Shown here one piece after another: positions 1 through 64,000 of a stretch of DNA of 64,000 nucleotides; the first letter of the stretch is position 1; each line of letters starts with the position of its first letter. The notes under the pieces were generated by a model that was not told where the DNA came from, searched no databases, and was given only the letters and a program-made list of their open reading frames with translations. Both the position numbers and the translations under genes were made by a program. Origin of the DNA: Paraglaciecola sp. (GTDB taxonomy: Bacteria > Pseudomonadota > Gammaproteobacteria > Enterobacterales > Alteromonadaceae); the NCBI GenBank assembly GCA_009993955.1, contig JAACSL010000003.1, forward strand, positions 1-64,000, written 5' to 3'.

Positions 1-228
<228 letters not shown>

Positions 229-251
229 TACCTCAAGTCATTGATGTAAAG

Positions 252-276
252 AAAGGTCACTTAGGTGGCCTTTTTT
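252..276 (+). terminator. Rho-independent terminator of tuf
   Basis: The stem AAAGGTCAC/GTGGCCTTT with a short TTAG loop is followed by six T residues. It lies 23 bases after the tuf stop codon and has a near-identical second copy at 502-527. Confidence 0.85.
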
Positions 277-457
277 ATGCCCGCATCTATAGTGCGACGC
301 TGAGCGGATCCCGTGACAAAAGTTTCGGGAACACTTTTGAACGTGCGCAGCACGGCCCGCAGGGCGCAGGGCAGGATGCCCAGAGTCACGTGGCCGCACT
401 GTTGGTGCGGGGTGGCCCTCACAGGGCACCCTGTGCGGGGCACCCCGTGCCGGTGTT
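277..457. repeat. GC-rich structured intergenic element between the two tuf tails
   Basis: About 180 bases of GC-rich sequence unlike the AT-richer surroundings. Inverted repeats are dense: CAAAAGT/ACTTTTG (317-323 with 333-339), GGGCA/TGCCC (369-381), CCGCAC/GTGCGG (394-399 with 405-410), and a run of GCACCC/GGGGCACCCC palindromes at 410-450. Open frames cross it on both strands, but none has a ribosome binding site or a recognisable product, so I read it as non-coding. It could be a dispersed palindromic repeat or a structured RNA. Confidence 0.6.
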
Positions 458-501
458 GTAGCGAAAATCATCGCTTAATACTTCAAGTCATTGATATAAA
501 G

Positions 502-527
502 AAAGGTCACTTAGGTGGCCTTTTTTT
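502..527 (+). terminator. Second copy of the tuf terminator
   Basis: The stem AAAGGTCAC/GTGGCCTTT is the same as at 252-276 and is followed by seven T. It would stop any transcript of the intervening GC-rich element as well as tuf read-through. Confidence 0.75.
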
Positions 528-635
528 GTGTCTGGCGATCTTATTGTTCATCTAACAATGTAAACAACGCTCAGCAAGCAAATGATGGTGGAGACAAGCA
601 TAGCTGGCCAGTCATGCTTGTCTGTTCACCCATCT

Positions 636-3600
636 TTAGTTCGGATTACACTGCCCTTTATTGGTTTCGTCACCAGTCACCGTAAATGGAAAGATTAAAT
701 TGCCTAATAACTCCAAAGCCTTGTCTGTCGCAATTAGCCGAGCACTTGTCACTTCCAATTCATAAGCACCAAAGGTAAATATCTGCAGTAGCACGTACAT
801 TTGCCCCGCTTCATTCAACACAACTTTTTGTTCACTTTCACCGGTTGGGGTGGTTAGTTTGAGCGTAACTTCAATGTCGACAAAAGGTGATGTGTCATAA
901 CTATTGGCTAAAATTAACCATTCCAGAATGCTTGGTGACGACTGTCCGTGGTCACTATGGTTGACACATACTTTAGGATCTTCTACGAAACTAAGGGGCT
1001 GGGGTGGTTGCACAACTTCCCCTTCGCTTACCATGGTGTAGCCTAAGCGTTGGTGGGCTACATCGGTAAATTCGATGCGAATTTGATCGTCAACCATGGG
1101 GCCACTTACCAAGATGGACAGGATCTGTTCATCAGTAATGGGGGAGTCACTAAAAACACGAATACCACCTGGCGCTGCTTCGGTTTGCCAACCATTGGGT
1201 AAGCCATCAGGGAAGCTTAGGTCTGTCCAGCGCGGGGTTTGCAAACCTAAAATAAACTCAAAATCGTAAATTTGGCCGACAAGATCATCAGGTAGGTCGA
1301 GTTTGATGGTGTACTTGCCCGCTTCGTTTTCGCGTTGGAACAAACTACCTGTTACAAAACGTGGGGTTTCATAATGTTGGTGCACATTTTGGGTGTGATT
1401 AGCCGCCTCAGCAACGGCATCATCAATACTTGTCGCAGCCTCTGCCGCTGCATTCCAACTGTCAGTATCTATGCCGACTAGATTGTCTAAAAAAGCAATT
1501 TCATCTGCAGCATAGAGTTTTCCTTCTGCATTGTAGCGATTGTAGTGTTTAGTATCTTCGCTTGCGCCGGTGTAAATGTTCTCAACATAGTCCTGTAAAT
1601 TGTCAATAAAGCCACCACTGAAACAGGAGACCAACTCCATCATAATGTGTATGCCTTTGGCCGCAAGTGGCGCCAGTAAATCAGCGAAGGCATCATCAAA
1701 TAGTTGCTCGTTACCCCACAAGTTAATACTTTCATGAAATCCAATTTTATCGGCTTTATCGCCGTCGAGGTTCCAATCAACGCCACCATCCAAAATATCG
1801 ATGTAATAATCACCGTTGGTGTCGCGCCCCATTTCTTGCCATTCACCTTGATCATTAAGACGTTCCACGACAAAACGTGTGCCGTCCCAACGCAACCTGA
1901 CATCAACTGTGCCATCACCATTGGAATCCCATTGATTGCTGCGATACTTACGTTCGCTTAAACGTCCCTCCAACCAAGCAACAGACAGACCGTAGTCGGC
2001 ATCGCTACTGTCGCCATCACCATTGATGTCTTCACCGTTTAGTTCGGTTTCACTGACAATGTCATCGTTGTTGCTATTTGCGCCCCTAAACTGCCAAGTT
2101 TCACCCACTCTTTTATATACTTTTAGGCTGCCATCCTCTTCCTTACTCACAAACCATGCGGCACCTCGGTATACAAAGGCGGCAGATACTCGGTAGGTTT
2201 TCTTGCGTGCGTCAAATACAAAACTATTTTCATCATAGAGTTTGCCGCTTGTTGACTCAGGCCCACTGAGCGCAGGTCGTGCCCCGTGATAGCCCTGTTC
2301 CTGATTGAAACCACTGCCGTGGTCGGTGACAAAAATAGTGAGGGTACAGCTACCCGGCATGTCATCTTTTATTTTATTGATGTGTTCACTGATGGTTTGC
2401 AGACTGGTTTTGGCGTCAACAATATTGCTACCTTCAACGGTGATCGGCCCACCATTGTTGTAAAACACTTCAATTTGCTCATCGTTAAATCCCAAGGCCT
2501 TCATTTTATTGAATTTGGCGATAACATTATCGACGTAGCGTTGATGATTATTGCTGTCATCAACGCCGCCACTGATGAGGATAGAGCGGTCACAAGCTTG
2601 GGCTTGGGTACCTAGCGCACGTTGTGTTGTTTTAGCCAAACGTGGCAGCGCATCCAGCACAAAAGTTGACGGTGTTTTTGCCATAGTGATGGCGGGGAGA
2701 TCTGGGGTAATGAAGCTATCTTGCCAGCTCCTTTCATTGGTGGAAAAACTGGCCAGTTCATATTTTTCTACGCGGATCATGGGCGTTGTTTGCATGCTGA
2801 ATTTACCTGTCGCTGCGGCATAATCTAGCACTTCGCCATATACGAGGATTTGATTGCCGTGCCAACTGTCTGGAGGCAAGGTGCCGTTGAGTCGGGCGAA
2901 ACTATGATGGGCAAATTGCTCATCCACCTCCAGACGCAACATGTTGTCGACCAAAAAGCCAAGGTTGTCGCCATTTACATCAGTATTGCCAAAATAACCA
3001 AGTACCCAAATTTTTTCACCGATGATGTCTGCGTACTCAAAATATAGTTGATTGAGTAACATGCTCGGTTCAAGTAACGCGGTAGCGGGGCTATTGGCAG
3101 TGACAGGATTAATAATGACCTCAACCGAAGCGCTGGCACTGCCACCTTCGTTATCGGTTACAAGCACGGAAAAAACTAAGGTTTGTGTACTGTCGATATC
3201 AGGGGCGGTGAACGTGGCTGTCATCAGTGAACTATCGTTTAAGTTCACTGTTAAGCCCATCGTTTGTGTCCATGCGTAACTGACAATATTCCCATCGGCA
3301 TCGGAACTTGCAGCGGCTGATAGACTGACTTCAGTCAGTTCATCAACGGTTTGATTATTACCCGCACTGGCTTCTGGCAAGCTATTTACCGGGGTGACCT
3401 CAACGTTAACCGTATCTGTACTCACCGCGCCATCGTCATCTGTGACGGTTAATTGCACGGTTATGATTTCAGCAGTGGTCAATGTTGGTGCCGTGAAAGT
3501 AACAGTTGAAGATGTTGGATTATTGAGGCTAATGGTACTGCCAGCAATTTGTGTCCACGTGTAGCCCGTAATCGTTCCATCTGCATCGCTGCTCGCATTT

Positions 3601-3803
3601 GCACTCAAGGTCACCACGCTTTGTTCATCGACAGTTTGGTCACTGCCAGCATTTGCCGTGGGGGGAGAATTAGCAGGAGCAGGAGGTGGCGGAATGGGAT
3701 TATTGACTGAGGGACTCGAACCTCCTCCGCAGGCGAACAGCAAAAGTGTGAGTATTGGTAAACTGCAAAGACGTAACACAGGCATACATTGAATGGCTTT
3801 CAT
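636..3803 (-). CDS. PKD-domain lipoprotein with caspase-like (clan CD) peptidase domain
   Basis: A 1055-residue exported protein. The N-terminus is a lipoprotein signal with lipobox LLFAC (Cys 25), followed by a Pro-rich linker. Two Ig/PKD-like repeats lie at about 48-138 and 143-232, each with NAGSDQTVDE- or SAGNNQTVDE-type starts and SSDADG turns. The region from about 400 looks like a clan CD cysteine peptidase: FVTDHGSG carries a candidate catalytic His 495, and ELVSCFSGG carries a candidate Cys 727. Between them sits an insertion with calcium-loop-like repeats such as DINGDGDSSD, DSNGDGTVD and DTNGDYYID. A strong AGAGGG ribosome site precedes the ATG. The membrane regulator gene at 3936-4793 lies 132 bases upstream on the same strand and may control it. 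Peptidase assignment is from motifs only; substrate unknown. Confidence 0.75.
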   Translation of the reverse strand: MKAIQCMPVLRLCSLPILTLLLFACGGGSSPSVNNPIPPPPAPANSPPTANAGSDQTVDEQSVVTLSANASSDADGTITGYTWTQIAGSTISLNNPTSSTVTFTAPTLTTAEIITVQLTVTDDDGAVSTDTVNVEVTPVNSLPEASAGNNQTVDELTEVSLSAAASSDADGNIVSYAWTQTMGLTVNLNDSSLMTATFTAPDIDSTQTLVFSVLVTDNEGGSASASVEVIINPVTANSPATALLEPSMLLNQLYFEYADIIGEKIWVLGYFGNTDVNGDNLGFLVDNMLRLEVDEQFAHHSFARLNGTLPPDSWHGNQILVYGEVLDYAAATGKFSMQTTPMIRVEKYELASFSTNERSWQDSFITPDLPAITMAKTPSTFVLDALPRLAKTTQRALGTQAQACDRSILISGGVDDSNNHQRYVDNVIAKFNKMKALGFNDEQIEVFYNNGGPITVEGSNIVDAKTSLQTISEHINKIKDDMPGSCTLTIFVTDHGSGFNQEQGYHGARPALSGPESTSGKLYDENSFVFDARKKTYRVSAAFVYRGAAWFVSKEEDGSLKVYKRVGETWQFRGANSNNDDIVSETELNGEDINGDGDSSDADYGLSVAWLEGRLSERKYRSNQWDSNGDGTVDVRLRWDGTRFVVERLNDQGEWQEMGRDTNGDYYIDILDGGVDWNLDGDKADKIGFHESINLWGNEQLFDDAFADLLAPLAAKGIHIMMELVSCFSGGFIDNLQDYVENIYTGASEDTKHYNRYNAEGKLYAADEIAFLDNLVGIDTDSWNAAAEAATSIDDAVAEAANHTQNVHQHYETPRFVTGSLFQRENEAGKYTIKLDLPDDLVGQIYDFEFILGLQTPRWTDLSFPDGLPNGWQTEAAPGGIRVFSDSPITDEQILSILVSGPMVDDQIRIEFTDVAHQRLGYTMVSEGEVVQPPQPLSFVEDPKVCVNHSDHGQSSPSILEWLILANSYDTSPFVDIEVTLKLTTPTGESEQKVVLNEAGQMYVLLQIFTFGAYELEVTSARLIATDKALELLGNLIFPFTVTGDETNKGQCNPN

Positions 3804-3935
3804 AAATTCCCTCTAACCAGCAAGCGATCTTAAAACGTGGTATGAGGTTATAAATCATCCGTGCTAACGCAGGTTTGAAAGTTTTTGAAAGTTTTTGAAT
3901 GCTTTTATAATCAATAAGTTAATAAAGTTGAATGC

Positions 3936-4793
3936 CTATTTTTGCAGGTAATATGGCAGAACCATCTGGTACAACTGCTCTGGTTCAACTGAAATACCTT
4001 GACAATCATAGTCGCGCAATAGTGAACTTTGATCTTCGGTCAAAACGATGGTGTAGAGAAAAAAAGGTGTTGAATTTTTTGCTTCGCGCATCGCTTTTAA
4101 AAGGTTTAATCCAGCGAGTACCTCATCATCTCGACCCATATCAGAAATGACGACATTAAATTGATACAAGGCCAGGCTTGTTAGTGCTTCTTCCGTAGAC
4201 TGCACCTGATATACGGTAATGTGTTGCGCTTCTAAATATGCCTTTTCGCGCACATTATTTTGTGGATTATCGTCAACCCACAGCAACCTGCCAATGGAGT
4301 CAGCCGGTTCGCTGACCATTAAATCACGGGCATCATTTTGCCAGTCACTGAGTAACAACACCGCCACGGCTAGCGCGATAAATACCGAAAAAAGTCCAAT
4401 CAGGCGTGGTCGATTTGAGGTCTGGGTAGGCTCTGTTAGTGATGCACTGTTTGCTTGGACTGGCAGTGTTTCAGCGCGCAACAACGTGTCTCCCAACAAG
4501 CTGTCTAAGCGATAGCCTCTGCCATGAAGGGTCTGAATTGCATTTTGCTTAAGCCCATGTTTTTTTAGAATATGCCGCGTCTCAGATACTAATTTTGAGA
4601 TAGACCAATCTGAGACCACGGTGTCTGGCCATAAGGCTTGAGTCAGTTGAGTTTTTGAACAGGTTTCTGGGTAATGCTGGACCAACTCAATCAACAAACT
4701 TACGCTGCGCTGATCGACATCGATAAGCTGGGAATCAATATAAAGTTGCTGCTTAGTTGCATCAATACGGACGTTTGCAAACTGGTAGTTCAT
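3936..4793 (-). CDS. CadC-like membrane winged-helix regulator with C-terminal receiver-like domain
   Basis: A 285-residue protein. Residues 1-97 form an OmpR/CadC-type winged helix (ALWPDTVVSDWSISKLVSE, ending HGRGYRLD). A single membrane segment lies at about 129-149. Residues 168-285 resemble a response-regulator receiver, with LLWVDDNP (Asp 174, Asp 175) and VVISDMGRD (Asp 218 at the phospho-acceptor position). By CadC topology the DNA-binding part is cytoplasmic, so the receiver-like domain would be periplasmic, where ordinary phosphotransfer from a histidine kinase cannot reach it. Either it senses something else or the topology differs. The start ATG lacks a clear Shine-Dalgarno. It is probably co-transcribed with the downstream caspase-like lipoprotein. 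Confidence 0.8.
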   Translation of the reverse strand: MNYQFANVRIDATKQQLYIDSQLIDVDQRSVSLLIELVQHYPETCSKTQLTQALWPDTVVSDWSISKLVSETRHILKKHGLKQNAIQTLHGRGYRLDSLLGDTLLRAETLPVQANSASLTEPTQTSNRPRLIGLFSVFIALAVAVLLLSDWQNDARDLMVSEPADSIGRLLWVDDNPQNNVREKAYLEAQHITVYQVQSTEEALTSLALYQFNVVISDMGRDDEVLAGLNLLKAMREAKNSTPFFLYTIVLTEDQSSLLRDYDCQGISVEPEQLYQMVLPYYLQK

Positions 4794-5075
4794 ATAACTA
4801 ATGTTTATCTCATTAATTTAAATAAGTGAAAGCTTGGTCTCCATAGATGACTTACAGCTTATATTTAACCTAGTTATAGACTAATGTGCTTCAAGTAAAA
4901 TGCCAGTTTTTAAGTAGTCACATGCCGACAGTCACATTGAGTTTAAGCCTTACAGCGATATCTTGCGTATTTACATTAGCCTCACGATCACCATGATGGG
5001 ATAAACATGGCGGCAACTAAACTGCTACCATAAGCGAAACGTGGGTACTGAATAAACTATAAAAAGAGGATAAAC

Positions 5076-6128
5076 ATGCAATATTCTGTGTTAGGCAGCA
5101 GTGGCGAAAAGGTTTCAAGGGTCTGTTTGGGGTCGATGACTTGGGGAGTGCAAAATAGCCAAGAAGACGCTAATGAACAAATCGATTATGCCCTCGCTCA
5201 AGGCGTCAATTTTATCGATACAGCAGAAATGTACCCTGTGCCACCATCTGCTCGCACTTATGGTGATACAGAACGTATTATTGGCAATTGGCTAGCGGCC
5301 AATCCTACTCGGCGTAACGAGTTTTTATTGGCCACCAAGATTGCGGGTGCTGGACTCAGTTACATACGTAATGGTGGGATGATCACCGGTGAATCCGTGA
5401 TGCAAGCGGTAGATGCGTCACTGCAACGTTTGCAAACTGATTATATTGACCTTTATCAACTACATTGGCCAAATCGCACCTCTCCTCACTTTGCCAAACA
5501 CTGGCCAGGAAAAGTAGTATTAAGTCAGGCTGATACAGGCCAAGAAAAACAGCAGATGTTGGAAATATTACAGGCCTTACAAACGTGCATTTCAGCAGGC
5601 AAAATAAGGTATGTGGGCTTGTCAGATGAGACCCCCTGGGGTATTGCGACCTATTTGCAGTTAAGTGAACAACATAGTTTGCCGAGAATAGTTTCCATTC
5701 AAAATGAGTTTAGTCTCTTACATGCTAAAGATTGGCCTTACTTAATCGAACATTGTGTACGGGAAAATGTGGCGTATCTACCGTGGTCACCCTTAGCAGG
5801 TGGGGCGTTAAGTGGTAAATACCTGCATGACCAGGTGCCGGCCGGCAGCCGTTGGAGCTTTGAACAACGACAAGGTATTTTTCGAAATACGCCCATGAGC
5901 CAGCGAGCGATTGCCCGCTACGTGGATCTTGCCAAAACACACAATCTCAGTGCTGTGCAATTGGCCTTGTTATGGTGTGACCAAGTTGAAGGGGTCAGTT
6001 CAACGATTATTGGTGCAACGTCCATGATGCAGTTGAAAGAGAATATTGCCGCGTTTGAGCTGAAATTAAACCCCAAGGCAAAATCAGACATTAATATGGT
6101 ATTCCGCGAGTTTCCGCTGCCGTTTTAG
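5076..6128 (+). CDS. Aldo/keto reductase, Tas family
   Basis: A 350-residue NADP(H)-dependent aldo/keto reductase of the Tas type, a cytosolic (beta/alpha)8 barrel. The catalytic tetrad is readable: Asp 48 (NFIDTAEMY), Tyr 53, Lys 88 (LLATKIAG) and His 130 (LYQLHWPNR). The AEMYPVPP segment is characteristic of Tas. Length equals that of E. coli Tas (about 346). AAGAGGA lies five bases before the ATG. It is a single gene closed by a terminator. The physiological substrate cannot be told from sequence. Confidence 0.92.
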   Translation: MQYSVLGSSGEKVSRVCLGSMTWGVQNSQEDANEQIDYALAQGVNFIDTAEMYPVPPSARTYGDTERIIGNWLAANPTRRNEFLLATKIAGAGLSYIRNGGMITGESVMQAVDASLQRLQTDYIDLYQLHWPNRTSPHFAKHWPGKVVLSQADTGQEKQQMLEILQALQTCISAGKIRYVGLSDETPWGIATYLQLSEQHSLPRIVSIQNEFSLLHAKDWPYLIEHCVRENVAYLPWSPLAGGALSGKYLHDQVPAGSRWSFEQRQGIFRNTPMSQRAIARYVDLAKTHNLSAVQLALLWCDQVEGVSSTIIGATSMMQLKENIAAFELKLNPKAKSDINMVFREFPLPF

Positions 6129-6146
6129 TTGCTAAGCCCCGCAGCG

Positions 6147-6183
6147 AGCCGTGATTGCAATTTGATACAGATCACGGCTTTTA
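6147..6183 (+). terminator. Terminator after the aldo/keto reductase
   Basis: AGCCGTGAT (6147-6155) pairs with ATCACGGCT (6171-6179) across a 15-base loop, followed by four T. It lies 19 bases after the stop codon. Confidence 0.75.
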
Positions 6184-6238
6184 ATCCCGAGGTAGTTACA
6201 TTAAGCTTCAATTCCTTTTCTTGAACATCACTAACTCT

Positions 6239-7024
6239 ATGAAAATTAAAAATAAACTAATGGGCTTAAGTGCAGCGATGCTGTGCTTGAGTAGCCAAAT
6301 TAGTCAAGCAACCGTTGTGGAAATTCAAACTTCTTTGGGTAATATCCAAGTCAATTTATTTGATAATACTACGCCCCAAACCGTGAGTAATTTCTTGACT
6401 TACGTTAACTCTGGCGCCTATGTAAATAACGTAGTGCATCGAGTGGAGCCAAATTTTGTGGTGCAGGCTGGGGGTTTCCAATACAACGGTGAGTTGCCAC
6501 TTGATACGGTGCCCACCGGCACGCCAGTAATTAACGAAGCAAAACTTTCAAATGTACGCGGCACCGTTGCCATGGCCAAACAAAGTGGCAATGCAAATAG
6601 TGCTACCTCGCAGTGGTTTTTTAACTTAAGTGATAACAGTGCAGGCAGTAGTCGTTTAGATACGCAAAATGGTGGTTTTACCGTTTTTGGTCAAGTACTG
6701 GGTGATGGCATGCAGGTGGTTGACGCCATAGCGGCCGTCACGAGATTTAATGCTGGCGGCGCTTTCACGAGTTTGCCCTTGCGCAACTATACAACGACGG
6801 ATGCGGCAAATAATGTGCCGATTACCGATGAGAACTTGGTGATCATCAGCGATGTGATCGTTATTGATGCGACGGTGGCAAGCCATCCAGAGATTACGCC
6901 AGTGCAGAACACCTTAATTAATCAGTCTGCCGGTGGTGGTAATTCAGACGCTGGTGGTGGCGGGGCATTGGCATGGCTAAGTAGCTTGGCTTTGCTGCTA
7001 CTTATCTGCCGGTTTAAACGCTAA
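6239..7024 (+). CDS. Secreted cyclophilin-type peptidyl-prolyl isomerase with GlyGly-CTERM tail
   Basis: A 261-residue protein that would catalyse cis-trans isomerisation of Xaa-Pro bonds outside the cytoplasm. I chose the ATG at 6239 because it gives a clean signal peptide (MKIKNKLMG... ending SQISQA); an in-frame TTG at 6221 would add six residues. The cyclophilin core shows VVHRVEPNFVVQAGG, GTVAMAKQ and SQWFFNL. The C-terminus is GGGG, then a hydrophobic stretch ALAWLSSLALLLLIC, then RFKR: the layout of a GlyGly-CTERM sorting signal processed by a rhombosortase. That tail is unusual for a PpiA-like enzyme and suggests export through type II secretion or surface anchoring. It ends on a terminator shared with the convergent EF-G gene. 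Confidence 0.88.
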   Translation: MKIKNKLMGLSAAMLCLSSQISQATVVEIQTSLGNIQVNLFDNTTPQTVSNFLTYVNSGAYVNNVVHRVEPNFVVQAGGFQYNGELPLDTVPTGTPVINEAKLSNVRGTVAMAKQSGNANSATSQWFFNLSDNSAGSSRLDTQNGGFTVFGQVLGDGMQVVDAIAAVTRFNAGGAFTSLPLRNYTTTDAANNVPITDENLVIISDVIVIDATVASHPEITPVQNTLINQSAGGGNSDAGGGGALAWLSSLALLLLICRFKR

Positions 7025-7043
7025 TTACTTTACAGTATTCAAT

Positions 7044-7072
7044 AAAAAACCCCGCATTTGCGGGGTTTTTTT
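7044..7072. terminator. Bidirectional terminator between cyclophilin and EF-G genes
   Basis: AAAAAACCCCGC ATTT GCGGGGTTTTTTT: a perfect GC stem with A and T runs on its two sides, between two convergent genes. It should serve both strands. Confidence 0.92.
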
Positions 7073-7085
7073 GAGCGTTTAACGC

Positions 7086-9179
7086 TTATTTCTTCGCTTC
7101 AGCCGCTTTACGTGCTTTAGTTTCAGCGATAACTTTTTCTGAAACGTTAGCAGGACATGGCATGTAGTGTGAGAACTCCATAGAGAACTGACCACGGCCA
7201 GATGTCATCGTACGTAAAGTACCGATATAACCAAACATTTCAGACAGAGGTACGTCCGCTTTTACGCGCACACCAGTTACACCTGCTTCTTGGTCTTTGA
7301 TCATACCGCGACGACGGTTCAAGTCACCGATTACGTCACCTACGTGGTCATCAGGTGAGAACACATCGACTTTCATGATGGGTTCAATCAACTGTGGGCC
7401 AGCTTTAGGAATTGACTGACGGAAAGCACCTTTCGCTGCAATTTCAAACGCGATAGCTGATGAGTCAACGGCGTGGAATCCACCATCCATCAATTCAACT
7501 TCAACGTCTAACACTGGGAATCCCGCTAAGGTACCGGTGCTCATCATGCCTTTGAAACCTTTTTCAATGGCTGGGAAGAATTCTTTAGGAACGTTACCGC
7601 CCACAACAGAAGACTTGAAGTTAAAGCCAGAGTTGGGTTCGCCAGGACGAATTTTGTAGTCAATTTTACCGTATTGACCAGAACCACCAGATTGTTTCTT
7701 GTGGGTATAAGAATCTTCCACTTCTTTGGTGATGGTTTCACGGTAAGCAACTTGTGGTTCACCCACGATCAAATCAACACCGTATGTACGCTTCAGAATG
7801 TCTACTTTAATGTCTAAGTGTAATTCACCCATACCTTTAAGGATGGTTTCACCTGAGTCGATATCTGTCTCAACACGGAAAGTAGGGTCTTCAGCCACCA
7901 TCTTACCGATAGCAACACCCATCTTCTCAGAACCACCTTTATCTTTAGGTGCAACAGCAATAGAGATTACCGGCTCTGGGAATACCATGGCTTCAAGGGT
8001 ACAAGGGTGTTTTGGATCACATAGCGTGTGACCAGTTTGTACGTTTTTCATGCCCACGATGGCAACGATGTCACCCGCTGTCGCAGTACTAATTTCTAAA
8101 CGATCGTCCGCTTGCATTTCACACATACGGCCAATACGTTCAGTTTTACCAGTGAAAGAGTTAAGCAAGGTATCACCCTTGTTTAATACACCAGAGTAAA
8201 CACGAATAAAGGTTAACGCGCCAAAACGGTCATCCATGATTTTGAACGCTAAAGCACGGAAAGGCTCAGAGGCGTCAACTTTAGCGAATTTACCAATTGG
8301 GTTACCTTCTTCGTCAGTCAAAGGCTGTGGATTTACTTCGTGCGGAGCAGGTAAGTAATCTACCACGGCGTCAAGAATGTTCTGAACACCTTTGTTTTTG
8401 AAAGCTGAACCACAGAAAGTGGGGAAGAAAGCCAAATCACGTGTACCTTTACGGATACAACGCTTGAGGTCTTCGATAGACGGTTCTTCACCATCCATGT
8501 ATGCCATCATCAGGTCGTCGTCTTGTTCAACCGCTGTTTCAACTAATTCAGAACGGTATTTTTCTACCTTCTCAACCATATCAGCAGGTACGTCGGTTAC
8601 TTTGAAGTTTTCTGGTAAACCAGAGTCGTCCCAGATGTAAGCTTGACGTGTCAAAATATCAACAACACCAACAAAGTTTTCTTCAATACCAATAGGCAAA
8701 GTCATGACTAAGGGGTTAGCAGCCAATACTTTTTTGATTTGGCCAACAACACGGTAGAAATCAGCACCCATACGATCCAACTTGTTCACGAAAATAACCC
8801 GTGAAACTTTAGAGTCGTTAGCATAGCGCCAGTTAGTTTCTGATTGTGGCTCAACACCACCAGAACCACAGAATACACCGATACCGCCATCCAATACTTT
8901 CAGTGAACGATAAACTTCAACGGTGAAGTCAACGTGCCCAGGGGTATCGATAACGTTAAAACGGTGACCTTTCCAGAAACAGCTTACTGCTGCAGACTGG
9001 ATAGTAATACCACGCTCGGCTTCTTGAACCATGAAGTCGGTAGTAGATTCACCGTCGTGCACTTCACCCAATTTATGGATTTTGCCAGTGAGTTTTAAGA
9101 TACGTTCTGTAGTGGTAGTTTTACCCGCGTCAACGTGGGCGAAAATACCGATGTTTCTATAAAGGGATAAGTCTGTCAT
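7086..9179 (-). CDS. fusB: Elongation factor G, second (EF-G2 type) copy
   Basis: A 697-residue translational GTPase. G1 is AHVDAGKTT (residues 14-22), G3 is DTPGHVDF and G4 is [10 protein letters not shown]; all domains of EF-G are present at normal length. The segment AVSCFWKGH and the [16 protein letters not shown] stretch differ from the canonical str-operon FusA and match the second EF-G found in Shewanella, Vibrio and Pseudomonas (fusB/fusA2). It may work in translocation or ribosome recycling; the sequence does not say which. It stands alone, convergent with the cyclophilin gene. The canonical fusA is expected upstream of tuf, outside the window. Confidence 0.92.
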
Positions 9180-9323
9180 TGTTTCAACTTCGGTCTGAGT
9201 AAAAATTGCGCGGGATTATACAAGAAATTTTTGCGCCTTGCTGATTTCTTTTTGCTTAAATTTCAACATATTGCTTCGCAGAGTCGAAAAATTGGTAAAA
9301 ATGTCGGTGAATTGACGCTGTGT

Positions 9324-10340
9324 TTACAAAATCGGTAAGACGCGATTCCTGCCAAGACGTTTGGCTTCATAGAGTTGTTTGTCAGCCTGTTCTACCAAGG
9401 CGAGGGGATTCATGCCTTTTTGAATCTCGGCTATGCCTATTGAGGCCGAGATATCCCCTAAAATTTCACCTGTGCGTTTATCTTTTACCCGAATTTTTTC
9501 AATAGCTTTGCGCATCGTTTCAGCCATGCTACGGGCCACACTAAAATTCGAGTTGGGTAGAATAATAGCAAATTCTTCACCACCAAAGCGGAAGGCCTGG
9601 GCGCCTTCACGGCAACTACTTTGTAATTTCTTGGCGGTAGCTTTGAGCACTAAGTCGCCCATCACGTGGCCATAGTTATCATTGATTTTTTTGAAATGAT
9701 CGAGGTCAACCAGCATCAAGAATAACTTGGGTTGCAGGGCATGGTTGGCCAGTTCTTCATCAAAATAACGACGGTTACACAAACCAGTGAGGGCATCGTA
9801 GAGGGCATCCTGCTGGCTTTGCTCCAGTTGTGCGCGTAGGGCACTGATCTCTCTTTGCGCATCTGTTAAGGCAGCATTGAAGCTCATGGTGCTGCGTCTA
9901 ATGCTTTGTGTTTCGCTGACTAAGTTGCGTACCAATGACATCACTTCGTCAAGGGATAAACCTTCATTTTCCACGGTGGCTAGTTGATCGGCGCAATTGT
10001 CTACAATTTGTTTAAAGCTGTTGGCCTCGCTACGGGTATCCGTGATCGATTGCGATAGCTCCACCAACATGGCTTCCAGCGATTGGCGCAATTCCCAAGC
10101 ACTTATCTCATCTCCAACCGATAGATAATGGCGATATAACTCTTTGGTTTTTGACTCTGACATGGGCACATTGGTTTGCAGCACTTTATCAATAGCCGAC
10201 TTAAGCTCTGGCGATTCGTTGGCCACATAGGTATACCAGAGGGCGTAATTGATCGGGGCTGCAGATACTTTATGTTTAAGTAACATTGGAATGGTTTGTT
10301 TTAAGGTGTCGAACGACTTTTCAATGCTTTGCTTGGCCAC
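9324..10340 (-). CDS. Diguanylate cyclase (GGDEF), soluble, linked to barrel/half-PstS genes
   Basis: A 338-residue cytoplasmic protein with no membrane segment. Residues 1-170 are helical with a probable coiled coil at 150-180. The GGDEF domain covers about 180-338, with signature FRFGGEEF (GGEEF 253-257) and IDLD-equivalent LVDLDHFKKIND. The product would be cyclic di-GMP made from two GTP. The inhibitory RxxD site is changed to REGA, so product inhibition is probably lost. The start is GTG at 10340, with AAGGA six bases upstream. It is the third gene of a run with the beta-barrel and half-PstS genes (71-base gap), matching the second module at 37370-40658. Confidence 0.9.
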   Translation of the reverse strand: MAKQSIEKSFDTLKQTIPMLLKHKVSAAPINYALWYTYVANESPELKSAIDKVLQTNVPMSESKTKELYRHYLSVGDEISAWELRQSLEAMLVELSQSITDTRSEANSFKQIVDNCADQLATVENEGLSLDEVMSLVRNLVSETQSIRRSTMSFNAALTDAQREISALRAQLEQSQQDALYDALTGLCNRRYFDEELANHALQPKLFLMLVDLDHFKKINDNYGHVMGDLVLKATAKKLQSSCREGAQAFRFGGEEFAIILPNSNFSVARSMAETMRKAIEKIRVKDKRTGEILGDISASIGIAEIQKGMNPLALVEQADKQLYEAKRLGRNRVLPIL

Positions 10341-10411
10341 AGGAGATCCTTCAATATTCTATGTTATTACAATGCTGCACAGTCTAGTTTATACCATCAT
10401 GGCACGCAGCA

Positions 10412-10837
10412 TTACTCTTCTATGCGAAATACCACCGAGAGAGTCTCGGGTATAGCTTTATCACCTAACACGTAGCCCACGCTGAATGGATGAGCGAGCA
10501 AATGAGCAATTACGTCATCAACGGAGTTGAGTTGCATAGGCGGTTTGTTTTTACCAGCAAATTTCATTTGTGCCCAGTACGATTGAATTCTGTGTTCTGT
10601 TAGACCAATCACCTTGGTATTAAACAATACCCTTTCAGCGCTATCGATGGGCAGAGCGACGGGGGTGAGACCCAAACCTGTCGGCGCACCCATAAACAAA
10701 GCGCGCACTTGTTGCCGATCAAGTTGGATATTCTGCTGGTGAGTATTAGCGACAACAATTAAAGACCGCGCCACGGCACTCGTCTGACTTCCCAGCACTA
10801 ACACGCACAAAAAAGCCAAGCGTCTTAGAAGACCCAT
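10412..10837 (-). CDS. Small periplasmic PstS-like (phosphate-binding-protein-like) protein
   Basis: A 141-residue protein with a signal peptide (to about SAVA, residue 23). The remainder resembles one lobe of PstS-type substrate-binding proteins: SLIVVANTHQ, RALFMG, then RIQSYWAQMKFAGKNKPP and a C-terminal VGYVLGDKAI. A full PstS is twice this size, so it is a half-size relative. It begins inside the last 13 bases of the upstream barrel gene, which implies translational coupling. A paralogue lies at 38970-39404 in the same order. A sensory or adaptor role for the neighbouring cyclase is inference; no transporter genes accompany it. Confidence 0.8.
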   Translation of the reverse strand: MGLLRRLAFLCVLVLGSQTSAVARSLIVVANTHQQNIQLDRQQVRALFMGAPTGLGLTPVALPIDSAERVLFNTKVIGLTEHRIQSYWAQMKFAGKNKPPMQLNSVDDVIAHLLAHPFSVGYVLGDKAIPETLSVVFRIEE

Positions 10838-12048
10838 TCTAAACTCACTTGATACAAGGTGGCTTGGCGATCAAATTCAGCGTCATTCTTAATGGAAAAC
10901 AGCGAACGCTGTCCATGTCTGCCCATTAAAAAAGCAACTTCAGCTTTCAGTGCCAGATTATTTTGTAAGTCCCACCGGGTGCCTATTACGTACTTGCTCA
11001 AATCATCACGGGGGAGTTGTTGAAAAAGATTTTGATAGGCAGCAGACAGTGCATCGAATTGTGGGGATACATTGTCGAGGATCTCGTTTTGTGGCGAAGG
11101 GTAGTCATTGCGAAAATAAATATAGCTCAAGTAATGCGTCAAACTGTCGCGATACAAACCAAGGCTCGCAGAATAAATTTGTACATCGGGATTGGTGATT
11201 TGCCGTGAACGGGAGTCTAGCCATTCTATACGGGCGAAATAGTCTAGGGCTTCTTTAATGATTGAAATTTGGGTAACTTGCAAGGTACCACGGGTATTGA
11301 GGGATGCCGCTGAACGGGTATAACCGAGCTGCGCGAGCTGGGTGGCAAACTGAGTTAATTCAGGACTTTCTGTTGATGCCGTGGTTTGATGCCAAGCCAC
11401 CCGAAATTCTAAATTATTGTTACTGACTTTGGCGATCAAGCCATGCAAATCATCCGCCCCAGCATTATTAAAAATACTGTCGGCCACAAAAATATCACCC
11501 GAAAAGTTACCATAATAGCCCTCTAAATAGAGTTGCAGACCGTCAAACAGATGGCTCAGCGAAGCGTTGGCACCGGTATACGTGGTAAAAATACTGTAAT
11601 CTAATTGTGGTGGCGTAATCCACGGATAGGCATAACCCACATCCAAATGCTCACTATAAGAGAAAAATGGGGTGCGCATTTTGCCCAGTTTTATGCGCAA
11701 ACTTTCATTGGCTTGGTAGGTCAGATACAACCATTCCGCCCCAGAATCACGGGTATCGCTGGAATGGGCTAACAATTGCGTGGTAAAACTTAATTTTGCC
11801 GAAACCGGCCACTCTAGTTGCAGGCCAAACAGACTCTGTTGGTCGATGGAGATTGTATTGTCGTAACCCAGATAGTCAGCGTTGTTATCATCCAAATACC
11901 CGGCTACCACTCTGGCAAAACCAGACACTTCAATTTCATTATCACCCGCATGTACTGGCGAGCTGCAGACTAGAATACCTGCAAAAGCTAGTACATTCTT
12001 GCAGTGCAGGATGCTGGCGTTGCGCTTGATAATAGTTGGTCGCGTCAT
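10825..12048 (-). CDS. Outer-membrane porin-like beta-barrel protein
   Basis: A 407-residue protein with an N-terminal signal (ending PVHA at about 35) and alternating beta-strand sequence through to a C-terminal SLEWVF, the usual aromatic end of a BAM-inserted barrel. The N-terminal strands start with EVSGFARVVAGY. The feature VGYAYPWITPP near residue 140 recurs as VGYAYLWVRPP in the paralogue at 39391-40658. AAGG lies seven bases before the ATG. It is first in a three-gene run with the half-PstS and diguanylate cyclase genes. Whether it conducts solutes or serves as a surface sensor is unknown. Confidence 0.82.
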   Translation of the reverse strand: MTRPTIIKRNASILHCKNVLAFAGILVCSSPVHAGDNEIEVSGFARVVAGYLDDNNADYLGYDNTISIDQQSLFGLQLEWPVSAKLSFTTQLLAHSSDTRDSGAEWLYLTYQANESLRIKLGKMRTPFFSYSEHLDVGYAYPWITPPQLDYSIFTTYTGANASLSHLFDGLQLYLEGYYGNFSGDIFVADSIFNNAGADDLHGLIAKVSNNNLEFRVAWHQTTASTESPELTQFATQLAQLGYTRSAASLNTRGTLQVTQISIIKEALDYFARIEWLDSRSRQITNPDVQIYSASLGLYRDSLTHYLSYIYFRNDYPSPQNEILDNVSPQFDALSAAYQNLFQQLPRDDLSKYVIGTRWDLQNNLALKAEVAFLMGRHGQRSLFSIKNDAEFDRQATLYQVSLEWVF

Positions 12049-12086
12049 TCATATACCTTGGTGGCTGCGCTAACGAACCCGCTCGT

Positions 12087-12141
12087 CAACACATGTTGGT
12101 ATGAGTGTAGACAATTTATACACTCATACCATGTCATGTTG
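12087..12141. promoter_or_regulatory. Long inverted repeat upstream of the barrel gene
   Basis: GGTATGAGTGTA (12098-12109) and TACACTCATACC (12119-12130) form a perfect 12-base inverted repeat around a 9-base AT-rich centre, flanked by a further CAACA/TGTTG pair. There is no T run, so it is a poor intrinsic terminator. It lies 39-93 bases upstream of the barrel gene and just after the amidohydrolase stop, a good place for an operator. Confidence 0.55.
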
Positions 12142-12146
12142 CGAAA

Positions 12147-15100
12147 TTAATGTACCCAATGATGGCGTTTGGCTTTTGCTTCAATGGCATCCGCGGTGGC
12201 TTTGGGAAAATAGCTGGCATTGTCTTTTTCGAAGAAAAATGGTTGGCGCACTTTTTTGCTGCCTACTTCGTTCATAGTGGCGGCTTCATATACACGGCCA
12301 TTTAATACCGTAAATTCCACGTATTCACTGCGACTGATATCGTTCAGAACATCACCGTCCATGATCACCAAATCAGCCAATTTACCCTCTTCAATAGAGC
12401 CAATCTGTTTGCCCATGCCAAGGTGTTTTGCGCCATCAATGGTAGCGCCTCGCAGAGCCTCCCATGGCGTAAATCCGCCTTGTGCCATGATCTGCATTTC
12501 CCAATGTGCAGCCAAGCCTTCGCGTTGCCCATGAGCCCCGATGTGCACACTGACCCCTGCATCGCGCAGTGTCTTGGCATATCGTGCAACGTCGTCTTGG
12601 TTGTATTGTTCATCTGGTGCAGTTGGACGTCGAATGGCGCGTTCATCGAGTAAAAAGCTTGGGGTATACCGAAGTAAACGAGGATTTTTCCAGACTTCGT
12701 TGCGATCATACATGTACTCTTCACCCATCATGCCGCCATAAGACACAACAAAAGTTGGGGTATAACCAAATTTAGTTGCTGCCCAAAGTGTCGTCAGATC
12801 CTTGTAGCCTTTGGCAATGGGCAGGGCATGTTCTAAACCGGTGTGGCCGTCTACCAACATACTAATATTCTGCTGGAACTTACCGCCTCCTTCGGGCACC
12901 ACCATCATGCCTAGTTCATGTGCAGCCGCGAGGATCTGTTGACGCTGGGCACGGGCTGGTTGATTGTAACTTTTGACTGAAATCGCCCCCGTCTCTTTGA
13001 GGCGCTGCACATGGTAGAGGGCATCTTCGTAGTTAGCGATAATGGCTTTATATCCATAGGCTTCAGCTCCATACAAAATCGTCCCGGTAGAATAAATGCG
13101 CGGAGCAACGATCTTGCCGGCCTTTTGCAATTCTGCAGCAGAAAAGATCTCAGTAGTGTCATTAGAAGGGTCGTGGATAGTGGTCACGCCAAAGGCAACG
13201 TTGGAGTACATCATCCAATTCTGCTGAGGGATGATTTCACTGTTGCCTTGAGCACCGTGGGCATGAGTATCCACTAAGCCAGGCACAATGGTTTTGCCTT
13301 TGGCACTGATTAATAATGCACCATCGGGGATCTGAATATCCTCTGCCCGACCCACCTTAGCAATCTTGTTGTCTTTGATTAAAACAACACCGTTTTCAAT
13401 AATCTCCTGCTGGGTATCGGCATTGCGCATGGTCACAATTTTTCCACCCACTAAGGCTTTATAGCCCTGGGGTTTGTCGCTAGTTTGATTAAATGACACA
13501 CTTATACCCTGTTTCACGGGTTCTGGCAGAGTAGCGGGTGCTCCAGTGACAAAACTAAAAGCATCTTTGAGTTCGCGTTCGTAATACGTTGAACCGTGAT
13601 ACCAGCTCAGTGCTTGGCTATCAGCTCGCCAATTTAAATATTCACCAGCCACGCTAGCGAGTTGAGTAACAGGCAAAGCGCTACCTTTAGGACCAATACT
13701 GACGCGTTTGCCGGTTTCTACAAACGGAGTGACGTAGGCTCGGTTTTGATAGACAAAGGCCACCCATTTTTTGTCATGGGAAAGACGATACTCGGCAACA
13801 TTATCGGCACCATAGAGATGCTCTCGTCTATCTTCACCCTCAAGATCAACGCTGATCAATTGTGTTTCTGGATAAGCACTACCCGGTACAGACGTTGTTA
13901 GGTAGACCCTGCTATTGTCACCAGCAAAATGCGGCGCAGCACCGCTGCTGCTAATACGTTTGTTTGCACCGGTTTTAACGTCAACAACATAAATACCCGG
14001 GTCAACGGAGTAGTCTGGCGCCAGCAAATAGCCCCCAGTGATCTTCTGATAGGTGATCATGCTGCCATCAGTGGAAAAACTCGGTTCAATGTAATGACCG
14101 GGTTGCGAGGTGATTATTTTGCTCTTGCCACCTTTGGCGCCAATGGTTCTTACGCTGCCGAATTGTTGGTCATTCCACGTTGTGTAGACGATGGTTTTAC
14201 CATCGTTAGCATACCGAGGATAGAACTCATCATGTTCGTTTTGTTTGGTTAAACGCGCCACTTTGCCCGTTTTTATATCTTTTGTATAAAGTTTACCTAA
14301 AGCTTGAAACAACAAGGTGTTGCCATCTGGTGAAGACTGGATCCACCGTGCCATTTTTATATCAAACGTATCGGGAGCCACATCTACATCAAAGCGCAGG
14401 GCATCGGCATAATGGAGGGTAGCGTTGACGTTTACAGGAATGGTTTCAACACGCTGATCTTGCAGGTAGATACGGTGAAATTTACCCGCCGTCCAATAGA
14501 CTAAGCTCGCTGAATCAGGTGTCCAATCGAAGTAGGCAAAATAACCTTCCGAGCCAAAGCCCTCCTGCATGTCACGCTCGAGTGCCATATTCAGCATGCT
14601 CTCGCGACCTGAGTTAAGATCTTTCACAAACAGGGCGGTTTTTTCTTTGATGCGCCTGACAAAGGCAAGTTTCTTACCGTCTGGTGAAGGCGTTGGCACA
14701 ATGGCACCCCCTGTGCCGCTGACAAAGGTTTCTTCTTCACCATTGGCAAGTTCTAATCTGGTAATAGCAAAAATACCTTTCAAAGGGTCGCGGTTGTAAT
14801 CAAAGGTGCTGCCCCCCGTCACATCTTGGGTAAAGTAGAGGTATTTGCCGTCTGGTGAAAAGGCAGGATCGGCAATATTTTTTTGATCTTTCTTACCATT
14901 CACACGCTCTTTGAGAGCCAAACCGTCACCACCACTTTTATGGTAAAGCCAAATCTCTCCAGCTGGAATGCTGCGACTCGACATGATGCCCTTAGTCACC
15001 GCAATATATTGGCCATCTGGCTGCCACTTAGGTGAGTGAATTAAGTTGGTCTTTTCGGTACTCAGTTGTTTTAGGTTCTTTCCATTGATATCCATGACCC

Positions 15101-15461
15101 ACAAGTTAGAAATACCACCACGATCGGAAATAAACGCAATGTGTTTTCCATCGGGACTGACGGCAGGATGAATGTTCCACGCAAAATCTTGAGTCAAAGC
15201 AGTGGCGTCGCCACCACTAAGCGGTATAGTGTATAAGTCGCCTAACATATCAAATACCATCGTTTTTCCGTCTGGGCTAATATCCAAACTCGACCAAGTT
15301 GTTTCGTCTGTGCTGATGGTTAATTCGTTTAATGGAAATGGGGGATTTAGGACGTCCCACGTAGTGTCTGGTTGAGGTTTTTCTTGCGCGATTACTGTGC
15401 AACAAAATAGCCCAAGGATGCTTGCACTAAGTGTGAAAAATTTGAATGGTTTGACGGGCAT
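12147..15461 (-). CDS. Secreted TolB-like beta-propeller / amidohydrolase fusion
   Basis: An 1104-residue protein. I start at the ATG at 15461, which gives a normal signal peptide (MPVKPFKFFTL... ending TVIAQ); an upstream ATG at 15530 would bury it. Roughly residues 50-640 are WD40-like/TolB propeller blades with repeated SPDGK motifs. Roughly 660-1100 form an amidohydrolase of the imidazolonepropionase group. It has VPGLVDTHAHG carrying the metal HxH at about 733-735, later His motifs in GHTGLEHA and GAHGQREG, and the closing GSIEEGKLADLVIMD. It probably hydrolyses a cyclic amide or peptide-like substrate in the periplasm. Such fusions are common in Alteromonadales, but their substrates are mostly unknown. 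Confidence 0.88.
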   Translation of the reverse strand: MPVKPFKFFTLSASILGLFCCTVIAQEKPQPDTTWDVLNPPFPLNELTISTDETTWSSLDISPDGKTMVFDMLGDLYTIPLSGGDATALTQDFAWNIHPAVSPDGKHIAFISDRGGISNLWVMDINGKNLKQLSTEKTNLIHSPKWQPDGQYIAVTKGIMSSRSIPAGEIWLYHKSGGDGLALKERVNGKKDQKNIADPAFSPDGKYLYFTQDVTGGSTFDYNRDPLKGIFAITRLELANGEEETFVSGTGGAIVPTPSPDGKKLAFVRRIKEKTALFVKDLNSGRESMLNMALERDMQEGFGSEGYFAYFDWTPDSASLVYWTAGKFHRIYLQDQRVETIPVNVNATLHYADALRFDVDVAPDTFDIKMARWIQSSPDGNTLLFQALGKLYTKDIKTGKVARLTKQNEHDEFYPRYANDGKTIVYTTWNDQQFGSVRTIGAKGGKSKIITSQPGHYIEPSFSTDGSMITYQKITGGYLLAPDYSVDPGIYVVDVKTGANKRISSSGAAPHFAGDNSRVYLTTSVPGSAYPETQLISVDLEGEDRREHLYGADNVAEYRLSHDKKWVAFVYQNRAYVTPFVETGKRVSIGPKGSALPVTQLASVAGEYLNWRADSQALSWYHGSTYYERELKDAFSFVTGAPATLPEPVKQGISVSFNQTSDKPQGYKALVGGKIVTMRNADTQQEIIENGVVLIKDNKIAKVGRAEDIQIPDGALLISAKGKTIVPGLVDTHAHGAQGNSEIIPQQNWMMYSNVAFGVTTIHDPSNDTTEIFSAAELQKAGKIVAPRIYSTGTILYGAEAYGYKAIIANYEDALYHVQRLKETGAISVKSYNQPARAQRQQILAAAHELGMMVVPEGGGKFQQNISMLVDGHTGLEHALPIAKGYKDLTTLWAATKFGYTPTFVVSYGGMMGEEYMYDRNEVWKNPRLLRYTPSFLLDERAIRRPTAPDEQYNQDDVARYAKTLRDAGVSVHIGAHGQREGLAAHWEMQIMAQGGFTPWEALRGATIDGAKHLGMGKQIGSIEEGKLADLVIMDGDVLNDISRSEYVEFTVLNGRVYEAATMNEVGSKKVRQPFFFEKDNASYFPKATADAIEAKAKRHHWVH

Positions 15462-15798
15462 GATTCTGCTTCTTTTCGTTTTTGTTAAAGTCACTCTACT
15501 ACAAGTTACCAGTTGGATAAAAGTAGACAAGACAATTAGCTATCAATCACCGTGGTAAGTTAAATTAGCATCCCATTTTTGTGTCCTTCAGGCTGATTTG
15601 GGTATTTTAATTTATACCCATGTATAAAATGACCTGCATCCAAGCACGCCGCTTCTGCGTTTGATAGCCAATCAAAGTCACCAAAGTATTCTCATTATTC
15701 AGTAGCTAATTCTGCAAACTACCTTACTATTATTTATTGTTTGAGCAGTGAATAGATTATTTTACTTACCCAAGTTGGGCTTCCTAAAAGGCATCTAA
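15462..15798. promoter_or_regulatory. Divergent intergenic region with palindromes
   Basis: This 337-base gap separates the divergent amidohydrolase and MetOD1 genes and must hold both promoters. GGGTAT (15600-15605) and ATACCC (15614-15619) form an inverted repeat, overlapped by TATACCCATGTATA (15613-15626), a second small palindrome. These could be operators. I see no open frame with a ribosome site and no RNA gene. Confidence 0.35.
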
Positions 15799-16346
15799 AT
15801 GTCAGATAAACCGTTGCATACTATTTCTATCAAAGAGCTGCCTGTGGCGCTGAATCAAAGTAGTTTTATGATTAACTTGGTCAGTAAACTCAGTCAGTCA
15901 CTAGAAGATGTGGTGGGATTAGAAGAAGCCTCGGGTTTCATTAGTATCGTTGGCGGTAAAATTGGCAAACAGATAGGTGATGAATATGCCCAAAATTTGG
16001 GACAAGCTAAGTTGGATCGTCATCAGGTCGCCGAAGTACTCGTCGATTTGAAAAGGCGCATTGGTGGTGACTTTCGTTTAGTCGAACAAGATAACAGTAA
16101 GTTAGTCTTCTTAAACTCGAAGTGCCCTTTTGGCGCGGCGGTAATCGGGCAACGATCCCTGTGCATGATGACCTCAACGTGTTTGGAAAAATTACCGCAG
16201 ATAATTTGGGTTATGCCAGCGTTGAATTAGCCGAAACGATTGCGGCAGGACATACACGCTGCAAGGTGGTGGTGCATTTAGATTTTGTTGAGAACTTAAC
16301 AGACATAGAATTCAGAGAATACTTTGCGGTTGATGAGCATGATTAA
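15799..16346 (+). pseudogene. Methanogen output domain 1 (MetOD1) protein, disrupted by a one-base frameshift
   Basis: The first frame (15799-16230) reads SQSLEDVVGLEEASGFISIVGGKIG and VLVDLKRRIGGDF, then NSKCPFGAAV and SLCMMTS. These are hallmarks of bacterial MetOD1 proteins, which usually continue CMMTSNVFG...ENLGYA. Here the continuation NVFGKITADNLGYASVELAETIA lies in the other frame, ending at 16346. The break is at about 16174-16179 (TCAACG), where one added A would restore SNVFG. A repaired protein would have about 182 residues, the usual size. The two CPFG/CMMTS cysteines suggest metal or redox sensing, but that is inference. The end overlaps the following diguanylate cyclase start. 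It may be a real mutation or a sequencing error. Confidence 0.8.
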
Positions 16347-17277
16347 GCTTGATGGCAATGAATTATCGCTACAATCTCTGATCAATGGTTTCAATGACGC
16401 TATTTTTCTCTGTCATTTTGACGCCTCGTTGTTAGCGTGGAACCAGGCTGCCAAAACACTTTTGTCAGACTACCTCTGTCAACCTTGCTCCGTTGGCGTG
16501 CCGCTTCCTGACATTCTCGATTTGGACAGCGACAAATTATTTGATGTCATGCAGCAGAGTCGTTCTCAAACTGGCGTGATCCCCACACGTGTCATGTTGA
16601 AGGCTTTGAACAATGGGCAAAATGCATGTTTTAAACTGTATTGTTCCGTTTTGCGATCCTCACAAAATAAACGGCCAAAAAGCATAATGCTGCGTTTCAG
16701 TTTAAATGAATCTAAGCTGGATTTTCGGTTTCGTGATTTGCAAGCGCGCATGCAACAAACTCAAACTGCCCTCAAAGCCCAGCGCGCACTTGCTACTCTC
16801 GATCCACTGACAGGATTGAGTAACAGACGGCATTTTTTAGATTTAGCAAAACAGTGTCTACTGGCTAAAAAACGCACCGACGTGCAAATAAGTTTAATCA
16901 TGTTAGACATCGATTATTTCAAACAAATTAATGATAACTATGGGCATGCGGTGGGTGATGTTGTGCTCAGAGACATCAGTGCATTGGTAAAAGACAACTG
17001 TCGTGAAAATGATCTGGTTTGTCGCTGGGGAGGTGAGGAATTCATCGTATTGTCTACACACGCTAATCATGCCGAAGCGACGCAGTTGGCAGAACGATTG
17101 CGCACGGCGATTGAGGACGGTATTTTTGATCGCTCAAATCATCAATTACGTGTCACCATCAGCCTTGGTGTTGCCAATGCACAAGTTGATGAAAGTTGCG
17201 AAAAACTCATCAATCGAGCGGACGAAGCTCTGTATAAAGCCAAACTAGACGGTCGAAACCGTGCGGTTGTTGCGTAA
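16333..17277 (+). CDS. Diguanylate cyclase with PAS-like N-terminus, partner of MetOD1
   Basis: A 314-residue soluble protein. Residues about 10-120 resemble a PAS fold (INGFNDAIFLCHFDASLLAWNQAA), followed by a short coiled coil at about 125-155 and a GGDEF domain. The signature is CRWGGEEF (233-237), and the I-site RxxD is kept (RENDLVCRW), so feedback inhibition by c-di-GMP is likely. I prefer the ATG at 16333, inside the last codons of MetOD1 (stop 16346). A TTG at 16324 and an ATG at 16339 are alternatives. The overlap argues for co-translation with the MetOD1 sensor. Confidence 0.9.
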   Translation: MSMIKLDGNELSLQSLINGFNDAIFLCHFDASLLAWNQAAKTLLSDYLCQPCSVGVPLPDILDLDSDKLFDVMQQSRSQTGVIPTRVMLKALNNGQNACFKLYCSVLRSSQNKRPKSIMLRFSLNESKLDFRFRDLQARMQQTQTALKAQRALATLDPLTGLSNRRHFLDLAKQCLLAKKRTDVQISLIMLDIDYFKQINDNYGHAVGDVVLRDISALVKDNCRENDLVCRWGGEEFIVLSTHANHAEATQLAERLRTAIEDGIFDRSNHQLRVTISLGVANAQVDESCEKLINRADEALYKAKLDGRNRAVVA

Positions 17278-17319
17278 TTCATAACGTGGTGCAATAAAAT
17301 AGTGTGATGTAGAGTTGGT

Positions 17320-19545
17320 CTATGACATGCCACTGATAATTTGCACTTGGGCAATGTCTGTATCCCCTTTTATCACCTTCAATATGCCGTCTTGCGTCAG
17401 GGTACGCATGCCATCTTTCATCGCTTGTGCCTTCATCTCATGCACCGATGCTTCTTTATACACCAGAGCACGCAATTCAGCTGTCATGGTCAACAATTCG
17501 TGTACCCCTGTTCTACCACGGTAGCCGGTATTACCACAGTCGTCACAACCCTTACCTTTACTCAACATGAAGTTGTCGGGCAAGTTCAGCTCATCAAAAT
17601 AGGCTTCACCGTACTGACGTTTGATAAATGCCTTGTCGACATCGGTGGCGGGGACTTTTTCTTTACAATTAGGGCAGATCGTTCGTACTAAACGTTGGGC
17701 TAAAATACCCACACAGGCGTCAGAGAAGTTGACCGGATCGAGCCCTAAATCCAACAGACGAGTGATGGTTTCTGGGGCGGAGTTTGTGTGCAAGGTGGAC
17801 AGCACCAAGTGACCGGTTAATGAGGCCTCAATACCCGCATGGGCGGTTTCTTTATCACGCATTTCACCGATCAGGATCACATCGGGGTCAGCCCGCAAAA
17901 ACGCGCGCAGGGCATTAGCAAAAGTGAAGCCGATTTTGGGGCTGACTTGCACTTGTTGCAGGCCAGCTTGGGTAATTTCCACAGGATCTTCCGCCGTCCA
18001 GATTTTTTTCTCTGGGGTATTAATGTGGCCTAATATCGCATGCAATGTGGTGGTCTTCCCGGAACCTGTTGGCCCCACCACTAATAAAATACCGTGTGGT
18101 TTTTTGATCATCGTTTCGATCATGGCGTAGTTATTGGGTGACAAGTTCATCTTGCCAATGGGCAGTGCGCCACCCGATGCTAATATCCGCATCACCACTC
18201 CTTCGCCCGCTACCGTGGGAATGGTGGCAACCCGCACTTCAATCAATTGACCATTCATACGGAAAGACAGTTTTCCATCCTGAGGCACTCGTTTTTCGGC
18301 GATGTTCAGGTTAGACATAATTTTGATACGTGCAATCACCGCACTGTGGTGTGAGGCAGGTACTTGGGTAATGTCACGACACACTCCATCGATACGCATG
18401 CGCACACGAGTGGGGGCGTTTTTCTCAGGGTCAACGTGAATATCAGATGCATTGAGGCGTTTAGCATCATGCAAAACACGACTGACTAAGCGCACAACGG
18501 CTGGTGCATCATCCGACATTTCGTCGGTACTTTCATCTAACTCATCGGCGCTGGAACTGATTTCATCAAGGATCTCATCCATGGCGCCAGGTCCCGCACC
18601 ACCACCTGCCGCTTCACCAAGATATTGCAACACAATATTGGGCAAGCTCACCGATATTTCATAACTATCAATGCCTAAGGCGCTCTCAATTTCCATGAGT
18701 AAGCCAGCATTATTAGGTTCAGCCATTAACACAATAGGGTTTTCTGACACATCAGCCAGTACCGCCACAAAGTTACGTTTCAAATATGACAGGTTCAGCC
18801 GGCTCTCACTCTGAAACATATGATATTTGTCTGGCAAGTAGGGGATGAAAGGGACTTGAAAGTGCACCGATAATGCATTGCCCAGTTCATCTTCTGGCAC
18901 GCGATACTCAGAACTTAAACGTTGGATAAGTTGGCGATTGTCCTGACTGCCTTCACTCAAGGTGTTTAACTGGTCTTCAGTAATTAACTTGCGATGCACC
19001 AAGTATTCGAAGGGACGACTTGTTCCTCCCAATTCATAACGAAACTTACGCCCCAAAATCTCGGCCACCGCATTGGCTTGATCCAAGTCACTTTGCGCAA
19101 AGGCTGCATCTTTTTTGTTGATCAGTTGCATGACACCCATCAATACACCGGCATCAAGAATCGGCACACAAATAATATTGCGTGTTTTGAAGGTGGATGT
19201 TTTATCGAACTTATCCGCAAATTTTAAACGTGGGTGAATAGAGGCTAATTCGTCTTTGGAGTAGGGATCATTGATGATCAGCGGGCTTTGGCTGAGCGCG
19301 ACATATCCAGCGATTGATAAAGGACTGATCGGCACCTTGATTTCTTTGGTTTCTTTGCCTGTTTTAAAACGTGCCACCAAATCTTGATGTTGCCGACGAC
19401 GCTGGAAAATACTCATGCGTTCAATATCGAACAAACCCAGTATCACTGGCTCCAGCTTATGATAAGCGTCCATCAGCGATGGATGAGCAGCTAAAAGCAG
19501 GTGGATCTGCTTTAGTGGGTCTTGATGAATATCTACGTCAGTCAT
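17320..19545 (-). CDS. GspE/PilB-family ATPase with N-terminal GAF domain
   Basis: A 741-residue AAA-type secretion/pilus assembly ATPase. Residues about 25-170 look like a GAF domain (IICVPILDAGVLMGVMQLIN). Residues about 178-310 resemble the N-terminal GspE/MshEN region, with FEYLVHRKLITEDQL. The motor domain has Walker A GPTGSGKTTT (491-500), Asp box EDPVEI (520-525), Walker B VILIGEMRD (556-564) and a zinc clip CPNC...CDDC (Cys 624, 627, 667, 670). No pilin, GspF or other secretion gene is near, so it is an orphan ATPase. GAF plus MshEN-like input suggests control by a cyclic nucleotide, possibly c-di-GMP given the neighbouring cyclases; that is inference. Confidence 0.88.
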   Translation of the reverse strand: MTDVDIHQDPLKQIHLLLAAHPSLMDAYHKLEPVILGLFDIERMSIFQRRRQHQDLVARFKTGKETKEIKVPISPLSIAGYVALSQSPLIINDPYSKDELASIHPRLKFADKFDKTSTFKTRNIICVPILDAGVLMGVMQLINKKDAAFAQSDLDQANAVAEILGRKFRYELGGTSRPFEYLVHRKLITEDQLNTLSEGSQDNRQLIQRLSSEYRVPEDELGNALSVHFQVPFIPYLPDKYHMFQSESRLNLSYLKRNFVAVLADVSENPIVLMAEPNNAGLLMEIESALGIDSYEISVSLPNIVLQYLGEAAGGGAGPGAMDEILDEISSSADELDESTDEMSDDAPAVVRLVSRVLHDAKRLNASDIHVDPEKNAPTRVRMRIDGVCRDITQVPASHHSAVIARIKIMSNLNIAEKRVPQDGKLSFRMNGQLIEVRVATIPTVAGEGVVMRILASGGALPIGKMNLSPNNYAMIETMIKKPHGILLVVGPTGSGKTTTLHAILGHINTPEKKIWTAEDPVEITQAGLQQVQVSPKIGFTFANALRAFLRADPDVILIGEMRDKETAHAGIEASLTGHLVLSTLHTNSAPETITRLLDLGLDPVNFSDACVGILAQRLVRTICPNCKEKVPATDVDKAFIKRQYGEAYFDELNLPDNFMLSKGKGCDDCGNTGYRGRTGVHELLTMTAELRALVYKEASVHEMKAQAMKDGMRTLTQDGILKVIKGDTDIAQVQIISGMS

Positions 19546-19697
19546 GCTTGGCCAAGTTTTACAACATTATTACAGCCTACTATAACTGAGGCGCTACCCT
19601 AGGCAAATAGCTTTTGCCATCTAAAGGTATATGACTCTTAATAAAATCAATGTGATAGGGTCCCTGTCGTATTCTTGTCCAGTTCATGCCTCGACGA

Positions 19698-21557
19698 CTA
19701 AAAATACCACGAAAGCCCTAAACTAAGCTCAGTGTGAACCTGATGAGCAATTGATAAGCGAACATCCATGGTCTGACTAGCGAAGGCGCTCAGCCCACAC
19801 TGTGATTTTAAGGCTCGTTGGTAAGCCATCGCTTGCCATCGTAGCGGGTAACTAAACTGACAGACACTTTTTACGCCAGCCCAGTTGACTAACACGGTGA
19901 CAGACGGGATGAGCAAAAACCGTGACTCGGCAGCATCTGGGGTTTGAATTCGGCCTGTAAGCATTGAATAGACGGTGATGTTTGACCACTCAGCTCCCAC
20001 GCCAATGCCACTCTCGGCAAAAAATTCGTTGCTTGGTGTAAGATTTGTCAAAGTATCCCGCTGTTTGCCGATCCGCAGTTTCCACGCTATGCCTTGATCA
20101 CCAGGCAAACCAGACGCAGTGGTATCCGTAGTTTCAATATTCAGTACATCGATTTTTTGTAAATGGCTGCCGTGCTGATCGATACGCCAGGCTGTTTCTA
20201 ACATGCTCAAGGCAGAATTTTTTAGAATACCGCCACCTTGGGATAAGAGATCGTAGTATGCCGGTCGAAAGTCTACCTGTAAAAACTCGCCTTCAAGGTT
20301 ATTACTACCGAGTTGAGTGCGCAGTAACGTTGGTTTATGACCAGTATGTGGCGGTGCCTTTTGTTCTGGTGTTGGCCATGCAGGCGAGGCGATGCGCAGT
20401 GTTATTCGACTTTGTTGCAAGGTTTTTTTCATCTGCAATAACTGTGCATCATCACCCTCCATGATCAATCGAAACTCAATGTAATCAAATAATACATCGA
20501 ACACCTGGATTGATTCATTGAAGTCAAGTGCATGAATGGACTGCATATCTGACGTGGCTAAATAGTCTTCAATGGCTTTTTTGCTCGATAAAGGCAGCGT
20601 CGAGAAGTGCTCGCGAAAACGTGCCTGACGGGAGGGTTTTCTAGTGATCTGAGCGATCGCTGGTTGACCGCTTTGGGTCTTAGCCATGCTCAGTGCAGTA
20701 AACACACTTATTGGCAGGACAAAGGGGTCTTTTTCATCAACAAGACGTTCTTGCAGGACAACCTCCAATAACCTAGCAATATGGTACGCGCAGTTTCGAT
20801 TAGTAAAATAATAGGTATATTGGGTGCTCAACATTTCCCAGGCATGGGCAACTAATAAGGCTTTTTCCTCAACATTCAAATTCAATTGATACTGCCATAA
20901 GTCACGCATTTCCACTTCGCTGTAATTCAGGTTGTAGCGATAGTAATGATTTGAGCTGTAAGTCGCACCATAGCCGCCAATCAAACCTTTAAGTATGTAT
21001 ACCACGGGGTTTTCCTTATCGGGTACACGAGCGCCAAAATTTAAACTATTGGTCAATAGATCGTGGGCAGCATTGGGGGCGGTTATTTTGAATAACAGGT
21101 GACCATAAAACGAAGCGGGATTACCCAGATAACCATCGGCATAAACGAGGCTTAATACATTATCTTGTAATTCACCGTGCCACTGATTAAAAGCCTGACA
21201 CCGGGATTCAGGACTGGCGATGGAAAATCCTAATTGTTGCAAGTAGATGGCGCGTGCTGGAAAACGACAGATAGGATGACTATCGGGCTCAGTTTGTTCA
21301 CTCGATTGAAAGGCTTCAAGCGTAGCGTCGAATTCAGCTTTGGGGTCATAACGCCCGTTTGAAGCTAAAAAAAACGAGGAATTTTCAATCTCACTTGTTG
21401 TGCCATCGACAGTGTAATGCAACAGACGCTGCCACATATTTGTCTGCCATGGGTGCAATGACGACGTGACGGCATGTGTGTTCGCATGCGCAGATGTTGG
21501 CCATTGCAGTGCACTGGACAACAAAATAGCAAAAAACAGATTTCGCTTAATTTTCAT
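19698..21557 (-). CDS. DUF4105 (Lnb N-terminal-like) periplasmic/outer-membrane protein
   Basis: About 619 residues from the ATG at 21557, which opens a signal peptide (MKIKRNLFFAILLSS... ending SAHA). An ATG at 21599 would add 14 unlikely residues. The central part has the DUF4105 features YADGYLGNPASFYGHLLFKI and TNRNCAYHIARLLE, with conserved His/Cys residues reminiscent of a papain-like or Lnb-type hydrolase. The C-terminal 200 residues are beta-rich and end LGLSWYF, as an outer-membrane barrel would. It lies downstream of the DUF3015 gene on the same strand, a pairing seen in other Gammaproteobacteria. Function is not established. Confidence 0.8.
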   Translation of the reverse strand: MKIKRNLFFAILLSSALQWPTSAHANTHAVTSSLHPWQTNMWQRLLHYTVDGTTSEIENSSFFLASNGRYDPKAEFDATLEAFQSSEQTEPDSHPICRFPARAIYLQQLGFSIASPESRCQAFNQWHGELQDNVLSLVYADGYLGNPASFYGHLLFKITAPNAAHDLLTNSLNFGARVPDKENPVVYILKGLIGGYGATYSSNHYYRYNLNYSEVEMRDLWQYQLNLNVEEKALLVAHAWEMLSTQYTYYFTNRNCAYHIARLLEVVLQERLVDEKDPFVLPISVFTALSMAKTQSGQPAIAQITRKPSRQARFREHFSTLPLSSKKAIEDYLATSDMQSIHALDFNESIQVFDVLFDYIEFRLIMEGDDAQLLQMKKTLQQSRITLRIASPAWPTPEQKAPPHTGHKPTLLRTQLGSNNLEGEFLQVDFRPAYYDLLSQGGGILKNSALSMLETAWRIDQHGSHLQKIDVLNIETTDTTASGLPGDQGIAWKLRIGKQRDTLTNLTPSNEFFAESGIGVGAEWSNITVYSMLTGRIQTPDAAESRFLLIPSVTVLVNWAGVKSVCQFSYPLRWQAMAYQRALKSQCGLSAFASQTMDVRLSIAHQVHTELSLGLSWYF

Positions 21558-21616
21558 CAGAGGAGCAAGTATGGGGGTTCTAAGCAAACCCCCACACAAT
21601 AGAGGACGTAAGGCGA

Positions 21617-22069
21617 TTAGCTAGCTGAACACGCTGCTTCAGCGATGGTAAATAACTGTTCTGCTTTGACAACATGACTTGCGTCGCTGCCTACTACAGT
21701 TTCAGCCATCTGAGCACGAATAACTGGGGTAGCAGCAACATCACATTGCATCAATGTCAACATAGCGGAAAGGTGTGCACCTTCACCACTGACGATTTCG
21801 TTTTCCAATTCGTTGTATGTTTCGGTTACAAATCTAGCGGTGACTACTCGATTACCTTTACATGACTCTTCTGATGCACTGGCTGAGGTCACAGCGGTTG
21901 TACCTAAATCCCAGATAATATTTGAAATAGCAGCAGCTACACCATTATCGGTAAAAATCATGGCACCGATACCACAGTGTTGCCAGGCATTCAGTTTTTT
22001 CTCTTGTGCTTGCGCAGGGGCAAGTGCACTCAGTGCTAATAAAGCCGTAGTGATGATTATTTTTTTCAT
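21617..22069 (-). CDS. DUF3015 family exported protein
   Basis: A 150-residue protein with a signal peptide ending APAQAQ. The mature start KLNAWQHCGIGAMIF is the DUF3015 signature, followed by ISNIIWDLGTTAVTSA and a single internal Cys in EESCKG. It is probably periplasmic. It is co-transcribed with the DUF4105 gene (less than 60 bases apart). Function unknown; the repeated pairing suggests that the two proteins act together. Confidence 0.85.
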   Translation of the reverse strand: MKKIIITTALLALSALAPAQAQEKKLNAWQHCGIGAMIFTDNGVAAAISNIIWDLGTTAVTSASASEESCKGNRVVTARFVTETYNELENEIVSGEGAHLSAMLTLMQCDVAATPVIRAQMAETVVGSDASHVVKAEQLFTIAEAACSAS

Positions 22070-22239
22070 TATTTAGTTCCTGTAAATGATTCAACGTCCT
22101 CTTTTTGGATAGTCACACGGTTTGTCGGTACGGACAATTTTTTTCTTCAGCACAAAGTTTGACTGCTTAAATATTCGGCAGATGAAGGCTGCTTGCTGGC
22201 ATATCTCACCCGCAGTTTAGTGCTGAATTTAACATTGTT

Positions 22240-22803
22240 TCATTCACCATATAATGCTTGATGCAAAAACGGCGCTAAAGTGAGGAGCAACGCTTGGGTA
22301 TAAATGCTTTCACGGGTGGCTAAACCGCCAGTTAATAAACCAATTGCACCGCCTTTTTGTTTTACATTCTGAGTATTAAACAAACGATCCATAACGGGGC
22401 CAAGTTCTTCACCTGCTAATAAACACTGATAGACCGAAGGAGGCAGCGGTAGCATGGCGCTGCGCCCCACCGACACTTGCATGTTGTCGGCGACGACGAC
22501 GTAGGCAAAAGTGGCGGGACCATCGGTAAATTGATCAACTCCGCCTTCAATTGCAACGTAATAATCTGCTTGGTAATGCGCTTTGCAGTAGTTAACTCGA
22601 TTAATCGCCCCTAAGCGTGTTTCTGCGCTGTTCATAGGTTGTTCTGTTACACCTGACGGTGCAGAAATACCAAGACATTCCACCTTCGATAGATTAAAAA
22701 TCTGCTGAATGGCCTGTTTGGCGGCATTTATTTTTACCGGGTTTTGTGAGCCCACGATGATGGTGGTGGTGGCGTTTTGCATGGGTGATGTATCGCTTTC
22801 CAT
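22240..22803 (-). CDS. yjjX: Inosine/xanthosine triphosphatase YjjX
   Basis: About 187 residues from the ATG at 22803, or 180 from the ATG at 22782; E. coli YjjX has 170. The long open frame upstream to 23058 runs over a separate plus-strand gene and is not credible. Motifs: VGSQNPVKINAAKQA (nucleotide binding), SGVTEQPMNSAETRLGAINR, YYVAIEGGVD, SAMLPLPP and GPVMDRLF, as in YjjX. It hydrolyses deaminated purine triphosphates (ITP, XTP) in the cytosol, keeping them out of nucleic acids. Neither start has a good Shine-Dalgarno. It is divergent from the small gene at 22955. Confidence 0.9.
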   Translation of the reverse strand: MESDTSPMQNATTTIIVGSQNPVKINAAKQAIQQIFNLSKVECLGISAPSGVTEQPMNSAETRLGAINRVNYCKAHYQADYYVAIEGGVDQFTDGPATFAYVVVADNMQVSVGRSAMLPLPPSVYQCLLAGEELGPVMDRLFNTQNVKQKGGAIGLLTGGLATRESIYTQALLLTLAPFLHQALYGE

Positions 22804-22954
22804 TTTGTCTAATAAAAAACTGATTTTAGGGTGGCAAAAATACCCCAAGTCATTGAATTTTATAAAAAGTTTTCTCGAACGCTGGGAAAACAGCGGATAT
22901 ACTAAGGCAAAAGTGTAACAAGAAAGATAAATCAACAATAGGGAGGATGTGAGC

Positions 22955-23128
22955 ATGCACAAAGCACCACCAGAATCTTTGATTAGAACGTGGGTTTGGA
23001 TGATGTCAGAAAAAGATAATCCAGAATTAATGCAAAAAGGTCGACAGAATTTGATCAACGCTTTTGGTAGTTTACAAAAAGCTATTCAATATATTGAACA
23101 ACAAGCCAACCTCAAAGAAGCGCAGTAG
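22955..23128 (+). CDS. Small 57-residue protein with strong ribosome site
   Basis: An ATG preceded by GGGAGG at 22941-22946 opens a 57-residue frame (MHKAPPESLIRTWVWMMSEK..., ending NLKEAQ). It has no signal or membrane segment and looks helical and soluble. I do not recognise the family. It ends eight bases before the GTG (or 14 before the ATG) of the MBL-fold gene, so the two are probably one operon. The good ribosome site and the tight spacing make it likely to be real despite its size. Confidence 0.65.
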   Translation: MHKAPPESLIRTWVWMMSEKDNPELMQKGRQNLINAFGSLQKAIQYIEQQANLKEAQ

Positions 23129-23136
23129 GCCCTTTT

Positions 23137-23892
23137 GTGATAATGCATCAACTGGCCGGCTATATTCAAAGTGTGTACTTAGTTGAGTACTCCCATGGCC
23201 TGCTATTGCTTGATGGCTGCTGTCGTGCTGACATACCGATGTTGCAGCGTTTCATCAACGACACCTTGCAGCGCCCCATCAGTGATTTAAAGCTAGTTGT
23301 GGTTACCCATATGCACCCTGACCACGCTGGTGCAGCCCACAAGTTACGTGAAGTAAGTGGCTGTAAAATCGCTACCATGGCTGCATCAAAACAATGGTAT
23401 CGGGGTCTGTCAGGAAGGTTGTTACATCTTACCGATATTATCTTGGCGTTTTGGGTGGCAAATCGCTTGGGTAGGGCCCGTAAAAATTTATGGTATTCCC
23501 CGGTGCTTCATCAAGATATTGCCTTGAAAGACGGTGAAATTCTGCCTGATTTTGCCGAGTGGCAGGTTGTATCTACACCAGGTCATACTGATCGAGATAT
23601 TTCGTTGTTACATATGCCAAGTCAGCGCATGTACGTTGCGGATTTAATCGTTAAAGTGAAAAATCGTTTTATTCCGCCCTTTCCTGTTTTTCACCCCAAT
23701 CAATACAGGGCGTCACTTAACAAGGTCATTAAGATGCAGCTCTCGTCCCTGTGGCTGGCGCATGCTGGGGAAGTACAATTAACTCAGCACGACTATGATC
23801 ACTTGACAACAATGGCGCCGCGTTTACCCCAAACACCTTGGCGAGCCACTAAAATTAGAGCAAAACTGTGGTTGCGCAGCCGCCAAGCGTAG
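23137..23892 (+). CDS. MBL-fold metallo-hydrolase
   Basis: A 251-residue (GTG at 23137) or 249-residue (ATG at 23143) protein of the metallo-beta-lactamase superfamily. The metal motif THMHPDHAG lies at about 64-72, followed by TPGHTDRDISLL (His) and VADLIV (Asp), enough for a binuclear site. It has no signal peptide, so it is probably cytosolic. Close relatives include glyoxalase II-like and lactonase-like hydrolases; the exact substrate cannot be assigned. It follows the small gene at 22955 and is convergent with the DUF1080 gene. Confidence 0.87.
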   Translation: MIMHQLAGYIQSVYLVEYSHGLLLLDGCCRADIPMLQRFINDTLQRPISDLKLVVVTHMHPDHAGAAHKLREVSGCKIATMAASKQWYRGLSGRLLHLTDIILAFWVANRLGRARKNLWYSPVLHQDIALKDGEILPDFAEWQVVSTPGHTDRDISLLHMPSQRMYVADLIVKVKNRFIPPFPVFHPNQYRASLNKVIKMQLSSLWLAHAGEVQLTQHDYDHLTTMAPRLPQTPWRATKIRAKLWLRSRQA

Positions 23893-23918
23893 TGCAGATT
23901 TTTAAGTACGAGCTGCTA

Positions 23919-24683
23919 TTATAATTGCCGCACCCACATATTTCTGAAACTCACTAAATTACCATGGTCTTGCAATTGTAATGGCGCACAACCATGTGTT
24001 TTATAGCTAGGGGGACCAATCCACTCCGTTGAGCCTTGGATCTCTGTGTGATTTTGCAGCAATACTCCGTTATGAATGACCGTGACAAATCCTGGGCGAG
24101 TTAACCTTTCTCCCTCAAAGCGTGGTGCCTGAAAGATAATGTCGTACACCTGCCACTCTCCGGGCGGGCGCATCGCATTAGCCAGTGGAATGGTTTGTTT
24201 ATATACCGAGCCCGTTTGACCATTTGCGTAGGTGCGATTGTTGTATGAATCCAAGATTTGTATTTCATAACGTTGCTGCAAAAACACACCACTGTTATTG
24301 CGTTGCTGGCTTTCTTTGCCCGCTACATCGGTGGGGGTTTTCCATTCCAAGTGCAATTGGATATCGCAAAATGACTGCTTGCTGACAATGTCGCCAGTCT
24401 CTGGTTTGACGGTAATGGTGTCGCCAGTCACTTTCCATTGGGGCTCTCCTCCTTTGAGCGCTTGCCATTGGCTGAGCGCTTTTCCATCACCAATTAATAC
24501 GATGGCATCAGAGGGGGGGGGCCCTGCTGGCGCTTGGACAATGGGAGGTTCAGGATCCCAGACTTCGGTTTTTTCAGCCAGTTGCCAAGGTTCTAAGGTT
24601 TGTTGCTCTGCCGCCATGGTTAAATTGGATGCTGTTGCCAAGCTAATTGAACCTGCCACCAACAAAATATAAGTATGTCGCAT
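23919..24683 (-). CDS. DUF1080 (3-keto-disaccharide hydrolase-like) secreted protein
   Basis: A 254-residue protein with a signal peptide ending TMAA. The concanavalin-like DUF1080 fold is seen in LIGDGKALSQWQ, FCDIQLHLEWKTP, NSGVFLQQRYEIQILDS and a C-terminal VSFRNMWVRQL. Members act on 3-keto-glycosides made by GMC-type 3-dehydrogenases, which fits the genes upstream. It is last in a seven-gene operon. Codons 55-57 are a run of nine C on the coding strand (24513-24521), and slippage there would truncate the protein early. Confidence 0.87.
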   Translation of the reverse strand: MRHTYILLVAGSISLATASNLTMAAEQQTLEPWQLAEKTEVWDPEPPIVQAPAGPPPSDAIVLIGDGKALSQWQALKGGEPQWKVTGDTITVKPETGDIVSKQSFCDIQLHLEWKTPTDVAGKESQQRNNSGVFLQQRYEIQILDSYNNRTYANGQTGSVYKQTIPLANAMRPPGEWQVYDIIFQAPRFEGERLTRPGFVTVIHNGVLLQNHTEIQGSTEWIGPPSYKTHGCAPLQLQDHGNLVSFRNMWVRQL

Positions 24684-24745
24684 TGTATTACCTTTCTAAT
24701 CGATTAGATGGAGAGTGGCTATGCCACGACTTCGTCAATTGAGCA

Positions 24746-25357
24746 TTACGTCGCCCAGGCACGGTCGCCTTTTTTGTAGTCGAGTTCACCATTATATTTG
24801 CCGGGAATCGCCTCGTAACGTAGCGCCTCAGTAGCCCCAACTTTTGATGTAAAAAATGTAAAAATGGTGAGTTGCTTGATCAGCGTGAAATAGTGGGGCG
24901 TTGGATCCGTGCTGTCCCTATTTTTATCAAAAGGCGCGGTGGACAAATAATACAAATCTTGTTTTTTGTTGTAGACACTGGCAGCCTGACCGAGATCCTG
25001 CAAAAACGCATTCTGCTCACTTATTGATAAGCTTGAAAACCCCTTGCCAAAGCGTGCCTGACACTGTGTATTTATGCTGTTAAAACCAACAATAAAAGCG
25101 TCTCTCTCTGTTTTGCTGTAACAATCATTGGCTAAAATCAGGGCCATCAAACCGACATTGGCATCTTTTGCTCCCGGCGTATCAGTGCGCGGTAAAATAC
25201 GCTCGGCAATATCGTTGAATAGATCCACATCCCCCTGATTAAATACAGTGTCAGTTAAGGGAACGGGACTTTTCAATACATAAGCAAAAGCACTGTTACC
25301 CACCATCGCAACCCCGGTGGCCGCCATGATCATTTTTAAGAGTTCACGTCTTTGCAT
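24746..25357 (-). CDS. Gluconate 2-dehydrogenase subunit 3-like small subunit of the GMC oxidoreductase
   Basis: A 203-residue protein with a twin-arginine type leader (RRELLKMIMAATG) and a cleavage region near SAFA. Such small subunits carry their FAD-bearing GMC partner through Tat and stabilise it, as in glucoside 3-dehydrogenases. The body contains DLFNDIAERILPRTDTPGAKDANV, typical of the family. Its first base coincides with the last base of the GMC stop codon, so translation is coupled. Confidence 0.88.
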   Translation of the reverse strand: MQRRELLKMIMAATGVAMVGNSAFAYVLKSPVPLTDTVFNQGDVDLFNDIAERILPRTDTPGAKDANVGLMALILANDCYSKTERDAFIVGFNSINTQCQARFGKGFSSLSISEQNAFLQDLGQAASVYNKKQDLYYLSTAPFDKNRDSTDPTPHYFTLIKQLTIFTFFTSKVGATEALRYEAIPGKYNGELDYKKGDRAWAT

Positions 25358-27042
25358 TACAGATTCCCCTTTTTCAGTTCTTCAACCGCATAACTTGCCG
25401 CCCGCGCAGTTAATGCCATGTAAGTTAATGATGGATTGACACAGGAAGCAGACGTCATGCAGGCACCATCGGTCACAAATACATTGGGTGCATCCCAGAC
25501 TTGGTTGAAAGCGTTTAATACCGAACTTCGTGGATCTCGCCCCATACGCGCGGTACCCATTTCATGGATACCCTTGCCGATTGGCGAATCGTTATTCCAA
25601 CCATGCACGTTTTTCACCCCAGCGGCAGTGAGAATATCCATGGCATCTTGCATCATGTCTTTACGCATTCGGACTTCGTTTTCTTGCAACTCAGCATCCA
25701 TCGACAGTACCGGTAAACCCCATTTGTCTTTCTTGGTTTTGTCTAAGGTCACTTTATTCAGGTGATTGGGCAAGATCTCACCAAAGCCCGTCATGCCAAT
25801 GCTCCAGCCACCCGGCTCGGTTAAGGCTTGTTTTAAGTCAGCACCAAAACCTAGTTCTGCGACGTTGTTCTGCCAGTTACCCCGGGATGCAGAACCCTGA
25901 TAGCCAAATCCACGCAGGTAATCGCGTTTCTCACCTCCCCAGTTTCTGAACCGAGGAATATAGAAACCACAGGGACGGCGTCCTGAATAATATTTATCGT
26001 CGTAACCTTCTACTTCACCACTTGCTCCGACCGAGAGGTGGTGATCCATCACATTATGCCCTAGTTCGCCAGAGCTTGAACCGAGTCCACCTTCCCAAAT
26101 GTCAGTCGCGGAATTCATCAAAATCCAAGTCGAATTGAGCGACGAAGCATTCACAAACACAATTTTACTGGTGTATTCGTAGGTTTGATTGGTTTCAGCA
26201 TCGAGGACTTCTACACCGCGTGCGCGCTTGGTGTTTTTGTCATACAGCACTTGGGTCACGATGGAAAAAGGACGAACCGTTAAATTACCGGTGCTCATTG
26301 CTGCCGGCAAGGTGGAGGATTGCGTACTAAAATAGCCACCAAAGGGGCAGCCCAACCAACATTTATTGCGATATTGACACCCAACCCGGTTTTGTTCCGG
26401 CATGGGTTGCGTGATGTTAGCGGTACGACTGTGGATCATGTGACGAGTGCCCTTGAAGGCTTTTTCAATTCGTTTGGCAACGTCTTTTTCAACAATGTTG
26501 AGAGGCACTGGCGGTAAGAACTGACCGTCAGGCAGAACATCTAAACCCTCTTTTGTGCCGGCAATGCCCGCAAATTTTTCAACGTAGTCATACCATGGCG
26601 CAAGATCGTCATAGCGAATTGGCCAGTCGACAGCGACACCCTCGCGTTGATTGGCAGTAAAATCTTCTGCATTCCAGCGATAACTTTGACGCCCCCACAG
26701 TAACGAACGCCCGCCAACATGATAGCCTCTGAACCAATCAAAACGTTTTACTTCGGTATAAGGATGATCTTTGTGTGTGGCCCACATACCCGCGGTCATC
26801 TCATTCAGCGTATATTCCCGCGCTAGAATAGGGTTCTCTTGGCGCATCTGTTCTGTGGCTATACCACGATGCGGATAGTCCCATGCTTCATAAAATGCGT
26901 TGGTATAATCTTTAATGTGTTCGATATTGCGCCCACGCTCTAGCATTAAGACCTTTAGGCCTTTTTCTGCCAATTCTTTTGCCGCCCAACCGCCGCTGAT
27001 CCCAGAACCAACGACGATTGCATCATAATGATTGTTAGCCAT
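25357..27042 (-). CDS. GMC-family FAD oxidoreductase, probable glycoside 3-dehydrogenase large subunit
   Basis: A 561-residue flavoprotein. The Rossmann motif is VVGSGISGGWAAKELAEKG (from residue 10). GGRSLLWGRQSYRW and CWLGCPFGG follow. Near the C-terminus lie HEMGTARMG (His) and NPSLTYMALTARAA (Asn), the active-site pair of GMC enzymes. It has no leader of its own and probably rides with the Tat-exported small subunit encoded next. Relatives oxidise the 3-hydroxyl of sugars or glycosides and pass electrons to cytochrome c. Neighbouring TIM-barrel, Gfo/Idh and DUF1080 genes support a 3-keto-sugar pathway, but the sugar is unknown. Confidence 0.88.
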   Translation of the reverse strand: MANNHYDAIVVGSGISGGWAAKELAEKGLKVLMLERGRNIEHIKDYTNAFYEAWDYPHRGIATEQMRQENPILAREYTLNEMTAGMWATHKDHPYTEVKRFDWFRGYHVGGRSLLWGRQSYRWNAEDFTANQREGVAVDWPIRYDDLAPWYDYVEKFAGIAGTKEGLDVLPDGQFLPPVPLNIVEKDVAKRIEKAFKGTRHMIHSRTANITQPMPEQNRVGCQYRNKCWLGCPFGGYFSTQSSTLPAAMSTGNLTVRPFSIVTQVLYDKNTKRARGVEVLDAETNQTYEYTSKIVFVNASSLNSTWILMNSATDIWEGGLGSSSGELGHNVMDHHLSVGASGEVEGYDDKYYSGRRPCGFYIPRFRNWGGEKRDYLRGFGYQGSASRGNWQNNVAELGFGADLKQALTEPGGWSIGMTGFGEILPNHLNKVTLDKTKKDKWGLPVLSMDAELQENEVRMRKDMMQDAMDILTAAGVKNVHGWNNDSPIGKGIHEMGTARMGRDPRSSVLNAFNQVWDAPNVFVTDGACMTSASCVNPSLTYMALTARAASYAVEELKKGNL

Positions 27043-27089
27043 AATTTTCTCGTTCTACACCTTTGTTATTCGCTTTATGAGCCCGTGGT

Positions 27090-28028
27090 TTAGACATCAC
27101 AGGTATGTATTGCTTGACGTAAAACCTCCACCTTGCCCTCAACATCTTTTGCTGTGGGGATGAATTCTTGCGCCAAATACCCTGTAAAACCGGTGGCCAG
27201 AATGGCACGCGCAATGGCTGGATAAAATAGTTCCTGTGTCTCGTCAATTTCGTGACGTCCAGGCACACCAGCGGTATGGTAGTGACCAAAATATTGATAG
27301 TTATCAGTGATGGTGCGGATAATGTCACCTTCACTGATTTGCATGTGGTAAATATCGTAAAGTAATTTAAAGTTGTTGGATCCAAGGCGTTTGCATAGCG
27401 CAATCCCCCAAGCTGAATTGTCGGCAAAATAGTCAGGGTGATCCACCTTGCTATTAAACAATTCCATTTGGATAACAACACCACGCTTTTGCGCGTGTGG
27501 CAAAATTTGCTGCAACCCTGCTACTGCGTTGTCCAGACCCACTTCTGGGGAAATGCCGCGTTTGTTGCCACTAAAACAAATGAGGTTGGTATACCCAGCA
27601 TCCGCTACCAAATCGATATACCGCAAGTAGCGTTCAATGAGTTGCGGGTGAAATTGACGATCGCCCCAGCCATCCGTTAGGTTTAACTCGGCACCATTAC
27701 ACATGGATGAATGAATGCCATATTGCTTGAGCACGGGCCAATCTTCTGGCCCCACCAAGTCGATGGCGCTAAACCCCAGCGATTTCACCACCTCACATAA
27801 TTGTACGATACTTAGATCACCATAGGTCCAACGGGCAATCGCATGATGAATATTGCCCTTAAGGCCTTTGTCCACAGACCCCGTGGTTTTCGCCGAGACA
27901 GGCTGGGCGTAAGTTGATGTGCCAATGAGGGTCAGCCCGGCTGCACTGGCACTCAGTTGCTTGAGTAGTTGGCGGCGTGAATTTACACCCTCACCTGGTG
28001 CGGCGATTAACGCCTTGTTTTTTGACAT
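27090..28028 (-). CDS. Exported TIM-barrel sugar isomerase/epimerase-like protein
   Basis: About 312 residues from the ATG at 28028, chosen because AAGGG stands about eight bases upstream and the next feature is a twin-arginine leader (SRRQLLKQLSASAAG). The body is an AP-endonuclease-2/hydroxypyruvate isomerase-type barrel with IVQLCEVVKSLGFSAIDLVGPEDW, IQMELFNSK and YDIYHMQISEGD, the last carrying metal-ligand residues. It probably acts in the periplasm on the keto-sugar made by the GMC enzyme. It lies 47 bases before the GMC start on the same strand. Confidence 0.86.
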   Translation of the reverse strand: MSKNKALIAAPGEGVNSRRQLLKQLSASAAGLTLIGTSTYAQPVSAKTTGSVDKGLKGNIHHAIARWTYGDLSIVQLCEVVKSLGFSAIDLVGPEDWPVLKQYGIHSSMCNGAELNLTDGWGDRQFHPQLIERYLRYIDLVADAGYTNLICFSGNKRGISPEVGLDNAVAGLQQILPHAQKRGVVIQMELFNSKVDHPDYFADNSAWGIALCKRLGSNNFKLLYDIYHMQISEGDIIRTITDNYQYFGHYHTAGVPGRHEIDETQELFYPAIARAILATGFTGYLAQEFIPTAKDVEGKVEVLRQAIHTCDV

Positions 28029-28084
28029 TGACTTAACCCTTTGTATTTGACTCAACTCAATAGTGTTTTGTTTTCAACTGCCAC

Positions 28085-29302
28085 TCAATGGACAGTAGCC
28101 TCACCATTCACCCGACGCATCAACCAATAGAGCACGCTAAAGGCAACAATCAAAATGATGGGAAAAACAAAAAGTTTGAGCAGGACTTGCTGGCCAGCAA
28201 TCACTTCTACCAAGGCTGGATCTGGGCTGAGCAAATGCGCTTCGCTGCGCGCTGCGTCAAACCACCCACCGATGACTGGATTCCAAAAACCAGCGGCAAA
28301 CATGCCTGCACCGCCTAGTAAAGACATACCCAAAGCACCAGTTTGTGGCGTGTATACGGCAACGGCTCCAACCATGGTGGGCCAAAAATATGTACAGCCT
28401 AGGGCAAATAAAATGGCGGCAACGTAGATCATCATGCCACTCGCCTGACTCATCATAAAAATACCGCTAGCCGCTAATATTGCCGAGCCTAATAGTACGC
28501 CATTGGGGTTAAGACGGTGAATAACTGGCCCCGCATAAAAACGGCCGACAGCCATTAAGCCGGTAATCATGGCAAGAATTAACATGGGTGATACGCCGGT
28601 AGAACCGAGTATTTTCTCAATCCACTGCTGAGTACCAAGTTCTGTTGTGGCTGTGAGGGTCATGCAGACAATCAAAAACAAATAAAGCGGTGAGATCAAA
28701 CCTTTGATGTTACTCAGGGTCGACGTTTCTTCTTTGCCAAACTCTGGGAAGCGCGTGGTCATGATCATGTAGCCGTAGATGAAACTTGGCAGCAGAATCA
28801 TCGCAACCTTTTCCTGCCAGCCAAACCCTAAGCTGTCCATAAAGGTGGATAACAACGCGCCGATCACGATGCCACCAGGAAACCACACATGAAAGCGGTT
28901 GAGCATGGTGACTTTTCTATCGTGGTAGGTGCTAGCAATTAAGGGGTTGCAGCCAGCCTCGACAGCGCCGTTGGCGAAACCAATCATAAACGACGAAATT
29001 ATTAAACCCCAAAATCCGTCAGCCAGAATGGTTAAAACCAAGCCCGCTACATGACAAACAAAAGCCAAGCCAATAAGGCGCTTAGCTCCAATCAAATTAT
29101 ACAATACACCACCAAAAATGGTGGCCGTCGGAAACCCCCAAAATGCCATGGCGTTGATCCAGCCTAACTCGGTATCAGATAAGGAAAACTGCTCTCCTAA
29201 CTGGCCCAGGATACCGGCGCGAATGGCAAAGGTCATGGCTGTCACAATCAGTGAAATACAGCATAAAGTAAAAATACGCGGAGGATTAACAGTGGTGTTC
29301 AT
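28085..29302 (-). CDS. MFS transporter, sugar-type
   Basis: A 405-residue inner-membrane protein with about twelve hydrophobic segments. The first begins at FTLCCISLIVTAMTFAI, and a GAKRLIGL loop lies between TM2 and TM3. The family is the major facilitator superfamily, probably importing the (keto-)sugar handled by the surrounding enzymes. It sits mid-operon with 17 bases to the upstream gene. The substrate cannot be read from sequence. Confidence 0.88.
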   Translation of the reverse strand: MNTTVNPPRIFTLCCISLIVTAMTFAIRAGILGQLGEQFSLSDTELGWINAMAFWGFPTATIFGGVLYNLIGAKRLIGLAFVCHVAGLVLTILADGFWGLIISSFMIGFANGAVEAGCNPLIASTYHDRKVTMLNRFHVWFPGGIVIGALLSTFMDSLGFGWQEKVAMILLPSFIYGYMIMTTRFPEFGKEETSTLSNIKGLISPLYLFLIVCMTLTATTELGTQQWIEKILGSTGVSPMLILAMITGLMAVGRFYAGPVIHRLNPNGVLLGSAILAASGIFMMSQASGMMIYVAAILFALGCTYFWPTMVGAVAVYTPQTGALGMSLLGGAGMFAAGFWNPVIGGWFDAARSEAHLLSPDPALVEVIAGQQVLLKLFVFPIILIVAFSVLYWLMRRVNGEATVH

Positions 29303-29319
29303 TTAGCACTCTCTTATTG

Positions 29320-30372
29320 TTAGATACCTAAAATCTGCTTATTAAGTTTGATGTCCTGACCGTTTCCAGCAAAATCATCAAACGCTTTCTCTGTGGGGCG
29401 AATTAAATGCTCGGCGATAAATTTTGCACCTTCTTCAGCACCGTCGATGGGATGTTTGATGCAGCATTCCCACTCCATCACCGCCCAACCCGCATAACCG
29501 TATTGCGTTAGTTTGGAGAAAATCGCGCCAAAATTGATTTGTCCGTCACCCAATGAACGAAAGCGACCGGGACGATCTATCCAACTCTGGTAACCACCGT
29601 AAACACCACAGCGCCCCGATGGCGTGAACTCTGCATCTTTGACATGAAAGGCTTTGATGCGTTCATGGTAAATATCAATAAAGGCTAAGTAATCAAGCTG
29701 CTGCAAGACAAAGTGACTGGGATCGTAAAGTATATTGGCGCGCGGGTGGTTGTTTACCGCCGCTAAAAAACGCTCAAAAGTAACGCCATCGTGTAAGTCT
29801 TCTCCAGGATGTAACTCGTAACAAACGTCGACACCCGCCTCATCGAAAGCATTTAGAATCGGCACCCAGCGTTTGGCAAGTTCTGCAAAACCCATGTCTA
29901 CCAATCCTTGTGGACGCTGGGGCCATGGATAAAAAGTGTGCCATAACAGAGCGCCAGAAAAACTGGCGTGACTTTGCAGATTAAAACGCTGGCTCGCTTT
30001 GGCCGCGTGTTTGAGCTGTTGCACTGCCCAAGCTGTGCGCTCTGCAGGCTTGTTGTGCAGTTCAACGGGTGCAAAACCATCAAACATGCGGTCGTAGGCA
30101 GGATTTACCGCAACGAGTTGGCCTTGTAAGTGAGTGGACAATTCTGTGATGGACAGCCCAGCAGCGGCAGCGGTACCAATGATGTCGTCGCAATAAGTTT
30201 GGCTGGTGGCTGCCGTTTCCAAATCAAACAAACGCTTATCCCAGGTAGGAATTTGGATGCCTTTAAACCCTATGCCTCCCGCCCACTTGCATATCTCAGC
30301 GAAACTATTAAACGGGCTCTCGTCTGCGGCAAACTGTGCTAAAAAAATGCCTGGGCCTTTTATCTTCTGCAT
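29320..30372 (-). CDS. Cytosolic TIM-barrel sugar phosphate isomerase/epimerase-like protein
   Basis: A 350-residue AP-endonuclease-2-type barrel without a leader. Metal-site motifs: CYELHPGEDLHDG (Glu, His), ILYDPSHFVLQQ (Asp, His), FHVKDAEF and VMEWECC (Glu). Such proteins next to Gfo/Idh/MocA genes often interconvert keto-sugars or inosose-like compounds. It starts nine bases after the Gfo/Idh gene ends, so the two are tightly coupled. Confidence 0.88.
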   Translation of the reverse strand: MQKIKGPGIFLAQFAADESPFNSFAEICKWAGGIGFKGIQIPTWDKRLFDLETAATSQTYCDDIIGTAAAAGLSITELSTHLQGQLVAVNPAYDRMFDGFAPVELHNKPAERTAWAVQQLKHAAKASQRFNLQSHASFSGALLWHTFYPWPQRPQGLVDMGFAELAKRWVPILNAFDEAGVDVCYELHPGEDLHDGVTFERFLAAVNNHPRANILYDPSHFVLQQLDYLAFIDIYHERIKAFHVKDAEFTPSGRCGVYGGYQSWIDRPGRFRSLGDGQINFGAIFSKLTQYGYAGWAVMEWECCIKHPIDGAEEGAKFIAEHLIRPTEKAFDDFAGNGQDIKLNKQILGI

Positions 30373-30381
30373 GTGTTTCTC

Positions 30382-31548
30382 CTACTGTCCTTTTATGCTG
30401 AACGTATGCCATTTTTGCTCAGATTGACTGGCTCGAACGCTCTGTTCAATGAAGGCCATGCCACGAATGGCCTCGTTAATTCCTGGCGTATCAAACAAGC
30501 TATTATCACAGGCTTGACCCGCTTCAAAGGCGCTGATCTGGGCAGCAAAATTTTTATAAATATTGGCAAAAGCTTCTAAATATCCTTCGGGATGCCCGGC
30601 CGGTGTGCGCGTCGCTGTTTGCGCATTGGCACAAAACTCGCCAACGCCAGTGCGAATGATTTGACTGGGTAGGGTATTGAATTTCATGACAAGGGTATTG
30701 GGCTCTTGTTGAGACCAATCCAAGCTGGCTTTTTCACCATATACTCGTAAGCGTAGAGCATTTTCCTCGCCAACAGCGATTTGACTGGCGAGCAAGACAC
30801 CTCGCGCACCATTGGTAAAGCGCAAGAAAATACTACCGTCGTCATCCAACAAACGACCCGGCACCACAGCACCCAAATCGGCACACATTGCGCTAATGTG
30901 GCTGCCAGTTACGTATTCCGCTAAATTGGCGGCATGTACGCCAATGTCGCCCATGCAGCAACTTATGCCCGCTTTACTTGGATCAATGCGCCAACTCGCT
31001 TGTTTACCCGCATCATTGGATTTATCGGCTAACCAGCCTTGATGGTATTCGACCACCACTTTGGTCACGTTACCGAGGGCATTCTGAGCCACTAAGTGTT
31101 TGGCTTGCTTGATCAATGGATAACCGTTGTATGTATGGGTAAGACCGTACAATCTGCCAGTTTTTTTTATGATCTCGGCTAGTTGTAAGGCTTCGGCTAA
31201 ATCAAAGGTAGCGGGTTTGTCACTCAGTACATGAAAACCTGCTTCAAGTGCGGCTTTGGCGACAGGAAAATGCATGTGATTCGGCGTGACGATTGCCACA
31301 AACTGCATGCGCTGCGCCGGGGGAAGTTGTGCCTCTTGTTCAAACATTTGCTGGTAGCTGGGGTAGCAACGCGGGTCGGGTAAAAATAAAGCCTGACCGG
31401 ATTCCACGCTGCGAGCTGGGTCTGAGCTAAAAGCACCGCACACCAGATCTATTTGTCCGTCTAAATTTGCCGCCATACGATGCACGGCACCGATGAAGGC
31501 ACCATGACCGCCACCCACCATGCCCATGCGTATTTTTTGTTTTAGCAT
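30382..31548 (-). CDS. Gfo/Idh/MocA-family NAD(P)-dependent oxidoreductase
   Basis: 388 residues from the ATG at 31548; the open frame runs upstream to 31968 but that part has no family similarity. The Rossmann start is IRMGMVGGGHGAFIGAVHRMAA. FVAIVTPNHMHFPVAKAAL and the dehydrogenase motif LSDKPATFDLAEA (EKP-type Lys) follow. It probably oxidises or reduces a (keto-)sugar in the cytosol. It is the first gene of the seven-gene operon 31548-23919, and its upstream region holds inverted repeats. Confidence 0.9.
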   Translation of the reverse strand: MLKQKIRMGMVGGGHGAFIGAVHRMAANLDGQIDLVCGAFSSDPARSVESGQALFLPDPRCYPSYQQMFEQEAQLPPAQRMQFVAIVTPNHMHFPVAKAALEAGFHVLSDKPATFDLAEALQLAEIIKKTGRLYGLTHTYNGYPLIKQAKHLVAQNALGNVTKVVVEYHQGWLADKSNDAGKQASWRIDPSKAGISCCMGDIGVHAANLAEYVTGSHISAMCADLGAVVPGRLLDDDGSIFLRFTNGARGVLLASQIAVGEENALRLRVYGEKASLDWSQQEPNTLVMKFNTLPSQIIRTGVGEFCANAQTATRTPAGHPEGYLEAFANIYKNFAAQISAFEAGQACDNSLFDTPGINEAIRGMAFIEQSVRASQSEQKWHTFSIKGQ

Positions 31549-31921
31549 TGTTACCTGCTTTAGTTCACTTTGAACGTCAAACGTTAATACAATGTTAATC
31601 ATGTTAACGCGCTTGCTGGGCAGTGAACTACGATAAAATCGGCAATTGCATGCAACAAATTCGGCGTTTGACCCTGTGCAAGCCATTTTTTGTTGGCATA
31701 ATTTGTCATGGCAAGGTGCATACATTACGCTACTTGAAGATGAACAAGCGTGTGACTGCCCACCACCAGTTGAGAATTTAATTTGGCTATGGCAAGGTAG
31801 CTTTGTTGCCGTAACAGGCTTACTAGTTGGTGCCATGGAAAGCGCAACCACTTTGTCAGTTTTGAGTGTGTATTGCCATCTCTTCACACCAACTTGGTGA
31901 ATTCTGATAGGAGCTAGGTCT
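31549..31921. promoter_or_regulatory. Divergent control region between the sugar operon and the FIST gene
   Basis: This 373-base gap must carry the promoter of the seven-gene sugar operon (minus) and of the FIST operon (plus). AACGT-CAA-ACGTT (31573-31585) and GTTAA-TCATG-TTAAC (31594-31608) are small inverted repeats 25-60 bases upstream of the Gfo/Idh start, placed like operators. The stretch 31646-31900 is open in one plus frame from a TTG but lacks a ribosome site and family features, so I do not call it a gene. Confidence 0.4.
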
Positions 31922-33061
31922 GTGAATTCATTATTTTCTGCGGTGGCATTTACGCAGCACATCGACAAACACGAGTTTGTGCAACACCTCGACCATGTAT
32001 TGGCGAGTCAGCCTCAAGGTTTGATGATCTTGTGTGCCCATCATCAAGTTGATGAATTAGACTTTTTGCATGTGTTATTGCCGAGTCTCCCTCTGCCGGT
32101 ATTTGGCGGCATCTTCCCCAGTGTTTTGTTTCAAACTCAGGTACATGAACAAGGCATTCTTATCGCTGGTTTGCGTGAACACATTGTTGTTGAACACCAA
32201 CGTGAGATCAGCCAAAACACCGAACTTAATTTCACCCTATCTGATGGCTATACACAGTGTCATTCAGTCCTCGTATTGGTTGATGGTTTGAGTAGAAACA
32301 TCGACGCCTACTTGCAACGTTTGTTCGATTTGCTTGGTCATCAAGTGAAGGTGGTGGGTGGTGGCGCGGGGTTCATGAGTTTCAAACAACAGGCCTGTTT
32401 GCTCAGCAATCAGGGTTTGCTGGTGGACAGTTTATTGGTAGTGGGTATGCAACAGCATTGGGAACTGGCCATTGGTCATGGCTGGGAACCACTAGCCGGT
32501 CCGTTTCTTGCCAGCTCGGTGGATGACAATCGCATCATTGAGCTGAATTTTCAAAGCGCCGCACAGGTCTATCAAGAAACCGTTAAGCAGCACAGTGCAT
32601 TGTCATTTGCGGATGATTTCTTCTCCATTTCTAAGACTTATCCCTTTGGTTTGGCCCGCCTGGATGACGATATGTTAGTCCGTGACCCCATTACCCGCGA
32701 CGGTGATAGTTTAGTGTGTGTGGGCAAGATCCCTGAACATACCCTGCTGTACATTTTGCAAGGTCAAGCTCAAGGGTTGATTGCCGCCTCAGTTAACGCA
32801 GTGAGCGATGTGCTCACTAAACATCAATTGAGCAGTGAATTTGGTGATGCATTGATCTTCGATTGCATCAGTCGAAAACTGTTTTTACAGGAAGAATTCA
32901 GTGCAGAATTACGGGGTATTTCTGAGTTATTTCCGACACCTCAGCAAAGCATGGGGGCGCTGGTGCTGGGTGAAATAGCCACCGGTTTGTCAGGATCGAT
33001 TAATTTCCATAACAAAACAGCGGTAACCGCTGTTTGTATGCAAGCGCGATGTGAGTCATGA
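31922..33061 (+). CDS. FIST-domain sensor protein
   Basis: A 379-residue cytosolic protein with the FIST N and FIST C regions: GLMILCAHHQVDELDFLHVLLPSL near the start, VVGGGAGFM at about 140-150, GHGWEPLAGPF at about 190 and a C-terminal GALVLGEIATG. FIST domains are predicted small-ligand (amino-acid-like) sensors for signal-transduction proteins. The start is GTG at 31922 with TAGGAG at a good distance. Its stop overlaps the ATG of the GGDEF-EAL gene, so it is very likely the input partner of that protein. Confidence 0.88.
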   Translation: MNSLFSAVAFTQHIDKHEFVQHLDHVLASQPQGLMILCAHHQVDELDFLHVLLPSLPLPVFGGIFPSVLFQTQVHEQGILIAGLREHIVVEHQREISQNTELNFTLSDGYTQCHSVLVLVDGLSRNIDAYLQRLFDLLGHQVKVVGGGAGFMSFKQQACLLSNQGLLVDSLLVVGMQQHWELAIGHGWEPLAGPFLASSVDDNRIIELNFQSAAQVYQETVKQHSALSFADDFFSISKTYPFGLARLDDDMLVRDPITRDGDSLVCVGKIPEHTLLYILQGQAQGLIAASVNAVSDVLTKHQLSSEFGDALIFDCISRKLFLQEEFSAELRGISELFPTPQQSMGALVLGEIATGLSGSINFHNKTAVTAVCMQARCES

Positions 33062-34887
33062 AAAAACAAGGCAATTTGGCCATGGCGCCACTCAACCGCA
33101 CCTTGCAACTTATTTCAATTCAGCATGAACTGGCCATGAGTATCGGCTTAGAGCTCAACCTTGATTCAATGCTCACTACGTTTATGCAACGGATCCAGCA
33201 ACGCTTAAGTTTAAGGGCTGTGTATATTTATTCTGATGATCACCTCACGCAGCCCCAATGGTCCTATCCGAATCATGTGCTTGAGCCTCAGCAAAGTGCG
33301 GTACTGCAGCAGGCAATACAAAGTTTCAACGCCCAACCAGTTGCTGTTTACACCCTGGATGACACGGCACTTATTTATCTGTTCCGCATTGCCAAGTTAG
33401 GCACGTTAGTGCTGCAACGCAGCTATCAAGCGATTGATTTATCAGTACTGCATGCCTTAAAACCCTTGATCACGCGTTTGGCCGTGAGTTGTCAGGCCTG
33501 TTTAGAACATCAAGCGCTAAAAGATGAAGTGGCCGCTCGTCAGTTAATTGAACAACAATTACTGGCACAAACGTTTGAAGATGCGCTGACACATTTGCCC
33601 AATCGAAAAAGCTTTAATCTGAGCTTACAAAGAGAACTGAACGAAATTGGTCAGCGCCAGCAAAGTTGTGCGGTATTTTTTATCGACGTTGATCGCTTCA
33701 AACTTGTCAATGACGCTCTCGGTCATGCAGTAGGCGATGAGTTACTGACCGCCGTGGCTGCAAAATTGAGTCAATGCATTCGTAAAGAAGATATTTTGGC
33801 TCGGGTTGGTGGTGATGAGTTTACCTTATTACTCAAAGATCTTGGTGCTGATCAACGCGAGGCAACGGAAAAAGCCAGCGTTATTGCCCAAAAAATCATG
33901 CGGATCACTGCTCAGCCGCTGAAACTGCATCAACACACCGTGCATATTTCATTGAGTATTGGCATTTGTATGTATCCGAGTGCTCAGCTTCCCACGGAAA
34001 AACGTCACGCCAATTTGGCGGCAAGCATCGTCAGTAATGCAGACCTAGCCATGTATGTTGTGAAGCATAATAACCGCAATGGCTATTTGTTTTATCATCT
34101 TGAATTGCACGTGTCAGCCCTGCGCCGCACGAATATTGAAAAGCAACTGCATACCGCGTTACATCAAGATGAATTTCAATTGTTTTTACAACCGCTGGTC
34201 AATAATAAAGGTGAGGTCATCGCCGCAGAGGCATTGCTGCGTTGGCAGAATAAAGAGTTAGGATGGGTGAGTCCTGCGGAATTTATTCCTATTGCCGAAG
34301 AATGCGGTTTAATCGTGGAGATCAGCGATTGGGTAGTATTAAGCGCTTGTCAGTTGATTGCAGAACTTGAGCAATTACAGGCATTTAGCACTCTACAATA
34401 CATCAGTATAAACATTAGCCCTCGACATTTTAATCAGCCACTTTTTGTCTCGGGTTTACTCGAGGCCGTGGCGCAGTTCAATATTGAGCATGCCCACCTG
34501 CGCTTAGAAATTACTGAAGGTGTTGCATTAGAAGATATCGAACGAGCGATTGAGATCATGCAAGTGCTACGCGAGCAACATTTATATTTTATGTTGGATG
34601 ATTTTGGTAATGGTTACTCGTCCCTCTCATATCTGCATAAATTACCCCTGCATGCGGTAAAAATTGATCGCAGTTTTATCAGTCAAATCGACCAACAGGC
34701 GAGTAATCAAGTGATTGTGAATGCCATGATCGGCATCAGTGCACATTTTTCCTTGACCTGCATCGTTGAAGGCATAGAAAACGCCGCTGAAGCGCATTTT
34801 TTTGCTCCTCATGATATCGCTGCGTTTCAAGGATTTCATTTTTTTAAACCGATGCCACAGTCACAATTTCTCTCAATACTGGCATAA
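33058..34887 (+). CDS. GGDEF-EAL c-di-GMP turnover protein, FIST partner
   Basis: A 609-residue soluble protein. Residues about 10-150 may be a GAF-like domain. GGDEF lies at about 165-345, with RVGGDEF (251-255) and an I-site RKED (242-245). EAL lies at about 360-605, with EALLRW (391-396), SINISPRHF, LRLEITEG, and DDFGNGYSSLSYL followed by KIDRSF, all the metal-binding residues one expects. Both cyclase and phosphodiesterase activity are possible. The ATGA overlap with the FIST stop implies co-translation. Confidence 0.92.
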   Translation: MKKQGNLAMAPLNRTLQLISIQHELAMSIGLELNLDSMLTTFMQRIQQRLSLRAVYIYSDDHLTQPQWSYPNHVLEPQQSAVLQQAIQSFNAQPVAVYTLDDTALIYLFRIAKLGTLVLQRSYQAIDLSVLHALKPLITRLAVSCQACLEHQALKDEVAARQLIEQQLLAQTFEDALTHLPNRKSFNLSLQRELNEIGQRQQSCAVFFIDVDRFKLVNDALGHAVGDELLTAVAAKLSQCIRKEDILARVGGDEFTLLLKDLGADQREATEKASVIAQKIMRITAQPLKLHQHTVHISLSIGICMYPSAQLPTEKRHANLAASIVSNADLAMYVVKHNNRNGYLFYHLELHVSALRRTNIEKQLHTALHQDEFQLFLQPLVNNKGEVIAAEALLRWQNKELGWVSPAEFIPIAEECGLIVEISDWVVLSACQLIAELEQLQAFSTLQYISINISPRHFNQPLFVSGLLEAVAQFNIEHAHLRLEITEGVALEDIERAIEIMQVLREQHLYFMLDDFGNGYSSLSYLHKLPLHAVKIDRSFISQIDQQASNQVIVNAMIGISAHFSLTCIVEGIENAAEAHFFAPHDIAAFQGFHFFKPMPQSQFLSILA

Positions 34888-34992
34888 AGCATCCGTAAAT
34901 TTAGGCCATAGGCAGGTGCAAAGGCTTGTTATGTTGTACAAAAAATAGCCTACACTGACAGACACACTGTGCAACTAAATTAAGGACTTCAC

Positions 34993-35976
34993 ATGTTTCG
35001 CATTGCCACCTTCAACATTGAAAATCTCGACAGCAGTAGTGATCTCAATAACCCAGAATTGATTCAACGTATTCCCGTTTTGCGCATGATGCTCAAGCGT
35101 TTAAATGCCGATATTCTGTGCCTGCAGGAAGTGCACGGCCAAGAGACAAGCGCACATACAAGTGCTCGACCCAAACGCAATTTTGCTGCCCTCGATAAGG
35201 TGTTAGAGACAACGCAATATGCTGGCTATGCACGCGTTTCGACCTTGACCTCCGATAACCAGCCTTATGACAAACGCAATTTACTTGTATTGTCACGCTG
35301 GCCGATTGTGGAACATGCTCAGTACCGCAATCATTTCATTGATACCTTGCAATATCGCAAAGTCACGGCAAGCCCAGCCGAAGAAAGTCGAGACTTAAGT
35401 TGGGAAAGACCCATTTTACATGCGCAAATTGATGTACCCGCACTGGGACGTTTACACATCATTAATTTGCATTTGAAATCGCGTTTGGCATCGTCAGTGG
35501 CTGGGCAAAAACTCAATAACTATACGTGGGCAAGTGCCGCCGGGTGGGCTGAAGGGTTTTATTTGTCGTCGATAAAGCGGGTAGGCCAAGCCTTGGAAAC
35601 ACGCGTTTTGTTAGATAGCTTGTTTGATAGCACTCCAGAGGCAAATATCGTGGTTTGCGGGGATTTCAACGCAGAGCCAGGTGAGGTGCCCGTTGAGGCA
35701 ATTTGTGGCAGGGTTGAAAACACGGGTAATCCTAATTTACGCAGTAAAGTCTTGATCCCATGTAGTGCAGCCATTGCCCAATCAGTGCGTTTTAGTCACC
35801 TGCATCAGGGGCGTGGCAACTTATTGGATCACATGCTCATATCGCAAAATTTGAGCAGCAATTTTGTGCAAGCGCAGTTGTACAATGAAAATCTACATGA
35901 TGAAAGTTTGCCTTTCGCCAGTGATGTAAAATTTCCAGAATCAGACCATGCCCCTTTTGTTGCCAGTTTTAGTTGA
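34993..35976 (+). CDS. Endonuclease/exonuclease/phosphatase family protein
   Basis: A 327-residue protein of the DNase I-like phosphoesterase fold. FNIENLD and CLQEVHGQE (Glu) lie near the start, NLHLKSRL in the middle, CGDFNAEPGE at about 220, and FPESDHAPFVASF at the C-terminus; together these give the Asn/Glu/Asp/His metal site. It has no signal peptide. The substrate could be DNA, a phospholipid or another phosphodiester. It is a single gene between the FIST operon and ndh. Confidence 0.88.
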   Translation: MFRIATFNIENLDSSSDLNNPELIQRIPVLRMMLKRLNADILCLQEVHGQETSAHTSARPKRNFAALDKVLETTQYAGYARVSTLTSDNQPYDKRNLLVLSRWPIVEHAQYRNHFIDTLQYRKVTASPAEESRDLSWERPILHAQIDVPALGRLHIINLHLKSRLASSVAGQKLNNYTWASAAGWAEGFYLSSIKRVGQALETRVLLDSLFDSTPEANIVVCGDFNAEPGEVPVEAICGRVENTGNPNLRSKVLIPCSAAIAQSVRFSHLHQGRGNLLDHMLISQNLSSNFVQAQLYNENLHDESLPFASDVKFPESDHAPFVASFS

Positions 35977-36067
35977 GTATTCTGGCACTTTTTGCCCACT
36001 TGAACAGGCGAATGGGCTACCATAGCCAGCTAGTTTTAGTATTGCAAAACGGGTGAGGAGCAAAAGG

Positions 36068-37354
36068 ATGTTACGCATTGTTATCGTGGGTGGTGGTGCG
36101 GGTGGTTTGGAATTGGTCACTAAGTTAAGTCGAGTGGCGCGCAAAGGGCGAGGCATGCAGATTGTCCTGGTGGATAAACAGCGAACCCATGTATGGAAAC
36201 CTTTATTGCACGAAGTGGCGGCTGGCGTCATCGATAAAAATTCTGACGGTGTTGATTATCGTATTCATGCCAGCATTCATCACTACGAGTTTCAACAAGG
36301 CGAAATGTGTGGTTTGGATATCGCCAATAAAACACTGTCACTTGCACAACTTAATGACGAACATGGCGATGAGATACTACCGGCTCGGCAGCTCACTTAC
36401 GACAAATTGGTCATGGCATTGGGTAGCGTTAGCAACGATTTTTCTACTCCTGGTGTGTCTGAGCACAGCTTTTTTCTCGATTCCTTGAGTCAAGCAGAAG
36501 CATTTCACCGAACATTGATTAACCAGTTCCTCAAACTCAATTACACCAGTGATCAGCAAAGCCTTAAAGTCAGCATTGTGGGCGGTGGCGCCACAGGCAC
36601 AGAGTTGGCAGCACAACTTCACCATGTGGCGAATTTAGCCAACAGCTACGGAATGACGGCGCTCTCGGCAAAACGCTTACAACTCACTATCATTGAAGCG
36701 GGTCCACGTATTTTACCTGCATTGCCACAAAGAATTGCCAATGCAGCCAAACGAGCACTAGAAGACATCGGTGTTACCGTGTTGGAAAATACCCGTGTCA
36801 TTCGTGCTGAAAAAACCGGGTTTGTCACCCAAGATGGTACAACCCTGGATGCCAATTTAATGGTTTGGGCGGCAGGGATTAAAGCGCCTGACGTGGTAGG
36901 TGATTGGGGCTTTGAGCTGAATAAATTGCAGCAAATAGTGGTTGATCCTTATTTACGCTCAACGGTTGACCAGAGCATATTTGTATTGGGGGATTGCTGC
37001 GCCTGTTTGCAAGCAGACAACCGTTGGGTGCCGCCTCGGGCACAATCTGCGCACCAAATGGCGAGTCTGGTTTACGGCAACCTGTTAGCGGAGTTAGATA
37101 ACAAAGCCCTCAAGTCCTGTGTTTATAATGATTACGGTTCGCTGATTCATTTATCAAAATACAGTACGGTGGGGAGCTTGATGGGCAATTTGTCTAATAG
37201 CAGCATGTTTATTGAAGGGCATTTGGCTCGTTTTGTTTACAACTCGTTGTACAGCATGCATCAGTTTGCTGTGCATGGCATCATCAAGGGCATGATTGGT
37301 ATGCTCAGTCGTCAGGTCAGTAAATTTGTGGGTAGTAAATTAAAACTACATTGA
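36068..37354 (+). CDS. ndh: Type II NADH dehydrogenase (NDH-2)
   Basis: 428 residues from the ATG at 36068, preceded by GAGGAG and AAAGG; an in-frame GTG at 36053 is less likely. It has two Rossmann motifs, IVIVGGGAGGLELVTKL at the start (FAD) and SIVGGGATGTELAAQL at about 170 (NADH), then LMVWAAGIKAPD and VLGDCCA. Length is close to E. coli Ndh (434). It oxidises NADH and reduces quinone at the inner membrane without pumping protons; the C-terminal amphipathic part provides attachment. Confidence 0.92.
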   Translation: MLRIVIVGGGAGGLELVTKLSRVARKGRGMQIVLVDKQRTHVWKPLLHEVAAGVIDKNSDGVDYRIHASIHHYEFQQGEMCGLDIANKTLSLAQLNDEHGDEILPARQLTYDKLVMALGSVSNDFSTPGVSEHSFFLDSLSQAEAFHRTLINQFLKLNYTSDQQSLKVSIVGGGATGTELAAQLHHVANLANSYGMTALSAKRLQLTIIEAGPRILPALPQRIANAAKRALEDIGVTVLENTRVIRAEKTGFVTQDGTTLDANLMVWAAGIKAPDVVGDWGFELNKLQQIVVDPYLRSTVDQSIFVLGDCCACLQADNRWVPPRAQSAHQMASLVYGNLLAELDNKALKSCVYNDYGSLIHLSKYSTVGSLMGNLSNSSMFIEGHLARFVYNSLYSMHQFAVHGIIKGMIGMLSRQVSKFVGSKLKLH

Positions 37355-37369
37355 AATGGACAATTCTCT

Positions 37370-38983
37370 TCAAGTTTTTTTAGTTTTGCGGTCATAAAAA
37401 GCGACGTCACCACGACCCTTATCTTTGACTTGATACATGGTGTTGTCGGCGTTAACCATCAACTCATGTAGCACTTTTCCATCTTTGGGGGCAGCCACAA
37501 TGCCAATACTGGCGCCCACCTGACAACGTTCGTACTCGCTAATGTGTATGGGTTGTTGAATACTGTCTAACAATTGCTCGGCTAGTTCTGCGGTGCTGGT
37601 CACATCAAATTCATCAAGCTGCCGAGCCACAACAAATTCGTCGCCCCCCCAACGAATACAAATGTCTGAACTCATCTCAAAATGGATTTTAATGCGTCGC
37701 GCAATTTCGACGAGTACCAAATCGCCCGCTTCATGGCCATAGGTATCATTCACCGGCTTAAACTTGTCGAGGTCAATCATCATCAACAGGAGGTGGCGAC
37801 CATTTTTCATGCATTCAAATAGGGCCTTGTGGAGTTTTTTCTCACCTGCGCGGCGGTTCATTAAATGGGTCAAGGTATCGTGATCCGCCTCAAAGCGTGT
37901 TTGAAATTCGCGTTGAGTGCGTTCGGTGATGTCATGCAAAATCACTTCAATTATCGTTCCCGTATCATCTCGATGAGCAGAACGTTGGTCACTGAGTTTG
38001 GCAAACAAACAATGTAACCACTTTGTTTGTGTGCCTATAGTGCATTCGATATCTAAGGTAATCTGGTCAAACTTATCTTCCGCGCGGATCTCACTGAGTA
38101 GTTTTTGCATTTTTTCGGTGTCATTGAGCAGCACAGGAAAATTTAATGATGGCAATTTATCTTCACCGACAGGGGTGAAATGCTGCTCAAAAGCTGGATT
38201 GTGAGTGGTGATCATATTGTTTTCATCAAGCAGACAAATGCCCGCACTGGCTTGCTCGAAAATAAGTCGAAATTTTCGTTCTAGTTCTTGGGTTTTTTCG
38301 CGTAGTTCACGTTCATTACTGATGGTCAGATGCAATTCATGCATCAAAGAGTTGATCCCCTGAACTAACTTGCCTATTTCATCCTGTGGGCCATGTTTTA
38401 TTTTGAGCATACGCATGGTAATGGGTTCACTGGGATTAATGGTGGCAAAACTTTCTGTCAAATTCTGAATGGGGCGAGTTAAGCGGCGGTGCACAAAAAT
38501 GGACACAAAAAAGGCAATGATGACGGAGTGAAGCAGCATTAAGAAGACTTCTTTTTTTGTGGCCTTTTGCGCTTGTTGTTGGATGAACTCTTCGTTTGGA
38601 AAGAGGTTTAGGGTGCCGATTTGATTGTCTTGAATAAAGGGGTGACTTAATACCAGAGAAATTTGCTCTCCTTGGCCATCGATATTACCTTGGGTAATAA
38701 ACATATTTGGTTCACCAAACAGATTAACCCCTTCCACTAAGTCATTGCTTAATAGGCCGTTAACTATTTCTTGACCTAACTCACGGTCACCTAAATAAGC
38801 GGCAATAGCAGCGGTTTTTTCCATGCTCCTACCAAGCTGTTCGGCTAATTGATAGTTGGTGGTCTTGCGCTCATTGAGGCCTGCGTAGTAGGAAAAAGTT
38901 GAAGAGACCAATGAAACCAATAAGGCGACGAAGGCAATAGACACGGCTACTTTAAAGTTGAGCTTTTGGCTAATTTTCGTCAA
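37370..38983 (-). CDS. Membrane diguanylate cyclase with periplasmic, HAMP and PAS domains
   Basis: A 537-residue protein: TM1 at 11-33, periplasmic domain 34-145, TM2 at 146-164, HAMP 165-220, PAS about 232-352 and GGDEF about 360-530. The signature is IRWGGDEF (446-450) with LMMIDLDKFKPVND; the I-site RxxD is absent (MSSD). The topology resembles YfiN/TpbB cyclases, which are held by a small periplasmic protein. The start overlaps the half-PstS gene by 14 bases, and that gene overlaps the barrel gene by 14. The run therefore looks like one coupled signalling module, with the small periplasmic protein as a possible regulator of the periplasmic domain (inference). Confidence 0.92.
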   Translation of the reverse strand: MTKISQKLNFKVAVSIAFVALLVSLVSSTFSYYAGLNERKTTNYQLAEQLGRSMEKTAAIAAYLGDRELGQEIVNGLLSNDLVEGVNLFGEPNMFITQGNIDGQGEQISLVLSHPFIQDNQIGTLNLFPNEEFIQQQAQKATKKEVFLMLLHSVIIAFFVSIFVHRRLTRPIQNLTESFATINPSEPITMRMLKIKHGPQDEIGKLVQGINSLMHELHLTISNERELREKTQELERKFRLIFEQASAGICLLDENNMITTHNPAFEQHFTPVGEDKLPSLNFPVLLNDTEKMQKLLSEIRAEDKFDQITLDIECTIGTQTKWLHCLFAKLSDQRSAHRDDTGTIIEVILHDITERTQREFQTRFEADHDTLTHLMNRRAGEKKLHKALFECMKNGRHLLLMMIDLDKFKPVNDTYGHEAGDLVLVEIARRIKIHFEMSSDICIRWGGDEFVVARQLDEFDVTSTAELAEQLLDSIQQPIHISEYERCQVGASIGIVAAPKDGKVLHELMVNADNTMYQVKDKGRGDVAFYDRKTKKT

Positions 38984-39404
38984 GTCGGTATACCACTTTC
39001 ACGTTGTCGGTGACCGCCGTTGCCGGTATATAGGCAATGGCCTGATTAATTTTTTCCACTTTCGCCAATATGGCTGCAATTGAGTCTAGGGTTTCTGGTG
39101 GTTTGGCTCTGCCAGAGAACAACAATCGCGCCCAATAGGCTTTAATTTTGCGCTCATCTTGATTCACTAAACTGACATAGAAGTCATTTTTCAAGCTAGA
39201 TTGTGAGGGTAAATCCAATGGTTGTACATGCTCGCCGTCAGGGAAAGTCAGAAAACGCCCCATGTAGATATCGATGACCTCGCGTTTTGACAAGGATTCA
39301 ATCGGGTTGTTTTTGTTCACTACCACCACAAATGCTGTCGCCATACTCTGCCACGAGACCAGCATTAAACAAAACATGAGGCTTACGTTCTTAAGCACGA
39401 TCAA
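38970..39404 (-). CDS. Small periplasmic PstS-like protein, second copy
   Basis: A 144-residue protein with a signal peptide (to about MATA, residue 23), then AFVVVVNKNNPIESLSKREVIDIYMGRF, KIKAYWARLLFSGRAKPP and IAYIPATAV. It is clearly related to the protein at 10412-10837 in layout and motifs (YWA.(3)FAG/FSG.(2)KPP). It is half the size of PstS. It overlaps the barrel gene upstream and the cyclase downstream. A regulatory role towards the cyclase is plausible but not shown. Confidence 0.82.
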   Translation of the reverse strand: MIVLKNVSLMFCLMLVSWQSMATAFVVVVNKNNPIESLSKREVIDIYMGRFLTFPDGEHVQPLDLPSQSSLKNDFYVSLVNQDERKIKAYWARLLFSGRAKPPETLDSIAAILAKVEKINQAIAYIPATAVTDNVKVVYRLDEN

Positions 39405-40658
39405 AACACCACGCTAGCACTGACACTGACAAGATTACTTGCTGAGACGACGCGATATCCTCGGGCGCCTCTATATCCCACAAGCCCCCGCCGTAGGGAT
39501 CAATATTAAAATGATCAGCCTGTGCCTTAAATACGAGTTGCTCAGAATAGTGCCACTTGGCGCCGATACTCACAGATTGTTGTTCAGTGGTACTGCGCTG
39601 CAAGGTTAATTCTGTGCCCGCTGCGATTTGTTGAATGGGAACACGTATTTCAGCAGGCAGTGCGTCAGGTAGCTGCGGAGCCAAAAATTCCAGCGAACGT
39701 CTGTTTTTAACAAGGGCCAGTGACGAGTAATAGGTGATGTCATTTAGTCGATAACCGATGCTCACGTAGGCAGAGTAGTTTGAGGGTGCGGTTAACCATG
39801 ATGATTGAGATTTTCCTACCTCGGTTTGTACAATCCAGTTGGCGTGATCATAGGCTAAACCCACAGCGGAATAAGATATTTCATGAGGTTTGGCAGCAAT
39901 GCCATCCGCGTAATACTTGGCTTGCGGCCACAATTCAGTGGGTATCATCGACAAACCCTGTTGTAACTGCTGTAGTTCATCAGCCTCAAATGACTTCACG
40001 TCAGAAAAGGAGTCAGAAGCGCGTAGGGTAAAATCCCCTACCTGATAAGCAGCACTGATAGTTAAAATATCGTTGAAATTGATGGTAAACGGTTCGGTAC
40101 CAAAGCGGAGTTTGGTGGTTGTATGCCCGGCCGCTAATTTTAGCTGTAAAAAGCCGCCGTAGAAATTGTCACTGTATTCAATATCGACCCCATCCAAATG
40201 GCCAACAGAAGCAGAGAATGAATAGAATTCATGGGGGGGCGCACCCACAAATAAGCATAACCAACATAGGGATATTCGGATATCAGATAGAGATCGGTGT
40301 TCATTCTTCCGACACGTACAGCCCAATTTCGCACAGGGCGATAACGCAGAAATGCCAACTCCAAGTAGTTATCCCATTCTCGAATCCGACGATCTTGCCA
40401 CACGTACTGCACGACAGCGTCTAACTCGTCACTGATGGAAATGTTTGCCTGGATGCCAATAAGAGAATCGCGGTTTAAGGTAAAACCGGCATGTGAGTCA
40501 TTGATGTAGTTAGACCGAAAACCGATTTCATCATCGTCACTGTAACTGGCTGTGAGGGTGGCAAAGCCACTGAAATCTGCCTGTGGTGTACGGGCCAAAG
40601 CATTGGAAAAAGGTAGGCTGAAGATTAGGATCAGAAATATAGCTATACTGCGCCACAT
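39391..40658 (-). pseudogene. Porin-like beta-barrel protein, frameshifted at a C7 tract
   Basis: The first frame (40658-40140) gives a signal peptide ending NALA, then DFSGFATLTASYSDDDE and VGYAYLWVRPP. Immediately after the run of seven C on the coding strand (40233-40239 on the plus strand), the protein continues only in the other frame as HEFYSFSASVGHLDGVDIEYSDN, ending at 39391. One more C would join the halves into about 422 residues, matching the intact paralogue at 10825-12048. It is either a sequencing error, a fixed mutation, or a slippage-prone on/off tract. The last residues read WCFDRA rather than ending on the aromatic residue. Confidence 0.8.
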
Positions 40659-40976
40659 GGTAAAACTCTTCTAGTAATGTTGTTTTAAACGCTATCTATT
40701 ACAACAAGCGCACCCACTCACATTGTTACCTTTAAATTGTTACTTTTAATTTGGCAGGCACATTTTAATTAAACAACGATAGCCATATTTGCTCCACCCA
40801 ATGTTACCACCAAAGCTCAAAAAATGCGTAATAAAGCAGGGTGAAAACTCGCAGATCTGTGTGTTTGTCGACCAACGATATTGTTTAACAATGAAGGAGG
40901 CAATCATGACTTTTATTTATCGCCATTTCATTTTGTGTCATGACCTAGGATTGTGCGACTTTTATGCAAAATACAG
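40659..40976. promoter_or_regulatory. Divergent intergenic region upstream of the S10 promoter
   Basis: This AT-rich stretch lies between the divergent barrel gene (minus) and the S10 promoter (plus) and should contain the barrel-module promoter. I see no long inverted repeat. AAGGAGG at 40894-40900 precedes a short open frame described separately. Confidence 0.35.
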
Positions 40977-41004
40977 TTGCATAAGTTTAGGGGCTATGTA
41001 TAAT
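40977..41004 (+). promoter_or_regulatory. Promoter of the S10 operon
   Basis: TTGCAT (40977-40982), a 16-base spacer, and a perfect TATAAT (40999-41004). The predicted start at about 41011 leaves a leader of about 175 bases before rpsJ, close to the length of the E. coli S10 leader. Confidence 0.75.
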
Positions 41005-41010
41005 TCGCGC

Positions 41011-41498
<488 letters not shown>

Positions 41499-41515
41499 CA
41501 AGAGAGGGTTTTAAC

Positions 41516-42154
41516 ATGGCGATTGGTCTTATCGGTCGTAAAGTAGGTATGACACGCATCTTCACTGAAGACGGCGTCTCTATCCCTGTGACTGTTATTG
41601 AAGCAACCCCGAACCGTGTGACTCAGTTACGTACTGACGAAACCGACGGGTACAAAGCGCTACAAGTAACGGCTGGCGATAAAAAAGCCACCCGTGTAAA
41701 CAAGGCTCAAGCAGGTCATTTTGCTAAAGCTGGTGTTGATGCTGGTCGCGGTTTGTGGGAATTCCGTTTGGAAGCCAACGAAGGTGAAGGGATTGAAGTA
41801 GGCAGTGAAATCACTGTTGAAATCTTTGCTGACACGAAGATGGTTGACGTAGCGGGTACCTCAAAAGGTAAAGGTTTTGCTGGCGTAATCAAACGCTGGA
41901 ATTTCAGTCATCAACGTAACTCGCACGGTAACTCGTTATCTCACCGTGCACCAGGTTCAATTGGTCAAAACCAAAGCCCTGGTAAAGTATTCAAAGGCAA
42001 AAAAATGGCTGGTCAGCTTGGTAACAAGCGCATCACCGTTCAGTCTTTGGATGTAGTGCGTGTTGATTTAGAGAACAACCTTTTATTAGTGAAAGGTAAC
42101 GTTCCTGGAGCTCCGGGTGGCGATGTCATCATTAAAGCTGCAGTTAAAGCGTAA
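41516..42154 (+). CDS. rplC: 50S ribosomal protein L3
   Basis: 212 residues (E. coli 209). It begins [19 protein letters not shown] and contains the conserved loop [49 protein letters not shown]3 starts 50S assembly near the peptidyl-transferase centre. AGAGAGGG stands before the ATG, 17 bases after rpsJ. Confidence 0.98.
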
Positions 42155-42172
42155 CGTCTGGGGAGTTAAGTG

Positions 42173-42778
42173 ATGGAATTAGTATTGAAAGACGCGAAAA
42201 GCGCTCTTGAAGTATCCGAAGCAACCTTTGGACGTGAGTTTAACGAAGCACTAGTACATCAAGTAGTAGTTGCCTTCGGTGCCGGTGCCCGTCAGGGTTC
42301 ACGTGCGCAAAAAACACGCTCTGAAGTTAGCGGCGGTGGTAAGAAGCCTTGGAAACAAAAAGGTTCTGGTCGTGCCCGTGCTGGTACAATCCGCAGCCCA
42401 ATTTGGCGTTCTGGTGGTGTTGCTTTTGCAGCTAAACCACAAGATCACAGCCAAAAGGTAAATAAGAAGATGTACCGTGGTGCGATTCAAAGCATCCTCT
42501 CTGAGTTGGTACGTCAAGACCGCCTTATCGTGGTTGAACAGTTTTCAGTTGAGAGCCCAAAAACTAAAGACTTATTGTCTAAGTTAACGGCCCTTGAACT
42601 TAAAGATGTATTGATCGTGACAACTGAAGTTGATGAGAACTTGTTCTTGTCTGCGCGCAACTTGTACAAAGTTGACGTGCGTGACGTGCAAGGTATTGAC
42701 CCAGTTAGCTTGATCGCATTTGAAAAAGTATTGATGACTGCTGCTGCAGTGAAGCAATTAGAGGAGGCGTTAGCATGA
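42173..42778 (+). CDS. rplD: 50S ribosomal protein L4
   Basis: 201 residues, as in E. coli, from the ATG at 42173 (GGGGAG seven bases upstream; an adjacent GTG at 42170 is an artefact). The extended loop [27 protein letters not shown] lies in the exit tunnel. L4 is also the expected autogenous repressor acting on the S10 leader. The stop overlaps the rplW start (ATGA). Confidence 0.98.
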
Positions 42779-43077
42779 TTAACGAAGAACGTCTACTTAA
42801 GGTGATTTTAGCACCGCATGTTTCTGAAAAAGCAACGCTCGCTGCTGAAAGCAACAACACTGTTGTGCTTAAAGTATTAAAAGATGCGAACAAAGAAGAG
42901 ATCAAACAAGCAGTACAAAAACTGTTTGAAGTTGAAGTTAACTCTGTTCGTACTGTTAACGTGAAGGGAAAAACTAAACGTCACGGTGCATCTTTTGGTA
43001 AGCGTAAAGACTGGAAAAAAGCCTACGTCGTGCTTAAAGAAGGTCAAGACATCGACTTCACCGGCAACGCAGAGTAA
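42775..43077 (+). CDS. rplW: 50S ribosomal protein L23
   Basis: 100 residues, as in E. coli: [17 protein letters not shown], then [11 protein letters not shown] and [17 protein letters not shown]. It sits at the tunnel exit, where trigger factor and SRP dock. It overlaps rplD by four bases. Confidence 0.98.
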
Positions 43078-43091
43078 GAAGGGGATTAGAT

Positions 43092-43916
43092 ATGCCATTA
43101 TTGAAAGCTAAGCCGACTTCTCCTGGTCGTCGTCACGTCGTTCAGGTAACCAACCCTGATCTACATAAAGGTGCACCACACGCGCCTTTGTTAGAAAAAA
43201 ATAACAAAACTGGTGGTCGTAACAACAATGGTCGCATTACCGTGCGTCACGTTGGTGGTGGCCACAAGCAACATTACCGTGTTATCGATTTTAAACGTAA
43301 CAAAGACGGCATTTCTGCTGTAGTTGAGCGCTTAGAATACGATCCAAACCGTTCTGCTAACATCGCTTTAGTGTTGTACGCAGACGGCGAACGCCGCTAT
43401 ATCTTAGCCCCTAAGGGTGCTAAAGCAGGTGATCAGATTCAATCTGGTGCCGATGCAGCGATCAAAACCGGTAATACTTTGCCATTGCGTAACATTCCAG
43501 TGGGTACTACCGTACATGCCATCGAAATGAAGCCAGGCAAAGGTGCACAAATTGCTCGTTCAGCAGGTGCTTACGCACAGATCCTGGCACGTGCCGAAGG
43601 GTATATTACCCTGCGCCTACGTTCTGGTGAAGTTCGTCGAGTATTGGCAGATTGCCGCGCCACTATTGGTGAAATCGGTAATGCAGAACACATGCTACGT
43701 TCACTTGGTAAAGCTGGTGCAACTCGTTGGCGCGGTATCCGCCCAACAGTGCGTGGTGTTGCCATGAACCCAGTTGATCACCCACACGGTGGTGGTGAAG
43801 GTCGTACCTCAGGTGGCCGTCATCCAGTTACACCTTGGGGTATTCCAACTAAGGGTAAGAAAACACGTAGTAACAAGCGTACCGATAAACTTATCGTACG
43901 TCGTCGTAATAAGTAA
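43092..43916 (+). CDS. rplB: 50S ribosomal protein L2
   Basis: 274 residues (E. coli 273), with [23 protein letters not shown] at the start and the C-terminal [14 protein letters not shown], which carries the conserved His near the peptidyl-transferase centre. GAAGGGG precedes the ATG. Confidence 0.98.
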
Positions 43917-43931
43917 CAGCGAGGATTCACC

Positions 43932-44207
43932 ATGCCACGTTCTCTCAAGAAGGGTCCATTCATAGACCTACACTTGTTGAAGAAGGTTGAGGCTGCAGTG
44001 GAAAAGAACGACAAAAAACCAATTAAGACTTGGTCACGTCGTTCTATGATCATCCCAGATATGATTGGGTTGACCATTGCGGTCCATAACGGTCGCCAAC
44101 ATGTTCCAGTATTCGTCTCTGACGAAATGGTCGGCCATAAGTTGGGCGAATTTGCGCCAACGCGCACTTACCGCGGCCATGTCGCGGATAAGAAAGCCAA
44201 GAAATAA
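43932..44207 (+). CDS. rpsS: 30S ribosomal protein S19
   Basis: 91 residues (E. coli 92): [42 protein letters not shown] and [14 protein letters not shown]. It binds 16S rRNA in the 30S head with S13. GCGAGG precedes the ATG. Confidence 0.98.
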
Positions 44208-44218
44208 GGGAGAAAAAA

Positions 44219-44551
44219 ATGCAAGCATTAGCTAAACATAGTTTCGCCCGTACTTCGGCTCAAAAAGCACGTTTGGTAGCAGATCAAATTCGTGGTTTAC
44301 ACGTTGAAAAGGCCCTTGAAATTCTGACTTATAGTCCGAAGAAAGGCGCCGATCTAATCAAAAAAGTATTAGAGTCAGCGATTGCGAACGCCGAACACAA
44401 CGAAGGAGCTGACATCGATGAATTGACTGTCGCTAAAATCTTCGTTGATGAAGGTCCGACTATGAAACGTATCAAGCCAAGAGCCAAAGGCCGTGCTGAT
44501 CGTATATTTAAGCGTAGCAGTCACATCACTGTTGTTGTGTCTGATAACTAG
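44219..44551 (+). CDS. rplV: 50S ribosomal protein L22
   Basis: 110 residues, as in E. coli: [25 protein letters not shown] and the tunnel loop [26 protein letters not shown] precedes the ATG. Confidence 0.98.
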
Positions 44552-44560
44552 GAGAAGATA

Positions 44561-45268
44561 ATGGGACAGAAGGTACATCCTACAGGTATACGCCTGGGTA
44601 TCAGCAAACCATGGACATCTACCTGGTACGCGAATACTGCAGATTATGCGAATAACCTGTTTAATGACCATCAGGTACGTCAGTATCTGACCAAGGCTCT
44701 TAAAGCAGCCTCTTTATCTAAAATTGTTATCGAGCGTCCTGCCAAAGCGATCCGTGTGACTATTCACACTGCCCGCCCAGGTGTGGTTATCGGTAAGAAA
44801 GGTGAAGACGTTGAAAAGATCCGCAAGCATGTTTCTAAGTTAGCTGGCGTACCAGCGCAAATTAACATTGCAGAAGTGCGTAAGCCTGAACTTGACGGTC
44901 AACTCGTTGCTGACAGTATTTCTAGTCAGTTAGAGCGTCGTGTAATGTTCCGTCGTGCCATGAAGCGCGCGGTACAGAATGCTATGCGCATCGGTGCCAA
45001 AGGTATCAAAGTTGAAGTAAGCGGTCGTTTAGGCGGCGCTGAAATTGCACGGACCGAATGGTATCGTGAAGGTCGTGTACCCCTACACACTTTCCGTGCT
45101 GATATCGACTATGCAACGTCTGAAGCTTTAACTACTTACGGCATCATTGGCGTTAAAGTATGGATCTTCAAAGGTGAAGTATTGGGCGGATTGCCTCTTA
45201 CGAATGAACAGCCAGCCGCTGCTCCAGCACCTAAGAAGAAAGCTCGTACTCCAAAGCGTGAGGGCTAA
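44561..45268 (+). CDS. rpsC: 30S ribosomal protein S3
   Basis: 235 residues (E. coli 233). [17 protein letters not shown] at the start, the KH motif [14 protein letters not shown], and [24 protein letters not shown]. It lines the mRNA entry channel with S4 and S5. Confidence 0.98.
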
Positions 45269-45270
45269 TT

Positions 45271-45681
45271 ATGTTACAACCTAAACGTATGAAGTTCCGT
45301 AAAATGCATAAGGGACGCAACCGTGGTTTAGCCGCTGGTTGTAATGTAAGTTTCGGTACTTACGCTCTTAAAGCAGTTGGCCGTGGTCGTATGACAGCGC
45401 GCCAAATTGAAGCGGCTCGTCGAGCCATGTCTCGTGCTGTTAAGCGTCAAGGTAAAATCTGGATTCGGGTTTTTCCTGACAAACCAATTACTCAGAAGCC
45501 TCTAGAAGTGCGTCAAGGTAAAGGTAAAGGTAGCGTTGAGTACTGGGTTTGCCAAATTCAGCCAGGTCGTGTGTTATATGAAATGGACGGCGTTCCAGAA
45601 TCATTGGCACGTGAAGCGTTTGAATTAGCTGCCGCTAAATTGCCCTTTAAAACCACCTTTGTAACTCGGACGGTGATGTAA
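45271..45681 (+). CDS. rplP: 50S ribosomal protein L16
   Basis: 136 residues, as in E. coli: [41 protein letters not shown] and [14 protein letters not shown]. Arg 81 region ([11 protein letters not shown]) is kept; L16 is a substrate of the YcfD hydroxylase in E. coli. It starts two bases after rpsC. Confidence 0.98.
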
Positions 45682-45872
45682 TGAAAGCGACAGAACTGAA
45701 AGATAAAAGCGTAGAAGAATTGAACACTGAGCTATTAAGCTTATTACGTGAACAGTTCAACTTACGTATGCAAGCAAGCACCGGTCAGCTTGAAAAAACT
45801 GACCAGCTTCGCAAAGTGCGTCGTAATATCGCGCGTGTTAAAACCATTTTGACTGAAAAGGCTGCTGCGTAA
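45681..45872 (+). CDS. rpmC: 50S ribosomal protein L29
   Basis: 63 residues, as in E. coli: [21 protein letters not shown] and [20 protein letters not shown]. It lies at the tunnel exit next to L23. Start and stop overlap its neighbours by one base (TAATG). Confidence 0.98.
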
Positions 45873-46126
45873 TGAGTGAACAATCTATTCGTACAGTGCA
45901 AGGTCGTGTGGTTAGCAACAAGATGGATAAATCCATTACCGTTGCGGTAGAACGTAAAGTGAAACACCCTATTTATGGCAAGTTCATTAAACGCACTACT
46001 AAGCTACACGCTCATGACGAAACTAACCAATGTAACGAAGGCGACGTAGTCACGATCCGTGAATGCCGTCCTTTGTCTAAGTCTAAAAACTGGACCTTGG
46101 TTGAAGTAGTCACTAAAGCTATCTAA
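45872..46126 (+). CDS. rpsQ: 30S ribosomal protein S17
   Basis: 84 residues, as in E. coli: [41 protein letters not shown] and [16 protein letters not shown]. It is the last gene of the S10 operon. Here it is followed by a terminator rather than the spc operon gene rplN. Confidence 0.98.
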
Positions 46127-46148
46127 GTTTTAGACTGCAAAAATAAAG

Positions 46149-46182
46149 AAAGGCGCAACTCGCAAGAGCTGCGCCTTTTTTG
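46149..46182 (+). terminator. Terminator of the S10 operon
   Basis: AAAGGCGCA..CTC/GAG..TGCGCCTTTTTT: a long GC-rich stem followed by six T, 22 bases after the rpsQ stop. Confidence 0.92.
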
Positions 46183-46381
46183 TTTGTAGTGAGCCAACAC
46201 TGCACAGCGTTAACACGTGCTGGTCCATGGCATGCCCGAGGTTGCATATTTTGCCTATACCAAAGATTGGCAAGCCTCTATGCCTTGGCTGAATACCCCA
46301 TGATTTAAGCGTTTCCTTCGACTCTGCTGCTTTTTCATCAGATCCCTTATTTAGCGTGTTAAGTTTAGCCTAGGCCGCTAT

Positions 46382-48154
46382 TTATGGTTGAACTGCACTG
46401 AGTTGGCTTTGAATAAATCCTTGAATTTGTTGCTCCAGTGTATCTAAGGGAATGGCACCATGACTGAGTACAGCATGGTGAAAGGCACGTACATCAAAGC
46501 GAGTACCCAGCTGTTGTTCTGCTTGTTGGCGGAGTGTTTTAATGGTGATTTCGCCGAGTTTGTAAGACAGTGCCTGCCCCGGCCACGAGATATAGCGGTC
46601 TACTTCTGTGCCAATGTTGTGCACTGACAACGCGGTGTTTTCTAACATGTAGTCAATGGCTTGCTGGCGTGACCACTGCATAATATGAATTCCCGTGTCG
46701 ACCACCAAACGGCAGGCCCGCCACATCTCATAACTCAATGCACCAAAGGCCTCATAGTCGGTGGTGTAAACCCCCATCTCTTTACCTAAATATTCAGCAT
46801 ACAGTCCCCAGCCTTCACCAAAGGCCGAGATATAGTTGTAACGCCTGATATTGGGTAGATCCTGCATTTCTTGTGCAAGGGAAATTTGTAAGTGGTGGCC
46901 GGGCACGGCTTCGTGCAAGGTCAGGGCGGGCAACTCATACAATGGTCGAGTATTCAGCGCATAGGTATTCACCCAATAATAACCCGCTTCAGTGTCACTG
47001 CTGGGAGCAATATAGCGGCCTGTGGTGTATTTGGCGGCAATACTGTCAGGCACCGGCGCAACGCCGTAGGGTGTGCGAGGAAGCAGTTGAAAATACTTGG
47101 GTAACTTGGCGTCAATTTGTTTAGCGATATATGCTGCGTGTTCTAACAGTGCTTGGGGTGATGTGGCATAAAACTGTGGATCACTGCGTAAGAATTGAAT
47201 AAACGCGTTGAGATCACCTTTAAATTTGAGGCGGCTTACAATCGCCTGCATCTCTGCCCTGATGCGTTTTACTTCGTTTATGCCCAATTGATGAATGTCA
47301 TTCACCGACATATTCAGAGTGGTGTAATAATTGGCTTGATTCTGATAGTAGGCTTCACCCTGTGGCCAGCTTTTCGCCGCGATGTCGTCTTTGGCGGCGG
47401 GTAAATATTCACTTAGCAAAAAATCGTAATAGGCCTGATAAGCGGCATATACTGAAGTGCTAATGACAGTTTGCGCTTCTTTTAATAAAGCCTGTTTGTC
47501 TTTTTCTGTTAGGCCTAATTGCGTCGAGTCTGTTTGCGCCAAATTTTGAAACGGTTGGTAATACACACTTTGTTCTGGGCTGTCATGGATAAAAGCACTC
47601 ACCGAGTTTTCATAATTCACTAATACCGCTTTGGGTTGGGTAAAACCACTCTCAATGCCTTGCCGCATCCATGTTATTTGCTGTGTAAAATAACGCGGAA
47701 ATTGGGCTAAACGGTGTAGGTAGTTGCGATAGTCTATGATCTCGTTAAATGGCGTATTTTTGGGCAAAAAAGCCAAGGCGCTATGAAAACCGTATTCCGA
47801 GGTAAGGGGCATAAAATGACTATTAAACGCATAAGCATCAATGGCAGCTTGCAATTCGCGTTGCTGAATTGCCAGCGTGATTTTTTCTTCCTCATTTAAT
47901 GCATTGCGGTCAAGCAGGCTCAATTTGTCGAGAAAACTTCGGCGCTGTTGATTGGCACTTGCCAGTGCCGCAGGACTAAGATCAGCTAATTTATCGGCAT
48001 AACCACTTAAACCAAAACGGGTGGCACGAAGGGGGTCAGTAGTTAACTCAAAATGCCAAATATCATCTAACATCTGGTCAAGTTGTGGGTTAGCAAACAG
48101 TGGACCACAGAATAAAAGTAAGCAAGCAGCGGCGTAGCGACTTAACATAAACAC
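46382..48154 (-). CDS. DUF885 family exported zinc-peptidase-like protein
   Basis: A 590-residue protein with a signal peptide ending GPLFA (about 21). The HExxxGH-type metal motif is LTLHEAVPGHH (His 414, Glu 415, His 420), with a second Glu in FGEGWGLYAEYLG (447-457). This is the usual DUF885 arrangement, related to M2/M3-like peptidases. It probably cleaves peptides in the periplasm; specificity unknown. It is a single gene on the minus strand after the S10 operon. Confidence 0.88.
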   Translation of the reverse strand: MFMLSRYAAACLLLFCGPLFANPQLDQMLDDIWHFELTTDPLRATRFGLSGYADKLADLSPAALASANQQRRSFLDKLSLLDRNALNEEEKITLAIQQRELQAAIDAYAFNSHFMPLTSEYGFHSALAFLPKNTPFNEIIDYRNYLHRLAQFPRYFTQQITWMRQGIESGFTQPKAVLVNYENSVSAFIHDSPEQSVYYQPFQNLAQTDSTQLGLTEKDKQALLKEAQTVISTSVYAAYQAYYDFLLSEYLPAAKDDIAAKSWPQGEAYYQNQANYYTTLNMSVNDIHQLGINEVKRIRAEMQAIVSRLKFKGDLNAFIQFLRSDPQFYATSPQALLEHAAYIAKQIDAKLPKYFQLLPRTPYGVAPVPDSIAAKYTTGRYIAPSSDTEAGYYWVNTYALNTRPLYELPALTLHEAVPGHHLQISLAQEMQDLPNIRRYNYISAFGEGWGLYAEYLGKEMGVYTTDYEAFGALSYEMWRACRLVVDTGIHIMQWSRQQAIDYMLENTALSVHNIGTEVDRYISWPGQALSYKLGEITIKTLRQQAEQQLGTRFDVRAFHHAVLSHGAIPLDTLEQQIQGFIQSQLSAVQP

Positions 48155-48264
48155 AACCTAAAAGAGGCAATAGCCAAGAGTGTACTATGCTCCTAGGCTG
48201 AAAAAAACCGTTTACCCTGGCTGTGAAGTGTTGATGAAGACTGGTTCACACCATATTCCGTGGT

Positions 48265-48930
48265 TTAGGCGTAGTCGTATTGTCCGCCCTTACTCAGAGC
48301 TTTTTTATACGCGGGGCGACTATGCACTTTTTTCACAAAGGCGCCGATATTGGGGTACTGCATCGCTGCCCCTTTAGCCACTGCGGCCTCGAGTGGAAAA
48401 CTCATTTGAAAGTCTGCACCTGAAAGTTCATCGCCAGCAAACCAAGCATTGTGGCCTAAGTGCGCTTCAATAAACTGCATATTGGCTAGGATGTTGGGGC
48501 CAAAATACCCTCCCATCACTTTATCGGCGATTTTGTTGGCAATTATTTTCACAAAAAACGGCTTGGCATTGGCGCGTACTTTGTCGAAAACAAGTTTGGC
48601 CACCATTGGTGGCATCAATGAACCTTCGGCAAAATGCAACCAATAGCTGCATTGGCGTTGTGCTTCTGTCCCTGCTTTAGGCAGCAGTCGTCCATTGCCA
48701 TAGGTTGTGGCTAGGTATTCAATAATGGCCCCCGATTCGGCCACAGTAATGTCTCCATCGGTGAGTACCGGAGACTTACCTAAGGGATGGATGAGTTTCA
48801 AGGTGGAAGGTGCAAGATTTGTGACTGCATCACGTTGATAATGTTTAATTTCATAGTCGAGTTCAAGTTCTTCCAACATCCATAATATGCGCTGAGAACG
48901 AGAGTTGTTGAGGTGGTGTACGGTAATCAT
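48265..48930 (-). CDS. Glutathione S-transferase
   Basis: A 221-residue cytosolic GST. The thioredoxin-like N-terminal domain reads ITVHHLNNSRSQRILWMLEEL, with the Ser/Asn of NNSRS at the glutathione-activating position. KSPVLTDGDITVAESGAIIEYL is the glutathione-binding segment. The helical C-terminal domain includes FAGDELSGADFQMSFPLE. The substrate is not predictable. Confidence 0.9.
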   Translation of the reverse strand: MITVHHLNNSRSQRILWMLEELELDYEIKHYQRDAVTNLAPSTLKLIHPLGKSPVLTDGDITVAESGAIIEYLATTYGNGRLLPKAGTEAQRQCSYWLHFAEGSLMPPMVAKLVFDKVRANAKPFFVKIIANKIADKVMGGYFGPNILANMQFIEAHLGHNAWFAGDELSGADFQMSFPLEAAVAKGAAMQYPNIGAFVKKVHSRPAYKKALSKGGQYDYA

Positions 48931-49007
48931 CTGGGTTCCTTTTTATCCATGAACTACTTACTACGCTGCATATCCGCCTTCAGACCAATAGGCTGAACGG
49001 TATGTTG

Positions 49008-49592
49008 TTACGCCAAGCGCAGGCCTACTTCCTTTGCTTTGTCGGTAATTTGTTGTTGTATCCAATCCCACAGTAAGGGGTGAGTATAGGCAATGGCAGC
49101 GTTCTTTTTAAAAATTTGCTGCACTGAAATGTCATGTTCGAGCCAACTCTGACAGCCATTATGCAAGTTTTGAATGAGGGGCATTAAGCGGTCTATGCCT
49201 TTGGCAAATTGTGCTTCTGGGCTTTGTGCTTGCTCGAATTCTTCCCATAGGGCCAGAAACTGCTGGCCTGTATCGTTAGGTAGCAAGGCGAACAAGCGCT
49301 TCGCCGCCAATAACTCATTAACAAAGTCATCATGGTTGGCGTCGTAAGCAAACTTGTCACCGGTATCGATTTCCACCACGTCATGCAACAACAGCATAGT
49401 CAGTACTTTTTGTTGATCCAGAGCTTGCTCGGCATACGGCAATAAAGTAAGTGCCAACAGGGCAATTTGCCAACTGTGTTCGGCACTATTTTCATAGCGT
49501 GTTAGACCGACTGGCTTAATACGTCGGCTGACATTTTTAAGCTTCTCCAATTCAACAATAAACTGGGTAATGGCTGAAAAATTTTCCAACAT
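49008..49592 (-). CDS. HD-domain phosphohydrolase (YfbR/HDDC2-like)
   Basis: 194 residues from the ATG at 49592; the longer frame up to 49682 runs into the cytochrome gene. HD motifs: TRYENSAEHSWQIALLAL, MLLLHDVVEIDTGD (His-Asp) and GIDRLMPLIQNL (Asp). The group includes 5'-deoxynucleotidases such as YfbR and HDDC2. It sits 28 bases after the cytochrome c gene on the same strand, probably by convenience rather than function. Confidence 0.87.
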   Translation of the reverse strand: MLENFSAITQFIVELEKLKNVSRRIKPVGLTRYENSAEHSWQIALLALTLLPYAEQALDQQKVLTMLLLHDVVEIDTGDKFAYDANHDDFVNELLAAKRLFALLPNDTGQQFLALWEEFEQAQSPEAQFAKGIDRLMPLIQNLHNGCQSWLEHDISVQQIFKKNAAIAYTHPLLWDWIQQQITDKAKEVGLRLA

Positions 49593-49620
49593 GGTTTTGT
49601 GGCTTCCTTGTATGGGGGGA

Positions 49621-49959
49621 CTATTTACCGCTGGGGTCAAGGCTCGCATAATAAGCGGATAAATTTTCGATATCCGCATCACTTAAGCCCATTGCCATGG
49701 GTGACATCTGCATATTTTTACGCTCACCATCGCGAAATGCTTTTAGTTGTAGCACTAAATACTGTTCTTTCTGCCCAGCTAAATTGGGATACATGGGTAT
49801 CATCGATACACCTTTGCTGCCATGACAGGCATTACAGGTAACCGCCTTCGCTTTGCCGGCCTCTATGTCTGCAGCCATGGCGCTGTGTCCTGTGTTAATT
49901 AAGCTAAACGTAGAAGCCAACAACAGCGGTAACAATCGGATCTTTTTGATGAAGTGCAT
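49621..49959 (-). CDS. Periplasmic monohaem cytochrome c (c553-like)
   Basis: A 112-residue protein with a signal peptide ending SAMA. The single haem site is [10 protein letters not shown], and the likely sixth ligand is a Met in [10 protein letters not shown]. The fold is that of small class I cytochromes c often paired with terminal oxidases or periplasmic dehydrogenases. It could accept electrons from the GMC or molybdenum enzymes of this window, but nothing links them directly. Confidence 0.9.
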
Positions 49960-50042
49960 ACTGTGTCCTCAGATAAAATGTTAAAGTCGAAAGGCATCTA
50001 AATGTATCACAAATTTACTCATTATCGCGGAAAGCTGCTTAC

Positions 50043-51482
50043 ATGACACTACGTTATTCCTACGCCTCTGAACTGAGTAATTTGGCGAGTTTAGTTAAAC
50101 CTCAAGCCCTCAAGAATGCGCGAGTGGTGGCCATAAATCAATCATTGGTGGCGCAACTTGCATTACCCAATACCTGGACTGACAACAACGACCTGTTGCA
50201 GATGCTATTTAGCCAGCCTAGTGCTTATACGGAACATGCTATTGCACAAAAATACGGCGGCCACCAATTTGGCTTTTGGAATCCCGATCTAGGGGATGGA
50301 CGCGGGCTACTACTGGCACAGTGGTCTGATCCACAGGGACGAAATTGGGATCTACATTTAAAAGGGGCAGGGTCAACGCCGTACTCGCGATTTGCCGATG
50401 GGCGTGCAGTATTGCGTTCAACAATCCGTGAATATTTGGCGAGTGAGGCTCTGCATTATCTCGGCATTCCCACCTCACGCGCCCTGTGTTTGATCACCAG
50501 CGAAGAGCCCGTTTTCCGCGAGCGTCAGGAACGTGGCGCCATGCTAGTCAGAACTTGTGAAAGCCATTTGCGATTTGGCCACTTCGAATATTTTTATCGC
50601 TCTGGTGAACACGACAAACTGCAGCAATTATTTGATTACACCTTTGCTCAGCATTTCCCACATTGCCTTGCTACACCCTTGCCTTATCAAAGCCTGTTGA
50701 ATGAAATTGTCGATAAAACGGCGCAGATGATTGCTTATTGGCAAGCCTATGGATTTAATCACGGCGTAATGAATACCGACAACATGTCGATCCACGGCAT
50801 TACCTTTGATTACGGCCCCTATGCATTTCTCGATGATTTTGAGCCAAATTATATCTGTAATCACTCAGATCCACAGGGGCGTTATTCTTTTGATAGTCAG
50901 CCCGGCATAGGTTTGTGGAATCTCAATGCCTTAGCTCAGGCGTTCAGCCCTTATTTAGACTTTGAATTAATTCGCACAAGTTTAATGCGCTACGAGCCTC
51001 AGCTTTTAACACGCTACAGTGAGCTGATGCGGGCAAAGTGTGGATTAAGCACCGCCCATCCTGACAATCCCGCGCTCATTAATGAATGGCTCGCTCTGTT
51101 GGCGGCGGAGCATAAAGATTACAGCCAAAGTTTTCGCCTGCTCAGCGAGCATCCGGTTGCGACTTTGACTCAGTTGCGGGATCAGTTTGTTGACCGAGAG
51201 CGTTTTGACCGCTGGGCACAGGCCTATGCTAAACGTGTTGACGAGCAAGGTTTAGATGAAGGCCAGCGACTTGCACAAATGTGTCAGGTTAATCCTGCGG
51301 TTATCCTGCGTAATTTTCAGGCTCAACGGGTGATTACCTTGGCAGAGCAGGGAGACTTTTCCCTTTTTCATGAGTACCTACAGGCCTTGAGTGAGCCCTA
51401 TACGGTAAGTGCAGGCATGCAAAAATTCACGCAAACACCCCCCGACAGTGATAAAGGCATGGCGTTATCCTGCAGTAGCTGA
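50043..51482 (+). CDS. selO: Protein adenylyltransferase SelO (YdiU)
   Basis: 479 residues (E. coli 478). Pseudokinase-fold motifs: AQKYGGHQFGFWNPDLGDGRG, HLKGAGSTPYSRFADGRAVLRS, HGVMNTDNMSIHG and TFDYGPYAFLDDF. The C-terminus is LSCSS, keeping the conserved Cys that is selenocysteine in eukaryotic SelO. It transfers AMP to Ser, Thr or Tyr of proteins and is tied to redox stress. The ATG at 50043 has no obvious ribosome site. Confidence 0.95.
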   Translation: MTLRYSYASELSNLASLVKPQALKNARVVAINQSLVAQLALPNTWTDNNDLLQMLFSQPSAYTEHAIAQKYGGHQFGFWNPDLGDGRGLLLAQWSDPQGRNWDLHLKGAGSTPYSRFADGRAVLRSTIREYLASEALHYLGIPTSRALCLITSEEPVFRERQERGAMLVRTCESHLRFGHFEYFYRSGEHDKLQQLFDYTFAQHFPHCLATPLPYQSLLNEIVDKTAQMIAYWQAYGFNHGVMNTDNMSIHGITFDYGPYAFLDDFEPNYICNHSDPQGRYSFDSQPGIGLWNLNALAQAFSPYLDFELIRTSLMRYEPQLLTRYSELMRAKCGLSTAHPDNPALINEWLALLAAEHKDYSQSFRLLSEHPVATLTQLRDQFVDRERFDRWAQAYAKRVDEQGLDEGQRLAQMCQVNPAVILRNFQAQRVITLAEQGDFSLFHEYLQALSEPYTVSAGMQKFTQTPPDSDKGMALSCSS

Positions 51483-51518
51483 GTTGTAGACCTATGATTA
51501 TCAGACTACTATACAAAA

Positions 51519-54434
51519 ATGGTTTTAAAACATGGGGTTAATGCACTGATGAAGACCGGTTTAACAGGCTGTAGCCCATCGCTCTTGTTGCATCCCGTGC
51601 AAAAACTCATGCTCATTTTAGTGTGTTTGACGGCCCTAATTTTTAGTTCGCTGGTGAGGTCACAGAGCGTGATCACAGTTGAGTCTGGGCAGTCTGATCT
51701 ACGTCCTATTCTGCAGTGGCAAGTGAGTGACAACAATGCCCAGCTTTCAGACTTGCAAAGCAACAATAATTGGCAAGCCTCTGTGTCCGAACTTAGGGTA
51801 TCGGCTAAACAAAGTCTGTGGGGCAAGGTACATCTGGATTTTCCCTTAGACAACGTCGAACAGTACGCGCTAACTGTGGGTAACCCCCAATTGGATTTTG
51901 TAGATGTGTATGTGGTTGATGATAAAAACCGCATCCTCAGTGCTTATCTCATGGGAGCTCGACGTGATTTTTCACAACGGCCAATTGCTCACCGTTTGTT
52001 TGTGGCGCCAGTGCGCACCTCTTCGCAAAGTCAAATCAGTGTCTATATCAAAGTGGCCACTCAAGGCCCACTGGTTTTTCCGGTTACGTTATCTATCCAG
52101 CGTGATGCGCTTAGTTATGAACAAGCACTCTTGGCCTTCATGGGGTTTGTGAGCGGGGGCTTAACCCTATTGGCCTGCTATTTTCTGATGACCTACATGT
52201 TTTTGCGCAGTCCTGTGCGCTTTTGGTTTGCCGTCGCAACGAGCTTGTTTTTATTATTGCTGCTCAATATTCTGGGCATTGTCAGCCAAATCAGCGGTAT
52301 CACCGCCTACATTGTCAGTGTGAATTCTGTGTTATGCGGCATGCTTTTGTTGGCCGTGTGCAAAGTCACCTTTGCCATTCTCGAACGAGTGCCCGTGATA
52401 TTGCGCTACTGTGCTTATTTGTTGGGTTTCAGCACCATAACATGTGCCTTTATTGCCGATAGTTTTTTTCAATTACGGCTCAATCTTTGGCTCGCCGTGA
52501 TTGCTGCCATCCTGCTTGCCGTATTGGCTGGTATTTATTACAAACGCGACAAGTTAGTGCCCAATCTTTTGGCGGCAGTAGGTTTTCTAACGCTGGGTGG
52601 AATGGGTTTTGCCAAGGTTACTTTATTCATTTCGGGTAGCACCACCAGCACACAACTCGACTTGTTGATGATTTCGGCCAGTATCGGTGGGATTTTATTA
52701 GTCGCCCTAGCTATTGAGGCACATGAGCGGGTTATTACCCAACGTCAGCACTTGCGTCAGCAGAGCACCATCAGTGATCTCCAGCACTTTTATAATCTCT
52801 TCCGCAACTCGGCGGAAGGTCTTTTTACCTCTACGGTTGACGGCAAACTCATTACCGTGAATCCGGCTATGTGTAACTTGTTTGGCTACGAGGATGAAGC
52901 CCACATGTTGGCCAACATACGTCACGCGGGTGAGTTTTACGCCGACCCCCATGATCGCGAATTGCTGTTAGGGGAAATCGTGCAAAACGGCAAGGTATTA
53001 GGTAAGGAAATCAAAGGACTACGCTACGATGGCGCAGAGTTTTGGTTTTGTATTTCAGCACAAATTAAACAAGAAAATGACAGCAAACTGCTGTTTGGCT
53101 CAATTTTCGACATCACCGAGCGTAAACAATCGGACATCAGTTTAGCTTTTCTTGCCACCCATGATTCGTTAACCGGTGTGTTTAATCGTCGCGAATTTGA
53201 AAAACGTTTGCAGTCTGCCCTTAGCAATGCTCAGTTACAAAACTCAGACCTAACCTTGCTCTACCTCGATCTAGACCAATTTAAAGTGGTCAATGATACC
53301 TGTGGGCACAAAGCCGGCGATTTATTGATCAAACAACTATCGCAAAAGCTGCAAGACACGGTGCGCGACAAAGGTTTATTGGCACGTTTAGGAGGGGATG
53401 AATTTGGTGTGTTGTTAGAGGGCGATAACGCCCAGATGGCCTATCTGGTTGCCAATCAACTGTTAAACGTGGTGCAGGAGTTTCGCTTTATTTGGGAAAA
53501 CCGCATTTTTAGCCTTGGGGTGAGCATTGGTCAAGTGGCATGGATGGCAGAGATAAAATCACCAGAACAACTGCTGAGCATGGCTGATGCGGCGTGTTAT
53601 ATGGCCAAAGAGCAAGGCCGCAATCAAGTCCACACCTACTCAGCAGAAGATGAAAAGTTACAACGTTATGCCTCACAACTGTCGTGGGTCGCAGACATCA
53701 ACCAGGCCTTACAGCACGACGGCTTTGAGCTTTATTACCAACACTACCAATCCCTGAAAAAAAGCGATGACGGCCATCACTACGAGATATTGTTGCGGAT
53801 GCGCGGTAAAGACGCCGATCTTATTCCACCGAATGCATTTTTGCCCACTGCCGAACGCTACAACCTAACTGCACAGATTGATCGCTGGGTGATTGAGCAC
53901 TATTTTCGTTGGTTGTCGGCCCATCCTGAGCATTTAGCCCAGCTCAGTCGCTGTAACATTAATTTAAGCGGCCATTCTTTAGCGGATAAAGATCTCAAGC
54001 TATTTATTCTTAACGCTTTCGAAACTTATAGCGTGCCCTATACCAAGATCTGTTTTGAAATCACTGAAAGTATGGCCATCATTAAGATGGATGAAACCCT
54101 TGATTTTATGCGCACCTTCCACGCTTTAGGCTGTGTGTTTGCCCTCGATGATTTTGGTAGTGGCTTTTCTTCTTACACCTATTTGAAGACTTTACCCGTC
54201 GATCAACTGAAAATCGATGGGAGTTTTGTCAAAGATATCTTGCTTGATCCCATTGACCTAGCCATGGTCAACTCCATCAAAGATGTCGCCAAAGCGATGG
54301 GCATGGAGACCGTCGCTGAATTTGTCGAATCCACTGAAATCTTGGTTGAATTGGGTAAAATGGGCGTGGATTATGCCCAAGGTTACGGCGTGGCAAAACC
54401 TCAAGCCCTGACACAATTTAGTGCGTTGAAATAA
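51519..54434 (+). CDS. 7TM-sensor GGDEF-EAL protein
   Basis: Up to 971 residues; an ATG ten codons later (51549) is an equally good start. After a signal-like segment, residues 50-198 form a periplasmic 7TMR-DISM-type beta domain. Seven membrane segments span about 205-400 (7TMR-DISM_7TM). A PAS lies at about 420-535, GGDEF at 540-705 (LARLGGDEF, 625-629) and EAL at 720-965. The EAL motif is EIL (756-758), but INLSGHS, CFEITES and DDFGSGFSSYTYL with KIDGSFV are kept. The RxxD I-site is changed (RDKG). It probably turns over c-di-GMP in response to an extracellular ligand, perhaps a carbohydrate; which activity dominates is unknown. Confidence 0.9.
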   Translation: MVLKHGVNALMKTGLTGCSPSLLLHPVQKLMLILVCLTALIFSSLVRSQSVITVESGQSDLRPILQWQVSDNNAQLSDLQSNNNWQASVSELRVSAKQSLWGKVHLDFPLDNVEQYALTVGNPQLDFVDVYVVDDKNRILSAYLMGARRDFSQRPIAHRLFVAPVRTSSQSQISVYIKVATQGPLVFPVTLSIQRDALSYEQALLAFMGFVSGGLTLLACYFLMTYMFLRSPVRFWFAVATSLFLLLLLNILGIVSQISGITAYIVSVNSVLCGMLLLAVCKVTFAILERVPVILRYCAYLLGFSTITCAFIADSFFQLRLNLWLAVIAAILLAVLAGIYYKRDKLVPNLLAAVGFLTLGGMGFAKVTLFISGSTTSTQLDLLMISASIGGILLVALAIEAHERVITQRQHLRQQSTISDLQHFYNLFRNSAEGLFTSTVDGKLITVNPAMCNLFGYEDEAHMLANIRHAGEFYADPHDRELLLGEIVQNGKVLGKEIKGLRYDGAEFWFCISAQIKQENDSKLLFGSIFDITERKQSDISLAFLATHDSLTGVFNRREFEKRLQSALSNAQLQNSDLTLLYLDLDQFKVVNDTCGHKAGDLLIKQLSQKLQDTVRDKGLLARLGGDEFGVLLEGDNAQMAYLVANQLLNVVQEFRFIWENRIFSLGVSIGQVAWMAEIKSPEQLLSMADAACYMAKEQGRNQVHTYSAEDEKLQRYASQLSWVADINQALQHDGFELYYQHYQSLKKSDDGHHYEILLRMRGKDADLIPPNAFLPTAERYNLTAQIDRWVIEHYFRWLSAHPEHLAQLSRCNINLSGHSLADKDLKLFILNAFETYSVPYTKICFEITESMAIIKMDETLDFMRTFHALGCVFALDDFGSGFSSYTYLKTLPVDQLKIDGSFVKDILLDPIDLAMVNSIKDVAKAMGMETVAEFVESTEILVELGKMGVDYAQGYGVAKPQALTQFSALK

Positions 54435-54506
54435 CTTGTATTAATTACAATCGCGCCCATATTGATAACAGTTCTGTGTTACCGCTATTTATTTAAGAGT
54501 CTATCG

Positions 54507-55130
54507 TTGAACATTACAAGTACCACCGCCACCTATCAATTTGTTAGCTCAGCCAAACTGCCCACTCGCTGGGGCCTATTTACGATCCATGGATTTGTTG
54601 AAGTGGCCAGTGGCCAAGAGCATGTCGCTTTGTCTTATGGCCAATGGTCTGCAGACGAGGTGATACCGGTGCGTGTGCACTCAGAGTGTTTAACCGGCGA
54701 TGCCTTATTCAGCACCCGCTGTGACTGTGGTGCACAACTAGAAAAAGCCCTGCAAAATATTGTTGCTCATGGCAAAGGTGTACTCCTGTATTTACGTCAA
54801 GAGGGCCGTGGCATTGGCCTGTTAAATAAAATCGCTGCTTATAAACTGCAGGATAGCGGTATGGACACCGTAGAGGCAAACGAACACCTTGGTTTTGATG
54901 CAGATTTACGTGAATACGATATCTGTAAAGTGATGTTGCAAGAATTAAACGTCAGCAAAATCAATTTGATGACCAACAATCCCAAGAAACGCGCTGCCTT
55001 AGAAAACCTCGGCATTGCAGTGGTTGAACGCACCCCTATTGATCATGGGATCACCGACGACAATCGTCATTACATACGTACCAAGATCGAAAAACTCGGT
55101 CACGAATTTGATCCCCATCTGTTTAAATAA
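54507..55130 (+). CDS. ribA: GTP cyclohydrolase II
   Basis: About 207 residues from a TTG at 54507; the frame is open upstream to 54462. E. coli RibA has 196, so a start near 54507 or slightly later is right, and there is no ATG in this region. Zinc ligands lie in HSECLTGDALFSTRCDCG, followed by RQEGRGIGLLNKI, DTVEANEHLGF and LMTNNPKKR. It converts GTP to the first riboflavin intermediate with loss of formate and pyrophosphate. Confidence 0.94.
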   Translation: MNITSTTATYQFVSSAKLPTRWGLFTIHGFVEVASGQEHVALSYGQWSADEVIPVRVHSECLTGDALFSTRCDCGAQLEKALQNIVAHGKGVLLYLRQEGRGIGLLNKIAAYKLQDSGMDTVEANEHLGFDADLREYDICKVMLQELNVSKINLMTNNPKKRAALENLGIAVVERTPIDHGITDDNRHYIRTKIEKLGHEFDPHLFK

Positions 55131-55142
55131 ACCGGTCACACA

Positions 55143-55173
55143 AAAAAAGGGCTGCCATTGCAGCCCTTTTTTA
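55143..55173. terminator. Bidirectional terminator between ribA and the RND gene
   Basis: AAAAAAAGGGCTGC-CATT-GCAGCCCTTTTTT between two convergent genes: a strong GC stem with A and T runs on its two sides. Confidence 0.93.
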
Positions 55174-55194
55174 ATGGCGTAGAAAACCTGTTTA

Positions 55195-58100
55195 CTAGTG
55201 ACGAGCGGTTTGTGGCACTCGCCCTTGCTCATCCAGGGTTTGACCTTTGACTAACATCGATAGTTTGCGGAACAGTACATAAAATACCGGCGTGAAAATC
55301 AACCCGAACAACGTGACTCCCAACATCCCGCTAAACACGGCTACCCCGAGGGAACGCCTCATCTCAGCCCCAGCACCACTGGCCAGCACCAGTGGTACCA
55401 CCCCAAGAATAAAGGCGAACGAGGTCATCAGTATTGGCCGCAAACGCAGTGTTGAGGCTTCAACCGCAGCCTCCACTAAGGCTTTTCCTTGTTGTTCTAA
55501 GTGTCGGGCGAACTCCACGATTAAAATGGCGTTTTTGCTGGCTAGCCCCACCAAAACAATCAAGCCAACTTGGGTGAGAATATTGTTGTCCATGCCCGCC
55601 AAACTCACTCCGCTAATAGCGCTTAATAAACACATGGGAACAATCAAAATTACCGCAAATGGCAGGGTCCAGCTTTCATACAAGGCAACCAACAATAAAA
55701 ATACAAAGATCACCGCAAACACAAAGGCCAGAATGCCAGTATTGCCCGCTTGTTTTTGTTGATAAGCCAACTCAGTCCATTCATAGGCGATACCCACCGG
55801 CAACAATTCATCAGCCAGTTTCTCCATGGTCGCCAGTGCTTCACCTGAGCTGTAACCGGGTGCCGTACTACCAATCAGATCAGCCGCTGGGTAGAGATTA
55901 AAACGCGGCACTCGGCTTGGTCCCGAGCGAAATTCAAAGGTGGCCACTGAACTGAGTGGCACCATGTCACCACTTGAATTTCGCACCCGAATTCGACCGA
56001 TATCGTCTGGTTCCATGCGATACGGCGCATCGGCTTGGGCGGTAACCCGAAAGGTTCTTCCTAAGTAACTAAAATCGTTAACAAAAGCACTGCCCAAGTA
56101 GACTTCTAAGGCGCTAAATACATCGGCTACATTGACGCCTAGGCGCTCAACTCGCTCACGATCGATATCGGCATAGAGCTGCGGTGTATTGGTGGAAAAA
56201 AAGCTAAATACCGAGGTGGTTGCAGGTTGTTGATTTGCTGCGTTTGCCAGTTGCCACATGGCTTGTTCTAAAAACGGCAAACCACGGCCATTTCGGTCTT
56301 CCAGCATCATCTTAAACCCACCGCCATTACCCACACCTCTTACCGAGGGTGGCGGAATAACCACCACAAACGCTTCTTTTATGGAGGCCATGGCGCCGCG
56401 CACATTACCCACTAATTGCTGAAAGTTCAAACCCATAGCATCCCGTTTAGCAAAGGGAGCTAACACTGGAAATATAGCCGCTGAGTTGGTGGCGTTGGTA
56501 AAGGTGGCACCAGAAAACCCGCTAAACCCTACGGCATTTTCAATCCCTTCAATGTGCAGCAGTTTATCTACCACTTCTTGCACCACTGCGTCAGTGCGAG
56601 ATAGGGCTGCGCCAGAGGGCAACTGAATACTGACAATCAAGTAGCCTTGATCTTGCTCAGGAATGAAGCCCTGCGGCACAATCGACAGCATGTACACCGT
56701 CAACGCCATCAAGGCCGCATAAATAAACGACATCAGTGCGCCAAGCTGCACTAGTTTGCCCACCAACTTGCCATAGGCATTGGCCAGTGTGTCCATGCCT
56801 TGATTAAACATCTGCGCTAAGCGATTTTTCTTCACCGCCTGTTCTTCAGTAGGGTGCGGCTTAAATAACACAGCAGCGATAGCAGGGCTTAAAACCAGTG
56901 ATACCAACACCGAGATAATTGTCGCCACTGCGATGGTGATGCCAAACTGACTGTAAAACTGACCTGAAATACCGCCGACAAAGGCGGTGGGTAAAAATAC
57001 TGAAACTAAAACCAAACCAATGGCAATCAATGCTCCGCCTACCTCACTCATGGTATCGCGAGCCGCTTTGAGTGGGCCAACGCCCTCTGCCATCAAGCGC
57101 TCCATATTTTCCACAACAACAATGGCATCATCCACCACAATACCAATCGCCAACACCAAGCCAAACAGGGTCAAGTTGTTCAAGGAAAAATCTAAGGCAC
57201 TCATCACCGCAAACGTGCCCACCAATGAAATCGGTATAGCCAAAATCGGAATGATGGCGGCACGCCAGTTCTGTAAGAAAACAATAATGACTAATACCAC
57301 CAAGATTACCGCTTCAATAATGGTGCTTTTGACGGCATCAATTGACTGGGCAATAAACTCAGTAGGGTTGTATGCAATGTCGTAGGCTAAATCCGGTGGG
57401 AAGGCTTGCGACAATTCTTCCATGGCAGCCTTGATATTGTCAGATGTTTCCAAGGCGTTGGTGCCTGGGCGTTGGAAGACAGGTAAAGCAATGGCTTTTT
57501 TGTCACCTAGGTAACCACGGGTTGCATAACTTTCTGCACCCAATTCCACTCGCCCCACATCACTGAGGCGCACAATCCGCCCATCGCTATTTTTTATGAT
57601 GACATCAGCAAATTCTTCAGGCTCGATAAGTCGCCCTTGGGTTTGCACACTCAGCTCAAAGGCGGTTTGGCCGTTTTCCACCGGTGACTGATTAAGCGTA
57701 CCACTGGCCACTTGGATATTTTGACCACGCAAGGCGCTTACCACTTCGGCAGCAGACATATCTAAGGAGGCAATACGATCGGGATCTAACCACACCCGCA
57801 TGGAATATTGGCTAGCACCAAATAAACGGATATTCCCCACCCCTTCAATTCTCGCTAGTCTGTCTTGAATTTGCAGGGTAGCGTAGTTGGCTATGTAGGT
57901 TTGATCATAGGCGCCATTTGGCGAATACAGATTCACCACCAACATTAAATCGGGTGAATTTTTGTTGGTGGTAATGCCTAAACGACGCACGGCTTCTGGC
58001 AAGCGCGCTTCAGCAATGGCTACGCGGTTTTGCACCTGAACTTGTGCCGTATCTAAGTCTGTTCCTAATTTAAAGGTCACTGTAATGGCAACTTGACCGT

Positions 58101-58359
58101 CAGCGGTGGATTGCGACGACAAATACAGCATATTTTCTACGCCGTTAATTTGTTGTTCTAAAGGGGCGGCCACGGTTTGTGCCGCTACCTCAGCATTGGC
58201 ACCCGGATACGAGGCGCTCACCACAATAGTGGGTGGGGCTATTTGCGGATACTGCTCAATGGGCAGGGTAAAATAACTCAGGCTACCAATGATCAATACG
58301 GCAATGGCGAGGACCGAAGCGAACTTGGGTCGGTCGATAAAAAAGTAGGAAATCCTCAT
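55195..58359 (-). CDS. RND multidrug efflux permease (HAE1/AcrB family)
   Basis: 1054 residues from the ATG at 58359; the frame extends to 58437 but the family start is MRISYFFIDRPKFASVLAIA. Features: LPIEQYPQIAPPTI, GIVVDDAIVVVENMERLM with the proton-relay Asp pair in TM4, the second-half LVGLASKNAILIVEFARH, and twelve membrane segments. It is a trimeric inner-membrane proton/drug antiporter. It starts four bases after the membrane-fusion gene ends. No TolC-type outer-membrane gene follows, so it probably uses one encoded elsewhere. Confidence 0.95.
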   Translation of the reverse strand: MRISYFFIDRPKFASVLAIAVLIIGSLSYFTLPIEQYPQIAPPTIVVSASYPGANAEVAAQTVAAPLEQQINGVENMLYLSSQSTADGQVAITVTFKLGTDLDTAQVQVQNRVAIAEARLPEAVRRLGITTNKNSPDLMLVVNLYSPNGAYDQTYIANYATLQIQDRLARIEGVGNIRLFGASQYSMRVWLDPDRIASLDMSAAEVVSALRGQNIQVASGTLNQSPVENGQTAFELSVQTQGRLIEPEEFADVIIKNSDGRIVRLSDVGRVELGAESYATRGYLGDKKAIALPVFQRPGTNALETSDNIKAAMEELSQAFPPDLAYDIAYNPTEFIAQSIDAVKSTIIEAVILVVLVIIVFLQNWRAAIIPILAIPISLVGTFAVMSALDFSLNNLTLFGLVLAIGIVVDDAIVVVENMERLMAEGVGPLKAARDTMSEVGGALIAIGLVLVSVFLPTAFVGGISGQFYSQFGITIAVATIISVLVSLVLSPAIAAVLFKPHPTEEQAVKKNRLAQMFNQGMDTLANAYGKLVGKLVQLGALMSFIYAALMALTVYMLSIVPQGFIPEQDQGYLIVSIQLPSGAALSRTDAVVQEVVDKLLHIEGIENAVGFSGFSGATFTNATNSAAIFPVLAPFAKRDAMGLNFQQLVGNVRGAMASIKEAFVVVIPPPSVRGVGNGGGFKMMLEDRNGRGLPFLEQAMWQLANAANQQPATTSVFSFFSTNTPQLYADIDRERVERLGVNVADVFSALEVYLGSAFVNDFSYLGRTFRVTAQADAPYRMEPDDIGRIRVRNSSGDMVPLSSVATFEFRSGPSRVPRFNLYPAADLIGSTAPGYSSGEALATMEKLADELLPVGIAYEWTELAYQQKQAGNTGILAFVFAVIFVFLLLVALYESWTLPFAVILIVPMCLLSAISGVSLAGMDNNILTQVGLIVLVGLASKNAILIVEFARHLEQQGKALVEAAVEASTLRLRPILMTSFAFILGVVPLVLASGAGAEMRRSLGVAVFSGMLGVTLFGLIFTPVFYVLFRKLSMLVKGQTLDEQGRVPQTARH

Positions 58360-58363
58360 GATT

Positions 58364-59485
58364 TTACCTTCCTTGCAAGGGATATTGTGCAGCAATATCC
58401 ACTTGTTTGGTTTGTACCGGTGCACCCGGACGAACACGCATCAAACCATTGACGATGATTTGATCATCCGCTGTTAGTCCCGTACTAATCACGCGTAGGT
58501 CGCGAGTCTGCAATTTGCCCAGAGTGACAAATTTACGATCAACCTTGCCATCCGCGGTCACCACATACACAAATTTTCTCGATTGGTCCGTGCCTATGAT
58601 GCTATCTGGTACAAGTAAGGTGGCTAAATTTTCTTGTGCTAGTAAGCGAATACGGCCAAACAAGCCGGGTAAAATATAGCCACCGGGATTATCTAAAATT
58701 GCACGGCCGACAATAGTGCCTGTACTGGTTTGCACGCGGTTATCCACAAAGTCCATCACCCCTGTATGCACAAACTCCTCTTCATCCTGTAATTTCACTT
58801 TCACCGGATTGGGTTTGGTTCTTGAGCTTTCGCGCTGGGATGACTGACTCAAGCGAATGTATTTCAATAGATCTTGCTCACCTGCATCAAAGTAAAAATG
58901 AATGGGATCAATCGATACGATGGTGGTCAGCAAGGTTGCGTTGTTTGCAGTGCCGTTGACCAAGTTGCCTACATTCACATAGTCCCGTGACACCATGCCG
59001 GTAATCGGGGCTTTAACTTCAGTGAATTCCATGTCTAACTTAGCGTTATTGAGTGCGGCGGTGGCCAGTTCAAACTCGTTGGTGCGACGGTCTGCTTCTT
59101 CTGCGGAAATAGAATTTTTCTTCAATAAGTCTTTGCCACGCGCCAATTCTTTTTCGGCGAGGTTTAAGCGACTTTGGGCACTTTGTAAGGCAATTTTAAA
59201 CGGACGTTGATCGATAACAAACAAGACATCCCCTTTATTAACTAGCTGCCCGTCTTTGAAGTTCACCTTATCCAGGTAACCACTCACCCGTGCACGAAGT
59301 TCAACTTGTTCAACGGCTTCAAAACGGCCTGTGTATTCATCCCACTGCGTAATATTGGCCGCAATCGGTGTGGCAATGTCCACCTCAGGCGCGCCGCCCA
59401 TTTGCGCCGGTGGTTGCGCTTTGTTGCAACTGACCAAAGTGCCTAGGCTTAACACGGTTAGACCGATTAGCAGATGTGTGCGCAT
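58364..59485 (-). CDS. RND periplasmic adaptor (membrane fusion) lipoprotein
   Basis: A 373-residue AcrA-type protein. The lipobox is LVSC (Cys 20). Then VELRARVSGYLDKVNFKDGQLVNKGDVLFVID forms the lipoyl half. A coiled-coil hairpin at about 95-140 and the second lipoyl half with VKAPITGMVSRDYVNVGNLV follow. The beta-barrel part ends the protein. It links the permease encoded directly downstream to an outer-membrane channel. No dedicated regulator gene is adjacent. Confidence 0.95.
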   Translation of the reverse strand: MRTHLLIGLTVLSLGTLVSCNKAQPPAQMGGAPEVDIATPIAANITQWDEYTGRFEAVEQVELRARVSGYLDKVNFKDGQLVNKGDVLFVIDQRPFKIALQSAQSRLNLAEKELARGKDLLKKNSISAEEADRRTNEFELATAALNNAKLDMEFTEVKAPITGMVSRDYVNVGNLVNGTANNATLLTTIVSIDPIHFYFDAGEQDLLKYIRLSQSSQRESSRTKPNPVKVKLQDEEEFVHTGVMDFVDNRVQTSTGTIVGRAILDNPGGYILPGLFGRIRLLAQENLATLLVPDSIIGTDQSRKFVYVVTADGKVDRKFVTLGKLQTRDLRVISTGLTADDQIIVNGLMRVRPGAPVQTKQVDIAAQYPLQGR

Positions 59486-59896
59486 AATATATATTCCTGG
59501 TTGAGCCTCATGGAGACTAGAAGTATGTTGATGGGTTGCTTGTCAGCGTTCGACCTGAGCATGCCAAAACGATCTGGTGACCCCTCACCTGCGACTAACT
59601 CAAACTGAGCTTAGTTAATGTAGTAGGTTTAGCTTAGGTCGTGAATTACGCCGATAATGTAGAGTAGTGCGATAACGACTCACGTGAGGGTCCGGTGCAT
59701 CGTTATTTAGCTGAGCCTTAGGGTAACAGAGCGACGTTTTTCACAAAGTTCTTTACAGGCTAAATTATGCTAATTGCTTATGAAATTTTCCTTTATAGTA
59801 GGAATTATGTGTGTGCAGCCCTAACAGAATGGCCACACCAATAGCGAGCTCTCGCAGTCCAGAGTGCCCATTAGCCACTTCAATCGGAGGCAACTC
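59486..59896. promoter_or_regulatory. Divergent intergenic region between the RND pump and the molybdenum hydroxylase
   Basis: This 411-base region must carry two promoters. The perfect palindrome CTCACGTGAG (59679-59688) lies inside a larger inverted repeat ATAACGA (59672-59678) / TCGTTAT (59700-59706). A direct repeat of AGCTTAG occurs at about 59608-59636. These are candidate operators. I find no open frame with a ribosome site and no RNA gene. Confidence 0.4.
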
Positions 59897-60358
59897 ATGT
59901 CAATAAAATTACAGGTCAACGGTCAAGTTAAAACGGTGGATGTTGAAGCCGATACGCCCTTGTTGTGGGTATTACGTGATGAACTGATGTTAACAGGTAG
60001 CAAGTTTGGTTGTGGTATGGCGCAATGCGGCGCTTGCACGGTGCATATTAATGGCATTGCTCAACGTTCATGTGTATTACCTGTCAGCGCCGCTGAAAAC
60101 ATGCAAATTACCACAATAGAGGGAGTTGCTGGCAAAGAGGCACAAGCGATTCAACAAGCTTGGCAAGCCTTAGACGTGCCGCAGTGCGGATATTGTCAAT
60201 CTGGACAAGTCATGAGTGCAGTGAGCTTGCTCAAAACCACCCCTAAACCCAGTGATGCCGATATTGATCAGGCGATGGCCGGTAACGTGTGTCGTTGCGC
60301 CACCTATGCACGGATCCGTCAAGCCATTCATCAAGCTGCAGATACCATGGAGGCCTAG
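59897..60358 (+). CDS. (2Fe-2S) small subunit of a molybdenum hydroxylase (IorA-like)
   Basis: 153 residues from the ATG at 59897 (CGGAGG upstream). The plant-type 2Fe-2S cluster is [22 protein letters not shown], and the second cluster has CGYCQSGQ and [12 protein letters not shown]. It passes electrons from the molybdenum subunit. It ends three bases before the large subunit gene. Confidence 0.94.
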
Positions 60359-60361
60359 TTC

Positions 60362-62539
60362 ATGAAAAATGTTATTCAGGTTCCAGCCAATATTAGTCGT
60401 CGTCGTTTTATTCAGGGCACCACTGCTAGTTTGATGATCGGGGCGTATCTACCGATGTTGGCTAAAAACGTCATGGCCAGTTCAGCAACAGCCAGTCTCG
60501 AAGCCAATGCGTTTGTTAAGATTGCCCCAGACAGTAGCGTCACAGTATTGATCAAACACATCGAATTTGGCCAAGGTGCTTTCACTGGCTTAGCCAGTTT
60601 GGTGGCCGATGAGCTTGATGCGGCATGGTCACAGATGAAAGCCGCCCATGCCCCCGCTAACGTTGCCTTATATAAAAATGTAATGTTTGGTGTGCAGGGC
60701 ACTGGCGGGTCGACAGGCCTAGCTAATTCTTACCTCACTATGCGCCAAGCGGGAGCCAGCGCCAAAGCCTTGTTGGTTGCCGCTGCCGCACAACTGTGGC
60801 AAGTGGATGCAGCGGATATTCAGGTAAAACAAGGGCTTGTATTCCATCCTAGCAGTGGTAAGCAGGCTCAATTTGGTGAGTTAACGGCCATTGCGGCGGG
60901 GTTATCATTGCCAGTTCAAGCCCCTAAACTTAAGTCTCCTGAGCAGTTTATCTACATTGGTAAAGACCTGCCGAAATTAGACACGGTAGATAAAACACAG
61001 GGCAAAGCCCAGTACACCCAAGATATTCATCTGCCCAATATGTTGACGGCTGTGGTAGCGCATCCGCCGCTGTTTGGCGCCAAATTAAAAAGCTTCGATG
61101 ATACACAAACCCGCAAAATTAAGGGCGTGGTGGAGGTGAAACAGCTCAATAATGGTGTAGCGGTTTACGCCAAAAATACCTACACCGCCATAAAAGGCCG
61201 CAATGTCCTAAAAATTGACTGGGACAACAGCCAAGCAGAGCAGCGCTCAAGTGCAGAATTATTGGCATTTTTTAAACAAACCAATCAACAGCCTGGTTTG
61301 GTTGTAACACGCAAAGGTGACGCCGAAGCGGTGCTCAGTAAAACAAGTAATAAGATTGATGTGGAAATGACCTTTCCCTACTTGGCTCATGCCCCGATGG
61401 AACCGTTGGATGCCGTGATGCAAATTGTTGACGGCAAAGTCACGTGTTGGTTTGGTAGCCAGATCCCCACCTTAGATCAAGGCGCCATAGCGCAAGTGTT
61501 TGGCGTAGCAGCAGAAAATGTAGACATACAAACGCAATTAGCAGGTGGAAGTTTTGGTCGACGTGTCACTCAAGACGCGGCCTTTGCGGTGGAAGCAGCA
61601 CAGGTGACCAAAGCCATCGGTCAACCCATTCCGATTAAAACGGTATGGACCCGGGAAGACGATATTCAAGGTGGTTATTATCGGCCCATGGCTGTGCACA
61701 CCATCAGTACCGCTGTTGACGGTCAAGGAGAGTTGACAGCGTGGCAACATCGCATTGCCGTGCAGTCTATTTTAAAAGGCTCACCCTTTGAGGGCATGAT
61801 GCAAAATGGTATTGATCCTTCTTCCGTCGAAGGCGTCAGCGATTTACGTTACTCCGTGCCCAACTTGAGTGTTGATGTTCACAATATGCAAGTAGGGGTG
61901 CCAGTTTTATGGTGGCGCTCGGTAGGGCATACCCACACTGCCTACGCCGTTGAAACCATGATTGATGTTTTACTTGAACGCACAGAACGTGATCCTATTG
62001 CGGGGCGTATCGCTTTACTCAATGACAAAAATCGCGAAATTGGCGTATTGCAGGCCGTGTCTGCACTTGTTGAGCAAGCGGGGCCTGTACCAGAAGGGCG
62101 AGCCAGAGGTGTAGCTGTGGTGCAGTCTTTTGGCAGTTTTGTGGCACAAATTGCTGAAGTGTCAAAAAATGCGCAAGGCTTGCCCCATGTGCACCGTGTT
62201 TGGTGTGCTGTAGATTGTGGCTTAGCGGTTAATCCCAATGTGGTGAGAGCACAGATGGAGGGAGGCATAGGTTTTGGCTTAGATGCCATCTTGCATGGTG
62301 AATTAAGTCTGGCCGCAGGTGGACAGGTCGAGCAATCTAATTTCCATAATTATAACGTCTTGCGCATCAATGAAATGCCACAAATTGATGTGGTGATTGT
62401 GCCCTCTGACGCACCACCTACGGGGGTTGGTGAGCCAGGTACACCACCGATTGGCCCTGCCGTGGCCAATGCTTGGCGTCGTCTCACTGGGCAATTTGTA
62501 ACAACCCTGCCGTTTAGCAAGGGGGTAAAACTGGCTTAA
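60362..62539 (+). CDS. Molybdopterin-binding large subunit (IorB-like aldehyde/isoquinoline oxidoreductase)
   Basis: A 725-residue protein with a twin-arginine leader ([20 protein letters not shown]). Cofactor motifs: [40 protein letters not shown] and the C-terminal [17 protein letters not shown], whose Glu is the catalytic base. With the small subunit it forms a periplasmic two-subunit hydroxylase that oxidises aldehydes or N-heterocycles. There is no separate FAD subunit, as in isoquinoline 1-oxidoreductase. A cytochrome c that often accompanies such pairs is absent here. Confidence 0.92.
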
Positions 62540-62610
62540 GCCAAACCCGACCCAGAGCAACCGACTTGCTGCTAGCTTATTTAGCATCAAGTTCGGTCTG
62601 CTTGGTAAAC

Positions 62611-62628
62611 AACATGTTTGAACATGTT
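62611..62628. promoter_or_regulatory. Tandem AACATGTT palindromes
   Basis: The 8-base palindrome AACATGTT occurs at 62611-62618 and again at 62621-62628, two bases apart, about 120 bases upstream of the DUF3300 start. This could be a cooperative operator. Confidence 0.35.
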
Positions 62629-62749
62629 TTCGTTCATCTTCCGCCACTTTGACATTCAGTTATGGTTAAGGCTTTAGCCCTTATAACTATCCTCAACGAA
62701 ATCCCGTCAGCATGCTAACTAAGCGGACGGTTTGAAGAAGGAAGGTTCT

Positions 62750-64000
62750 ATGTCGATACCAGCACATCATGCAAAACAATATCTTCGGGCAAGTCTGACA
62801 TCCCTAGCGTTTGCCCTAATTAATCCGCTTTTTTCAGCACAAGCACAAGAATCCGCTTTGCAGCGCTTGAACCAAGCCACACCAGTGCAAACCCAAGCCA
62901 ATGCATCTCAACAAGGGGTTATTGAAAACCAACTAAACCAAGCAGAACTCGACCAGTTACTTGCGCCCATTGCGCTGTACCCCGATACCTTGCTGTCCCA
63001 TATTTTAGTCGCCTCGACCTATCCATTAGAGATAATTCAGGCCGCACGGTGGCGTGCTGCCAATAAAGACTTGGATGAACAACAAGCCTTGGATGCGGTG
63101 GAAGATAAAGACTGGGATCCAAGTGTTAAGGCTTTAATTCCCTTCTATGATTTATTGCAAAAATTTAGTGATGATTTGGATTGGCTACAAGCCTTGGGTG
63201 ATGCGTTTTTAAGCAATGAAGAGCAAGTATTGGCGAGCATTCAAATCTTGCGCCAAAAGGCCTACGCCCTCGGCAATTTGCAGAATAACGAATACGTAGA
63301 AGTTAGCAAAGATGAAGACAAGGAGATTGTGATCCGTACCGTAGATCGTCAAGTTGTGTATGTGCCTTATTACGATACACGTGTGGTTTACGGCAACTGG
63401 TGGTGGGATGCCTATCCCCCTTACTACTGGAATAGACCCAGTCATTACGTATTCAGTGGTGGTTTCTTTTGGAGCCCTCGTTACTCGATTCGCCCGGCCT
63501 TTTATTTTGGTGGATTTCACTGGCATCAACGTTATGTGGTTGCCGATTACGGCTATCGCAGCCATGCCCATCGTTACTGGTCACGGGACTATAATCGTCA
63601 AGTGGTGAGGGTCAGAGAATATCCACGTTGGACACATGATGAGCATCACCGTCGTGGTGTGCACTATACGATAAATGGTGGTCGCAGTGTGACGCGTGAA
63701 TATCAGAAAGTGCGCACTAACCCCAATCGCTATGTCACAAGCACTGTGCAGGTTAATACTAAGCAGCGCAATCAAATAGACAAACGACGGGTGTTAAACG
63801 TGCACGACTATCCTTCAGTGAAAAAAGAACGTGTTGTTGCTCAAGTATCGACACAGCCAGTGCCGGCTAGCCAACGTCCCTCGCAAGCAGACAAAGTTCA
63901 GGCACAGTTGCACAACAATAAAAATCGTTATGCGAGTGAAGACAAACAAGATATTGAAAAACAACGAAACGACAAACAACGTTTGATTAGTCAAGCCAAG
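62750..64000 (+). CDS. DUF3300 exported protein (3' end outside window)
   Basis: 417 codons are visible from the ATG at 62750 (GAAGGAAGG upstream), and the frame is still open at the window edge. A signal peptide ends SAQAQ. Residues about 60-200 are the DUF3300 domain: LLAPIALYPDTLLSHILVAST, IIQAARWRAAN, DWDPSVKALIPF and VYVPYYDTRVVYG. A Tyr/Trp/His-rich stretch (WWWDAYPPYYW) and a basic, Gln-rich tail follow. The family is of unknown function and probably cell-envelope located. Confidence 0.88.
   Translation, partial: MSIPAHHAKQYLRASLTSLAFALINPLFSAQAQESALQRLNQATPVQTQANASQQGVIENQLNQAELDQLLAPIALYPDTLLSHILVASTYPLEIIQAARWRAANKDLDEQQALDAVEDKDWDPSVKALIPFYDLLQKFSDDLDWLQALGDAFLSNEEQVLASIQILRQKAYALGNLQNNEYVEVSKDEDKEIVIRTVDRQVVYVPYYDTRVVYGNWWWDAYPPYYWNRPSHYVFSGGFFWSPRYSIRPAFYFGGFHWHQRYVVADYGYRSHAHRYWSRDYNRQVVRVREYPRWTHDEHHRRGVHYTINGGRSVTREYQKVRTNPNRYVTSTVQVNTKQRNQIDKRRVLNVHDYPSVKKERVVAQVSTQPVPASQRPSQADKVQAQLHNNKNRYASEDKQDIEKQRNDKQRLISQAK

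What the first reader, a model, noticed from the sequence alone, without database searches (positions are those of the whole stretch)
37370..40658. Overlapping outer-membrane barrel / half-PstS / membrane diguanylate cyclase module, possibly a YfiBNR-like relay with a different outer-membrane part
Seen: three minus-strand genes overlap by 14 bases each. They encode a porin-like barrel, a 144-residue periplasmic protein resembling one PstS lobe, and a cyclase with TM-periplasmic-TM-HAMP-PAS-GGDEF. Known: in the YfiBNR system a small periplasmic protein (YfiR) inhibits a similar cyclase (YfiN) and an outer-membrane protein (YfiB) relieves it. Inference: here the barrel and half-PstS protein take those roles, so the cell may couple a surface or solute signal to c-di-GMP. 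The half-PstS protein has no transporter, which fits a sensor rather than an importer.
Basis: partly seen in the sequence, partly recalled or inferred. Interest (0 to 1): 0.7.

Follow-up and report, generated by a model that had tools for sequence, protein, structure and literature searches.

The report
VpvABC-type porin–lobe–cyclase signalling module
A marine bacterium carries a three-gene outer-membrane-to-cytoplasm sensing unit of the kind known as VpvABC in Vibrio cholerae, here with its porin gene broken, and in related bacteria the same two-protein sensor head also sits beside chemotaxis receptors and sensor kinases.

Summary
The module is real and conserved, but of a known kind: VpvABC (porin, periplasmic binding protein, membrane diguanylate cyclase), described in Vibrio cholerae (PMC12456836, passages read). 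It is not YfiBNR by membership: no YfiR, CHASE8 or OmpA domain found. [quoted passage not shown] The half-PstS protein is one PstS lobe by model (pLDDT 92; first 17 Foldseek hits phosphate-binding proteins), lacking the SGT phosphate loop. Of 93 such genes in this and related genomes, 88 have a porin beside them and 22 a same-strand GGDEF gene (21 with membrane segments). The cyclase sensor domain (strong hits) is in 29 of 98 genomes, all among the 66 with a half-PstS. Corrections: the window's porin is broken across three frames, and the 14-base porin/half-PstS overlap is an artefact of that. Beyond the print seen here: the pair also stands beside chemoreceptors, GGDEF-EAL proteins and kinases, and partner class clusters on the lobe's tree (15 changes, shuffled mean 47; kinases alone do not cluster). 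So it looks like an exchangeable sensor head. Ligand, contacts and sign are untested.

The parts
37370..38983 (-). VpvC-type membrane diguanylate cyclase, 537 aa: TM1, periplasmic alpha/beta sensor domain (about residues 34-130), TM2, HAMP, PAS, GGDEF
   Evidence: AlphaFold pLDDT 87.3, pTM 0.51; GGDEF E=3.8e-41
38970..39404 (-). VpvB-type single PstS lobe, 144 aa with signal-peptide-like N-terminal helix; no SG[ST]R motif
   Evidence: pLDDT 92.3; first 17 Foldseek hits are phosphate-binding proteins
40233..40658 (-). VpvA-type porin, first piece (frame 0), matches residues 1-142/146 of intact relatives
   Evidence: 50-59% identity to four relatives, best E 3e-54
39430..40239 (-). VpvA-type porin, middle piece (frame 2; mechanical ORF 39391-40326), matches residues 141-411 of L037
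   Evidence: 46-47% identity to three relatives, 32% to L040; best E 2e-90
39401..39436 (-). VpvA-type porin, last 11 codons and stop in a third frame (frame 1), matches relatives' C-terminal strand ending in Phe
   Evidence: 8 of 11 identical to L037 and to L039, weak alone (E 1.6 and 0.7); placement rests on position
10825..12048 (-). paralogous intact porin of a second module
   Evidence: barrel family
10412..10837 (-). paralogous half-PstS protein (27% identity to the first)
9324..10340 (-). cytoplasmic GGDEF protein 71 bases downstream of the second pair (no TM by a hydropathy scan)
   Evidence: no other locus of that call has a TM-less GGDEF gene directly after the pair

Best explanation
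This is a VpvABC-type signalling module in a Paraglaciecola-like marine bacterium. Shown here: the single-lobe PstS protein and the porin form a conserved pair, mostly in Gamma- and Betaproteobacteria; the cyclase carries a sensor domain that goes together with this pair; and a Vibrio locus with the published VpvC residue spacing carries the same three families. Inferred: the porin (VpvA type) admits a small solute; the soluble lobe (VpvB type) binds it, or changes contacts because of it, at the periplasmic face of the cyclase; the four-stranded sensor domain passes this through TM2, HAMP and PAS to the GGDEF domain and raises c-di-GMP. The ligand is probably not plain phosphate, because the SGT phosphate loop is gone. 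In this genome the porin reading frame is interrupted, by recent mutation or assembly error, so the module may be running without its porin or not at all.
For: Anatomy matches the published description of VpvABC (VpvA a porin, VpvB a periplasmic binding protein, VpvC a membrane-bound DGC; vpvAB conserved in Alteromonas, Shewanella and others). Half-PstS: single PstS lobe by model and Foldseek; PBP_like_2 in 11 of 75. Porin: Porin_4 in 23 of 65 relatives' barrels. Synteny: 88 of 93 half genes in this and related genomes and 77 of 79 in named genomes have a same-strand barrel; the nearest recognised transducer within 500 bases is a same-strand GGDEF gene without EAL in 22 of 93 and 38 of 79, against 53 GGDEF matches, some of them fragments, in the whole 4.16-Mb genome. 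Co-occurrence: strong hits of the cyclase's sensor domain (E<=3e-29; next hit 3e-12) are in 29 of 98 genomes, all among the 66 with a half-PstS; 27 of 27 genomes with a close half (E<=3e-26, cut chosen afterwards) have it. Link to Vibrio: the cyclase of the V. mexicanus locus L198 has 18 of 19 residues at published VpvC positions including W at -42, the only one of 86 GGDEF ORFs with that W; next best 12 of 19. HMMs seeded by this genome's proteins and built on relatives, L198 not included, find L198's half (5e-28) and porin (3e-86).
Against: No V. cholerae sequence was compared directly; the link runs through L198 and published residue numbers. V. cholerae VpvC has no PAS domain and most relatives here do. 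10 of 32 sensor-domain cyclases are not next to a half-PstS, and G018 and G019 have the cyclase without a close half, so the cyclase can stand alone. At the laxer cut of 1e-5 the sensor profile matches 46 of 98 genomes, 6 of them without a half-PstS match (G017, G025, G049, G061, G070, G086). The porin is broken here. Deleting the whole vpvABC operon had no effect on c-di-GMP in one V. cholerae study, though weakening its promoter site cut it by 40%. No complex was modelled. Half-PstS genes are often beside no recognised transducer (47 of 93 and 17 of 79). Sampled genomes are related, so counts are not independent.
Confidence: 0.9

Rival explanations
1. YfiBNR-like relay: the half-PstS protein inhibits the cyclase and the outer-membrane protein relieves it.
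For: Same three compartments (outer membrane, periplasm, inner membrane); NCBIfam's DgcN/YfiN model matches the cyclase, best in the GGDEF part, below its cut-off, and the model of kinases found near YfiR-like proteins matches residues 109-217, also far below cut-off; the Vibrio relative L198 has a sub-threshold CHASE8 match, E 0.063; the predicted sensor is a small helix/four-strand domain.
Against: No DUF4154, CHASE8 or OmpA domain at E<=0.01 in the 75, 35 and 65 proteins scanned; hhalign to K-12 YfiR, YfiN N-terminal part and YfiB shows nothing; K-12 gene order is R-N-B, here porin-lobe-cyclase; published sign for VpvA/VpvB is positive.
Confidence: 0.08
2. The pair is a solute-uptake unit (porin plus binding protein for some transporter) and the neighbouring cyclase is incidental.
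For: 47 of 93 half genes have no recognised transducer within 500 bases; porins and binding proteins usually serve uptake (general knowledge).
Against: A single lobe cannot clamp a ligand by the usual two-lobe mechanism (general knowledge); ABC-ATPase motif nearby in only 2 of 93; transducer class clusters on the half-PstS tree, 15 changes against a shuffled mean of 47; sensor domain and half co-occur even where unlinked.
Confidence: 0.07
3. In this genome the module is a decaying remnant: the porin is a pseudogene and the lobe and cyclase are being lost, as in relatives that keep only the cyclase. (Compatible with the best explanation.)
For: Two frame breaks in the porin; G018 and G019 carry the cyclase without a close half, G018's beside the same endonuclease-like gene family as at window 34993-35976 (reading of the letters).
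Against: The pieces are as conserved towards four relatives as those are among themselves (N 51-59% vs 49-61%, middle 32-47% vs 29-53%) and the half and cyclase are intact; the first break is at a homopolymer, where assembly errors are common.
Confidence: 0.35

Closest known systems
VpvABC of Vibrio cholerae (vibrio phase variation operon, VC2456-VC2454)
   Same: Porin, periplasmic binding protein and membrane diguanylate cyclase in one operon; vpvAB reported as a conserved pair in Alteromonas, Shewanella and others (PMC12456836, passages read)
   Different: Published VpvC is HAMP 174-228 plus GGDEF 230-411 without PAS (PMC12051071, passages read); here a PAS domain follows HAMP. The porin here is broken. 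No expression or phenotype data here.
YfiBNR (TpbB) of Pseudomonas and E. coli
   Same: Outer-membrane, periplasmic and inner-membrane cyclase parts; cyclase with a small periplasmic sensor and GGDEF
   Different: YfiR (DUF4154), CHASE8 and OmpA-like YfiB not found here; different gene order; the periplasmic partner's sign in VpvABC is reported as positive
PstS phosphate-binding protein of the PstSCAB transporter
   Same: Fold of one lobe (TM-score over the query 0.53-0.65 in the first 17 hits), residual profile similarity
   Different: One lobe only, SG[ST]R loop absent in 75 of 75, an inserted YWxRLxFSG region, ABC motif near 2 of 93
NspS-MbaA of Vibrio cholerae (recalled; named in a listing)
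   Same: Periplasmic binding protein that instructs a membrane c-di-GMP enzyme (recalled)
   Different: NspS is a full two-lobe binding protein and no porin partner is known to me (recalled, not tested)

Membership tests
VpvABC | Porin gene beside the periplasmic protein, same strand | tested here: met
   Present but broken in the window; a barrel stands beside 88 of 93 half genes in this and related genomes
VpvABC | Periplasmic binding protein homologous to VpvB | tested here: met
   HMM seeded by this genome's half proteins and built on relatives finds the half of Vibrio locus L198 at 5e-28; V. cholerae VpvB itself not compared
VpvABC | Membrane DGC with periplasmic sensor, HAMP, GGDEF in the same operon | tested here: met
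   operon inferred from overlap and strand, no transcript data
VpvABC | Domain layout of VpvC (HAMP directly followed by GGDEF, W240 in the linker) | tested here: not met
   A PAS domain is inserted and T stands at -42 in the window; L198 meets the layout. Layout varies within the family, so this marks a variant, not exclusion
VpvABC | Control of c-di-GMP and biofilm by the operon | not testable with these tools
   no experiment
YfiBNR | YfiR domain DUF4154 (PF13689) | tested here: not met
   0 of 75 half proteins at E<=0.01; hhalign to K-12 YfiR 0.4%
YfiBNR | CHASE8 sensor domain in the cyclase (PF17152) | tested here: not met
   0 of 35 cyclases at E<=0.01; K-12 DgcN scores 1e-33; L198 0.063
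YfiBNR | OmpA-like lipoprotein YfiB | tested here: not met
   OmpA in 0 of 65 barrels at E<=0.01; 23 match Porin_4 and 6 OMP_b-brl
PstS | Two-lobed fold with SGT phosphate loop and transporter genes | tested here: not met
   one lobe, SG[ST]R in 0 of 75 and 0 of 43, ABC motif near 2 of 93

The most novel reading that the evidence does not exclude
The porin plus single PstS lobe is a general, exchangeable outer-membrane/periplasm sensor head: evolution has plugged it into four kinds of inner-membrane output (diguanylate cyclases, GGDEF-EAL proteins, chemotaxis receptors and hybrid histidine kinases). The lone lobe forms a ligand clamp together with the periplasmic domain of its partner, a split binding protein whose second half is the receptor itself.
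Probability: 0.3. Interest if true: 0.68.

Novelty: new member of a known kind. Interest (0 to 1): 0.42.

Why it matters
VpvABC's input is described as unknown and its porin and lobe have been called hypothetical proteins (PMC12456836, PMC8754643, passages read). Showing that the same pair stands beside chemoreceptors and kinases as well as cyclases, largely by lineage, gives a way to find the signal (chemotaxis assays on the receptor-linked versions) and suggests a general route for carrying outer-membrane traffic into several signalling systems.

Tried and rejected
YfiBNR membership: rejected on three domains and three hhalign comparisons. ABC-transporter role: not supported by the neighbourhood scan (motif match only). 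Functional phosphate site: not supported. Phase variation of the porin at the C7 run: considered, not adopted. The run is absent from the four nearest relatives, no run of six C/G or seven A/T lies near the second break, and three other split barrels (L108, L161, L245) show no C or G run of six or more; L245 has a run of six T. Direct V. cholerae comparison: not reached. It was not among the 80 best loci of the one genome-contig scan nor among the control names printed in the PF12849 and PF00990 searches (13 and 8 of 14 printed), so published residue positions and a Vibrio mexicanus locus were used. The sensor-domain profile found nothing below E 0.5 in the PDB by sequence; a fold search of the whole cyclase model was not run because GGDEF hits would swamp it. 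Paper searches led to nothing relevant.

Limits of the counts: the S1 regions (regions) surround the best-listed hits outside the own genome, whose list was itself cut; lower-listed hits were not fetched. The S2 regions were hand-picked. The cut for a close half was chosen after seeing the list. The linked/unlinked count used a typed subset of the half places; the 10 unlinked loci were checked separately, 1.5 kb on each side. Transducer labels come from home-made HMMs. The half-PstS tree is a FastTree of 128 columns with 75 of 188 inner branches open; 69 of 196 rows carry no label.
Full report
What is there. The window lies in a 4.16-Mb genome. Contig lengths of three genomes of its genus equal those of Paraglaciecola marina, Paraglaciecola sp. 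20A4 and P. polaris records, so I take it to be a Paraglaciecola in the GTDB sense (inference). The cyclase (37370-38983) and half-PstS gene (38970-39404) are intact ORFs. The porin is not: four near relatives (L037-L040) have intact barrels of 417-425 aa, and their N-terminal part (residues 1-142 of L037), middle (141-411) and last 11 residues match three different frames of the window. The first break is at seven consecutive C on the minus strand (40233-40239); relatives read W-A/S-R-P-P there without such a run. The last 11 residues are placed by position and 8 of 11 identities in two relatives, not by significance. The pieces are as conserved towards the four relatives as those are among themselves, so the breaks are recent or are assembly errors. 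The barrel/half overlap of 14 bases is an artefact of the second break; the half/cyclase overlap of 14 bases is real as an ORF fact, and the four nearest relatives overlap by 11 to 14.

The half-PstS protein. AlphaFold2 on 75 sequences gives pLDDT 92.3. The first 17 Foldseek hits in the PDB are phosphate-binding proteins, TM-score 0.53-0.65 over the query and 0.30-0.39 over the two-lobe targets: one lobe. The profile aligns with the middle part of PstS; Pfam's PBP_like_2 matches 11 of 75 at E<=0.01. The SG[ST]R loop of PstS is absent from 75 of 75 and from 43 of 43. R or K at 72 is kept in 75 of 75 and D64 in 70 of 75. In an inserted segment W91, F96 and G98 are invariant also in 43 sequences found without that motif as a search pattern.

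The porin and the cyclase. Porin_4 matches 23 of 65 relatives' barrels. The cyclase model (pLDDT 87.3, pTM 0.51) shows a long first helix, two shorter helices and four strands before TM2. Of 35 linked cyclases, 35 match GGDEF, 27 PAS_8 and 22 HAMP; none matches CHASE8 at E<=0.01.

Conservation. The genome holds five half-PstS genes, all beside a barrel: the finding; a second set in this window at 9324-12048 with a cytoplasmic GGDEF gene; two tandem pairs (L006); and one pair at a contig end, convergent with a GGDEF-EAL gene (L007). The family is in 66 of 98 genomes, own included. In 93 half genes from 80 fetched regions, the own genome and the window, 88 have a same-strand barrel within 150 bases; the order is porin-lobe-GGDEF in 17 (one being the cytoplasmic GGDEF of the second window set) and lobe-porin-GGDEF in 5; one further GGDEF gene lies 830 bases away. 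Nearest transducer within 500 bases: GGDEF same strand 22, chemoreceptor (MCP) 16, GGDEF-EAL 4, EAL 1, GGDEF opposite strand 2, kinase 1, none 47. In 79 half genes from 80 named loci, 77 have the barrel; transducers: GGDEF same strand 38, GGDEF-EAL 17, GGDEF opposite 3, kinase 4, none 17. In a hand-picked set of 20 regions with 24 half genes: GGDEF 11, MCP 6, kinase 2, none 5. Of 30 short loci from the 21 Vibrio-like genomes, 9 show the end of a chemoreceptor and 1 a GGDEF protein by HMM; 12 more show a long ORF whose letters look like the end of a hybrid kinase (my reading). Pfam finds HATPase plus receiver domains in L196, a HisKA-HATPase-receiver protein in L149, HisKA in the divergent neighbour of L177, and MCPsignal plus HAMP in L148, L162 and L166.

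Co-occurrence. A profile of the cyclase sensor domain finds 32 places in 98 genomes at E<=3e-29, then nothing until 3e-12. They lie in 29 genomes, all among the 66 with a half-PstS (Fisher p 8e-7), and include 27 of 27 genomes with a close half (cut chosen afterwards; p 4e-22, not corrected for kinship). At the laxer cut of 1e-5, 46 of 98 genomes match, 6 of them without a half-PstS, so weak relatives of the sensor do not follow the pair. 22 of the 32 strong places are within 3 kb of a half gene. The other 10 are not; 8 of those genomes carry a close half elsewhere, and G018 and G019 do not. In G015 and G018 the lone cyclase lies next to a gene of the same endonuclease-like family as the one at window 34993-35976 (reading of the letters).

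Partner class and lineage. On a FastTree of 196 half proteins (127 labelled), the four transducer classes need 15 changes against a shuffled mean of 47.1 (0 of 200 as low). By class: GGDEF 9 against 40.1, EAL 10 against 20.6, MCP 5 against 20.7 (each 0 of 500 as low), kinase 6 against 6.9 (49 of 500), so the seven kinases do not cluster. Near-copies inflate the clustering, and the tree is poorly resolved.

What it is. The V. cholerae VpvABC system is described as porin, periplasmic binding protein and membrane-bound cyclase, with VpvA and VpvB contributing less than VpvC to c-di-GMP and rugosity, and with vpvAB without vpvC in Alteromonas, Shewanella and others, perhaps a conserved sensing unit (PMC12456836, passages read). 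PMC8754643 (passages read) calls VpvA and VpvB hypothetical and reports no effect of deleting the whole operon on c-di-GMP in its strain, but a 40% fall when the operon's VpsT site is mutated. I tested the link through Vibrio mexicanus L198: its 414-aa cyclase has 18 of 19 residues at the spacing published for VpvC (positions from PMC12051071, passages read, taking Lys287 from its docking list where its table prints 278; W240 from PMC12456836); it is the only one of 86 GGDEF ORFs with W at -42. After the cyclase, on the other strand, L199 has a 930-aa kinase-HMM gene, and L198 two ORFs of 412 and 499 aa, the second a kinase-HMM hit. VarS is VC_2453, next in number to VpvC; that the Vibrio gene is VarS is recalled. 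The family HMMs find L198's half at 5e-28 and porin at 3e-86. So the window module is VpvABC-type, a PAS-bearing variant common outside Vibrio.

How it most likely works. Shown: three compartments, conserved linkage, shared sensor domain. Inferred: solute through the porin, lobe at the cyclase's periplasmic face, signal via HAMP and PAS to GGDEF, output up. The lobe could act by completing a ligand clamp with the partner's sensor domain; nothing here tests that.

What is new beyond what I saw in print. Searches for VpvA/B/C (317 papers by word match, 20 listed and mostly unrelated, 1 paper) and for vpvAB and the locus tags (3 papers), and three related word sets (none, 15 of 22 listed), showed no account of chemoreceptor- or kinase-linked pairs. 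Three papers were read in passages only. In PMC12456836 'histidine kinase' does not occur and 'chemotaxis' only in a figure legend and a reference. Most subscription papers are not held, supplements were not read, and the original VpvC paper was not seen.

Noticed in passing
window 9324-12048: A second VpvAB-type pair with an intact porin, followed by a cytoplasmic GGDEF gene and then an EF-G gene at 7086-9179; in L160 a porin-lobe-cyclase set is also followed by an EF-G gene (reading of the letters).
   Followed up: partly
L148, L149, L150, L162, L166, L167; L068 and others: Porin-lobe pairs beside methyl-accepting chemotaxis receptors; L149 and L196 pairs beside hybrid histidine kinases.
   Followed up: partly
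L055, L059, L061, L064, L066, L153, L163, L164: The cyclase is followed directly by a GGDEF-EAL gene on the same strand, so porin, lobe, cyclase and a possible phosphodiesterase may form a four-gene unit.
   Followed up: no
L110 (unnamed same-genus genome G013): Five half-PstS genes in a tandem array, each with a porin, beside an EAL ORF on the other strand.
   Followed up: no
L108, L161, L245: Three further porins of this family split into two ORFs, without C or G runs of six or more at the break.
   Followed up: partly
rows for G001, G004, G010, G044: Some half-PstS matches in relatives contain one stop codon, possibly decayed copies or matches running past the gene's end.
   Followed up: no
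window 24513-24521: A run of nine G lies inside a 254-aa ORF (23919-24683, minus strand); possible slippage site or assembly weak point.
   Followed up: no
L287, L298 and window 34993-37354: In G015 and G018 the cyclase lies directly beside an endonuclease/exonuclease/phosphatase-like gene without the pair; in the window an oxidoreductase-like gene lies between.
   Followed up: partly
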